Virus record (IMG/VR): IMGVR_UViG_3300022707_004719
Coordinates: 1-34,804 of that record
DNA length: 34,804 bases
Direction: 5' to 3' (one strand)
Source of the DNA: a virus
Shown here: positions 1-34,804 of the stretch, piece after piece
Layout of the letters: every line of letters begins with the position of its first letter
Numbering within the stretch: the stretch's first letter is position 1
Notes under the pieces: model-generated
What the model saw: only the letters and a program-made list of their open reading frames with translations
The model's database searches: none
What the model was told of the DNA's origin: nothing
Position numbers and translations under genes: made by a program

Positions 1-144
1 TAATGTGATGCTTACAAATTTGATATGTGTTTCCGCAAGCTTCGCAGTATTTCATTCAGCTTCTAATATCTCTTTAACTCTACGAAACCTTTTCTTTAAT
101 TCAGCAAGTTCTATATCTTGCTGAAGGATCTTTTGACATTCTTT
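1..144. repeat. Direct terminal repeat, left copy (circular genome joint)
   Basis: The first 144 bases are identical to the last 144. This means the molecule is circular or was assembled from circularly permuted or terminally redundant DNA. The repeat covers the start of the HNH gene and the 3' part of the coiled-coil gene at 52-312. Its length resembles an assembler overlap rather than a classical phage direct terminal repeat, but sequence alone cannot separate these possibilities. Confidence 0.95.
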
Positions 145-312
145 TAAATAAAGATCCTCGGATACTCTCTTTTCTTTATTTGCTTGATCTATTCTGGCTT
201 GCAAATCATTAATTTCAAGTTCTTTGTGTTGCCAGCATTCTCTAGCGAAAATCTTAGCATCCTGGTTCAAATTATCTTTAAGTCTGTGTCTATCTAAAAA
301 AGTATCGAACAT
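52..312 (-). CDS. Small charged coiled-coil protein, unknown function
   Basis: This 86-residue protein is rich in Glu, Lys, Gln and Leu from about residue 28 to the end, and looks like one long helix or coiled coil. There is no signal peptide, membrane segment or catalytic motif. Its TGA overlaps the ATG of the HNH gene as ATGA across the circle joint (53-55 is the same as 34713-34715), so the two are probably translationally coupled. I do not recognise the family. Phage genomes often carry such short helical proteins in early operons. The reading frame is convincing because of the tight coupling; the function is unknown. Confidence 0.7.
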   Translation of the reverse strand: MFDTFLDRHRLKDNLNQDAKIFARECWQHKELEINDLQARIDQANKEKRVSEDLYLKECQKILQQDIELAELKKRFRRVKEILEAE

Positions 313-353
313 AATATTACTCTAAATTATATGAATCATTTTATCAAGTTTAC

Positions 354-617
354 TTAATCTGCAAAACTAACGTCATAGCCTTTATGTGTTTTAGCTCCTT
401 TAATTAAAATCTTTTTTAAATAACTACTGCCTGCATTCATATAATCTGCAGCTGCTTTAACAGATTTAAATTCTTTCCCATTAACTAAAACTTTTCTGTA
501 TCTTTTTGCCCTTCTTGCCTCAGCCTCCTTTTTGGTTTTTTCAATAAATTTCATCTTTTTAAATGAATCACTTTCTTCATTATGCTCAGTGTATTTACAA
601 TTTCTAGTGTAGCCCAT
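354..617 (-). CDS. NUMOD1-like DNA-binding protein
   Basis: This 87-residue protein has a basic N-terminal half. Its C-terminal half (about residues 43-85) resembles the NUMOD1 helix-turn-helix module found next to HNH and GIY-YIG homing endonucleases: a VNGKEFKSVKAAADYMN segment, a polar turn, then a GYDVSF end. The start at 617 follows AGAGGA at a spacing of six. An HNH gene lies two genes downstream across the circle joint, so this may be a free-standing specificity domain or a remnant of a homing endonuclease. The family call rests on motif similarity from memory. Confidence 0.6.
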   Translation of the reverse strand: MGYTRNCKYTEHNEESDSFKKMKFIEKTKKEAEARRAKRYRKVLVNGKEFKSVKAAADYMNAGSSYLKKILIKGAKTHKGYDVSFAD

Positions 618-637
618 TATTCATCCTCTATTTGAGT

Positions 638-799
638 TTATTGAAGTATCCATTTTTCGCCTTTAACCCATTGTAAAAGACTAGAGTCTTTACCTTCTGC
701 GCGTAATTCTCCAATCATTAAAATCCAAATAGCAAGTCCTCCCCATAAAGGTGCTGTTATCAAACCAATAATATTCACAAAAGCTTTTAAAAATTTCAT
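638..799 (-). CDS. Small single-span membrane protein
   Basis: This 53-residue ORF starts at ATG 797-799 after AAGGAG with good spacing. It has one hydrophobic segment (about residues 5-28, including VNIIGLITAPLWGG) followed by a charged tail, so it is probably an inner-membrane protein with a cytoplasmic C-terminus. It fills the space between the zinc-ribbon gene and the NUMOD1-like gene in the same direction. I recognise no family. It belongs to a set of several one-helix proteins in this early operon. Confidence 0.6.
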   Translation of the reverse strand: MKFLKAFVNIIGLITAPLWGGLAIWILMIGELRAEGKDSSLLQWVKGEKWILQ

Positions 800-800
800 C

Positions 801-1013
801 TCACTCTCCTTTTTCTAAATATCTTATACTAATAATTCCAAATACGGATACATAAAATTCATGGTTACACTTAATACATTGAATACCAAATTTTACATTA
901 GGAAGTTGAATATTAAAAACATTATTACCACTACATTTAGGACAGACAACAACAACTGCAACTACATTGTAAAACTTTATTTGCTTCACTATATAAAATC
1001 CTAATTTGGCCAT
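801..1013 (-). CDS. Zinc-ribbon protein
   Basis: This 70-residue protein has two CxxC knuckles, Cys24/Cys27 and Cys46/Cys49, about 19 residues apart. This is the pattern of a small zinc ribbon like those in transcription factors or nucleic-acid-binding phage proteins. A Val-rich strand precedes the first knuckle. It lies directly upstream (in transcription order) of the small membrane protein at 638-799. The zinc-binding fold is a reasonable inference from cysteine spacing; the target is unknown. Confidence 0.65.
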   Translation of the reverse strand: MAKLGFYIVKQIKFYNVVAVVVVCPKCSGNNVFNIQLPNVKFGIQCIKCNHEFYVSVFGIISIRYLEKGE

Positions 1014-1155
1014 AAAAGGCCTTAGGTGATTTAATCAACCTGTGCCTAATTAACTGCACTGAACTAATAAAACAAAGCTTAATAACTAAAGAAAAGCAGA
1101 GGTCGTTTCTTGTACTACATCACCTTAAATAAAGCAAACTACAAGCAATATCGAC

Positions 1156-1284
1156 TCACTCAGTGGTCTTACATGCGCAATCTTTAGCTTTCACTTCTAT
1201 CAAAGCATTCCATTTACCAGTAACTAGTCCTAACAAAAATATTGCCATTGCTAAGATTACTATTGGGATAGCTTGCTTATTCAA
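1156..1284 (-). CDS. Very small membrane-anchored protein, TTG start
   Basis: This ORF of 42 residues starts with TTG at 1282-1284. The start is preceded by a perfect AGGAGG six bases upstream and overlaps the end of the gene at 1277-1543. The product has a hydrophobic helix near the N-terminus (about residues 5-23) and a short tail with a CAC cysteine pair. The strong ribosome binding site is the main evidence. It could be a one-helix membrane peptide or a minimal spanin-like or lipid-modified protein, but no lipobox is clear. Confidence 0.5.
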   Translation of the reverse strand: MNKQAIPIVILAMAIFLLGLVTGKWNALIEVKAKDCACKTTE

Positions 1285-1543
1285 CGTCCGCCTCCTGAAC
1301 TGGCTCTTTCACTTGCCTTTCTCCGTTAGTTTCAAGTGATTGTCCCTTTTTTAAGGAGTTGTCCTGTTGGATTTGAGAATCGGAACATTCTGCTTTACCC
1401 CACAATCCTAATCTCTGAAGAGCTTCTCTTGCTTCAGGATGCGTATCTAATAGCCATAGAGCTTGGATAGCAATCAATGCTTCTTTGTCAGCTTTTAAAT
1501 ACAGTTCGTGGAATTCTTCACATTGTTTACAAAATGGGATCAT
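1277..1543 (-). CDS. Hypothetical protein with N-terminal CxxC
   Basis: This 88-residue protein has Cys5/Cys8 near the start, a helical Ala/Leu-rich middle (residues 15-48) and a polar, low-complexity acidic tail. I recognise no family. The 3' end contains the AGGAGG that serves the small gene at 1156-1284, so the two genes overlap. It is followed upstream by a 195-base stretch (1544-1738) in which I see no convincing gene. Confidence 0.6.
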   Translation of the reverse strand: MIPFCKQCEEFHELYLKADKEALIAIQALWLLDTHPEAREALQRLGLWGKAECSDSQIQQDNSLKKGQSLETNGERQVKEPVQEADVE

Positions 1544-1738
1544 CTTATTCTCCTAGTTTACTCTAGTTTCATCCATACTGGATTTGCTCAGCTTATTATT
1601 TAGGCTAATAAGTCTGTAAGAAACCTTATACCAATAAATGTTGTTAAATTAATTGCCAGAACGACAAATTTATGGAACAAATAATTTAACAAAATAAAAT
1701 AGCGTCTTAATTAAAGCCTTGAGATAGTGATATGTAAA

Positions 1739-1924
1739 TTACTTTTTCGAGGCTTTTTTTACTGCTTTGAGCTTCTTGATAAGATCATCGATTTGACACT
1801 CATCGCATTCACCTTTCATGTCGCACAAACAAATGCCCATTAAGCTGTGAGTTAATCTCTTTAAGATTTGGATGATGTCGTTATCAGTTAAGGTGTAGTT
1901 TTTATAGTTTTTAAATTTTGGCAT
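1739..1924 (-). CDS. Small cysteine-containing hypothetical protein
   Basis: This 61-residue protein has four cysteines in the middle (Cys32, Cys34, Cys40, Cys43) that could hold one zinc ion, and a lysine-rich C-terminus. Its start overlaps the end of the gene at 1911-2213 by 14 bases, in line with the tight early operon. No family is recognised. Confidence 0.6.
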   Translation of the reverse strand: MPKFKNYKNYTLTDNDIIQILKRLTHSLMGICLCDMKGECDECQIDDLIKKLKAVKKASKK

Positions 1925-2213
1925 ATTTTCTTAGATACTCTCTAGCATTTCTACCGCCAACACCCCACCACGTACTGTCAGAGATATTGTTTCGTTTAAT
2001 CTTATTCATTTCAAAATCGATATCGTACCCAATCAATGAACAAAGAACTTCGCCGTCTGGTTCATAGCTATTCTTGTCCCCATAAAATTCGATCACTTTC
2101 TCAGCTTCTCTTAATCTTTCATTAAGCTTTTTCTCTCTGCCTCGAGCACGTTCATAAGAGTCTTGAGCTCTATCACATTTAGGATAATATTCAGTGGATC
2201 TGCAGTTGGTCAT
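1911..2213 (-). CDS. Hypothetical phage protein, helical then compact domain
   Basis: This is a 100-residue protein when started at ATG 2211-2213, which forms an ATGA overlap with the stop of the preceding gene and follows GGAAG. A TTG five codons further upstream is less likely. The first half is a charged helix (about residues 12-45). The second half has a compact motif with YEPDGEVLC and a terminal WWGVGGRNAREYLRKY segment. I do not know the family. Confidence 0.65.
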   Translation of the reverse strand: MTNCRSTEYYPKCDRAQDSYERARGREKKLNERLREAEKVIEFYGDKNSYEPDGEVLCSLIGYDIDFEMNKIKRNNISDSTWWGVGGRNAREYLRKYAKI

Positions 2214-2434
2214 TGTTGCTTCCGCCAAATTTCTTCACACTTTAGCAGATATCCTCTTCGATATTTCAAATAGTTTGAGTGCTCTGGTTCCATGTGCGCA
2301 TTCACAAGAGCTACCTCAAAATCAAATATATGTCCTACAAGAGTATCCATATCCATGGAATATATTCTCTTTGTGTTGTGAGCTGATCTTAAAATTGATG
2401 GTGGAATACTACGTCCATCTTTTAATTTATCCAT
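2210..2434 (-). CDS. Small hypothetical early protein
   Basis: This 74-residue protein has no membrane segment and a mixed charged composition. Its TGA overlaps the next ATG (2211-2213) as ATGA, so it is translationally coupled to its neighbour. A plus-strand frame across the same bases is an out-of-strand shadow. Function unknown. Confidence 0.6.
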   Translation of the reverse strand: MDKLKDGRSIPPSILRSAHNTKRIYSMDMDTLVGHIFDFEVALVNAHMEPEHSNYLKYRRGYLLKCEEIWRKQQ

Positions 2435-2456
2435 CTGTTTGGTCCTCTTTATAGTT

Positions 2457-2711
2457 TTATCCTACGCTTACAAAATGTATCGCGCCTATCCTCTCACATA
2501 TCCTTATCATTTGAGAATGGTGTCCGTGCTTATTGTAGTATCCTCGACACACCAACTCATCCTTGCCGTCCTCTATCGTTTGATTTTTATGGCAAACGAA
2601 GTGCGTTCTATCAGAAATACAGGTTTTTACAATATCTTTTTTTCTCCTATCGCTTACTATTTTATTTTTAGTAAAAAGGCATTGATTGCATTTATTTTTC
2701 TGGACCCTCAA
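2457..2711 (-). CDS. Conserved phage protein with Cys/His motifs
   Basis: This protein is about 84 residues long if started at TTG 2709-2711, which lies nine bases after AGGGAG. A GTG two codons upstream (2715-2717) is possible but its spacing is short. The pattern CNQCLF, then KIVS..RR, FVCHK, VCRGYY and a C-terminal IRICERIG matches a phage hypothetical family that I recall as frequent beside recombination genes. The cysteines and histidine suggest a zinc site. The open frame runs further upstream into the tRNA-like element at 2749-2846, and that extension is probably not translated. Confidence 0.65.
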   Translation of the reverse strand: MRVQKNKCNQCLFTKNKIVSDRRKKDIVKTCISDRTHFVCHKNQTIEDGKDELVCRGYYNKHGHHSQMIRICERIGAIHFVSVG

Positions 2712-2748
2712 TGCCACATTCTCCCTGTTAAAGTTATCTTTATATTGT

Positions 2749-2846
2749 GCGTGATCTTGGAATCGAACCAAGCCTTTTGCCTACTAATTATTTCTTGGTG
2801 CACCATGGAGGCAATGTGTCCGCCACTGAATTTTCACTTATCACGC
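2749..2846 (-). tRNA. tRNA-like structure, degenerate or with an oversized anticodon loop
   Basis: On the minus strand the 98 bases fold like a tRNA. The acceptor arms GCGTGAT and ATCACGC pair perfectly over seven bases. The T arm is CTTGG, TTCGATT loop, CCAAG. A short D-arm-like GTG/CAC pair flanks a TTCAGTGG loop, and TTGCC pairs with GGCAA as an anticodon stem. The anticodon loop is 28 bases instead of seven and lacks a clear U33, and the D loop is long. CCA is not encoded. It may be a decayed tRNA, a tRNA with an inserted segment, or a tRNA mimic. No anticodon can be assigned. Confidence 0.35.
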
Positions 2847-2856
2847 ATAAATATAT

Positions 2857-2997
2857 TTATCTTAACGCATTACTTTGGAAACTCTCTAATTCTCGTTTGT
2901 AATCATTTGCTTTAAAACCCACACTAATTCCTGCAACAAAGGCAGTGATGAGCATACAGGCTATTATGGCAATCCCTGTGAAGTAATTAGAGTTCAT
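2857..2997 (-). CDS. Small single-span membrane protein
   Basis: This 46-residue ORF has ATG at 2995-2997, coupled as ATGA to the stop of the gene at 2994-3149. It has one hydrophobic segment (about residues 7-28) and a charged C-terminal tail. Coupling at its start and the typical membrane profile support it. Its stop lies 11 bases from the tRNA-like element. No family recognised. Confidence 0.55.
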   Translation of the reverse strand: MNSNYFTGIAIIACMLITAFVAGISVGFKANDYKRELESFQSNALR

Positions 2998-3149
2998 TTA
3001 AACTTCCTATCAAATATTCCAGTTCGAGCATCAAAAGATCCGGCTTTAAGTGCAACATAACAAGCTGATCCAATATATCCAATCAGAAATAAAGGAAGGA
3101 GAAGTGGCAATAAGAAAAATATTATACAATTTTGTCGGAACTCTTTCAT
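2994..3149 (-). CDS. Small hydrophobic membrane protein
   Basis: This 51-residue ORF has a strongly hydrophobic stretch (about residues 8-33, rich in Leu, Ile and Phe) and a basic C-terminus. Both ends couple by ATGA, with the gene at 3146-3340 upstream and the gene at 2857-2997 downstream. This chain of overlaps is the main support. Function unknown. Confidence 0.58.
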   Translation of the reverse strand: MKEFRQNCIIFFLLPLLLPLFLIGYIGSACYVALKAGSFDARTGIFDRKFK

Positions 3150-3340
3150 TTGGACCTCTTTTTAGCAAAACAAGCATCTGATATCTGCTCAATCTTGGTT
3201 ATGTCAAAACTAGTAGTTGCTTTTGCAATCTTATCTGCTTCTGAAAAATCATCAGCGACAACATAATAGCTAAAATATTCTCCATCGTCCACAGCTTTCC
3301 ATGCCGTGATTTTATATAATTTTGATTCGTAAAGTGTCAA
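3146..3340 (-). CDS. Small hypothetical protein
   Basis: This 64-residue soluble protein has a beta-rich first half (LYKITAWKAVDDG, YYVVADDFSEAD) and a basic C-terminus. The pattern resembles small phage proteins that carry an Asp/Glu-Ala helix after a two-strand hairpin. The start overlaps the preceding stop as ATGA at 3337-3340. No catalytic motif. Confidence 0.6.
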   Translation of the reverse strand: MTLYESKLYKITAWKAVDDGEYFSYYVVADDFSEADKIAKATTSFDITKIEQISDACFAKKRSK

Positions 3341-3546
3341 TTCAGGCCTTTTAAATGATCAACCATTTTATCACTTGGAACCTTTACTTTATTATGTTGC
3401 TCTATAGCACTGATCTGAAGATTTAAAAACTCTTTTAGCGTGTCAATAGAAGCATTTTTTGCAATCACATGTAGTACTGCTTCATAAGCCTCTAGTGCAC
3501 CTTCATGGTAAAATTCAATTTTCTGTTTTGTTAATTCGTTTGTCAT
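3337..3546 (-). CDS. Small hypothetical helical protein
   Basis: This 69-residue protein, mostly helical, starts directly after the TAA of the gene at 3547-3996 (TAAATG). It ends overlapping the next gene by four bases. It has no recognisable domain and probably belongs to the same polycistronic early message. Confidence 0.6.
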   Translation of the reverse strand: MTNELTKQKIEFYHEGALEAYEAVLHVIAKNASIDTLKEFLNLQISAIEQHNKVKVPSDKMVDHLKGLN

Positions 3547-3996
3547 TTAAGATACGCTCCTAGCAAAAGCAATCGCCACCTTTTTACAGTCTCCTAGATC
3601 TTTGCACTCAAACCCTATTGGTATTAGTTTTTCTAGTTCCTCTGGGTGGTCTTTAACATATTCATCTGTATATCCAGAAGTTGTCTGACAGTCTCCCTCT
3701 TTTGTTATGTGACCAATATTAAACCCAAAAGTTGCCCTGTGACTCCATCCGTACCATTTTTGTTCAGATTCGTTAAATCCAATTGAACAAACACTATTGG
3801 CACTAAAGGATTCCGGGCGAATGCCCCTTTTGTCACATAGATATTCTGCGTCTTCCTTTGTCCCAATATAGTGACCTTGCAAATTATATGCTGCGACCAT
3901 TTCTGTTTTATTGTCATTTTCCCCGTGCCACCATTTTTCAAGTCTTAATTCATAAAAAGGCTTTTTACTTAAAATTTTAATTAATTCTTTCTCCAT
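3547..3996 (-). CDS. Conserved phage protein with KWYGWSHRA motif
   Basis: This 149-residue protein has the segment SIGF, then KWYGWSHRATFGFNIG (about residues 71-95), which I recall from many phage and prophage hypothetical proteins. Start at 3996 follows GGAGG by four bases. The aromatic and polar character suggests a small globular domain. The enzymatic role is not known to me. It lies between the NinB-like gene and a run of small genes in the early operon. Confidence 0.65.
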   Translation of the reverse strand: MEKELIKILSKKPFYELRLEKWWHGENDNKTEMVAAYNLQGHYIGTKEDAEYLCDKRGIRPESFSANSVCSIGFNESEQKWYGWSHRATFGFNIGHITKEGDCQTTSGYTDEYVKDHPEELEKLIPIGFECKDLGDCKKVAIAFARSVS

Positions 3997-4009
3997 CGTT
4001 CCTCCAAGG

Positions 4010-4432
4010 TTAATTTGTTTTAATAATGTAATTCAAGTTTTCAGCAGACCAATCTTTAATATATTCAATAAGCATTGAGATTTCTTTACCATTAATATCT
4101 TCAGAATTGTCAGCTATCGATTTGTTGATCATAATCATTTTCCCATTTGGGAGCTCAATCATTTTTGTAAAACCAGCTTCACGCTTTATGAATTCATGAA
4201 TATCTTGTTGATGATAAACATAGCCAGCTTCTTTGAAAGCTTTCTTTAATTCGCCTATAGAAGCCCAGTACAATCGATGTTGAGGTGAAGTCTTAGATTT
4301 AACCCATCTCTTAGCAATGATTTTAATCTTTGGAAATGGTAAACCTTTTTCTTCTCTCTCTGAAAAGTGATGCATAAAGGATTTAACCATTGTACTGAAA
4401 TCTTGCATTGTGAACACGTTGTATTCTTTCAT
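4010..4432 (-). CDS. NinB-like recombination protein
   Basis: This 140-residue protein has a basic segment followed by KSKTSPQHRLYWASIGELKKAF (about residues 45-66). It matches the pattern of the lambda NinB (Orf) family, which binds single-stranded DNA and assists phage-encoded annealing recombination. The RecT gene just upstream in transcription order supports this. The last third is helical. No nuclease residues are expected in this family. The call rests on motif and context; a member of another short phage recombination family is possible. Confidence 0.55.
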   Translation of the reverse strand: MKEYNVFTMQDFSTMVKSFMHHFSEREEKGLPFPKIKIIAKRWVKSKTSPQHRLYWASIGELKKAFKEAGYVYHQQDIHEFIKREAGFTKMIELPNGKMIMINKSIADNSEDINGKEISMLIEYIKDWSAENLNYIIKTN

Positions 4433-4440
4433 TTATCTTC

Positions 4441-4566
4441 TTACTTTGAATCTTTGTATTGAAGCCTCATCTTTTCTTTTTCACAACTACTTACCGTCAC
4501 AAGAAAAGTTACTGCGACAATAGCTACACAAATAAAAAGAACACTCGTTTCATTATCTAATTTCAT
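4441..4566 (-). CDS. Small membrane or lipid-anchored protein
   Basis: This 41-residue ORF starts at ATG 4564-4566, overlapping the RecT stop as TAATG. It has one hydrophobic segment (about residues 9-25) followed by VSSC, a possible lipobox with Cys28, then a charged tail. The N-terminus is polar, so a single-span anchor is as likely as a lipoprotein. The coupling to recT supports translation. Function unknown. Confidence 0.5.
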   Translation of the reverse strand: MKLDNETSVLFICVAIVAVTFLVTVSSCEKEKMRLQYKDSK

Positions 4567-5534
4567 TATTTATCCTCAAAGTTTTCTAGGTTATCGAAAT
4601 AAAACTTGCAAGCATTTAAAATATTAATATAAGTTTCTTTACTTCCTTTGAAAGTTCCTTTTCTCATTTTATTTGCAGTAACAATGCAATAACTTTTTAA
4701 TGTTGTGAGCTCTATTTCTTCTAATCTTTTTCCACGATAAGTCCCATGTTGAATTAAAAACCTAGGACCGAATTCAATATCCTCTTTAGATTGAGGAAAA
4801 TCTGTATCTAAATCTTCTTTAGATATTGAAAAATCAGGTATATCTTCTTTAGCAAAGTCAATACCTTCATGCTCATTAATTACATTAATTCCTTTTAATA
4901 ATCTTGGACTGGCCTTAGGCCACATTTTTGCGGCTCTCTTGACAACAGTTTTCTTGACCATTTCTTCAAAGTCTGTTTTCCAGGGACCAGATTGATTTTT
5001 CTTCCATGCTTCAGATCGATCTCGAATATCTAAAACTGCATTAATTGTCATAGTAGTTGTCAGATAATCTCCGGATAACAATTTCGCAACACAATAAACT
5101 CCATCAATTTTTCCACGATCTTTGAACGCATCACGTTTATGCTCTGGCATGGTACCCGGACTATTCATTATGAAATTATCTAATTCATAAACTAAATCTG
5201 CCTGCACCCATTCAACTGCAGCACTTTGCACAGCTAAATGGATTAACCCCATATAACTGATATCCAGGCAAATCTGTCCTTTCCTCGGTAAAAGATAGGC
5301 ATGTTTACTTGAAGGGCTTAGAGACAATCCTATAGCAGCTACATTAATGATTGCCATCTTCAAACTATCTGGATTACTGAACGCAATATTTGCTAAATAA
5401 TTATTACTCTTTAATATCTGCATCGCAAAACTTGCTTCAGCCTTGAAATTTACTGCGCCATGAATTAATGCGAGCTCTTTAAAAGATTTTTCTTGTGATA
5501 GGATTATTTCATTCGTCTTTACGAGCGCATTCAT
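4566..5534 (-). CDS. recT: RecT single-strand annealing protein with C-terminal ExoX-like domain
   Basis: This 322-residue protein starts at ATG 5532-5534 after GAGGAG with a spacing of seven; upstream in-frame starts lack such a site. The RecT core spans about residues 25-235. It has the SLSPSSKHAYLLPRKGQICL and ISYMGLIHLA segments typical of the family, which anneals complementary single strands in phage recombination. Residues about 255-322 form an added domain with HGTYRGKRLEEI, resembling the ExoX-like C-terminal module (a FGkykGk pattern). No partner RecE-type exonuclease is visible in the window. The NinB-like gene follows downstream. Confidence 0.9.
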   Translation of the reverse strand: MNALVKTNEIILSQEKSFKELALIHGAVNFKAEASFAMQILKSNNYLANIAFSNPDSLKMAIINVAAIGLSLSPSSKHAYLLPRKGQICLDISYMGLIHLAVQSAAVEWVQADLVYELDNFIMNSPGTMPEHKRDAFKDRGKIDGVYCVAKLLSGDYLTTTMTINAVLDIRDRSEAWKKNQSGPWKTDFEEMVKKTVVKRAAKMWPKASPRLLKGINVINEHEGIDFAKEDIPDFSISKEDLDTDFPQSKEDIEFGPRFLIQHGTYRGKRLEEIELTTLKSYCIVTANKMRKGTFKGSKETYINILNACKFYFDNLENFEDK

Positions 5535-5622
5535 TATCGTTCTCCTCATTTTGTTCAAAATGTTCTACATCGTAGTCTAGATCGATGTATGTATCACAGA
5601 CATGGCAATATTCAATAGACAT
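5509..5622 (-). CDS. Very small Cys-containing acidic protein
   Basis: This 37-residue ORF overlaps the gene at 5612-5824 by 11 bases and runs 26 bases into recT. It has Cys6 and Cys9 as a CHVC knuckle and Cys32, and is very acidic. Its coding sequence contains the ribosome binding site of recT, so translation here could influence recT expression. Its own ribosome binding site is weak (AAGAAAA). Confidence 0.45.
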   Translation of the reverse strand: MSIEYCHVCDTYIDLDYDVEHFEQNEENDNECARKDE

Positions 5623-5824
5623 TTTTTTTCTTTTTCAAAAGTTCTTCTACTGTCAATATAGGCAAAACAATTCCCCATAAAGGAACAATTAATATGCATC
5701 CAATTACTACTTGCTCTGGGTTGGATATTTTAAAACCACCATTTAATCCTGTAGTAATCAAACCAACAATAACTATTAAAATACCTATACCAAAATAAAT
5801 TAAAATCCAATAATCTGATATCAT
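5612..5824 (-). CDS. Two-span membrane protein
   Basis: This 70-residue protein has two hydrophobic helices (about residues 5-25 and 38-58) separated by a short polar loop, then a lysine-rich tail. The topology is holin-like, but it sits in the early operon and not in the lysis cassette, so a role in membrane modification or exclusion is equally possible. No family recognised. Confidence 0.6.
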   Translation of the reverse strand: MISDYWILIYFGIGILIVIVGLITTGLNGGFKISNPEQVVIGCILIVPLWGIVLPILTVEELLKKKKNVY

Positions 5825-5885
5825 TATTTATTCTTTTTGTTGTATTTATATCTTTGAATATATAAGCAAGTATCAAGTAGTATTT

Positions 5886-6260
5886 TTAGGATTGTGCGCA
5901 TTTTGGACCTACTAATAATGATGGTGGTAATTCATGATCAGTATCTACTCTTTTCCATAGATGCAAACAATAAGGATGACAATTAACATATTCACTTTTC
6001 TTAGGATGAAATTGTAATACAGTTACATCTTCTCCAAAAAACAAATTTTTAATCTTATTCATTTCAGGCCAATTAGGACATCTGTTATCAAGACTAACTG
6101 ATACATGATCCCATTCCATTTCTCCAAGTGGAGAACAAATAACTCTTAAATAAAGAGAGCTCTTTATAGGAGAAGGAATCATAAACGCACCAAAGTTAGC
6201 ACCTTTTTTAGTTGCCCATTGTCCAACAGTACATCTATGCTTTTCTATTTCTTCATTCAT
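5886..6260 (-). CDS. DUF7694-like conserved phage protein
   Basis: This 124-residue protein starts at ATG 6258-6260, eight bases after GGAGGG and overlapping the previous stop as ATGA. A longer frame from 6296 has no comparable site. The segment WDHVSVSLDNRCPNWPEMNK, then a LFFGED motif and a C-terminal YCLHLWKR, is the signature I recall for the DUF7694 group of phage proteins. Its role is not established. Confidence 0.7.
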   Translation of the reverse strand: MNEEIEKHRCTVGQWATKKGANFGAFMIPSPIKSSLYLRVICSPLGEMEWDHVSVSLDNRCPNWPEMNKIKNLFFGEDVTVLQFHPKKSEYVNCHPYCLHLWKRVDTDHELPPSLLVGPKCAQS

Positions 6261-6433
6261 TTTTCTTCCCTCCATTCCCATTCCCATGGCCAACACAATT
6301 CTTCTGAGCCATCAGTAGTAAAAACAATCCTTATTTGCATAAATAAAATCATTATAAAATAGAATGGGAAAAATGGGATCCCAACTATAAATCTAATCAG
6401 ATTATAAAAGAACCAATGCAATCTCCAATTCAT
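6257..6433 (-). CDS. Small membrane protein rich in aromatics
   Basis: This 58-residue ORF is coupled as ATGA at both ends (6430-6433 and 6257-6260). It has a long hydrophobic and aromatic segment (about residues 7-37), followed by a Trp/Glu tail (WPWEWEW). The double coupling strongly supports translation. No family recognised. Confidence 0.6.
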   Translation of the reverse strand: MNWRLHWFFYNLIRFIVGIPFFPFYFIMILFMQIRIVFTTDGSEELCWPWEWEWREEK

Positions 6434-6612
6434 GATGTATTCCTCTCTCTTGCTAAAGTTTCATAGTTATCTTCTTCATCAACTGTTTCTCTTTCTGCAC
6501 AAGGTCTGCAAATAAATATCTTATTATCTGTGTCCATATATAAATCAGAAGTTTCTGGGCAATGTTGGCAGTAGAGTTTAATAAGGTCACAGGCTTCGAA
6601 GATTGATTTCAT
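6430..6612 (-). CDS. Small zinc-finger protein
   Basis: This 60-residue protein has Cys15/Cys18 (CQHC) and Cys35/Cys38 (CRPC) with 16 residues between, a typical zinc-ribbon spacing, and an acidic C-terminus. It is second in the leftward operon. A nucleic-acid-binding or transcription-modulating role is plausible from position and fold but not shown. Confidence 0.65.
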   Translation of the reverse strand: MKSIFEACDLIKLYCQHCPETSDLYMDTDNKIFICRPCAERETVDEEDNYETLARERNTS

Positions 6613-6846
6613 TTAATTTCTTCTATTATTTGAATCAACCAACATTGATTCACTTAATTTTTGAGATCCTGATTCATTTATAATTACAATAAGAGGATCT
6701 CCTTCATTGTGAGTGTCTGACCAATAACAAATATTCTGAACAATTATTTTTGGCTCATACCAATTAAGAGACATGTTTCTCATGTAAGATGCATTTCCAA
6801 CTAAAAAATCAATAAATTTAAATCTTAATTTATTAAATAAACTCAC
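6613..6846 (-). CDS. First gene of the leftward early operon, unknown function
   Basis: This 77-residue protein starts with GTG at 6844-6846 after TTGGAG with spacing five. The first part is basic and amphipathic; the middle is beta-rich, with IIVQNICYWSDTHNEGDP. Its stop abuts the start of the zinc-finger gene. Being next to the divergent control region, it should be the first gene read leftward. I recognise no family. Confidence 0.65.
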   Translation of the reverse strand: MSLFNKLRFKFIDFLVGNASYMRNMSLNWYEPKIIVQNICYWSDTHNEGDPLIVIINESGSQKLSESMLVDSNNRRN

Positions 6847-7072
6847 AAAAACTCCAAATATAAAGGCCCCTTGCTCTGAAACAGCAATACGAAAGCAAGG
6901 GACCAGGTAATCTATAAGGGGAACCTCATAGAAATCTTATAAATTTTTTCTTAATTACTCGTATTGCTAATGCTTGACCAATTTACTTGATTTCTCTTCC
7001 AATATCAAGTACGTTGCATCAAACAGCAATATTGTATTGCGTAACTGTGTAATTATTACACAAGGAGAAATT
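6847..7072. promoter_or_regulatory. Divergent control region with repeated GCAATA half-sites
   Basis: This 226-base intergenic stretch separates the leftward early operon from the only rightward gene. It holds an exact 10-bp inverted pair (AGCAATACGA at 6883-6892 and its complement at 6959-6968). It also holds a compact palindrome GCAATA-TTG-TATTGC (7026-7040) that shares the same half-site, a GTGTAAT-T-ATTACAC palindrome (7047-7061), and an 8-bp inverted repeat CCCTTGCT/AGCAAGGG (6868-6875 and 6894-6901). TTGACC at 6974-6979 could be a rightward -35, but no good -10 follows at the right distance. Four GCAATA half-sites suggest binding of one regulator. Confidence 0.55.
7047..7067 (+). promoter_or_regulatory. 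Palindrome abutting the ribosome binding site of the RAMP-like gene
   Basis: A perfect 15-base palindrome (7047-7061) is followed directly by AAGGAG (7062-7067) and then, five bases later, ATG 7073-7075. The ribosome binding site fixes this ATG as the start, although the frame stays open 33 codons further upstream. The palindrome could be a DNA operator or an RNA hairpin that controls access to the ribosome binding site. Confidence 0.6.
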
Positions 7073-7678
7073 ATGAAAACTTTTGAAGTTGAACTTACTG
7101 GAATAACGCCCTTGCTCCATCATCAGATGACCGAGGAGCAATTAATGGGTTTACTAGGTGCGAAAAAAGGCACCAAAAAAAGTCCTCAAAACATTAGGAC
7201 ACCACGCGAAATAGCCGAGGAGCACGCGTATGGGAATTCTAAAACGGGGTACACAATTCCTACTGGTTATATCAGCGGTGCGTTTAAAAATGTGGCTAGC
7301 GATTATAAACAAAAAGATTCATCGCGTAAAAGTTACAAGTCCATTGCCGGGGGAATATTCAGACCTATGAAAGAGTTTGAAAAAATTACCGACTTAAAAG
7401 GTAAGCCCTTGAAAAAATTCGAAGTTGATATCAAAAAAGCGACGAATCATTTAAAAGGTGCCGTTGCGGTGTGTCGACCAAGGTTTGATGTTTGGAAAAC
7501 TAAATTAGAAATAATGGTGGACGATAGCATTATAGAACCGAGTATGGCGCTTCGCATACTTGAGGACGCTGGAATTAGATCAGGAATAGGATCTTTCCGT
7601 GTGTCAAAAGGGGGCTACTTTGGCCAGTTCCAAGTTACGAGCTGGAAGGAAGCCAAGGCAGCCAAAAAGAAGAAGTAA
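7073..7678 (+). CDS. RAMP/Cas7-like RNA-binding protein of the pentamer-array system
   Basis: This 201-residue protein is the only rightward gene. It has RAMP-type features. The N-terminal beta strand contains ELTGITPLL. IPTGYISGAF (residues 62-71) resembles the IPGSSLKGAL motif of Cas7/Csm3 proteins. Near the C-terminus is the glycine-rich loop GIGSFRVSKGGYFGQF (171-186), and the protein ends in a basic KKKK tail. I recall similar 200-residue phage hypotheticals with a TPLLM start and a GxGDxRPxxGRF end. No nuclease residues are evident. The stop codon sits inside the first boundary motif of the array that follows, with no terminator between, so protein and array RNA probably share one transcript. 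Confidence 0.7.
   Translation: MKTFEVELTGITPLLHHQMTEEQLMGLLGAKKGTKKSPQNIRTPREIAEEHAYGNSKTGYTIPTGYISGAFKNVASDYKQKDSSRKSYKSIAGGIFRPMKEFEKITDLKGKPLKKFEVDIKKATNHLKGAVAVCRPRFDVWKTKLEIMVDDSIIEPSMALRILEDAGIRSGIGSFRVSKGGYFGQFQVTSWKEAKAAKKKK
7277..7312 (+). other. Segment of the RAMP-like gene matched by the first array block
   Basis: Codons 69-80 encode GAFKNVASDYKQ. The same twelve residues are spelled by the first twelve triplets of the array at 7681-7740 once the two fixed bases of each pentamer are skipped. At DNA level 28 of 36 bases agree. All differences are synonymous, including Ser76, AGC here (7298-7300) and TCG in the array (7716-7718). Confidence 0.85.
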
Positions 7679-7680
7679 TT

Positions 7681-7740
7681 GGAGTGCTGTTTTGGAAAGT
7701 AATGTGTCGTGCGGTTCGGTGATGTTACGTAAAGTCAAGT
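7681..7740 (+). other. First array block: interrupted copy of a RAMP-gene segment
   Basis: Twelve consecutive pentamers, starting immediately after the first AATT, have triplets that translate to GAFKNVASDYKQ, identical to residues 69-80 of the adjacent protein. Eleven of the twelve pentamers end in GT, the exception being TTTGG at 7691-7695. The synonymous differences mean it was not copied recently from this gene. The next triplets (AAC, GAA) no longer match this protein. A homologous gene of a related phage is the most economical source. Confidence 0.85.
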
Positions 7741-8135
7741 AACGTGAAGTAAAGAAATGGATTTGCCAGCGTACATGGAAGTACGGATTTTTTGTGAAGG
7801 AATTGATGTAGTGCAAGGTGATGTGGAGTATTGTATGGTGCTGTAGTGCGAAGTAAAGGAATTAATGTTCAGTGAATTGCAGTAGAGCAGGGTGTAGTAC
7901 AGCAGATTAGGGCATTGTAAGGTCCAGTGGAGTATGGTGGATTTTTGTTCTCTAAAGTAAAGTGTTGAAATTTTTGTAGAGTATGGTCTTGTTGTGTGGA
8001 GTGCAGTTATGTGATGAAAATTGAAGCAAGGTCGAGTTTTGTTTTGGAATTAAAGTAACGTCCCGTCTTGTGCGGTAGCGTTTAGTGCTGTGGCGTGGTG
8101 TAGATTAAGGCGTAGTTGTGTAGAGTAATGGAATT

Positions 8136-8282
8136 TTCGTCTTGTCTGGTTGAGTGATGTGAGGTAGCGCGAAGTGAAGGAATTTTTGCAGTGTAATGAT
8201 TGGTAGAGTCCAGTCTTGTCAAGTGAAGAAATTAAAGTGGCGTCAAGTTGAGTGCTGTTAGGTAACGTTTCGTGAAAGAATT
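8136..8282 (+). repeat. Three consecutive canonical 49-base array units
   Basis: Units 8136-8184, 8185-8233 and 8234-8282 are each nine pentamers plus AATT. The ninth pentamers are GAAGG, GAAGA and GAAAG. The first eight triplets of each unit differ completely between units, like spacers, while the GAARR-AATT end is constant, like a short repeat. The third boundary is followed by an extra T, which keeps the register. A weaker nine-pentamer unit with a GATGA-AAATT end is visible at 7973-8022. Confidence 0.75.
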
Positions 8283-8540
8283 TAAAGCAATTTAATGTCA
8301 TTTGTTGTTATGAAAAGTGATGTACTGTTATGTATGGTACCGCCTCGTTCAGTAATGTTAAGAAATTAAGGTTCTGTTTTTTCAAGTAGAGTGTAATGTA
8401 GTAACGTGATGTGAAGTGATTTATTTTGTTGTCCTGTAATCCGAAGCAACTTATTGCGCAGTTGTGTGAAGTTTGGTGAAGAAATTCTGGTGTAGCGATG
8501 TGGCGTTTGGTGCAGTTTAGTTTTGTATCGTCGTGTATAG

Positions 8541-8570
8541 AAGCCCCAACAGATTGGGGCTTTTTATTAT
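8541..8570 (+). terminator. Intrinsic terminator of the RAMP-array transcript
   Basis: A 9-bp stem AAGCCCCAA/TTGGGGCTT with a CAGA loop (8541-8562) is followed by TTTATTATTT and a long pyrimidine tract on the plus strand. This is a strong rho-independent terminator for rightward transcription and sits five bases after the last GT pentamer. On the minus strand the hairpin is not followed by a U run, so it would not efficiently stop the lysis operon that comes the other way. Confidence 0.9.
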
Positions 8571-8638
8571 TTCTTCTTTTTCTTCTTTTTTTTCTTTTTT
8601 TTCTTTCTAGGCTTTTGGCCTGGTAAATCTGATGACAT
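8567..8638 (-). CDS. Tiny poly-lysine peptide
   Basis: This 23-residue ORF starts at ATG 8636-8638, coupled as TAATG to the gene upstream and preceded by GGAGAG six bases away. It ends in an unbroken run of twelve lysines encoded by mixed AAA and AAG codons. Good start signals argue for translation. The same DNA also serves as the pyrimidine tract after the plus-strand terminator, so the frame may be an accident of that tract. If made, it would be a strongly cationic, nucleic-acid- or membrane-binding peptide. Confidence 0.4.
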   Translation of the reverse strand: MSSDLPGQKPRKKKKKKKKKKKK

Positions 8639-8784
8639 TATTTACTCTCCATTTTTTTAAACCATTTCTCGATAATCTGAACTGCCTTTTCCATAAAACG
8701 ATCAATTATTAAAGGCAAAATCCTATCAAGGACAGCTTTTTTTAATAGCTGGGAAATGAGGGCTTTTGCAATCATGGATCCCAT
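8638..8784 (-). CDS. Small amphipathic helical protein in the lysis region
   Basis: This 48-residue ORF runs from ATG 8782-8784; an alternative in-frame ATG lies at 8773-8775. Nearly the whole product is amphipathic helix, with alternating Ile/Leu/Val and Lys/Arg. It could sit at the membrane surface and act as a lysis accessory, but no family is recognised. The stop couples to the poly-lysine ORF as TAATG. Confidence 0.5.
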   Translation of the reverse strand: MGSMIAKALISQLLKKAVLDRILPLIIDRFMEKAVQIIEKWFKKMESK

Positions 8785-8787
8785 AAT

Positions 8788-8994
8788 TTAGGCCTTTGGT
8801 TTTAAAAGATAATTTGCAAGAGCATCGACAGCTTTGTGCACGGTATCATTCCAACTTACATCATCATCTTTCACAGCTTTTGAACTTGCTTCACGATAGA
8901 CTTGATCCCATGCAAGCCAAATTGCTTTTTTGTTGTCAGCATTTTTGACTACAGCTTTGAAATCTTCAGCTAATACATCACTAATTTTACTCAT
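8788..8994 (-). CDS. Small hypothetical protein of the lysis cassette
   Basis: This 68-residue protein starts at ATG 8992-8994, which follows AAGGAG with spacing six. A longer frame from 9024 would overlap the endolysin and lacks such a site. It is helical and soluble, with AIWLAWDQVYREASSKAV in the middle. The position directly after the endolysin suggests a lysis or virion-accessory function. No family recognised. Confidence 0.65.
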   Translation of the reverse strand: MSKISDVLAEDFKAVVKNADNKKAIWLAWDQVYREASSKAVKDDDVSWNDTVHKAVDALANYLLKPKA

Positions 8995-9004
8995 CAAAAT
9001 CTCC

Positions 9005-9370
9005 TTAAAATCGAGACTGGACATGCATATGCTCTACAGATCCTAGAACAGAATGCACTATCGCGGCTCGTGGTTTATTGTCACTCGCAGATTTTGCGGC
9101 AACTTCTTTAAATCTTTTATTCAAAATTCTTCGTAGCCTATAAATATGTAATTTAGGCCATTCTTTTATTGAAATATCAGCTGCTCGACCAGTCTTATGA
9201 GTATTTGAAACTCTGCCTTTAGCATCTTCTTTTAAGGATGTAATTATGAATGGTAAATTAAATTCACTGCAATAAACTGCAACTGTTGCCAGCATTGAAA
9301 AAACATGAGGGGAGATCCACATTAAGTCATCCAATCTCACATCAGGCTTTATGTCAAATAACCGCTTCAT
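9005..9370 (-). CDS. M15-type peptidase endolysin
   Basis: This 121-residue protein has the zinc-peptidase signature of the M15 (VanY/D-Ala-D-Ala carboxypeptidase-like) family. His58 and Asp65 lie in THKTGRAADIS (an HxxxxxxD motif), and Glu113, His114 and His116 lie in EHMHVQ near the C-terminus. Such enzymes cut peptidoglycan cross-links in phage lysis. There is no signal peptide, so it depends on a holin, and a holin-like gene overlaps its start (ATGA at 9367-9370). The length fits a single catalytic domain without a wall-binding module. Confidence 0.85.
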   Translation of the reverse strand: MKRLFDIKPDVRLDDLMWISPHVFSMLATVAVYCSEFNLPFIITSLKEDAKGRVSNTHKTGRAADISIKEWPKLHIYRLRRILNKRFKEVAAKSASDNKPRAAIVHSVLGSVEHMHVQSRF

Positions 9371-9576
9371 TTTATTCCGCTTCTAAAGAACCATGCTACT
9401 GTTCCTAAGATTGTTGCATATAGACCAACCAGCATTTTTCTATGAAGTGCCACTTTTGATTTAACAACTAATAGATCTGGGACAACTATCTTTTTAATAT
9501 CTGCTACATCAGTTCTTATGAAGTCTATTTCTTTGAATAATCGATCGATCCATTTCTCAGTATCTTTATCTTCCAT
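9367..9576 (-). CDS. Holin, XhlA-like
   Basis: This 69-residue protein has a charged coiled-coil N-terminal half and one hydrophobic segment near the C-terminus (about residues 47-64), ending in a basic tail. This is the layout of the XhlA haemolysin/holin family. It directly precedes the endolysin and overlaps it by four bases. A holin or holin accessory role is inferred from topology and context. Confidence 0.65.
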   Translation of the reverse strand: MEDKDTEKWIDRLFKEIDFIRTDVADIKKIVVPDLLVVKSKVALHRKMLVGLYATILGTVAWFFRSGIK

Positions 9577-9585
9577 TGGACCCTC

Positions 9586-9945
9586 CTATAGCTGATCGAC
9601 TAAATTCTTAACAACCGCCTTTAACTTATTAAAGTCTGAAACATTAGTCCAATTAATAGATTTTAATGATGATTTTGCAGTTGATATTTTCGCTTCTCTA
9701 GCTTCTTCAGCAGATTTCAATGTTACATCTTCAACTACTTCCCAGTTACCATCGATATCTTGTTGAACCTTGGCATGTTCTCTTGGGATGTCTGGTCCCT
9801 CTATGATGTCATATTGAGCAGAAGGTTTTTGGTTAGAAGTGGTTTTACCCTTTAAGTCATACCCATTAAATGCATATGAAGTGAGCTTATTTCCATTTTC
9901 ATCCCATGTGTCTAATGTTTCTTTTCGTTTGGCCAACCATTTCAT
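9586..9945 (-). CDS. Short tail-fibre-associated protein
   Basis: This 119-residue protein starts in an ATGA overlap with the 1205-residue fibre gene. The N-terminal part reads DTWDENGNKLTSYAFNGYDL, and the middle has the DGNWEVVED pattern common in small proteins downstream of phage tail fibres. The C-terminal third is helical. It may be a fibre chaperone or a small structural partner. The family is not certain. Confidence 0.55.
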   Translation of the reverse strand: MKWLAKRKETLDTWDENGNKLTSYAFNGYDLKGKTTSNQKPSAQYDIIEGPDIPREHAKVQQDIDGNWEVVEDVTLKSAEEAREAKISTAKSSLKSINWTNVSDFNKLKAVVKNLVDQL

Positions 9946-12900
9946 ATTGATACCTCTCTTGTTGAGGTTATCTTAACATCAATGGTCCCTGTTGAGACTG
10001 ATATATTCTTTAAATTCTCTGGGAAGTCCCATGTCTGTGCTGTTGAGCTTGTTTTAGTAACACTAAATGAAGATGTTCGGTAATTTCCCAACACCCCATC
10101 AGAGTGTGATGGGTAATATAAATCATCTCCACTAGCAACGTCTGGGAAAGTTCTACTCTCTGTTTCTGTTTTTTTATTAGTGCCAGTTCTTTTAGCGAAA
10201 TTAGATTCAATAACATCTAATGGTTCGAACTTTAATGCTGATATTCTAAATTCGCCAGCATTGTCATTATTTAATCTAAGTGTATGGAATCCAGAGAAAT
10301 TAATAGAAGTATTGTTGGCCGTAGTGAAGTTGGCAAAGGCCGATATTGCTTCAGTAAAGACTATATTTGTATCAGTAGTAATAGATAATATAAATCTAAC
10401 AACTGTTGTCTCACCATCAGCTTTAACAATAACTTTCTGACCAACTCTATTGCCTCTAGTGTCTGTAACTATAAAAGTAGTAGAATCAGACATATTTCCG
10501 GAGCCTAATAGAAAGAAGTTCTTCTGAAATAATGGAACACTTGATGTATCAGAAGAACTAGGAGCTGATCCTGCTTTAGTTTGGACTCCTTGGTCATATG
10601 TATTCAGAGCTGTTCTACCATTAATTAAGGCCTGTACTGTAGTTGTACTAGTTGTAAATGCAGCATCAAAAGAACTAAATGACTTACAAAAGAAAAACGA
10701 TCTCATAAAATCATTCAATCCAGACACTGATACATTTGATCCATAATATTCATCTTCAGTAAATAATGCATCTAATCCGTCTGCATCTGTAAATGTTGGA
10801 TTATTAAAACTATAATCTATAACTGATTTTCCTTCATTATACCCACTACGGCTTAAGCGATCTGGAGTTCTAGCTACTCCATCTTGTAAGACGGGTAAAT
10901 TAATTGTATGAATCGGGAAGGCAACCGATTGAAGATTGTTCGCAAGATCTGTTACAGTATTAGAATTGGGATCTGGCTCTTCTCCATCTATAATGAATAC
11001 TGCCCCAATCAATAATTGTACTCCTGAATCTCGTTGCTTAAGCCTGAGAGTATATTGTCCAGCATCCATTCCTGGTAATTCAAAAGCATTTGTATCGGAT
11101 GTAATTCCAGGGCTATTCCATCTTAAGTTAATTACTTGTATTAATGTATTTGTTTCACTAGCAGAAGATCCGTCCACCAAATAAAACTCTACCTCTCTTG
11201 CTTGTACGGCACTTATTGCCAACTTGAACCCTATCCCACCGCCATTTTGTTTTGTCTCAAAAGTGACATCAAAAGTGTCATTAACTACTGTTGTTTCTCT
11301 TGCATTACCATTAAAACCAGCAACAAGAGCAGTATGTGCCCAAGATCCAGTTTGTGTAATTGTATCAATATTGTCGTTAGTGGTTGGTGAATAGAAAGAT
11401 GCTCCACCTTCACCATAATATGTCTTAAATAATTGTTTAGGAGCAATATCAAAGCATTTAATGGCAGCTTTATCTAAAGACAATGATTCTAGTGGTGGTC
11501 TAGTGTGATACTGAACTGCTCCAATAAAGTTGTGTTGATTAGAATCTGCATCTATTTCAAAATTAACTTCTGTTTGGGCCCTTAAATTAATAGTTTTGGA
11601 ACCTCTAGGAAAACTTACAAATGCAGTTATTCTTTTACTTCTTGTCGCTGTATTAGGAATGCCCGGATCATCCATTTGCATGATGTAAAGAAATTGACCA
11701 GAATCAATTTGTGCAGTTACAACAGTTCCAAGTTCGCTCGGTATGAAAGAGAAACTTAATCCACACACATCTGGATCTACATAGATCTCATATATTGTTT
11801 CTGCTGTGTTAGATACATGAACATTACCATCTCCAAGCCTTCCCCTGGCATCTTCTATTAATGCTGCAGATGTTGCACCATTAGCAACATTAATCTTAAC
11901 ATTTGGATGATCAGGACTTAAGAATTGTCCTTTTTGAAATATTAGCGCCAGCTCATGTTGTTTAGCTGTCGTTGCAATATAAGTTAAATCATCTGCAATA
12001 TCAGTGCTTGGATATCCGAGAGAATTTACCATTAACGCATTAGCAACATCGGCACCAGAGCTATTATCAAAATCAATTGCATCTATTTCACCACCACCAG
12101 TGGCACCCATGATCCATTTTTGAGTTTGATTATTATATTCAGCTACATAATTACCACCTATAGAAGATAAATCTTTTGCAGAATCCATACTAGAAATAAT
12201 AATTGCATTTAATGAAAGTTTTCCTGGGCCATTAGCTGAATATAATCCAGATGCAATTGTTGCTGTATGGCTTGTTTCTACTCCATTAATAGTTATTTTG
12301 AAGTTTATTTTATTATTTGCCGATGTTATTTCTAACCCACCGCTACCCCATAAATTGATATTCAAATCTCCAAAAAAGTCCGAGGCACCACCGCCACTAG
12401 CTCCTGCCCATCCAGTTAAAGGTGTCCAGTCTTGATCTGGTTGTGAGCTAAATAACATTCCATCAAAAGAATGCTGGGCTATTGTTGCTTCTGTTTTGGA
12501 AGTATAACTTGCAATAAAATGCTGACCCCATGGTTGGGACATTAATAAAAAACCGCTTGATGGAAATAAGTGAGAATTTTTAACTTTTAAAGTTGTGATT
12601 GCACCTGACCAAGTGACTTCACCTTCTTGTGGTGAAACTTGAGTCATTGCTGGCTCAACACCTTCTAATATAGTTAATATTTGTGTTTGGTCTCCAATTA
12701 CAGCAGAAGTTTTCCCATACCCAGTAGTTGCTGTGATAGTTAAATCAGCTTCATCATAAGTTATTTGTTGTCCACGAATAGTTGCAGTTCCATCTGATAC
12801 ATGAAGTTTCTCGTCTGTACTTATAATGAATTCACCATCTAAACTACGAAATCCAACTTCTATAAATTCTAATACTAGAACATCAGTTCCTGAATCTGTG

Positions 12901-13559
12901 TTTTCAATAACAACCATTTGTTCAGATTCAGAGAGTAAAGAACCACCAAAGAACCAGTTTGTTTGTTGTCTTTGAGTTGTAGAAGTTACTGTTGAGAATG
13001 TTGCAGATACAGCAGTCCCATTTTCATCTGTTACACTAGCAGTGTTTACAGCAACCCCATCTATGAGAACAGTTACAGAATCGCTTGTAGTAGTTGCCCC
13101 TGTAAAACCAATGCTAAAGAAATTCTCTCCTTTTTTTAAACGAAAAGAAATCTTATTATTCTTAACAATATTTAATCCCTCTCCATGATAAATATTCGGG
13201 TTGCTATTTAATGTGTTTCCCGTATCATTATCAGCAATAGCTATCCATCTAGACTGTAGTTTACCTTCCGGATCGAACCCAGTGCGACTTTCATCAATTA
13301 CTTCACCACTGTTTAATATGTTCTGAAAGGGAGAATATCTTAATCTAAAGAACCTTGGATCATTAGTTACTAATCCAGAATTAATAATGGCCAGAGCAGC
13401 AACATCAACACCACCAGCACCGCCGCCACCACCAGCTTCTAATGCAAGTATCCTAGTTTCGTGATCGTCATCGTTAAGCCTTACAGAAGTATCCATTAAT
13501 GATTCATCCATTGGGCTTTTTGCATCTGTTTGAGTTGAAACTAGTGCTGTCCTTGTCAT
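9942..13559 (-). CDS. Large tail fibre or receptor-binding protein
   Basis: At 1205 residues this is the longest gene. After a polar N-terminus comes a glycine stretch (about residues 43-49), then a series of beta-rich segments rich in Thr, Ser, Asn and Asp, some with jelly-roll or carbohydrate-binding character. There are no long hydrophobic stretches and no clear catalytic motif. The position after the tail-tip genes and before lysis is typical for the host-recognition fibre. Trimeric organisation is expected for such proteins but cannot be read from the sequence. Confidence 0.75.
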   Translation of the reverse strand: MTRTALVSTQTDAKSPMDESLMDTSVRLNDDDHETRILALEAGGGGGAGGVDVAALAIINSGLVTNDPRFFRLRYSPFQNILNSGEVIDESRTGFDPEGKLQSRWIAIADNDTGNTLNSNPNIYHGEGLNIVKNNKISFRLKKGENFFSIGFTGATTTSDSVTVLIDGVAVNTASVTDENGTAVSATFSTVTSTTQRQQTNWFFGGSLLSESEQMVVIENTDSGTDVLVLEFIEVGFRSLDGEFIISTDEKLHVSDGTATIRGQQITYDEADLTITATTGYGKTSAVIGDQTQILTILEGVEPAMTQVSPQEGEVTWSGAITTLKVKNSHLFPSSGFLLMSQPWGQHFIASYTSKTEATIAQHSFDGMLFSSQPDQDWTPLTGWAGASGGGASDFFGDLNINLWGSGGLEITSANNKINFKITINGVETSHTATIASGLYSANGPGKLSLNAIIISSMDSAKDLSSIGGNYVAEYNNQTQKWIMGATGGGEIDAIDFDNSSGADVANALMVNSLGYPSTDIADDLTYIATTAKQHELALIFQKGQFLSPDHPNVKINVANGATSAALIEDARGRLGDGNVHVSNTAETIYEIYVDPDVCGLSFSFIPSELGTVVTAQIDSGQFLYIMQMDDPGIPNTATRSKRITAFVSFPRGSKTINLRAQTEVNFEIDADSNQHNFIGAVQYHTRPPLESLSLDKAAIKCFDIAPKQLFKTYYGEGGASFYSPTTNDNIDTITQTGSWAHTALVAGFNGNARETTVVNDTFDVTFETKQNGGGIGFKLAISAVQAREVEFYLVDGSSASETNTLIQVINLRWNSPGITSDTNAFELPGMDAGQYTLRLKQRDSGVQLLIGAVFIIDGEEPDPNSNTVTDLANNLQSVAFPIHTINLPVLQDGVARTPDRLSRSGYNEGKSVIDYSFNNPTFTDADGLDALFTEDEYYGSNVSVSGLNDFMRSFFFCKSFSSFDAAFTTSTTTVQALINGRTALNTYDQGVQTKAGSAPSSSDTSSVPLFQKNFFLLGSGNMSDSTTFIVTDTRGNRVGQKVIVKADGETTVVRFILSITTDTNIVFTEAISAFANFTTANNTSINFSGFHTLRLNNDNAGEFRISALKFEPLDVIESNFAKRTGTNKKTETESRTFPDVASGDDLYYPSHSDGVLGNYRTSSFSVTKTSSTAQTWDFPENLKNISVSTGTIDVKITSTREVSI

Positions 13560-13568
13560 TATATATCC

Positions 13569-15350
13569 TTATGCTTTGATCTGATAGCTCTGAGATCCAT
13601 CTGCAAAGTTTCCTGCATTAAATCCAATAAATGCAAAAGTAGCTTGTTGAAATACAGATGCGTTATCGTAATCAGATATTTTAATTCTAACTGCTGTCGT
13701 TAAAGTTGTCGTGAAATTATTAACCATAGTTATAATGTTACCTGAAACAGATTCAATTTGATTATCCACATCACTAAAATAATCAGGAACTGTATCGTCC
13801 CATAATTTTAAAAAATCTCCTGCTCGATAACAAGTTCCATCAGGTACTGTGAAAACTTTTTGAGAAGTGACTGAGACTATTAATGGAGAAGGAGCAATTA
13901 GACCTAATCTGAGACCAGTAAATGAAGTATATGCAAGATCAAAAGTAATAGCACCATTTACAAAGTTAATTGCTCTAGATAATACTTCTAGTCGTGCATT
14001 AATTCCTAAGCCACCGCCTTCTTGTGGGACAAATCTATGCACAAGGTCAACATTATCTCCAACCTGAATTTCTGCATTTTTAAAAAAGGTTTGAGTCTTT
14101 ATTGTAGCTTTTGGAGTTGCTAATCTTGCTAGTAATCTAGATGCTCGATCTGAAATAATAGCTTCACCACCAGATGCGGCGCGAACTCCCTTGAATTCCA
14201 TTTTTAAAGGACTTTTAGCTCCAAAGTCAGTAATACTATTAGAATCAGTGAAAACGCTTGTACGGCTAAATGTGTCCGTTGCTTCTGAGTAATTCCATTT
14301 GAATTCTAATTGATTAACAACTTTGTCTGAGCTTATTGACCAACTAGGTGTGCGAGTAGTTGTATTTTCATTAATTTCTGTAACTGACGCAGTCAAATCA
14401 ATTTGATCTAATGCAGCCAAACTTATCTGGCCATCATCTTCAATAAAGCGAGTATTTGTTGCAAGTAACAACTCATCCTCTAAAAATTTAAGCCCATCAC
14501 CAATGTCAAATAAAAAGAATTGAAATAATTCTCCTGAAAAGAAATCATCCCTAATATCAGTAAATGCCGTTGAGTCGATTAAAGCAGGAGCAATATTTAA
14601 TCCATCTGCAAGTGTACCATTATCAGGAGATTTCATAATATCAAGCATTAAGTCTATAGGATTAACTGTCCCTGTATCAACTACATTAAAGACTTGAGCA
14701 TCATCACTATGCGAAGCTGCAGTGGAAGAAAGATTTCCTCTGGATAATCCTGTTAATGTATTTGTTGATTTACCTGAATAGAGAATAAACTCATCATCGA
14801 TTTTTACTTGTCCGGATGATGGAAAGCTTGAGGCATCGTCTAATATTAAGGTTGTAACGGAATCATTAATAGTGCCATTCAAAACATCAAACAAATCAAA
14901 GATATCTTTTTTCAATAATCCAGTGACTGCTACACAAGAAAAAGCATAGCTATTCTCTGTATGTCTTATCCTTTTTATTATTGGTCGGGACATAATTAAA
15001 TAATCGGTCATGTCTGATGTGCCAGTAATAAATCCTACATAAACAACTATTTGAATTTCTAATAGAGAAGAAGAAGATGCGCCTATTGTTGCAGAAATAA
15101 GTTCGTCTAGGTCAATAAGATTAAAATTAACTGTGTTTAATGTTGTCCGGACGCTTCTTAAGTTAACTTTAATAGGATTTGCTCGAACTTTATCAACAAT
15201 TCCTATTTTATCAGCATCTATTTTGGATCCAGTACCAATGATATCAGTTGAATCAGCGTCTACTTGATATTTAGAATAAAAGATACCATCAATATTGATT
15301 ACAACATTTAATTGAAAATTAGTGTCTGTTAAATCAGTCGTAAACGTCAT
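13569..15350 (-). CDS. Tail tip or baseplate hub protein
   Basis: This 593-residue beta-rich protein lies between the distal-tail-like gene and the fibre. Around residues 165-220 it has the segment LDDASSFPSSGQVKIDDEFI followed by TLTGLSRG, a small domain I recall from many phage tail and baseplate proteins. Start overlaps the previous stop as ATGA. A hub or tip function is inferred from gene order. Confidence 0.65.
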   Translation of the reverse strand: MTFTTDLTDTNFQLNVVINIDGIFYSKYQVDADSTDIIGTGSKIDADKIGIVDKVRANPIKVNLRSVRTTLNTVNFNLIDLDELISATIGASSSSLLEIQIVVYVGFITGTSDMTDYLIMSRPIIKRIRHTENSYAFSCVAVTGLLKKDIFDLFDVLNGTINDSVTTLILDDASSFPSSGQVKIDDEFILYSGKSTNTLTGLSRGNLSSTAASHSDDAQVFNVVDTGTVNPIDLMLDIMKSPDNGTLADGLNIAPALIDSTAFTDIRDDFFSGELFQFFLFDIGDGLKFLEDELLLATNTRFIEDDGQISLAALDQIDLTASVTEINENTTTRTPSWSISSDKVVNQLEFKWNYSEATDTFSRTSVFTDSNSITDFGAKSPLKMEFKGVRAASGGEAIISDRASRLLARLATPKATIKTQTFFKNAEIQVGDNVDLVHRFVPQEGGGLGINARLEVLSRAINFVNGAITFDLAYTSFTGLRLGLIAPSPLIVSVTSQKVFTVPDGTCYRAGDFLKLWDDTVPDYFSDVDNQIESVSGNIITMVNNFTTTLTTAVRIKISDYDNASVFQQATFAFIGFNAGNFADGSQSYQIKA

Positions 15351-15940
15351 GTTAAAGTTCTTCTTAATCTAAATGAGAAATCATAAGTAAATCCACCGGT
15401 GTCATTGGGAATGATTCTCTTTGGTTTATATTCAAAACGATCTAATTCCATTGTTCTAAAGCTTGCTTCATCTTTTGATTCAAAATATTTAAAGTTATTA
15501 CCTTTAAGCGCATGTGTTTCCATGAAAATTCTGGTCGTTCCCTGGATTGCTTCAGTTATAAAAGTAAATGATGGCGATAATTGCTCTTCTCTAAAGTTAA
15601 ATTGATGTTGGGTGGATCCATTTGTTGACTTGGTTTTCCTAGTATTGCCTCTTTCTGTTTCATTTAGATTATCTCCCTCGGGAGGGAATTCAAATTCTAA
15701 TAGAAAGAACATCGTAAATGTAACACCGGTATTAGAAGCTGTAGCATTAGCGCTTATTTGAATTGTTGTTGCTGTAATTGCTAGTATAGTTGCATTTGCA
15801 GGAACTCCGGTACCCGAAATTTCCATCCCTACTTCAGCACCAGTTGTATCTGGAATATTTGTTATAGTATCGTTTGAAATAGTAGTATCACCTACAAGAG
15901 TGAGCTCTTTCCAAGTTATCTTTGGTATTAAGTTTGCCAT
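15347..15940 (-). CDS. Distal-tail-like protein
   Basis: This 197-residue protein is directly downstream of the tape measure, where siphoviruses encode the distal tail protein. An Ig-like or coil-poor insertion (about residues 15-80, with repeated Thr/Ala/Ile and a GMEISGTGVPANATI segment) interrupts the domain, which otherwise ends in a YDFSFRLRR strand. The call rests mainly on position. Confidence 0.55.
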   Translation of the reverse strand: MANLIPKITWKELTLVGDTTISNDTITNIPDTTGAEVGMEISGTGVPANATILAITATTIQISANATASNTGVTFTMFFLLEFEFPPEGDNLNETERGNTRKTKSTNGSTQHQFNFREEQLSPSFTFITEAIQGTTRIFMETHALKGNNFKYFESKDEASFRTMELDRFEYKPKRIIPNDTGGFTYDFSFRLRRTLT

Positions 15941-18033
15941 TATGCAAATCCTTCTGCGTTTCTAAATTCTTGTACATCTCTAATCTGTTCAACTAGATCT
16001 TGAGTAAATTCTTCATTGCCAAGAACATTTCCAGCAATATTTACGGTAACGCCACCACCGCCTAAAGCATTCTGGTCAATAGCATTGAATAGATTAGTTT
16101 GTTGTTGCCTATTTAAAATAGCTTCTCCGGAATTAACTCGAGCATTTACATTGTCACCACTAAATTGATTTCCAGGAACAATACCTCCCTCCTGGAATGC
16201 AGGAGATGAGCGAATCTTATTTACATTTTGAAGTGCAACTGCTCCAACTAATGCTGCTAACACAAAGTTAAATGGTGGTGGTACTGAAGCTAAGGCTTTT
16301 TGAACAGCTGCAATACCATCAATTGTTGCAACAGAAATAGCTGCAGCTTTTCCAGCAGCGCCTAATGCTTTATTGGAACTACCTTGTAATTGAGAAATTG
16401 TAGATAATGTAGACTTAAAGTTTTGAGCTCTTCCAGCTTGAGTGTTCTTTTCGAAATTAAATAAAGATGTAATGCCATTTCGTTCGTCTTTGTCGGCTTT
16501 GTCCCTTGCTTTTTTCTTTTCGCCCAATCCCTTTTTAAATGAAGCAAGCTCCTCGCCTTTGAACTGAGATTCAATTTGTTGTTGCCTTTCCCTATTTTCT
16601 ACAAGCTTTTGAAAATCCTCTTCAGTTGCTTCTTCTTTGGCGACATTCTCGGCTAATAACTCTTCCTCTTTTCGTAATTTATCTTCTTCTTCGAGGGCAG
16701 CAATAACATCAATCTTTTCTCGAGAAGCTTCAATTTCAGCATTCTTTTTATCTTGAGCTCTTTGTTTAGCGGCTTCATCTCGAGCAGCAGCTTCTTGATC
16801 TCTTGAAGCTTCATTTGCTGCCATAGTGGCCCGTTGTTGCTCTACTAGTTTCAACTCTTCGTTTAAAGCAGCCACCCTTGCTTCTGTATCACCTACGTTT
16901 ATACCCAAACTTTGTTCAGTTTCTAATTGTGCTTTTAGATTTGCTATCTTTGCATCTAAATCCTCAATACTGACTGTTACAGCTTCCACTTTTGCAGGAT
17001 TTATTAATCCCAATGCATCCGAAACAGCAGCAATTGTTGGTGCCATTCTTCTAAAGGTATCAATAAGAGTCTCTGAGTTATTATTAACAAATTCAAAGAA
17101 TCGAATCATTGCTCTTAATGCAACTCCTGCAAACTCAGCAGCTTTTTGAAATGCAACTGCTAATCCACTCGATAATTCTTGAACGAGCTCCCTATTGTTT
17201 TGAATAAATTTAATTGTTTCAATTGCTAATTCTTTTAATACTGGGAGAAATGCTTGTCCTATATCAGTTGTTACAAGATCGAAGTTGTCACTCAATGTTG
17301 ATAAAACACCACCAAGCGTTTTAGATGCCCTAATAGTAGCACCAAAAAATAAACTTCCTTCATCATTGAGACTTGAAAATGCTTTCTCGAATATATCAAA
17401 ACTAACAACACCCTTGGAAACTAGGTCCTTGACGGCGGATTCTGCAACCCCAAGTGTTTTGGCTAATGCCGGTCCAATCGGAACTGCTCTTTCTTGAAAT
17501 TGCAACAATCTTTCACCCGTAAGCTTACCAGCTGCTCTTACTTGTCCAAAAATTAATGCAAGTTCACCTAGACTTGATCCAGATCCAGAAGCAACGTCTC
17601 CCAAAACCGTAAGTTTGGGAACTATTTCTTCAACCGAAAACCCAAAAGATATTAGCTGTGCTGCTGCTCTAGCGATACCGGGAAATTGAAATGGAGTTGT
17701 GGCCGTAAACTCTTGTAACTCTTTAATAACTCCTTCTGCTTTTTCTACAGATCCAGTCAATGTAACAAATTGTGCACTTATAGCTTCTAATTCTTTAGAT
17801 TTATCAACAATAGTAGTAAATGCAACTACAGCGCCTCGAGCAAGAGAAGAGAATGCACTTTGGACAATGCCTGCAGTTAGAACGCCCTTAAAAACATCAA
17901 ATGCAGTTGTAGCTTTTTTGAAAGATTTTGTTGCATCTTTTTCAAACTTCTTAGAGCTTTTAGCTAGCTTTGTCAGAGCCGCTACTGCCTGCTTTTCCTC
18001 TAGTGTCAGCTTGACTTCTATCTCGTTGGCCAT
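15940..18033 (-). CDS. Tape measure protein
   Basis: This 697-residue protein has the conserved tape-measure N-terminal domain (about residues 70-270, including TATTPFQFPGIARAAAQL and GSGSSLGELALIFGQVRAAG), hydrophobic helices near residues 300-350, and a charged coiled-coil region rich in Glu, Lys and Ala (about 370-530). It sets tail length and is threaded into the host envelope. It overlaps the end of the frameshifted chaperone by about 74 bases, the usual arrangement. Confidence 0.9.
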   Translation of the reverse strand: MANEIEVKLTLEEKQAVAALTKLAKSSKKFEKDATKSFKKATTAFDVFKGVLTAGIVQSAFSSLARGAVVAFTTIVDKSKELEAISAQFVTLTGSVEKAEGVIKELQEFTATTPFQFPGIARAAAQLISFGFSVEEIVPKLTVLGDVASGSGSSLGELALIFGQVRAAGKLTGERLLQFQERAVPIGPALAKTLGVAESAVKDLVSKGVVSFDIFEKAFSSLNDEGSLFFGATIRASKTLGGVLSTLSDNFDLVTTDIGQAFLPVLKELAIETIKFIQNNRELVQELSSGLAVAFQKAAEFAGVALRAMIRFFEFVNNNSETLIDTFRRMAPTIAAVSDALGLINPAKVEAVTVSIEDLDAKIANLKAQLETEQSLGINVGDTEARVAALNEELKLVEQQRATMAANEASRDQEAAARDEAAKQRAQDKKNAEIEASREKIDVIAALEEEDKLRKEEELLAENVAKEEATEEDFQKLVENRERQQQIESQFKGEELASFKKGLGEKKKARDKADKDERNGITSLFNFEKNTQAGRAQNFKSTLSTISQLQGSSNKALGAAGKAAAISVATIDGIAAVQKALASVPPPFNFVLAALVGAVALQNVNKIRSSPAFQEGGIVPGNQFSGDNVNARVNSGEAILNRQQQTNLFNAIDQNALGGGGVTVNIAGNVLGNEEFTQDLVEQIRDVQEFRNAEGFA

Positions 18034-18547
18034 CCATCGCCCTTTTAGTTGTTAATTTTACATTTACCCTATTATGACATTGTTTAACAGCATCACTTTT
18101 TGATTCATTGCCATTTTTATCTTTTGATAATTCTTGTTTTCTTGCATTAATGATATTAAATATTTGAATAATTTTAGCTGGTTGTTCTGTATATGATCCT
18201 GGATATGGCATAACCCCTTTTTGATATAAAATCCACATCGAAAGATAGACCTCTGTGTTTGGTAATATAAAATTTCCAACACATTTTCTAAAAATAACAT
18301 TGTCAACTTTATATTCCATGATCTCATCAAAACATCCCTTCCTTTCACGTAATAATCTGTTTGTCTTTTCCCAATCATCTGCCTCTTTATGTTTATTCTT
18401 ACATGTGTAGCAATGATATTTCTTTTTCTCATCATTCATGCCTTCTATGGTGGCCATTATCAGTGCATATTCATAATCAGATACATAGTTTATTTGATTA
18501 ATCTGATAATATAGCCAAGTAACAAATAAACTTAAGAGGCTACCTAC
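17960..18547 (-). CDS. Tail assembly chaperone, T-like extension made by -1 frameshift
   Basis: This frame is open from the slippery site at 18547-18553 to the stop at 17960-17962, giving 195 residues to be fused after the 144-residue G-like protein (about 339 in total). It has no good start of its own close to the junction; an ATG at 18455-18457 is internal. It contains YHCYTCKNKHKEADDWEKTN with a CxxC pair, and ends in a basic tail overlapping the tape measure start. The arrangement matches the lambda G/GT system. Confidence 0.8.
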   Translation of the reverse strand, partial: VGSLLSLFVTWLYYQINQINYVSDYEYALIMATIEGMNDEKKKYHCYTCKNKHKEADDWEKTNRLLRERKGCFDEIMEYKVDNVIFRKCVGNFILPNTEVYLSMWILYQKGVMPYPGSYTEQPAKIIQIFNIINARKQELSKDKNGNESKSDAVKQCHNRVNVKLTTKRAMDGQRDRSQADTRGKAGSSGSDKAS

Positions 18548-18978
18548 TTTTTTACTTCCTCCACTCCTTCTGCTGGAAGGATTTCAATACCAGTAATGAT
18601 TTTTCCTGTTGCTGCGTTTTTTGGTTTGTCACAGAATTCATTAAAAAATGACCACAAGATCTCAGCTACTTTAGCTTTGATCTTCATATTAAAGAAATCA
18701 TTTACACATTCATCAGTTAATGCTTCTTTTTTCTCATCTTCAAATGAAAGCTCATATTTCTCACCATTTGGTAAATCAAATCCTTCGATTTCCTTGATAG
18801 AATACTTGAAAAGCTTTTTACCTTTAACAAAGATATCTTCTTTTAATGTTCCATCTTCTTTTATTGAACCATCCTGGATCTCTAATCTTTGACCTTCATT
18901 CAATGGGGACACCTTGATTATGGCATCCCCAATTTTGATCGGTATTCTGTGAGACGTTTTGTAAACGACAATTGACAT
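18544..18978 (-). CDS. Tail assembly chaperone, G-like
   Basis: This 144-residue protein starts in a TAATG overlap with the tail tube stop. The first half is beta-rich and the second half is helical with an acidic character. It ends in a slippery A AAA AAG followed by TAG. Position between tail tube and tape measure, and the frameshift site, identify it as the shorter chaperone that coats the tape measure before tube assembly. Confidence 0.8.
   Translation of the reverse strand: MSIVVYKTSHRIPIKIGDAIIKVSPLNEGQRLEIQDGSIKEDGTLKEDIFVKGKKLFKYSIKEIEGFDLPNGEKYELSFEDEKKEALTDECVNDFFNMKIKAKVAEILWSFFNEFCDKPKNAATGKIITGIEILPAEGVEEVKK
18547..18553 (-). promoter_or_regulatory. Programmed -1 ribosomal frameshift site A AAA AAG
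   Basis: The last sense codons of the G-like gene read GTA AAA AAG TAG, giving the classical slippery heptamer A AAA AAG in the correct frame, immediately before the stop. After a -1 slip the frame stays open into the T-like extension. A 5-bp stem, TAGCC pairing with GGCTA about 22 bases later, could be a stimulator just downstream. Confidence 0.85.
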
Positions 18979-20489
18979 TAAGAAACTCCTATAAATATTT
19001 CATCTGAAGTGCCATCAGTCCCTCGGTTAGCACTAAATGAAAGATTTTCGACGAGGATCCCATCCGTGTCGCCGACTACTTTTTCAACTAAAATACAATT
19101 TGGTAGAAAAATTCCAAAATTGGTACCTAGATCAAATTCACCACTTACAGCACTGTCATTACCACCGGTGAGAAGGAGGGTAAATGGTGTGTTGTTATTA
19201 AATTTAGTAAATTGATCTACTAAAGTATCATCCTTAAAAGGATTAAATGATCCAGAAATAGCTCTTGAGGAAATCCTTGAGCTAATACGCCCATCAGCTG
19301 ATTTGACAGAAGTCAATGGACTTACAGTATTTTCTACACTTAAAGCAAATTCGTTAATATCTAGACAAGTAGTATCTTGGAAAAATGCTGTACCTAGAAT
19401 TAATGGAGGTAACTTAGTATCAAAAGTGGGACTAAAAGGAGCAGCGCCATCAATTTCATCGAAACTTAAAGCTTCTTCAGAAAAGGTCAGTGCAGAAATC
19501 TGGCCAGTAGTATAATTATCCAGACTTAAAGATGCGCCTCTTGTTCCAATTATCTGTTCTCTAATTTCATTTGCCCAATATACAGATTTTGTATATGTTG
19601 CATGATTTTCATTAGCAGGAAAATATGTAACAGACTTACTTAACACAACTGAGTCAGACGGAGCGCCTGCAGTAGGAGCAGGAGAATAACTTATATCCCC
19701 AGCATTAACCGCTGTGACAAATGCCCTATGATGAGCACCTGATTCTAGGATTACAAAGAAATCTCCAATAGTGAAGATATCTGATGCATTGGCTATATTC
19801 AAAGAAGTTGTTGAATGAGCTGATCCAGTTGTAATTCTATTTCTAAGCCTTCTCCTATTGCCAAATACTGCTCGCATCGGGATATCCCATTGTGGAATAC
19901 CACCTTCGAGTCCTTGCCCTCTAAACTCAACTGGAAGTGTTCCAGCTGCTGATTTAACAGAGACTCTAGGCTGTATTTTTCCAATACTAGATGTAAGAAT
20001 AGTTCTTTCAACTAATTCTTTGGCCGGACTATTTTCTAATCCATCTTCTAATACTTGTACAAAGTCTGTAGCAGATTGAGGAGCTTTTGCAACACCTTCA
20101 GTAAAAACACCGGTTGCAAGAGTTACAAAATCAACTATAGTCATATTATCAGTACCACCAACATTTCCTTCAGCTAGTGTTAATGAATTCCCTGGTGTTC
20201 CTGGAATATCTGCTGTGATTGTGACTGTGTCTGTAACAGCTACAGCGGATAAGACCCCTGACAATAACTTATCGTTACTATCATTAATTGCTGCAGCAAT
20301 ATTTGTTGCAGTAGTGTTTATACCTGATCCTGTAATAAAATCTACACCTTCAGTAAATGTAACACCGTTTACAATTAATGTTTCAGCTCCATCAAATGCA
20401 TCGTTAATAACTTGAACAGTTGCGGTTGCAGCAACAGCCTCTTCGGCGATACCAACAACCGTTTCTCCTTTTACAATTCCTATTGCCAT
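18978..20489 (-). CDS. Major tail tube protein with an inserted N-terminal domain
   Basis: This 503-residue beta-rich protein is directly upstream of the tail chaperones, where the tail tube gene is expected. Around residues 25-130 it carries an extra module with VNGVTFTEG, NTTATNIAAAINDS and GTPGNSLTL. I recall this domain from many phage structural proteins, where it decorates the surface. The rest has the Thr/Ser/Asn-rich composition of tube subunits. Confidence 0.7.
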   Translation of the reverse strand: MAIGIVKGETVVGIAEEAVAATATVQVINDAFDGAETLIVNGVTFTEGVDFITGSGINTTATNIAAAINDSNDKLLSGVLSAVAVTDTVTITADIPGTPGNSLTLAEGNVGGTDNMTIVDFVTLATGVFTEGVAKAPQSATDFVQVLEDGLENSPAKELVERTILTSSIGKIQPRVSVKSAAGTLPVEFRGQGLEGGIPQWDIPMRAVFGNRRRLRNRITTGSAHSTTSLNIANASDIFTIGDFFVILESGAHHRAFVTAVNAGDISYSPAPTAGAPSDSVVLSKSVTYFPANENHATYTKSVYWANEIREQIIGTRGASLSLDNYTTGQISALTFSEEALSFDEIDGAAPFSPTFDTKLPPLILGTAFFQDTTCLDINEFALSVENTVSPLTSVKSADGRISSRISSRAISGSFNPFKDDTLVDQFTKFNNNTPFTLLLTGGNDSAVSGEFDLGTNFGIFLPNCILVEKVVGDTDGILVENLSFSANRGTDGTSDEIFIGVS

Positions 20490-20501
20490 AGTAAACTCCC
20501 T

Positions 20502-20945
20502 TTACGTTGGTTGACGGTATTGTACCGTTAATTGCAGCCTTTGGACTACAATCGAATCATCAATGAATTCCGTTTCTTGTATAGTAAATGGTCCTGTTTT
20601 TAAAACAATACTATTTAAACCTAATTTAGAAGGCAGAAGATCCTTTATAATTAAATCGATCTTCTCATATAAAATAAATTGTTTTGCTATTTGTTCTTTA
20701 TCATTTTGATTATTTACATATCCATGAGTCAATATAACTTCAAATGGTTGATCAGCAGTGTATGAATTAGTGATAGTGTTAATCGAAACAGCTTCTTTTG
20801 GTATGACTCCATAGTTCTTATTGCTTCCACTCCATGCATTAGCGGCTACATTAAGCTTAAAGGCTAGCTCTTTATAACTAGTACCAATTTTAGCAGCAAC
20901 TCTGGCTTCTAATGCATCGTTAATTTGTTTTACAATATCAGTCAT
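20502..20945 (-). CDS. Tail completion or terminator-like protein
   Basis: This 147-residue alpha/beta protein lies just before the tail tube gene, the usual place for the tail terminator. It starts with a helix (DIVKQINDALEARVAAK) and ends with beta strands, ending VQRLQLTVQYRQ. It overlaps its neighbour as TAATG. Family assigned from position only. Confidence 0.5.
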   Translation of the reverse strand: MTDIVKQINDALEARVAAKIGTSYKELAFKLNVAANAWSGSNKNYGVIPKEAVSINTITNSYTADQPFEVILTHGYVNNQNDKEQIAKQFILYEKIDLIIKDLLPSKLGLNSIVLKTGPFTIQETEFIDDSIVVQRLQLTVQYRQPT

Positions 20946-21781
20946 TAAAGTCTCGTTATCGTTAATGATTTTATGGCCAATCTTTCACTGTCATCAACTT
21001 TACCATCATCATTTTTGTCTAATGTAAGGAAAAATACATCAAACGCTTTATTATAAAATCCATTGTAGTCATTGTATTGCTGGTACCACTTATCTTCAGT
21101 GTTATCTGACTTGTTAAAGAATATCTGACTTAACACTCTGTGCTTTGCAGCTTCTTTAATTTCATCTTTGTCAAGAATATCCCATTTAGAAATATTGGTT
21201 ATCAGATTTGAGGTATTTGTCTTAAGCTTTCCTCTATTACGAATCATTTGGATGATATGATTTCTTGCAGATTGATGATAGTTGATAAAACTAATCTTTC
21301 CATCACTCAAGAACTGATCAACCCCTTCAAATTCCCCGTTTAAATCATTATCATCAGCAAAAACAGTATTTAATCCCTGGATATCGGTTGTAGCCTCGTG
21401 ATCTACTGAAGGTTTAAGTCTTATCCAAAACAAAGTTTCACTATTTACTTCATTTGCTGCCCAGTTAGTTTGAGCTCGAGTCCATGTAAGAAATCCGGAT
21501 CTCGTAAACCCTTGAGAGTCATCTTTGAACTGTGCAAGGGCCACCCAATTAGTGCCATCATTAAATTCTGCAGTAAATGTATTGGCAGTTTGATTAACAG
21601 TTTTAAGTTCAATATAAATAGCGTTGAATCTTTTAAATAATCCTATATATAAGAAATCTTCAGCTGCTACAAGATCTAAGGTGAAAGGATCTCGGGTATA
21701 GTCATTGGCTTCAAACGACTTATCAGAAAACACTGAGTTGTTATCGTGAAAAACTATTAAATCATCTGTGAATAGGGCCAT
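20945..21781 (-). CDS. Structural protein with EF-hand-like calcium loop
   Basis: This 278-residue protein has a beta-sandwich-like N-terminal half (residues 1-140, with TFTAEFNDGTNWVAL, as in phage discoidin-like domains) and a helical second half. Near the C-terminus LDKNDDGKVDDSE (about residues 256-268) is a good EF-hand or dockerin-type calcium loop. It lies in the neck/tail region. A connector or neck role is possible. A 21-codon ORF could fit in the gap at 21791-21856 but is not well supported. Confidence 0.55.
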   Translation of the reverse strand: MALFTDDLIVFHDNNSVFSDKSFEANDYTRDPFTLDLVAAEDFLYIGLFKRFNAIYIELKTVNQTANTFTAEFNDGTNWVALAQFKDDSQGFTRSGFLTWTRAQTNWAANEVNSETLFWIRLKPSVDHEATTDIQGLNTVFADDNDLNGEFEGVDQFLSDGKISFINYHQSARNHIIQMIRNRGKLKTNTSNLITNISKWDILDKDEIKEAAKHRVLSQIFFNKSDNTEDKWYQQYNDYNGFYNKAFDVFFLTLDKNDDGKVDDSERLAIKSLTITRL

Positions 21782-21848
21782 AATTCATCCTTAAACATTA
21801 TTTATATGATCATTAACCGTGTTGGTTAAAGTTGTTTGTTCTGAAATG

Positions 21849-22196
21849 CTATACATCAATTGCTCCTGACCATACCAAATCATCTTCAGTTAATTCATCT
21901 GGCCAATTAGGGTTAACGTCTATATTACGTAATATTTTTATTTTATTATAAGCTATTTTAAAGGGATTATTGTTAGCAAGATCCATTGCGTTTAAATCAA
22001 AAGGGAAACTTATGTCATTCCAGTGATAGGTTTTTTGATCTACAGGTTTTTTGTTTGCAAGTCTAGCTGCTTGATCTTTAAAACATTGAAAATAAACAAC
22101 AGATGTTGTCTCAAATTTATTAATATCTATTTTAATTAATATCCAATAATTTGCCAAATTTCCCCAATCATCAGTAATTTGAAATTGCAATGCCAT
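21849..22196 (-). CDS. Hypothetical structural-region protein
   Basis: This 115-residue protein has a beta-rich first half with aromatic residues (DDWGNLANYWILIKI) and an acidic C-terminus (ELTEDDLVW). It has no signal peptide or membrane segment. The position between the fibre-like and neck genes suggests a small virion component. No family recognised. Confidence 0.55.
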   Translation of the reverse strand: MALQFQITDDWGNLANYWILIKIDINKFETTSVVYFQCFKDQAARLANKKPVDQKTYHWNDISFPFDLNAMDLANNNPFKIAYNKIKILRNIDVNPNWPDELTEDDLVWSGAIDV

Positions 22197-22204
22197 TTAT
22201 TCTC

Positions 22205-22834
22205 CTATGTTGGTTCGATTAACAGCCAGTTGATTATACTCGTATCTAGCGCATTAGTTGAATTTATCGTGAAACTTGTAGATACCACTCGGGTTGTTGC
22301 CAAGAACCCCTGAGTTCCCCCTGCTGTGTTAACAGATAAAAATATTCTAGTGTTAGCTGTTATTGAAGTATTAGATACAGTAATGGTTCCTGCTACAAGA
22401 GTATCTTGTCCCATTCTGCCATTAGTTCCTTCTTTTATTTTTACCCCGACCCCTATGGTCTCAGTAATAAGATCTCCGTTTGGCCCAATTGCCGACAAAG
22501 CTGTTCCAGTCGAATCTCTCCACTCCTCTATATTTCTTGTTTGTGTTGAATTTGCATTTATTGAGAATTGAGCTTGGTTTGAAACACCAATTAGTTCTAA
22601 TCTTGACGTGGGGTTATTTATCCCTATTCCAATTTTTCCATCACTTCTAATTACTAGTCTAACTATCCCGTTTGTTATACATGAGATATTTCCATTAAGA
22701 CTATCTATATATGTATCATCATCATCTTCAAAAACAATGCCTTTGCAAGCAAGATAATCTTGAGTGGGGTCAGTTTCAGTAGGACCGAAATCAACCCCTG
22801 TTTCTATCTTTAAAGGCTTAACCTTATCAATCAT
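22205..22834 (-). CDS. Head or tail fibre-like decoration protein
   Basis: This 209-residue protein has a short N-terminal KVKPLKIETG segment, then beta-helix-like repeats, including SDGKIGIGINNPTSRLELIG and STGTALSAIGPNGDL. I know these from trimeric fibre and spike proteins. The N-terminus resembles that of the next gene, which suggests that both attach to the same virion site. It is Asn/Thr-rich with no catalytic motif. Confidence 0.6.
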   Translation of the reverse strand: MIDKVKPLKIETGVDFGPTETDPTQDYLACKGIVFEDDDDTYIDSLNGNISCITNGIVRLVIRSDGKIGIGINNPTSRLELIGVSNQAQFSINANSTQTRNIEEWRDSTGTALSAIGPNGDLITETIGVGVKIKEGTNGRMGQDTLVAGTITVSNTSITANTRIFLSVNTAGGTQGFLATTRVVSTSFTINSTNALDTSIINWLLIEPT

Positions 22835-22837
22835 TTC

Positions 22838-23476
22838 TTATAACCTTTTACCTAAGAACTGAATTTGCAAGTCTAAAGTAGTAGTATTTTTAGCAAAACC
22901 TGCTTGGACTATAGCGTTGGCTGTTCCAGTTGGTGCTGTAGATATAATTTCCCCAGCTGTATTACTTAAAAACATTCTATCCCCAGCTGTAAGTCCAGAA
23001 AACCCACCAAGAGTACCCACTTTTCTAACCGTTACTGGAGCTGATGCTCCAACTGTAGAAAGGGCAAATCCGATTAGCCTTGATGTTGACTCACCATCTG
23101 CATCTGCAATAGTTACAATATCATTGGCACTAATAAAAACTGCATCCCGAATTGTGACTCCTGTGCCATCTGTTGTGTAGGAAAGGTCTATGTTTTCAGC
23201 AAATGCTGATACATAACTTAGTTGTCCTGCACCATCAGTCGAAAGAATCTGATTGGCCGTGCCATCAGCTTGTGGCCAATTAACTCCATCTAAAACAAGA
23301 TCTCCTGTTCCGTCTGGAGTGAGCGCGAGATTACCATTGGTATCTGTTGAGATAATCGCATTAGCGCTTGCTTTTATATTACCAAATTGTCCAGAGAGAA
23401 ATGTTATATCATCAGCCACTCCATCATGTTCCGATGGTAATCCTGCAACTATCTTTAATACTTTTACTTGAGCCAT
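22838..23476 (-). CDS. Fibre-like or decoration protein
   Basis: This 212-residue protein starts with QVKVLKIVAG, like the neighbour downstream. It continues with GNLALTPDGTGDLVLDGVNWP, a pattern of phage fibre shafts, and ends in a Gly/Ala/Thr-rich domain with FSGLTAGDRMFLSNTAGE, common to phage head fibres and decoration modules. A three-base gap separates it from the next gene. Confidence 0.62.
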   Translation of the reverse strand: MAQVKVLKIVAGLPSEHDGVADDITFLSGQFGNIKASANAIISTDTNGNLALTPDGTGDLVLDGVNWPQADGTANQILSTDGAGQLSYVSAFAENIDLSYTTDGTGVTIRDAVFISANDIVTIADADGESTSRLIGFALSTVGASAPVTVRKVGTLGGFSGLTAGDRMFLSNTAGEIISTAPTGTANAIVQAGFAKNTTTLDLQIQFLGKRL

Positions 23477-23491
23477 AATAACCTCCGTTGT

Positions 23492-23794
23492 CTATAGCTG
23501 TTTAATTGAAAAATTATATGGATCAATCACACAATTTTCCAAACTTACATCAAGCTCATCCTCTAGCTCTTTCTTTACCTCTTTATATCTATTTTCTAAT
23601 CCTCTATTTAAATCTTTACGTTTTAATATTTTGTTTTCAAGTAAACTACCTTTTAACTGGTGGTTTTGTATTAATAATTTTTGATTCTCAAGTTCTAATA
23701 ATATAAGTACTTCTCTTGTCTTTCCATGATTCATTTCTTCAACAGCACTTTGCCATTTCCAGAACTGTAAAGGTGTAAGTTTCATTTCTTTCAT
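23492..23794 (-). CDS. Coiled-coil protein within the fibre cluster
   Basis: This 100-residue protein is almost fully helical and highly charged between residues 25 and 85 (Leu heptads with Glu and Lys). It starts in an overlap with the gene at 23791-24267. It could be a small chaperone or a coiled-coil linker for the neighbouring fibres. No family recognised. Confidence 0.6.
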   Translation of the reverse strand: MKEMKLTPLQFWKWQSAVEEMNHGKTREVLILLELENQKLLIQNHQLKGSLLENKILKRKDLNRGLENRYKEVKKELEDELDVSLENCVIDPYNFSIKQL

Positions 23795-24267
23795 GTTAAT
23801 ACTAACCTCGTACCTTTGTTTACCATTAATTCAGTCCCACTAAATGGCTGACCTACTCTCACAACTACTTCCCCGCTTCCAATCGGGGCTGTTGCAGTGA
23901 CAAGTCCTGCAGTAGCTGCACTTAAAAAGAACTCTTTAGTTTCATCTAATCCTGAAAATACTCCCAAACTCACTCCAGTTACCCTTATGTCACATAATAT
24001 AGAAGTCTCTTTTCTTTCAACAATCCCGATCATATTAGAGTTAGTGACTGAATCGGCTTGTGCTTTTTGTGCTGTACCCGAAATCATCTTAACTGCATCT
24101 GTTAGTGCCACACCAGAATCACATGGGACATTTCTTAATATTAACCCAGAACTTGATTCTTCTATTGCTCCTTGTACATCTGTGGCAGTAAAGCCATTAG
24201 TTGTTTTATCAAATGGAGTCTGTGCTGCACTTTGAGTTCTTCCAAAAAGTAAAACATCTGCTCCCAT
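23791..24267 (-). CDS. Decoration or fibre-like protein
   Basis: This 158-residue protein contains TATDVQGAIEE, an N-terminal motif frequent in phage fibres. Its second half includes GVFSGLDETKEFFLSAATAG, similar to the C-terminal domain of the gene at 22838-23476. The two probably share a domain by duplication. It lies within the cluster of surface proteins between capsid and neck. Confidence 0.6.
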   Translation of the reverse strand: MGADVLLFGRTQSAAQTPFDKTTNGFTATDVQGAIEESSSGLILRNVPCDSGVALTDAVKMISGTAQKAQADSVTNSNMIGIVERKETSILCDIRVTGVSLGVFSGLDETKEFFLSAATAGLVTATAPIGSGEVVVRVGQPFSGTELMVNKGTRLVLT

Positions 24268-24659
24268 TATAATTTCCTGTTTAGCATAATATCAAATGTA
24301 ACATCCGTAGATCCAGTTCTCTTTACTACGACTTGTTTTAAATTTCCCTTAGGAGACCATCCTATAAAGTTTCCTGCTTTAAGCGTAGAGAATGTAGTAC
24401 CTCCATCAAAAGAAAAATCAAGATCCCTTCCTGGAACAGTCTCTTGATTTATCAATAAAGCAATAATTATTATATTTCCCTCAGCTGCAGGAACACTTGT
24501 ATCTGCTGAAACAGCTGTTCCTGGAAAATGTTTAGTAGTTTGATTAGCAGAAGAAAATCCATCATCTTCTACAGTATTAACTGCAGTTTTGCCGTTAGAA
24601 TCATCGACAAATTTCTCTCCCTCTAAATCTTTTGTGCTGCTTTTAGCTGCTACGGTCAT
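24267..24659 (-). CDS. Small structural protein
   Basis: This 130-residue beta-rich protein has a polar N-terminus and strands including DLDFSFDGGTTFSTL and VVVKRTGSTDVTFDI. It is similar in style to small phage decoration proteins. It overlaps both neighbours, which supports co-translation. Confidence 0.55.
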   Translation of the reverse strand: MTVAAKSSTKDLEGEKFVDDSNGKTAVNTVEDDGFSSANQTTKHFPGTAVSADTSVPAAEGNIIIIALLINQETVPGRDLDFSFDGGTTFSTLKAGNFIGWSPKGNLKQVVVKRTGSTDVTFDIMLNRKL

Positions 24660-24864
24660 TCATCTTCCTTATTCCCTTAAGGATAAAATCTTCTCCAACT
24701 TCTCCGAAATACCATACGATCCATTTTCGTCCATCTTTCATTGGTGTATCGTAAATAAATCTTTTGCTATGAGCGATATTATTGGCCAGTTGTTTGCGAA
24801 TCAAATCTTGCTTTGTATTTGCTTCTAAAAAAACCTTAACTAATGATGCGCTATTTTCACTCAT
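24643..24864 (-). CDS. Small hypothetical protein
   Basis: This 73-residue basic protein has an N-terminal helix and a KWIVWYFGEVGE hairpin. It starts immediately after the intrinsic terminator at 24865-24889 and so may be the first gene of a separate transcript, or be reached by read-through. It overlaps the next gene by 17 bases. Function unknown. Confidence 0.55.
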   Translation of the reverse strand: MSENSASLVKVFLEANTKQDLIRKQLANNIAHSKRFIYDTPMKDGRKWIVWYFGEVGEDFILKGIRKMNDRSS

Positions 24865-24889
24865 AATTAAAAAGGGGGCCTAAGCCCCC
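24865..24889 (-). terminator. Intrinsic terminator inside the structural operon
   Basis: A GC-only 6-bp stem GGGGGC/GCCCCC (24874-24889) is followed on the minus strand by TTTTTAATT. It closes the capsid and signal-peptide gene transcript. Confidence 0.85.
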
Positions 24890-24896
24890 GTCCTCG

Positions 24897-25370
24897 TTAT
24901 TCTAAGACTGAAAAATCAATAAAGAATCTAACCTTCCCTGCAGTAGCACTGCCTGCTACCACCAGATCTATTGTATCTGCTGAGCTATAGAATCTATACA
25001 AAGTAGATGTACCGCTGTTAGTGGTATCTACTGAATAAACTCCTATATCTGATGATTCATTACTCAACGGTGTAAGTCCTGTTGAATTCATAAATGCATC
25101 CAATAAATATCCATTGTCATCATCACCATCACCAACTATTTCAGAAGTTGATCCTGCGACTACTGTTTCTACATTTGCGCTAACACCGTAAATTACAGCA
25201 CCAGCAGGAATACTAAAAATTGCAATAGTACCAGATGATGCAGTACTGTCAGCACTGGCACCGGATGTCACATCCCAAAGAAATTCTTGTGTTAATCGTT
25301 CGAATTTTTGAAAGCCTGCGCTAGCTGTTAATGAAAACAGCATTACAAGCATAATGGTTAAAAATTTCAT
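24897..25370 (-). CDS. Signal-peptide protein next to the major capsid gene
   Basis: This 157-residue protein has a clear Sec signal peptide: Met-Lys, a hydrophobic core (residues 4-14), and ASA at 16-18 before Gly19. The mature part is Ser/Thr/Gly-rich and beta-rich with an acidic GDGDDD stretch. It is isolated between two hairpins, downstream of the capsid gene. Export of a protein made with the capsid at high level is unusual. It could act at the cell surface or outside, for example in blocking adsorption. That is inference only. Confidence 0.7.
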   Translation of the reverse strand: MKFLTIMLVMLFSLTASAGFQKFERLTQEFLWDVTSGASADSTASSGTIAIFSIPAGAVIYGVSANVETVVAGSTSEIVGDGDDDNGYLLDAFMNSTGLTPLSNESSDIGVYSVDTTNSGTSTLYRFYSSADTIDLVVAGSATAGKVRFFIDFSVLE

Positions 25371-25384
25371 CTCTCTAATCTCCT

Positions 25385-25406
25385 ATTTAAGGGGACCGAA
25401 GTCCCC
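25385..25406 (-). terminator. UUCG-loop hairpin after the major capsid gene
   Basis: On the minus strand GGGGAC-TTCG-GTCCCC (25391-25406) forms a very stable hairpin with a C(UUCG)G loop, followed by TTAAAT. The U run is weak, so it may be a partial terminator that reduces downstream expression, or a 3' stabiliser of the abundant capsid mRNA. Confidence 0.5.
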
Positions 25407-25435
25407 AATTATTAACTTGCAATACTAATTACTTC

Positions 25436-26299
25436 TTATGGATTATCAGTTCCAATTAATACGGCTCTCTTCCCGGTATCAAGTTCTTTTGTTCCGTAAA
25501 GCTGATCAATTGAATATCTAGTACCAAGGTTCCTTAGATCCTTTTGTGAATCAAAATCTGGCCCTATTTGAGTAGCATATCCAGCTGCACTTGGATGAAA
25601 CATCAATGATTTAAGATTATTGATGTCATTGTGAACAAAAACTCTTACACCAAAAACTCTTCCAATCTCACCAGTTGCTATTGGCGCTCCAACACCATAT
25701 TTAGAAGCATCGATGAAATTAGCAATCTTTAACATTATCTCTTCTTGTTCAGGAGAAATTGCCAAAGCAAGACTTTTCATCATTGAGGCACTTAGCTTTT
25801 GTTGGCGTAAAAGCCTACGAGCTTTCAAGATGTCCGCTTCAGTTATCTCGGTACCACCGCCGCCAGTATAAACAAAACTATGATCTGGGGAAGATGCAAC
25901 ATTTTCTAAGATAGCAATGATATCTTTATCCACCTGATTAGCGATGTCTTGGCCGGCTCTTAATATTGCTTCATTAAGAACAGCAACTACTGATTGTTCT
26001 GATGCAATTTTCTCAATAATCCATTGAATGACCTTGTGCTTATTGAGATTCAAAACATCAGTGCTAAAAACTATTGTTTGAGCATCTACTGCAGCATTTT
26101 CAGCCTTATCATCGACTGATGAAAATCCCGGTGCTCTAGGAATCTCGACTTGCTTTGATCCTTTAACTGCCAAAGCTGAAAAGTTCATTACATTCGGAAT
26201 CATTACTGCTTCTTCCTGTAAATATATTTGCACCTGGGCACTGATTGCATCTAAAGCTGTTGCAACAGTGGTGGTGACTCCCATTAATGAATCTGCCAT
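25436..26299 (-). CDS. Major capsid protein
   Basis: This 287-residue protein, directly downstream of the scaffold gene, has features of HK97-fold capsid proteins. These are an N-terminal arm, an E-loop-like EIPRAPGFSSVDDKAENAAVD, a long spine-helix-like segment (ASEQSVVAVLNEAILRAGQD), and a C-terminal domain with GRVFGVRVFVHNDI and a terminal strand. No N-terminal prohead protease target is obvious. The call rests on position and these patterns. Confidence 0.8.
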   Translation of the reverse strand: MADSLMGVTTTVATALDAISAQVQIYLQEEAVMIPNVMNFSALAVKGSKQVEIPRAPGFSSVDDKAENAAVDAQTIVFSTDVLNLNKHKVIQWIIEKIASEQSVVAVLNEAILRAGQDIANQVDKDIIAILENVASSPDHSFVYTGGGGTEITEADILKARRLLRQQKLSASMMKSLALAISPEQEEIMLKIANFIDASKYGVGAPIATGEIGRVFGVRVFVHNDINNLKSLMFHPSAAGYATQIGPDFDSQKDLRNLGTRYSIDQLYGTKELDTGKRAVLIGTDNP

Positions 26300-26312
26300 G
26301 ATTTACCTCTTG

Positions 26313-26936
26313 TTACGCCTCTTCAGGTTGAAAAGGCTTATGTTGTTTAACTAAAAAATTTATTGCAGAAGCATACTTGTCTGCTTGAGTTGGCCCTTTA
26401 TCTGCAATGTGTTGAGGTCGAGTATTAACAGTGTTAACAGTTTCTTTTGATTGAAACATATATGCTTTATCTTCCATGACCTTTGCTACAGCTTCCTTTA
26501 CACCATTAACTTTTCCCGATTCTTCATCAATAGTAATCATTTCTAATGGTAACGCTGCTACTACATCTTTTAAATCGTGAGCATTGTGTGCATAACGAGA
26601 TACTTCAATTTCAAGATCTTTTTGTAATTCTCTTTTAGATCTTTCTTTAAGTGTTTCATTAAGTTTGAATACATTGTTTTTTTCAATTGCAAGTAACTCT
26701 TCTGTTTTACCCTCGTCCTCTAATTTCTTCTTTGACTTAGCATCAACATTATCTCTTAATTCACGGAACTTATCAGCGTTGTCCTTCGACTCAGTTAACA
26801 ATCTCGCATTAGTTGATTTCTGTTGTACTAACTGATCCAATATCTTTTGGTGTTCACTAGCAGATATTGGTTCAGATTTTGACTGAGAGCCTTCGCTTCC
26901 AGTTTTGGAACCTTCGTCCCCTTTCTTTTCGGCCAT
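26313..26936 (-). CDS. Capsid scaffold protein
   Basis: This 207-residue protein, starting at ATG 26934-26936 after TAGGAG, is highly charged and mostly helical. It has a low-complexity Ser/Gly/Lys N-terminus, a coiled coil (about residues 35-115) and a basic C-terminus. This is typical for phage scaffolds, which lie just before the capsid gene. A longer frame from 26966 lacks a good ribosome binding site. Confidence 0.75.
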   Translation of the reverse strand: MAEKKGDEGSKTGSEGSQSKSEPISASEHQKILDQLVQQKSTNARLLTESKDNADKFRELRDNVDAKSKKKLEDEGKTEELLAIEKNNVFKLNETLKERSKRELQKDLEIEVSRYAHNAHDLKDVVAALPLEMITIDEESGKVNGVKEAVAKVMEDKAYMFQSKETVNTVNTRPQHIADKGPTQADKYASAINFLVKQHKPFQPEEA

Positions 26937-26946
26937 TCTTTTTCTC

Positions 26947-27396
26947 CTACCTGTTTTGTCTCGCAACTTCTTGTGAGACTATTGTTTCAATTGACTTATT
27001 GATTCTATTTTGTATTGACTTGGTAAATTCTTCTCCACTTCTGTCAGGTAACAATCTTCTAATAATTCGATTTACCCCTGCTCCGGACGTGTTGTGATAA
27101 AACGCAATGATATCTGAAAACTTAATATCAACTGAGCTAGGTCCTGCTGTTGAAACTCTCAATGATTCAAGCATTTCGCCTGTTCTTGTCATGTCTACAG
27201 GTTGGACTCTTCCTTTAATCTTTGCATACTCACGAGAATAGCCCTTAAATCTTTTCCCTGTAACCGGAGATGTTCCGGATGTAATGGTTTTAATAATCTG
27301 ATCAGCAATATTTGATTTAGCTTTTGTTAAAAACTTTTTATTAATATTAGGAAGAAACTTGTTTAATGTAGATTTAATAGTAATTCTAACGGCCAT
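26947..27396 (-). CDS. Neck or tail-completion protein, gp10-like (copy 2)
   Basis: This 149-residue protein contains SPVTGKRFKGYSREYAKIKG and then a TGEMLESLRV segment. This is the pattern of HK97 gp10/phage virion morphogenesis proteins that close the connector. The gene upstream has the same ordered motifs, so these are tandem paralogues. The start overlaps the upstream stop as TAATG. Confidence 0.6.
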   Translation of the reverse strand: MAVRITIKSTLNKFLPNINKKFLTKAKSNIADQIIKTITSGTSPVTGKRFKGYSREYAKIKGRVQPVDMTRTGEMLESLRVSTAGPSSVDIKFSDIIAFYHNTSGAGVNRIIRRLLPDRSGEEFTKSIQNRINKSIETIVSQEVARQNR

Positions 27397-27860
27397 TATG
27401 CACTCTCCTGGAAATCATCAATAACACTATTGATTTTCCTAATTATCCCTGGTCTAAAAGTTTCTTCTAATGCATCGTTAGGGATAAATTGTCTTAAAGG
27501 AAGTGTGTCGCCAACATTATGATTAAAAGCTTTTTTCTTCTCGATTGAATTTGTTATTAAAACTCTTAATCCTTTTGTACTGTTTTCTACTTTCAAAGAG
27601 CCAAGCATAGCTGAAGTAAGTCTCAAATCAGCCAATGTCCTCCCAGTCTTTTTCTTTTTAAAAGCTCTATATTCTTTAGATAGTTTTTGAAATCTAGATC
27701 CATCAACAGGAGATCTTGATCCTGCAACATCACCAAGGATAGCGTTTAATAATTCAACACCGGCTTCAGTCTTAGCTGCGCTTCTATCAGCTCTAGGAAT
27801 TTGTTCTAATCTGCTTGACAAATCTAATTCAAACAGAATCTTCGTTTTCGTTATCGGCAT
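27396..27860 (-). CDS. Neck or tail-completion protein, gp10-like (copy 1)
   Basis: This 154-residue protein starts at ATG 27858-27860, six bases after GAGG and inside the end of the portal gene; starts further upstream lack such a site. It has SPVDGSRFQKLSKEYRAFKK and TSAMLGSLKV, in the same order as the downstream paralogue at 26947-27396. It probably acts at the head-tail joint. Confidence 0.6.
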   Translation of the reverse strand: MPITKTKILFELDLSSRLEQIPRADRSAAKTEAGVELLNAILGDVAGSRSPVDGSRFQKLSKEYRAFKKKKTGRTLADLRLTSAMLGSLKVENSTKGLRVLITNSIEKKKAFNHNVGDTLPLRQFIPNDALEETFRPGIIRKINSVIDDFQESA

Positions 27861-29397
27861 CCTTGTCCTCTTCTTCTTCTTTGTCATCACCATCTTCTTC
27901 AATTGGCGGTAATCCAAACTTCTCCATTCTTTCTATTTTGGCTTTCTCTATAAGTTCGATCTTCTCTCTTGCTGCAGTTTCAGTCATATTAGGATCGAGC
28001 ATTACAAGCCCTTCCCATGGCTCTATAAATCCAAGAGCAATTCTCTTTTCAATGTTCTCTAAAGTCTCTTTATCGGATATTAAAACTTTAGGTTTAGGAT
28101 AAATAACTGTCAATTCATCTTTCTCTGTAAATACATTTGAATTAACAATTTCTTTTTCGTTTATTCTAACTATATTAAAAACGTCATCTTCAACACCTAC
28201 ATATTCTGTTTGATTATCTACAATAACATCTTGGACATCGGCTTGAGCAATGATTCGATCTAATCCGGATGCAAACTTTTCAACACCGCCATCTAATGCT
28301 TGAGAAGATGAAATTCCATAATCATCCAATACATTGACTATCCATTTACTATAAGTCATTACCTGGCCAGCAAGATCTGGATTGGGATTAATATAGGCAG
28401 CTTCTGTACTAGGGAATCCGGGCGATTCATGTTGAGGTAATTCAATACCAGTTGTAAGACCAACAGTTACATTCTCCATTTTATCTGCTAACGATGCAGG
28501 ATATTTTAGTGTGAGAATCCCAAAGCCTTGTCCAGACGCTGCACTTAAAACATCAGACCATAAAGTATTAAATGTAATTGATTGTTGAGTCAGTGGGCTC
28601 TTAATTGGATTGTCCACTGCCATTTCTGCTGATAAATAAACAAAAGGAATGACACCTAAAGGATTCACCATGTCCGGATTACCAGGAATAGACAGAAAAT
28701 CTACTGACTTCTTTATTTGTACAGCATTTCCAACCATTACTTTATCTTCACTTATTCTAACGGCTACATGATTGCCTCTAGACCACAATACATAGACTTC
28801 GCTATTAGCTGATGAATCTAACTGATAGTCATTGATTAATTGATTAATGCTGTCATTTGTTTGGCCATCAGGATCTCCGAGGTTTGAAAGAACGCTGGCA
28901 TCTGGGTAGTTAAGAATAACAACGTCTAATTCACCTGTATCTTGATCTCTAACAACATTAAATAAATATGGAGCTAATGGCATGAATTGATATTTGCCAA
29001 CGTCCTTGCGGTAATTGATCCACATTAGAACGTGTCTGTGAAGGTTAAATAGTTTATCGAATTCTTTAAAAGATTTATTTGCTTTAGCTTCTTTGTATAT
29101 ATTGTTAAGAGATTTCGTAGATGCCTTTCTTGATAATGATCTAATAGGTTCGCTTTTATATGACTTACCGAGTTTTCTTACAACCTTCTTAGATATCGAA
29201 ATATCTGAGTAACGCATCTTCTGCCATGATTTGGGAAGAAGTCTTTGAAGTTCGAGTTTAGTATACTTAAGTTGATTGCCCTCCAGAACTTCATGTGCTT
29301 TGAACGCATCTTCTTTTAATTGTCGATTCTGTTCCGTGTCGATTTCATTAATAATCTGCTCGACAACTGCTTTATTTGTAATGTCAATATCTGCCAT
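27829..29397 (-). CDS. Portal protein
   Basis: This 522-residue protein follows the large terminase gene. It has the helical and beta pattern of siphovirus portals: an N-terminal region with YSDISISKKVVRKLG, a wing domain with YLFNVVRDQDTGELDVVIL, a helix-rich stem region, and an acidic C-terminus rich in Glu and Asp. It forms the dodecameric DNA channel. Confidence 0.85.
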   Translation of the reverse strand: MADIDITNKAVVEQIINEIDTEQNRQLKEDAFKAHEVLEGNQLKYTKLELQRLLPKSWQKMRYSDISISKKVVRKLGKSYKSEPIRSLSRKASTKSLNNIYKEAKANKSFKEFDKLFNLHRHVLMWINYRKDVGKYQFMPLAPYLFNVVRDQDTGELDVVILNYPDASVLSNLGDPDGQTNDSINQLINDYQLDSSANSEVYVLWSRGNHVAVRISEDKVMVGNAVQIKKSVDFLSIPGNPDMVNPLGVIPFVYLSAEMAVDNPIKSPLTQQSITFNTLWSDVLSAASGQGFGILTLKYPASLADKMENVTVGLTTGIELPQHESPGFPSTEAAYINPNPDLAGQVMTYSKWIVNVLDDYGISSSQALDGGVEKFASGLDRIIAQADVQDVIVDNQTEYVGVEDDVFNIVRINEKEIVNSNVFTEKDELTVIYPKPKVLISDKETLENIEKRIALGFIEPWEGLVMLDPNMTETAAREKIELIEKAKIERMEKFGLPPIEEDGDDKEEEEDKDADNENEDSV

Positions 29398-29413
29398 GCT
29401 TAATCCTTTAAGC

Positions 29414-30691
29414 TTAAGTAAACCTTATTTTTGCCTTCATTATTGGTTTGATTCCGTGAGTATGATGTCCGAGATATCCACCAGCATCTGAAATATGGCC
29501 CCGGGACTTATCGGTAGTATCTGGCATATTTGTTCCTTCGATGTATTTGTGTTGCTCGTAGTCGGCGATAGTCTTTTTACACTTATAATCTATCAAGTAG
29601 TTCCCTTTTTCAAATAAATTATTCATCGAATTGTATCTGTCAACTCGAAAAGGGTTGTGAGAATAGATTACGTTAAATCCTGCGTCACGTAAAATCTGGT
29701 GATTTGTTGTGGAAGAAACGGGATTTCTATTCTTACCCGTTGAGTCAGGAACTATTGTTATTGAGCTAGGATTGATATTTGGGAAACGATTTTTGATTTC
29801 AACACATATTGCCGGAGTATTACTATTTGGTAACCAGATCTCATCAAACTGTCTTAATTGCGTACTTGTTACATTGTTGAGAGTTGCAGTCATGGGATTA
29901 ACGTTAAAGTCCATACCAATATGAATTGGTAAATTAAGATCTCTTTCGACTCGAGTAACATTCTTTTCTCTGCTAAAGGCATAGTAAATTAATCCTTCAC
30001 CTAGGTCAGAGAAGATCCCATCACGAAATCTCATTCTTTGTTGTTCAGGCATTTCATCTAAAATATCAGCAATATAATCAGGATCAATGTTCTCGAGATT
30101 ATGAATTGGGTTCATTAATAGGTGAGCATATTTACTTGGATCCTTAAGCTCTTCCCATGTCTCAGGGTTTTTCTTTTGAATAAATAACGGGTATGACCAA
30201 TGACTTCTATGAGGAGGGTTTTGATCAAAGTAAGCCTTGTTAACTAAATCATTCTTCTCAGCTAACCGACTTAAGGCAATAAGGATTGAGGTATAATCTA
30301 ATTGTGAACACTCATTGAAAAAAACAGTTGAATATTCATTACCTAGAATCTTTTCAGTACGTTTCTTATCATCTAATCCAGCAAACCAGAATTCGGATCC
30401 ATTAGGGAATATAGCATAGTGGTCTGACATCTTCATTGTGACATCTAACTCTGGGAATGCTAGATCAAGAACCTTTGGAAATGTATCAAGCCATATAGAG
30501 GTTTTAATGTGATTGAAATTTCTTCTTATAGCAATATGACGAGACTTGACTTTACATGCTCTAATAATCATTGCTCTTAAAATGACAGCAGTCTTACCAC
30601 TCCTGGAACCGCCATAGAGCATAATGAACTTAGCAATAGATGCTAATAGTTTTGTAGCTTCGACTTGTCTTTCTGTTTTCTTAAAGCTCAT
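29414..30691 (-). CDS. terL: Terminase large subunit
   Basis: This 425-residue protein has an ATPase domain with Walker A GGSRSGKT (27-34) and Walker B TVFFNE (122-127), then an RNase-H-like nuclease domain with acidic residues in GMDFNVNP (Asp261), VPDSTG (Asp316) and HISDAGGYLGHH (Asp402). It packages DNA into proheads and cuts it. It overlaps the small gene upstream by 11 bases. Confidence 0.95.
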   Translation of the reverse strand: MSFKKTERQVEATKLLASIAKFIMLYGGSRSGKTAVILRAMIIRACKVKSRHIAIRRNFNHIKTSIWLDTFPKVLDLAFPELDVTMKMSDHYAIFPNGSEFWFAGLDDKKRTEKILGNEYSTVFFNECSQLDYTSILIALSRLAEKNDLVNKAYFDQNPPHRSHWSYPLFIQKKNPETWEELKDPSKYAHLLMNPIHNLENIDPDYIADILDEMPEQQRMRFRDGIFSDLGEGLIYYAFSREKNVTRVERDLNLPIHIGMDFNVNPMTATLNNVTSTQLRQFDEIWLPNSNTPAICVEIKNRFPNINPSSITIVPDSTGKNRNPVSSTTNHQILRDAGFNVIYSHNPFRVDRYNSMNNLFEKGNYLIDYKCKKTIADYEQHKYIEGTNMPDTTDKSRGHISDAGGYLGHHTHGIKPIMKAKIRFT

Positions 30692-30947
30692 TCAATTTCA
30701 GCCATTCTCTAAGTCTCTTGTCAACGTCTGGATCGTGAATTCTTTCACGTATATACTCTATTAAATCTTTGACTCTTTTAAGTTTTTGACCTTGGTCATA
30801 ATTTTCATTAACAGACAGTCTTAGAAGGTTTTTTTGAAGATCATAATGCTTGAGCTTCTCTTTTAGTTGGTATATTTCATCACACATCGCTCTGATTGTG
30901 ACTCTTTTTTCTTCAATTCTTTTACTTAGAAATTCTTCAACAATCAT
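30681..30947 (-). CDS. Small coiled-coil protein between terminase genes
   Basis: This 88-residue protein is strongly charged and helical (IEEKRVTIRAMCDEIYQLKEKL), with heptad Leu positions to residue 45 and a helical C-terminus. It lies between terS and terL. It could assist packaging or be a second small subunit. No family recognised. Confidence 0.6.
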   Translation of the reverse strand: MIVEEFLSKRIEEKRVTIRAMCDEIYQLKEKLKHYDLQKNLLRLSVNENYDQGQKLKRVKDLIEYIRERIHDPDVDKRLREWLKLNEL

Positions 30948-30960
30948 AAATTTCCTTTAT

Positions 30961-31341
30961 TTAAAGCCCATCATCGTCTTTATCAATATGAATCGTTATG
31001 CCACGATCTTCTTGATCTTCTCTATGTTTTTCACCATAGATTTTGTGAAATCTTGTCTTTAAGGAAAATATTAATAAGATTTTGTCTATCTTTACTTTTT
31101 GATTATTAACTTCAATCTTGGCACCAGTAAGTCCAGCTCTTAAGAATTGTTCGAACCAATATAAAGCTTTGGCCTGACCTTCTTCTCTAGCATCTTTGAA
31201 ATCTTCATGCTTGGCAATCCAATCATATAAAGTCTGAGCTCCACAATGAACAATGGCTCCGAATGATGCAAAGGAATATCCATCACTCATATGTTTGAGC
31301 AACATCGTGCAGTATTCAGGTTTATAAGTCGATTTGCCCAT
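30961..31341 (-). CDS. terS: Terminase small subunit
   Basis: This 126-residue protein has an N-terminal helix-turn-helix (about residues 7-50, with LLKHMSDGYSFASFGAIVHC and TLYDWIAKHEDFKDA), the DNA-recognition domain of TerS, followed by a helical oligomerisation part and an acidic tail. It recognises the packaging site and loads TerL. Confidence 0.8.
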   Translation of the reverse strand: MGKSTYKPEYCTMLLKHMSDGYSFASFGAIVHCGAQTLYDWIAKHEDFKDAREEGQAKALYWFEQFLRAGLTGAKIEVNNQKVKIDKILLIFSLKTRFHKIYGEKHREDQEDRGITIHIDKDDDGL

Positions 31342-31368
31342 TCCTTGGACCTTTTTTTATATAGTACG

Positions 31369-32499
31369 TCAAGTATCTAATATAGTCTCTTTAACATTAA
31401 GCGCAATAGCCTTCATGAATTTCGGCATCACAGCATTTCCGAGTCTTGCCCATTGTTTAGATGTATCTCCAGTTAAGATCCAATCATCTGGAAATGAACA
31501 TAGTCTCTTTACTTCATTTATAGTTAACGATCTTTTTTCGAACCAATGCATATGACCGCCAAGCCCATTTAGAGATTTCATAATTGTTGGACACGGTTTA
31601 TTTGGATCTACTTTAACAGCACTATTATAGTATCCTTTCCGGTATGAACTTCCTGTCTGGCCTGGTTTTATGTTTTCCCATATTGCACGAGCAGTTTTTG
31701 CAAATGGCCGGACATGTGAGCTATCTGATTTTAATAGTTTTATAAAGTATTCACTAGATTGAGTTTTAGTTATAGTTTTAGAAGGTTCATTGAAACTAAC
31801 TTCTTTGAAAGAAACATTGCCTTTAGAATAATCATGACGATATCTATAATAGCCATCTAATCCTAGAGCTTCTTTTACAGAAATAGTTTTTTGATTAGGT
31901 ATTGGATATTGAGGTTCTTTGGCCAAATCATTTCGAACACCAATAAATATTAGCCTTTCTCTAGATTGTGGAACATCATAGTACATCGCGTTCATCTGTT
32001 TACACTTTACGTTATAATCTAGACTTTTTAAAGTTTTCATGATTTCAATAAAACGGCCTTTCATTTTCCCTTTGGCCATACCTGAAACATTCTCCATGAT
32101 AAATACTTTTGGATTAAGCTCTGTTATAAGTCTGACATAATGAGTAAATAAATCATTTCTTGGATCTCTGACATTTCTTTTTCCTGCTGTAGAAAAGCCT
32201 TGGCATGGGGGCGATCCATCAAGAACGTCTAATTGACCTAGTGATATATTGCAGTATTCCATTATTTCTTTTCCTGTGACATTTTCTATAGATCTATTCC
32301 ATATTGGCACATCGGGAAAATTCAATTGAAAGCATTCAACTGCATGGTCATTAAAATCGATGGCCAAGAGTTCTTTGAAGCCCGCCCATTTATAGCCTAA
32401 TGAGCTCCCACCGGTCCCACAGAACGTTGAAATGAATGTTGGTTGATTAATACTTATACCCACAACTAGGACATTCTGTCTTGGTTTGTATGTTTTCAT
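31369..32499 (-). CDS. C5 cytosine DNA methyltransferase
   Basis: This 376-residue protein has all core motifs of the Dcm family. Motif I is FCGTGGSSLG (27-35 region), motif IV is GSPPCQGFS with catalytic Cys99, motif VI is MENVSG (135-140), motif VIII is QSRERLIFIG (178-187), and motif X is LGNAVMP near the C-terminus. No restriction enzyme lies nearby, so it most likely protects phage DNA. The exact start is uncertain: 32497-32499 has a weak ribosome binding site inside the ParB-like gene, and a longer frame from 32520 is possible. Confidence 0.9.
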   Translation of the reverse strand: MKTYKPRQNVLVVGISINQPTFISTFCGTGGSSLGYKWAGFKELLAIDFNDHAVECFQLNFPDVPIWNRSIENVTGKEIMEYCNISLGQLDVLDGSPPCQGFSTAGKRNVRDPRNDLFTHYVRLITELNPKVFIMENVSGMAKGKMKGRFIEIMKTLKSLDYNVKCKQMNAMYYDVPQSRERLIFIGVRNDLAKEPQYPIPNQKTISVKEALGLDGYYRYRHDYSKGNVSFKEVSFNEPSKTITKTQSSEYFIKLLKSDSSHVRPFAKTARAIWENIKPGQTGSSYRKGYYNSAVKVDPNKPCPTIMKSLNGLGGHMHWFEKRSLTINEVKRLCSFPDDWILTGDTSKQWARLGNAVMPKFMKAIALNVKETILDT

Positions 32500-33007
32500 C
32501 AAGTTCTTTTTCTTTCGCAATGAATGATACTTCTTTACCTTGAATTGGATCGAAATTGATTTTCAAGTCTAAAGATAGTTGATTAAGATTTAATGCACTG
32601 TGAACGTCAGGCATATCGATTTTAAGTCCAGCTATAAGCGTTGAAAGTATTTCAGTATCAAAGCTTCCTGCTCCAATATGAGAATTTGCTGAAATATTGG
32701 CAGCTTTTTCTTTTTCTAAAGTCCATTGGACAATTCGAATATCAAAAGTGGAATATGCGTTGTTAATGTAGATATCAAATCGATCTTCATGGGAATACTT
32801 GAATGTAATTTCACCTTTTTCGTTAAGTTCGCCCCATCTTTGATGGCCAGTTATTAAATTTCCAGTAGTTTTGTTCCATACAATACCTGAAATATCTCCA
32901 AACTCACTTATTGAAAAACCAAGAACTTTCTTTGCTGATTCTGTAATCTGGCGTGGATTGTAAGGACTTGGCTTAATGTCTGAAGGATTGCATTCTAAGC
33001 TTTCCAT
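32447..33007 (-). CDS. ParB/Srx-domain protein with C-terminal zinc knuckle
   Basis: This 186-residue protein begins with IKPSPYNPRQ and has GNLITGHQRWGELNEKG (about residues 46-65), the ParB N-terminal nuclease-like fold with its GHxR motif. It ends in CPSCGYKY. Phages often pair such proteins with a methyltransferase near terminase genes. It overlaps the methyltransferase start. The start at 33007 follows AGGGA with spacing five. Confidence 0.75.
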   Translation of the reverse strand: MESLECNPSDIKPSPYNPRQITESAKKVLGFSISEFGDISGIVWNKTTGNLITGHQRWGELNEKGEITFKYSHEDRFDIYINNAYSTFDIRIVQWTLEKEKAANISANSHIGAGSFDTEILSTLIAGLKIDMPDVHSALNLNQLSLDLKINFDPIQGKEVSFIAKEKELDENIQTKTECPSCGYKY

Positions 33008-33131
33008 AGATTTCCCTTTGATACATTGTTAAGTACATTATGATTATAAAAATAGGTCCTGCATTTCTATCAAAAAAATAGCCTAAAATGAATGCTATCA
33101 ATGTCACTAAATAAATATCAGATTTGATCAT
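32973..33131 (-). CDS. Small two-segment membrane protein
   Basis: This 52-residue ORF starts at 33129-33131, overlapping the stop of the YkgJ-like gene, and runs 35 bases into the ParB-like gene. It has two hydrophobic segments (about residues 5-19 and 25-37) separated by a charged FDRNAG turn. The overlap and profile support translation. Function unknown. Confidence 0.5.
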   Translation of the reverse strand: MIKSDIYLVTLIAFILGYFFDRNAGPIFIIIMYLTMYQREIYGKLRMQSFRH

Positions 33132-33394
33132 TAATTCCTACCTGTTAAGTTGGATATTTCTTTTAACTCATCTATTGAAAAAGATCTTGACGAACAGACA
33201 TATACTCTACACTCAAGAGGCATTCTAGGACTGCCCCAAAGGTTGCATTTACCATTAATAAATTCACTACATTTCTTATTGTACATATTATGTTCACCAA
33301 AATTGAGAAGCCATACTTCCGGATCAACTGTTTTATATGGCCCCGGACCAGCACTACAGCATTTCACTTGGCAATCTTTGCAGTTATTTATCAT
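33131..33394 (-). CDS. YkgJ-like cysteine-cluster protein
   Basis: This 87-residue protein has eight cysteines in the YkgJ arrangement: Cys5, Cys8, Cys12 and Cys13 at the start, Cys42 and Cys50 in the middle, and Cys62 and Cys67 near RVYVC. This family is thought to bind zinc or iron-sulfur, and its role in phages is unknown. It lies between SEC-C proteins and the ParB-like gene. Confidence 0.65.
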   Translation of the reverse strand: MINNCKDCQVKCCSAGPGPYKTVDPEVWLLNFGEHNMYNKKCSEFINGKCNLWGSPRMPLECRVYVCSSRSFSIDELKEISNLTGRN

Positions 33395-33491
33395 TTGTTA
33401 AAAACTCTTTTGCTGAAATACATCCAATTATTAATAATGGTATCATTCCGATAATCAGGATAACTGGAAATATGTGTGTCCAGAATATCAT
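33384..33491 (-). CDS. Very small membrane peptide
   Basis: This 35-residue ORF couples as ATGA to the SEC-C gene upstream and overlaps the YkgJ-like gene start by 11 bases. Residues 2-25 are hydrophobic, followed by a charged end. Probably a single-span membrane peptide. Function unknown. Confidence 0.45.
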   Translation of the reverse strand: MIFWTHIFPVILIIGMIPLLIIGCISAKEFLTNDK

Positions 33492-33673
33492 TTCTTTTTA
33501 GTCTTATAATCTAACAGTTGACGAATTATAATTGCATCTTTCTCTGGTATGTAATCATCTTTACCGCAACAGTATTTTGTTAATCTATCACTATTGCAAG
33601 GACACATAGAATTTCTACGTTCTATTAAAGGATTTCGGACATATCCTTTCCTGGATGTATATCTTGCTAGCAT
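33488..33673 (-). CDS. SEC-C motif protein (copy 2)
   Basis: This 61-residue protein has NPLIERRNSMCPCNSDRLTK followed by YCCGK: Cys24, Cys26, Cys35 and Cys36. This is the SEC-C zinc motif (CxC, then CC), as at the C-terminus of SecA. It directly follows a second SEC-C gene with the same leader sequence, so the pair arose by tandem duplication. The motif may mediate protein or ribosome binding. Confidence 0.7.
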   Translation of the reverse strand: MLARYTSRKGYVRNPLIERRNSMCPCNSDRLTKYCCGKDDYIPEKDAIIIRQLLDYKTKKK

Positions 33674-33892
33674 TTAATCCTTTAAAAATTCTTTAGTTGC
33701 TATTGTTTCCATTGTTTTTAACCCCATTGTTTTAAGCCATTTATTTATTTTACTTGCAAATTCTTTCTTTACATATCTATATTGACCACAGCATTTCTTA
33801 ACTTTTTTCCCACTCTTACAAGGACAAGGAACGTTTCTATATCTAATTAACGGATTATATGCATAACCAGCCTTAGGTGAATAAGTAAGCAT
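33674..33892 (-). CDS. SEC-C motif protein (copy 1)
   Basis: This 72-residue protein has NPLIRYRNVPCPCKSGKKVK followed by KCCG: Cys23, Cys25, Cys34 and Cys35, the complete SEC-C zinc motif with the usual SGKK. The C-terminal tail is helical and basic. Its stop abuts the start of the paralogue at 33488-33673. Confidence 0.75.
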   Translation of the reverse strand: MLTYSPKAGYAYNPLIRYRNVPCPCKSGKKVKKCCGQYRYVKKEFASKINKWLKTMGLKTMETIATKEFLKD

Positions 33893-34249
33893 TTATTTAA
33901 TATCCAAAGTATTACCGCTCTTAACTACAAGATCTACAATCTCAAATTTAGTAGCTTTAGCTGCAATAGTTGCTTTAATTATTGCTTTAAGGGGATCCCC
34001 AACTTTTAAAGATTTGGTTTGGGTTGCAGTTAAGTCTAATGTGAATTTACCAGGATTAGTTGCTTGATCGGCATCTATAGTGTGAGCTCCATCTGCTAAA
34101 ATTAACTCTGACTTACCATCTTGTTTTAAAAACCGAGTCTCCATTGTAGCACTAGTTAAATCAAAACCAGTATCTCCTGTAGTAGTCCCGTCAGTCTTTA
34201 CAGTTATTGTTAATGTTGGATCTGTGTCTCTAAAAATAGTTATTGCCAT
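33893..34249 (-). CDS. BppU-like structural domain protein
   Basis: This 118-residue beta-rich protein has the pattern FRDTDPTLTITVKTDGTTTG, DLTSATMETRFLKQDG and a C-terminal KATIAAKATKFEIVDLVV strand pair. I associate this with BppU-like or related domains of phage baseplate and structural proteins. It is unusually far from the tail genes. Function inferred only from similarity. Confidence 0.55.
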   Translation of the reverse strand: MAITIFRDTDPTLTITVKTDGTTTGDTGFDLTSATMETRFLKQDGKSELILADGAHTIDADQATNPGKFTLDLTATQTKSLKVGDPLKAIIKATIAAKATKFEIVDLVVKSGNTLDIK

Positions 34250-34284
34250 TATTATTCCCTATTGTTGTTCCGGTTCTTATATTA

Positions 34285-34464
34285 TTAATTTATTCTTTCC
34301 CAACCACTTTCTGAAATACAATAACATTGCTGATCAATTCTTCTGCTTTTTAACATCTTACAAGATTTCGCACACTCATCTTTATCAATTGACAACTCAA
34401 CGGATCCCCACATTACAAATAACAAAACGCCTATAATAAGAATTCCCCAAAGAAAGTTTTTCAT
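34285..34464 (-). CDS. Small membrane-anchored protein with four cysteines
   Basis: This 59-residue ORF starts at ATG 34462-34464, two bases after the HNH stop. It has a membrane segment or signal anchor (about residues 4-20) and then a small outside-facing part with Cys32, Cys36, Cys48 and Cys50, which could form disulphides or bind metal. No family recognised. Confidence 0.55.
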   Translation of the reverse strand: MKNFLWGILIIGVLLFVMWGSVELSIDKDECAKSCKMLKSRRIDQQCYCISESGWERIN

Positions 34465-34466
34465 AA

Positions 34467-34715
34467 CTATTCCTCATGCACCCATTTGTTTAGAAACTTA
34501 TCTTTTGACCAGCCTTTTTTCTTTATTACATCAATTATTCGAGGATAATTCAATATAAATCTGTTCAAACCATATGAATGAATTTGATTATGATGCGCGA
34601 AACATAAGTTAATTAGATTCCATTCCTTGTCTTTTAAATGAGGATGCGCTTTTTTAGTTTTAATGTGATGCTTACAAATTTGATATGTGTTTCCGCAAGC
34701 TTCGCAGTATTTCAT
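34467..34715 (-). CDS. HNH endonuclease
   Basis: This 82-residue protein is a minimal HNH nuclease: CEAC (Cys4, Cys7), His16/His17 in CKHHIK, WNLINLC (Asn33, Cys38), and HHNQIHS with catalytic and zinc histidines (His41, His42, His46). Small HNH proteins near terminase genes assist packaging cleavage in some phages. Here it lies upstream of terS with several genes between. It overlaps, across the circle joint, the coiled-coil gene at 52-312 as ATGA. Confidence 0.8.
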   Translation of the reverse strand: MKYCEACGNTYQICKHHIKTKKAHPHLKDKEWNLINLCFAHHNQIHSYGLNRFILNYPRIIDVIKKKGWSKDKFLNKWVHEE

Positions 34716-34804
34716 TCAGCTTCTAATATCTCTTTAACTCTACGAAACCTTTTCTTTAATTCAGCAAGTTCTATATCTTGCTGAAGGATCTTTTGACATT
34801 CTTT
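34661..34804. repeat. Direct terminal repeat, right copy
   Basis: These 144 bases are identical to positions 1-144. With them, the gene at 52-312 has a partial second copy here, cut by the end of the window. Confidence 0.95.

Follow-up and report, generated by a model that had tools for sequence, protein, structure and literature searches.

The locus described here raises the question of why a gene placed directly beside a major capsid gene should encode a protein with an N-terminus that resembles a Sec signal, given that textbook accounts place the head assembly of tailed phages in the cytoplasm. The gene lies in a virus record of 34.8 kb, the whole of which was analysed and is here called the window, and in which the head-and-tail module is on the minus strand. 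It is an ORF of 157 aa (24897..25370, minus strand) that starts with ATG and has the sequence AGGAG 9 bases upstream of this codon. A profile search found no further copy of its family in the window.

The gene stands 65 bases downstream of a gene for a Phage_capsid_4 major capsid protein (25436..26299, minus strand; PF25209, 1.8e-7, above the Pfam cut-off; PHROG 267, 9.9e-25), confirming the position directly after the capsid gene given in a preliminary description made from the sequence alone. The capsid protein gave weak tblastn matches to annotated major capsid or head proteins in four phage records, and no match when used as a probe in viral contigs. Upstream of the capsid gene is a scaffold-like gene (26313..26966, minus strand; PHROG 194, 1.1e-5; PF06810, 1.8e-6, below the Pfam cut-off). 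The preliminary description had also set the gene between a hairpin and a strong terminator, and both elements are present. The intrinsic terminator at its 3' side (24869..24889, minus strand) consists of a stem at 24889-24874 followed by a T run, and was recovered by the scan with a fold z of -3.3. The hairpin between the capsid gene and our gene (25391..25406, minus strand) has a 6-bp GC stem and a cUUCGg loop, GGGGAC-UUCG-GUCCCC, but folding of the surrounding 61 bases is no stronger than that of shuffled sequences (z -0.9), so that it does not stand out as a structure. Scans of the window for tRNAs and Rfam families found none. Judged from the place of the gene, late and abundant expression is plausible.

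The predicted Sec signal peptide MKFLTIMLVMLFSLTASA comprises codons 1-18 (25317..25370, minus strand), with the cut before G19 and GFQKF as the predicted mature N-terminus. All features of a Sec signal are present: a K/R n-region (here the basic residue K2), a hydrophobic core at about residues 3-14, and small residues at -3 and -1 within T-A-S-A|G at residues 15-19. Signals were scored with a crude home-made signal-peptide rule and not with SignalP. The cement-like gene, as we call it for reasons given below, was the one ORF that passed this rule among 55 non-nested minus-strand ORFs of at least 60 aa in the window, and the signal with its ASA site claimed in the preliminary description was thus recovered. 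On the two strands of the window together, 234 ATG starts are followed by 40 open codons; 4 of these passed, including the start of this gene. By chance, the rule was passed by 65 of 5000 shuffled family N-termini and by 182 of 20000 codon shuffles of the gene itself. Taken alone, the signal therefore corresponds to a chance of about 1%, and the case rests on the relatives. A cytoplasmic form made from an internal start is unlikely for the window's gene, since there is no in-frame ATG, GTG or TTG between codons 10 and 34, and GTG 34 falls after the domain's first predicted strand; possible internal start codons do exist in other signal-bearing genes. From these features we infer that the window's protein would be exported and cleaved.

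The predicted mature domain (codons 19-157, 139 aa; 24900..25316, minus strand) has a mass of 14.5 kDa and a pI of 4.05, and carries the family signature IVGDGDDDNGYLL at residues 78-90 (25101..25139, minus strand), as seen in the family alignments. Searches with this single sequence were uninformative: neither the 50,697 phage records nor Pfam gave a match, the best PHROG match was to a membrane protein at an E of 0.28 and covered the signal, and the best PDB match was to a thioredoxin reductase at an E of 0.73, with no solved cement protein found. The family was therefore defined from matches in IMG/VR scans with the window's protein, its relatives and growing alignments, with GDGDD(P/D)NGY as the marker. 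Against the PDB, the resulting 25-row profile matched the cement (decoration) protein of Pam1 (7eel_H) at a modest E of 0.0025, followed by a 'structural protein' at 0.045, and one of the 25 rows matched PHROG 486, a virion structural protein, at 3.2e-5.

Structure prediction had been proposed in the preliminary description as a check. The AlphaFold2 model of the window's protein, built on the 25-row alignment, is of medium quality (pLDDT 72, pTM 0.71), and its mature part most closely resembles the Pam1, KHP30 and GP4 cement proteins. With VIA-align, the match to Pam1 7eel_H had a Z of 11.2 and an rmsd of 3.0 over 118 residues, those to KHP30, GP4 and KHP40 had Z values of 10.3, 9.4 and 9.2, and the remaining solved structures ranged from 7.5 down, apart from a tail protein of phage R4C (8gtc, Z 9.5) that ranked amid the cement proteins. 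Foldseek placed KHP30 first (7dn2, E 1.4e-4) and GP4 second. At an E of at most 0.001, 42 predicted viral proteins matched the model; most are unnamed, and they include a structural protein of Pseudomonas phage KPP25 as well as tail and fibre proteins. A model of the protein of the second signal-bearing lineage, designated L054 (pLDDT 69), had KHP30 (Z 9.8), Pam1 (9.7) and GP4 (9.5) as its top three matches, but it rests on the same 25 rows and is thus not independent. The matches of the window's model to cement proteins begin at about residue 14-20, and residue 17 of the model corresponds to residue 1 of the KHP30 chain, so that the signal appears as an add-on ahead of a nearly whole cement domain. 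In the model, a beta-sandwich fold of the Ig-like/jelly-roll cement type is predicted to span the whole mature protein. From the profile match and the predicted fold, we conclude that a capsid cement (decoration) protein is the most likely identity of the mature part. The preliminary description had considered an exported protein out of place beside the capsid gene; as the mature cement fold makes this place expected, only the signal remains odd.

The position beside a capsid gene is shared by the relatives of the window's protein. The capsid gene was checked by profile in 12 records (L002, L009, L014, L016, L019, L024, L034, L046, L050, L054, L056 and L058, the L numbers being our designations for related loci), and the family gene directly adjoins it in 11 of these, upstream in L009 and downstream in the other ten; in L050 the family gene is two genes away. 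One gene apparently lies between the two in L008 and L011, judged from position alone. A further profile search, of a set of 12 records that includes the seven signal-bearing ones, found two copies of the family in L002 and one copy in each of the seven signal-bearing records, so that no spare cytoplasmic cement protein of this family was seen in these partly fragmentary records. Duplicate contigs and identical proteins were left out of the 25-row alignment, as were L011, the second L002 copy, HMO-2011 and ctDrO704; the latter four have no signal-like N-terminus by eye, and the L011 protein has an extra N-terminal stretch. The phage collection yielded no isolate that carries a signal-bearing copy. 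Searched against phage records, the signal-bearing protein of L057 had no match and that of L050 matched only Bacillus phage G at a best E of 0.3. Prophage copies were sought twice in 84,980 species genomes, which gave 111 and 22 pattern matches but no relative. In L044 (1035-2900), the capsid gene is apparently split, and by eye a separate 232-aa ORF lies between the two parts, as if an element had been inserted.

The members of this GDGDD-(P/D)NGY family, known from environmental phage contigs, share the signature loop, the fold region and the place by the capsid gene with the window's protein, but 18 of the 25 rows are without a signal-like N-terminus according to the rule. The seven rows that pass are those of the window, L054, L055, L056, L057, L058 and L050. 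As L054 and L055 are near-copies, and likewise L057 and L058, rows are not to be equated with events; L056 and L057 are 54% and 48% identical to L054, and both carry signal-like segments. By eye, the cut sites are ASA in the window, CQG in L054 and L055, and of the CNG and AYA kind in L056 and L057, although the best-scoring site of the rule differs from the choice by eye in L054, L056 and L050. The hydrophobic segment of L050 could be a membrane anchor.

In a tree of the mature part, comprising 23 rows with L055 and L058 omitted as near-copies, the distribution of the signal requires three changes, at least two of which are forced by well-supported branches, and none of 200 bootstrap trees (0%) allowed a single change. 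A single clade of all signal-bearing rows was rejected (p-AU 0.0055), and constrained clades gave p-AU values of 0.030 for the window with the L054 type and 0.004 for L050 with the L054 type; as the groups were defined after inspection of the data and the branches are long, these values serve as guides. The signal-bearing genes adjoin or are near capsid genes of three families, namely PF25209 (window), PF17236 (L054, L056 and L058) and PF13252 (L050), and each of these families is also accompanied by signal-free relatives (L034 and L046, L002 and L016, and L009 and L014, respectively).

L054 and L055 offer a closer comparison. Their capsid genes are 98.9% identical and the mature parts of their cement genes 99.4% (3 of 534 bases changed), whereas identity falls to 41.6% in the spacer and to 61.9% in the signal segment, where the lengths differ by 6 bases. 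Both segments nevertheless read MKK-hydrophobic-CQG and are signal-like. Because the spacers of these two phages also vary elsewhere, from L054:6902 on, we claim no selection for the exchange of the signal, which may be passive, but only the existence of two signal-like versions. From the same position on, the inserted stretches differ between the two phages. The occurrence in three lineages, the rejection of a single origin and the two signal-like segments of L054 and L055 suggest that the Sec-type signal on this cement-like protein is recurrent and probably functional. For the first and last of these reasons, the non-functional decoy considered in the preliminary description is unlikely.

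Elsewhere in the structural module, too, there are genes with signal-like N-termini. In 23 related loci, the rule was passed by 10 of 157 non-nested ORFs of at least 120 aa. Three of these are the L050, L054 and L056 cement genes; L014 (3578-4264 and 5177-6070) and L046 contribute two genes each, L050 (8898-10064) and L058 (11748-12521) one each, and the tenth, L056:3867, appears to be spurious. The cement gene of L058 is not among these ten because its longest frame starts upstream. A further structural-module gene of L058 (10550-11746) has a signal-like N-terminus and fails the crude rule; its ORF starts with MEIPMKK. One of the two L046 genes (4491-5216, starting at ATG 4497 or TTG 4491) encodes an SU10-type head-tail adaptor (PF24175, 3e-19). 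The gene that follows (5226-6269) has a TTG start with AGGAG ahead; Shine-Dalgarno-like sequences precede both. The cement gene of L046 itself has no signal-like N-terminus, and the adaptors in the L050 and L014 records lack such a segment at their start. When relatives of the L046 adaptor were sought, the scan returned only its own contig.

The closest counterparts of the mature domain are the trimeric cement proteins of the cyanophage Pam1 (7EEL), the Helicobacter phages KHP30 and KHP40 (7DN2 and 7DOU) and the Ralstonia phage GP4 (gp1, 8H89), which have the same fold and length; for Pam1 there is also profile similarity to the window's family. These proteins are seen on capsids, and the window's protein differs from them by an 18-residue Sec-type signal in front. 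In the GP4 study, 180 trimers of gp1 are placed on the head, gp1 is traced from Ala2, and the N-terminal parts of the Pam1 and KHP30 proteins contact the capsid (PMC9698820). With gp1 traced from Ala2 there and KHP30 aligned from its residue 1, no cut signal is apparent in these proteins. In Puniceispirillum phage HMO-2011, the gene of the distant relative ADW08422 follows a putative coat gene, as in the window, but lacks a signal-like N-terminus and has GTDLDPNEF as its signature loop; it was found with the L009 protein (E 6e-5) and not with that of the window. Virion proteins made with a Sec signal are familiar from filamentous phages, whose coat proteins g8p and g3p are examples, but these phages assemble their virions at the membrane, whereas the phage of the window is tailed and carries capsid, scaffold and terminase genes of its own. 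Among the titles and abstract beginnings listed for openly accessible papers, there is no report of a tailed phage whose cement or capsid protein bears a signal peptide. The target proteins of phage DGRs are stated to lack signal peptides (PMC6199706), which counts mildly against a wide use of such signals.

Five observations support an exported cement protein: the signal-like N-terminus, the cement-like fold and family, the place by the capsid gene, the single copy, and the occurrence in three lineages. We tentatively propose, at somewhat less than even confidence, that the product of the window's gene is a phage head cement protein whose precursor carries a cleavable Sec signal and which decorates heads at lysis. 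Sec would move the precursor across the inner membrane, signal peptidase would cut it after ASA, at residue 18, and the acidic, mostly beta mature protein of 139 residues would accumulate beyond the cytoplasm. Heads would meanwhile be assembled and filled in the cytoplasm without cement, which export would withhold from them until the inner membrane fails. At lysis the compartments would mix, and trimers of the cement protein would attach to the mature shell at its three-fold and quasi-three-fold sites. Trimer formation, capsid binding and the timing at lysis are inferred as well. Cement proteins added to finished heads bind in vitro in the cases of gpD, Soc and Dec. It counts against the proposal that, to our knowledge, no exported cement protein is known for any tailed phage.

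Against this proposal also stands the presence of the same fold in the tail protein 8gtc and in predicted tail and fibre proteins. As a rival explanation, a cement fold may have been repurposed into an exported protein that stays off the head and acts in the envelope, as in superinfection, or as a lysis helper resembling XepA, and the signal peptide itself would fit such a role. XepA of Bacillus subtilis PBSX, the nearest precedent found, is an exported phage protein with jelly-roll-like domains, compared by its authors with the BPP-1 cement protein, that is located beyond the cytoplasmic membrane and is absent from particles (PMC6834076). It belongs to a lysis cassette, however, and forms a pentamer of two discs, whereas the window's protein is modelled as one 139-residue domain without the two linked beta-sandwich domains of XepA. 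The N-terminal contacts with the capsid in Pam1 and KHP30 mean that trading the arm for a signal could equally reflect lost capsid binding. Retention of the place by the capsid gene and the status as the sole copy found argue against a role off the head, as does the lack of a match to defence or lysis families at the limits used; no PADLOC, Pfam or NCBIfam model matched the protein, although absence from these libraries proves little. The block of superinfection or change of the envelope suggested in the preliminary description thus gained no specific support, including from PADLOC, and is kept as a rival. We consider a repurposed fold possible but on balance doubtful, and favour decoration of heads at lysis over it.

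Somewhat less probable still is a division of the protein into two pools. A weak or slow signal would leave one fraction to fold in the cytoplasm and decorate heads, its signal still attached or clipped, while the other fraction would be exported but have no role; alternatively, the segment would anchor heads at the inner membrane during assembly. In favour of this reading, the signal replaces the arm through which the N-termini of some other cement proteins contact the capsid, and the L046 adaptor, a protein expected to act on heads, has a signal-like N-terminus as well. On the other side, small-residue cut sites (ASA, AYA and CQG/CNG by eye) can be read in the signal-bearing lineages, and L046 is a single case with no adaptor relative beyond its own contig. 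A functionless hydrophobic N-terminus, a wrong start codon or an assembly error is very improbable: about 1% of shuffled N-termini do pass the rule, but the ATG is preceded by AGGAG, no usable later start lies near the cut site, and the same arrangement recurs in three lineages and in both near-identical phages despite their differing segments.

If the cement proteins of three lineages, accompanied by three capsid families, are indeed exported, either the outer layer of these virions is supplied from another compartment, or a cement protein has repeatedly been turned into an envelope protein. Some tailed phages might, more generally, finish their virions in two compartments, with the shell and its DNA put together in the cytoplasm and with cement and perhaps other outer parts stored through Sec beyond the inner membrane and added at lysis. 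Cement signals would then have been gained at least twice and probably three times, and the similar signals on structural genes of L046, L014, L050 and L058 would belong to the same scheme; we regard this wider proposal as speculative and rather unlikely. Exported cement proteins could be of use in capsid display.

Several other genes of the window were noted. Residues 6-242 of the large terminase (29414-30691, minus strand) are 46% identical to those of the Synechococcus phages Ssp-JY42 and Yong-M4-211, a match of 219 bits that is about twice the next one among the best 20 of 932; such identity over about 240 aa is insufficient for naming a host. A tail protein (18978-20489) had no match in phage records. 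The 209-aa protein encoded at 22205-22834 (minus strand) has a C-terminal K1-lyase_C domain (PF24146, 3.4e-22), a domain type familiar from tail spikes. Two short ORFs (4441-4566 and 34285-34464, both on the minus strand) have strongly hydrophobic N-termini by eye, which in the former includes a lipobox-like VSSC, and from their sequences may possibly encode lysis proteins.
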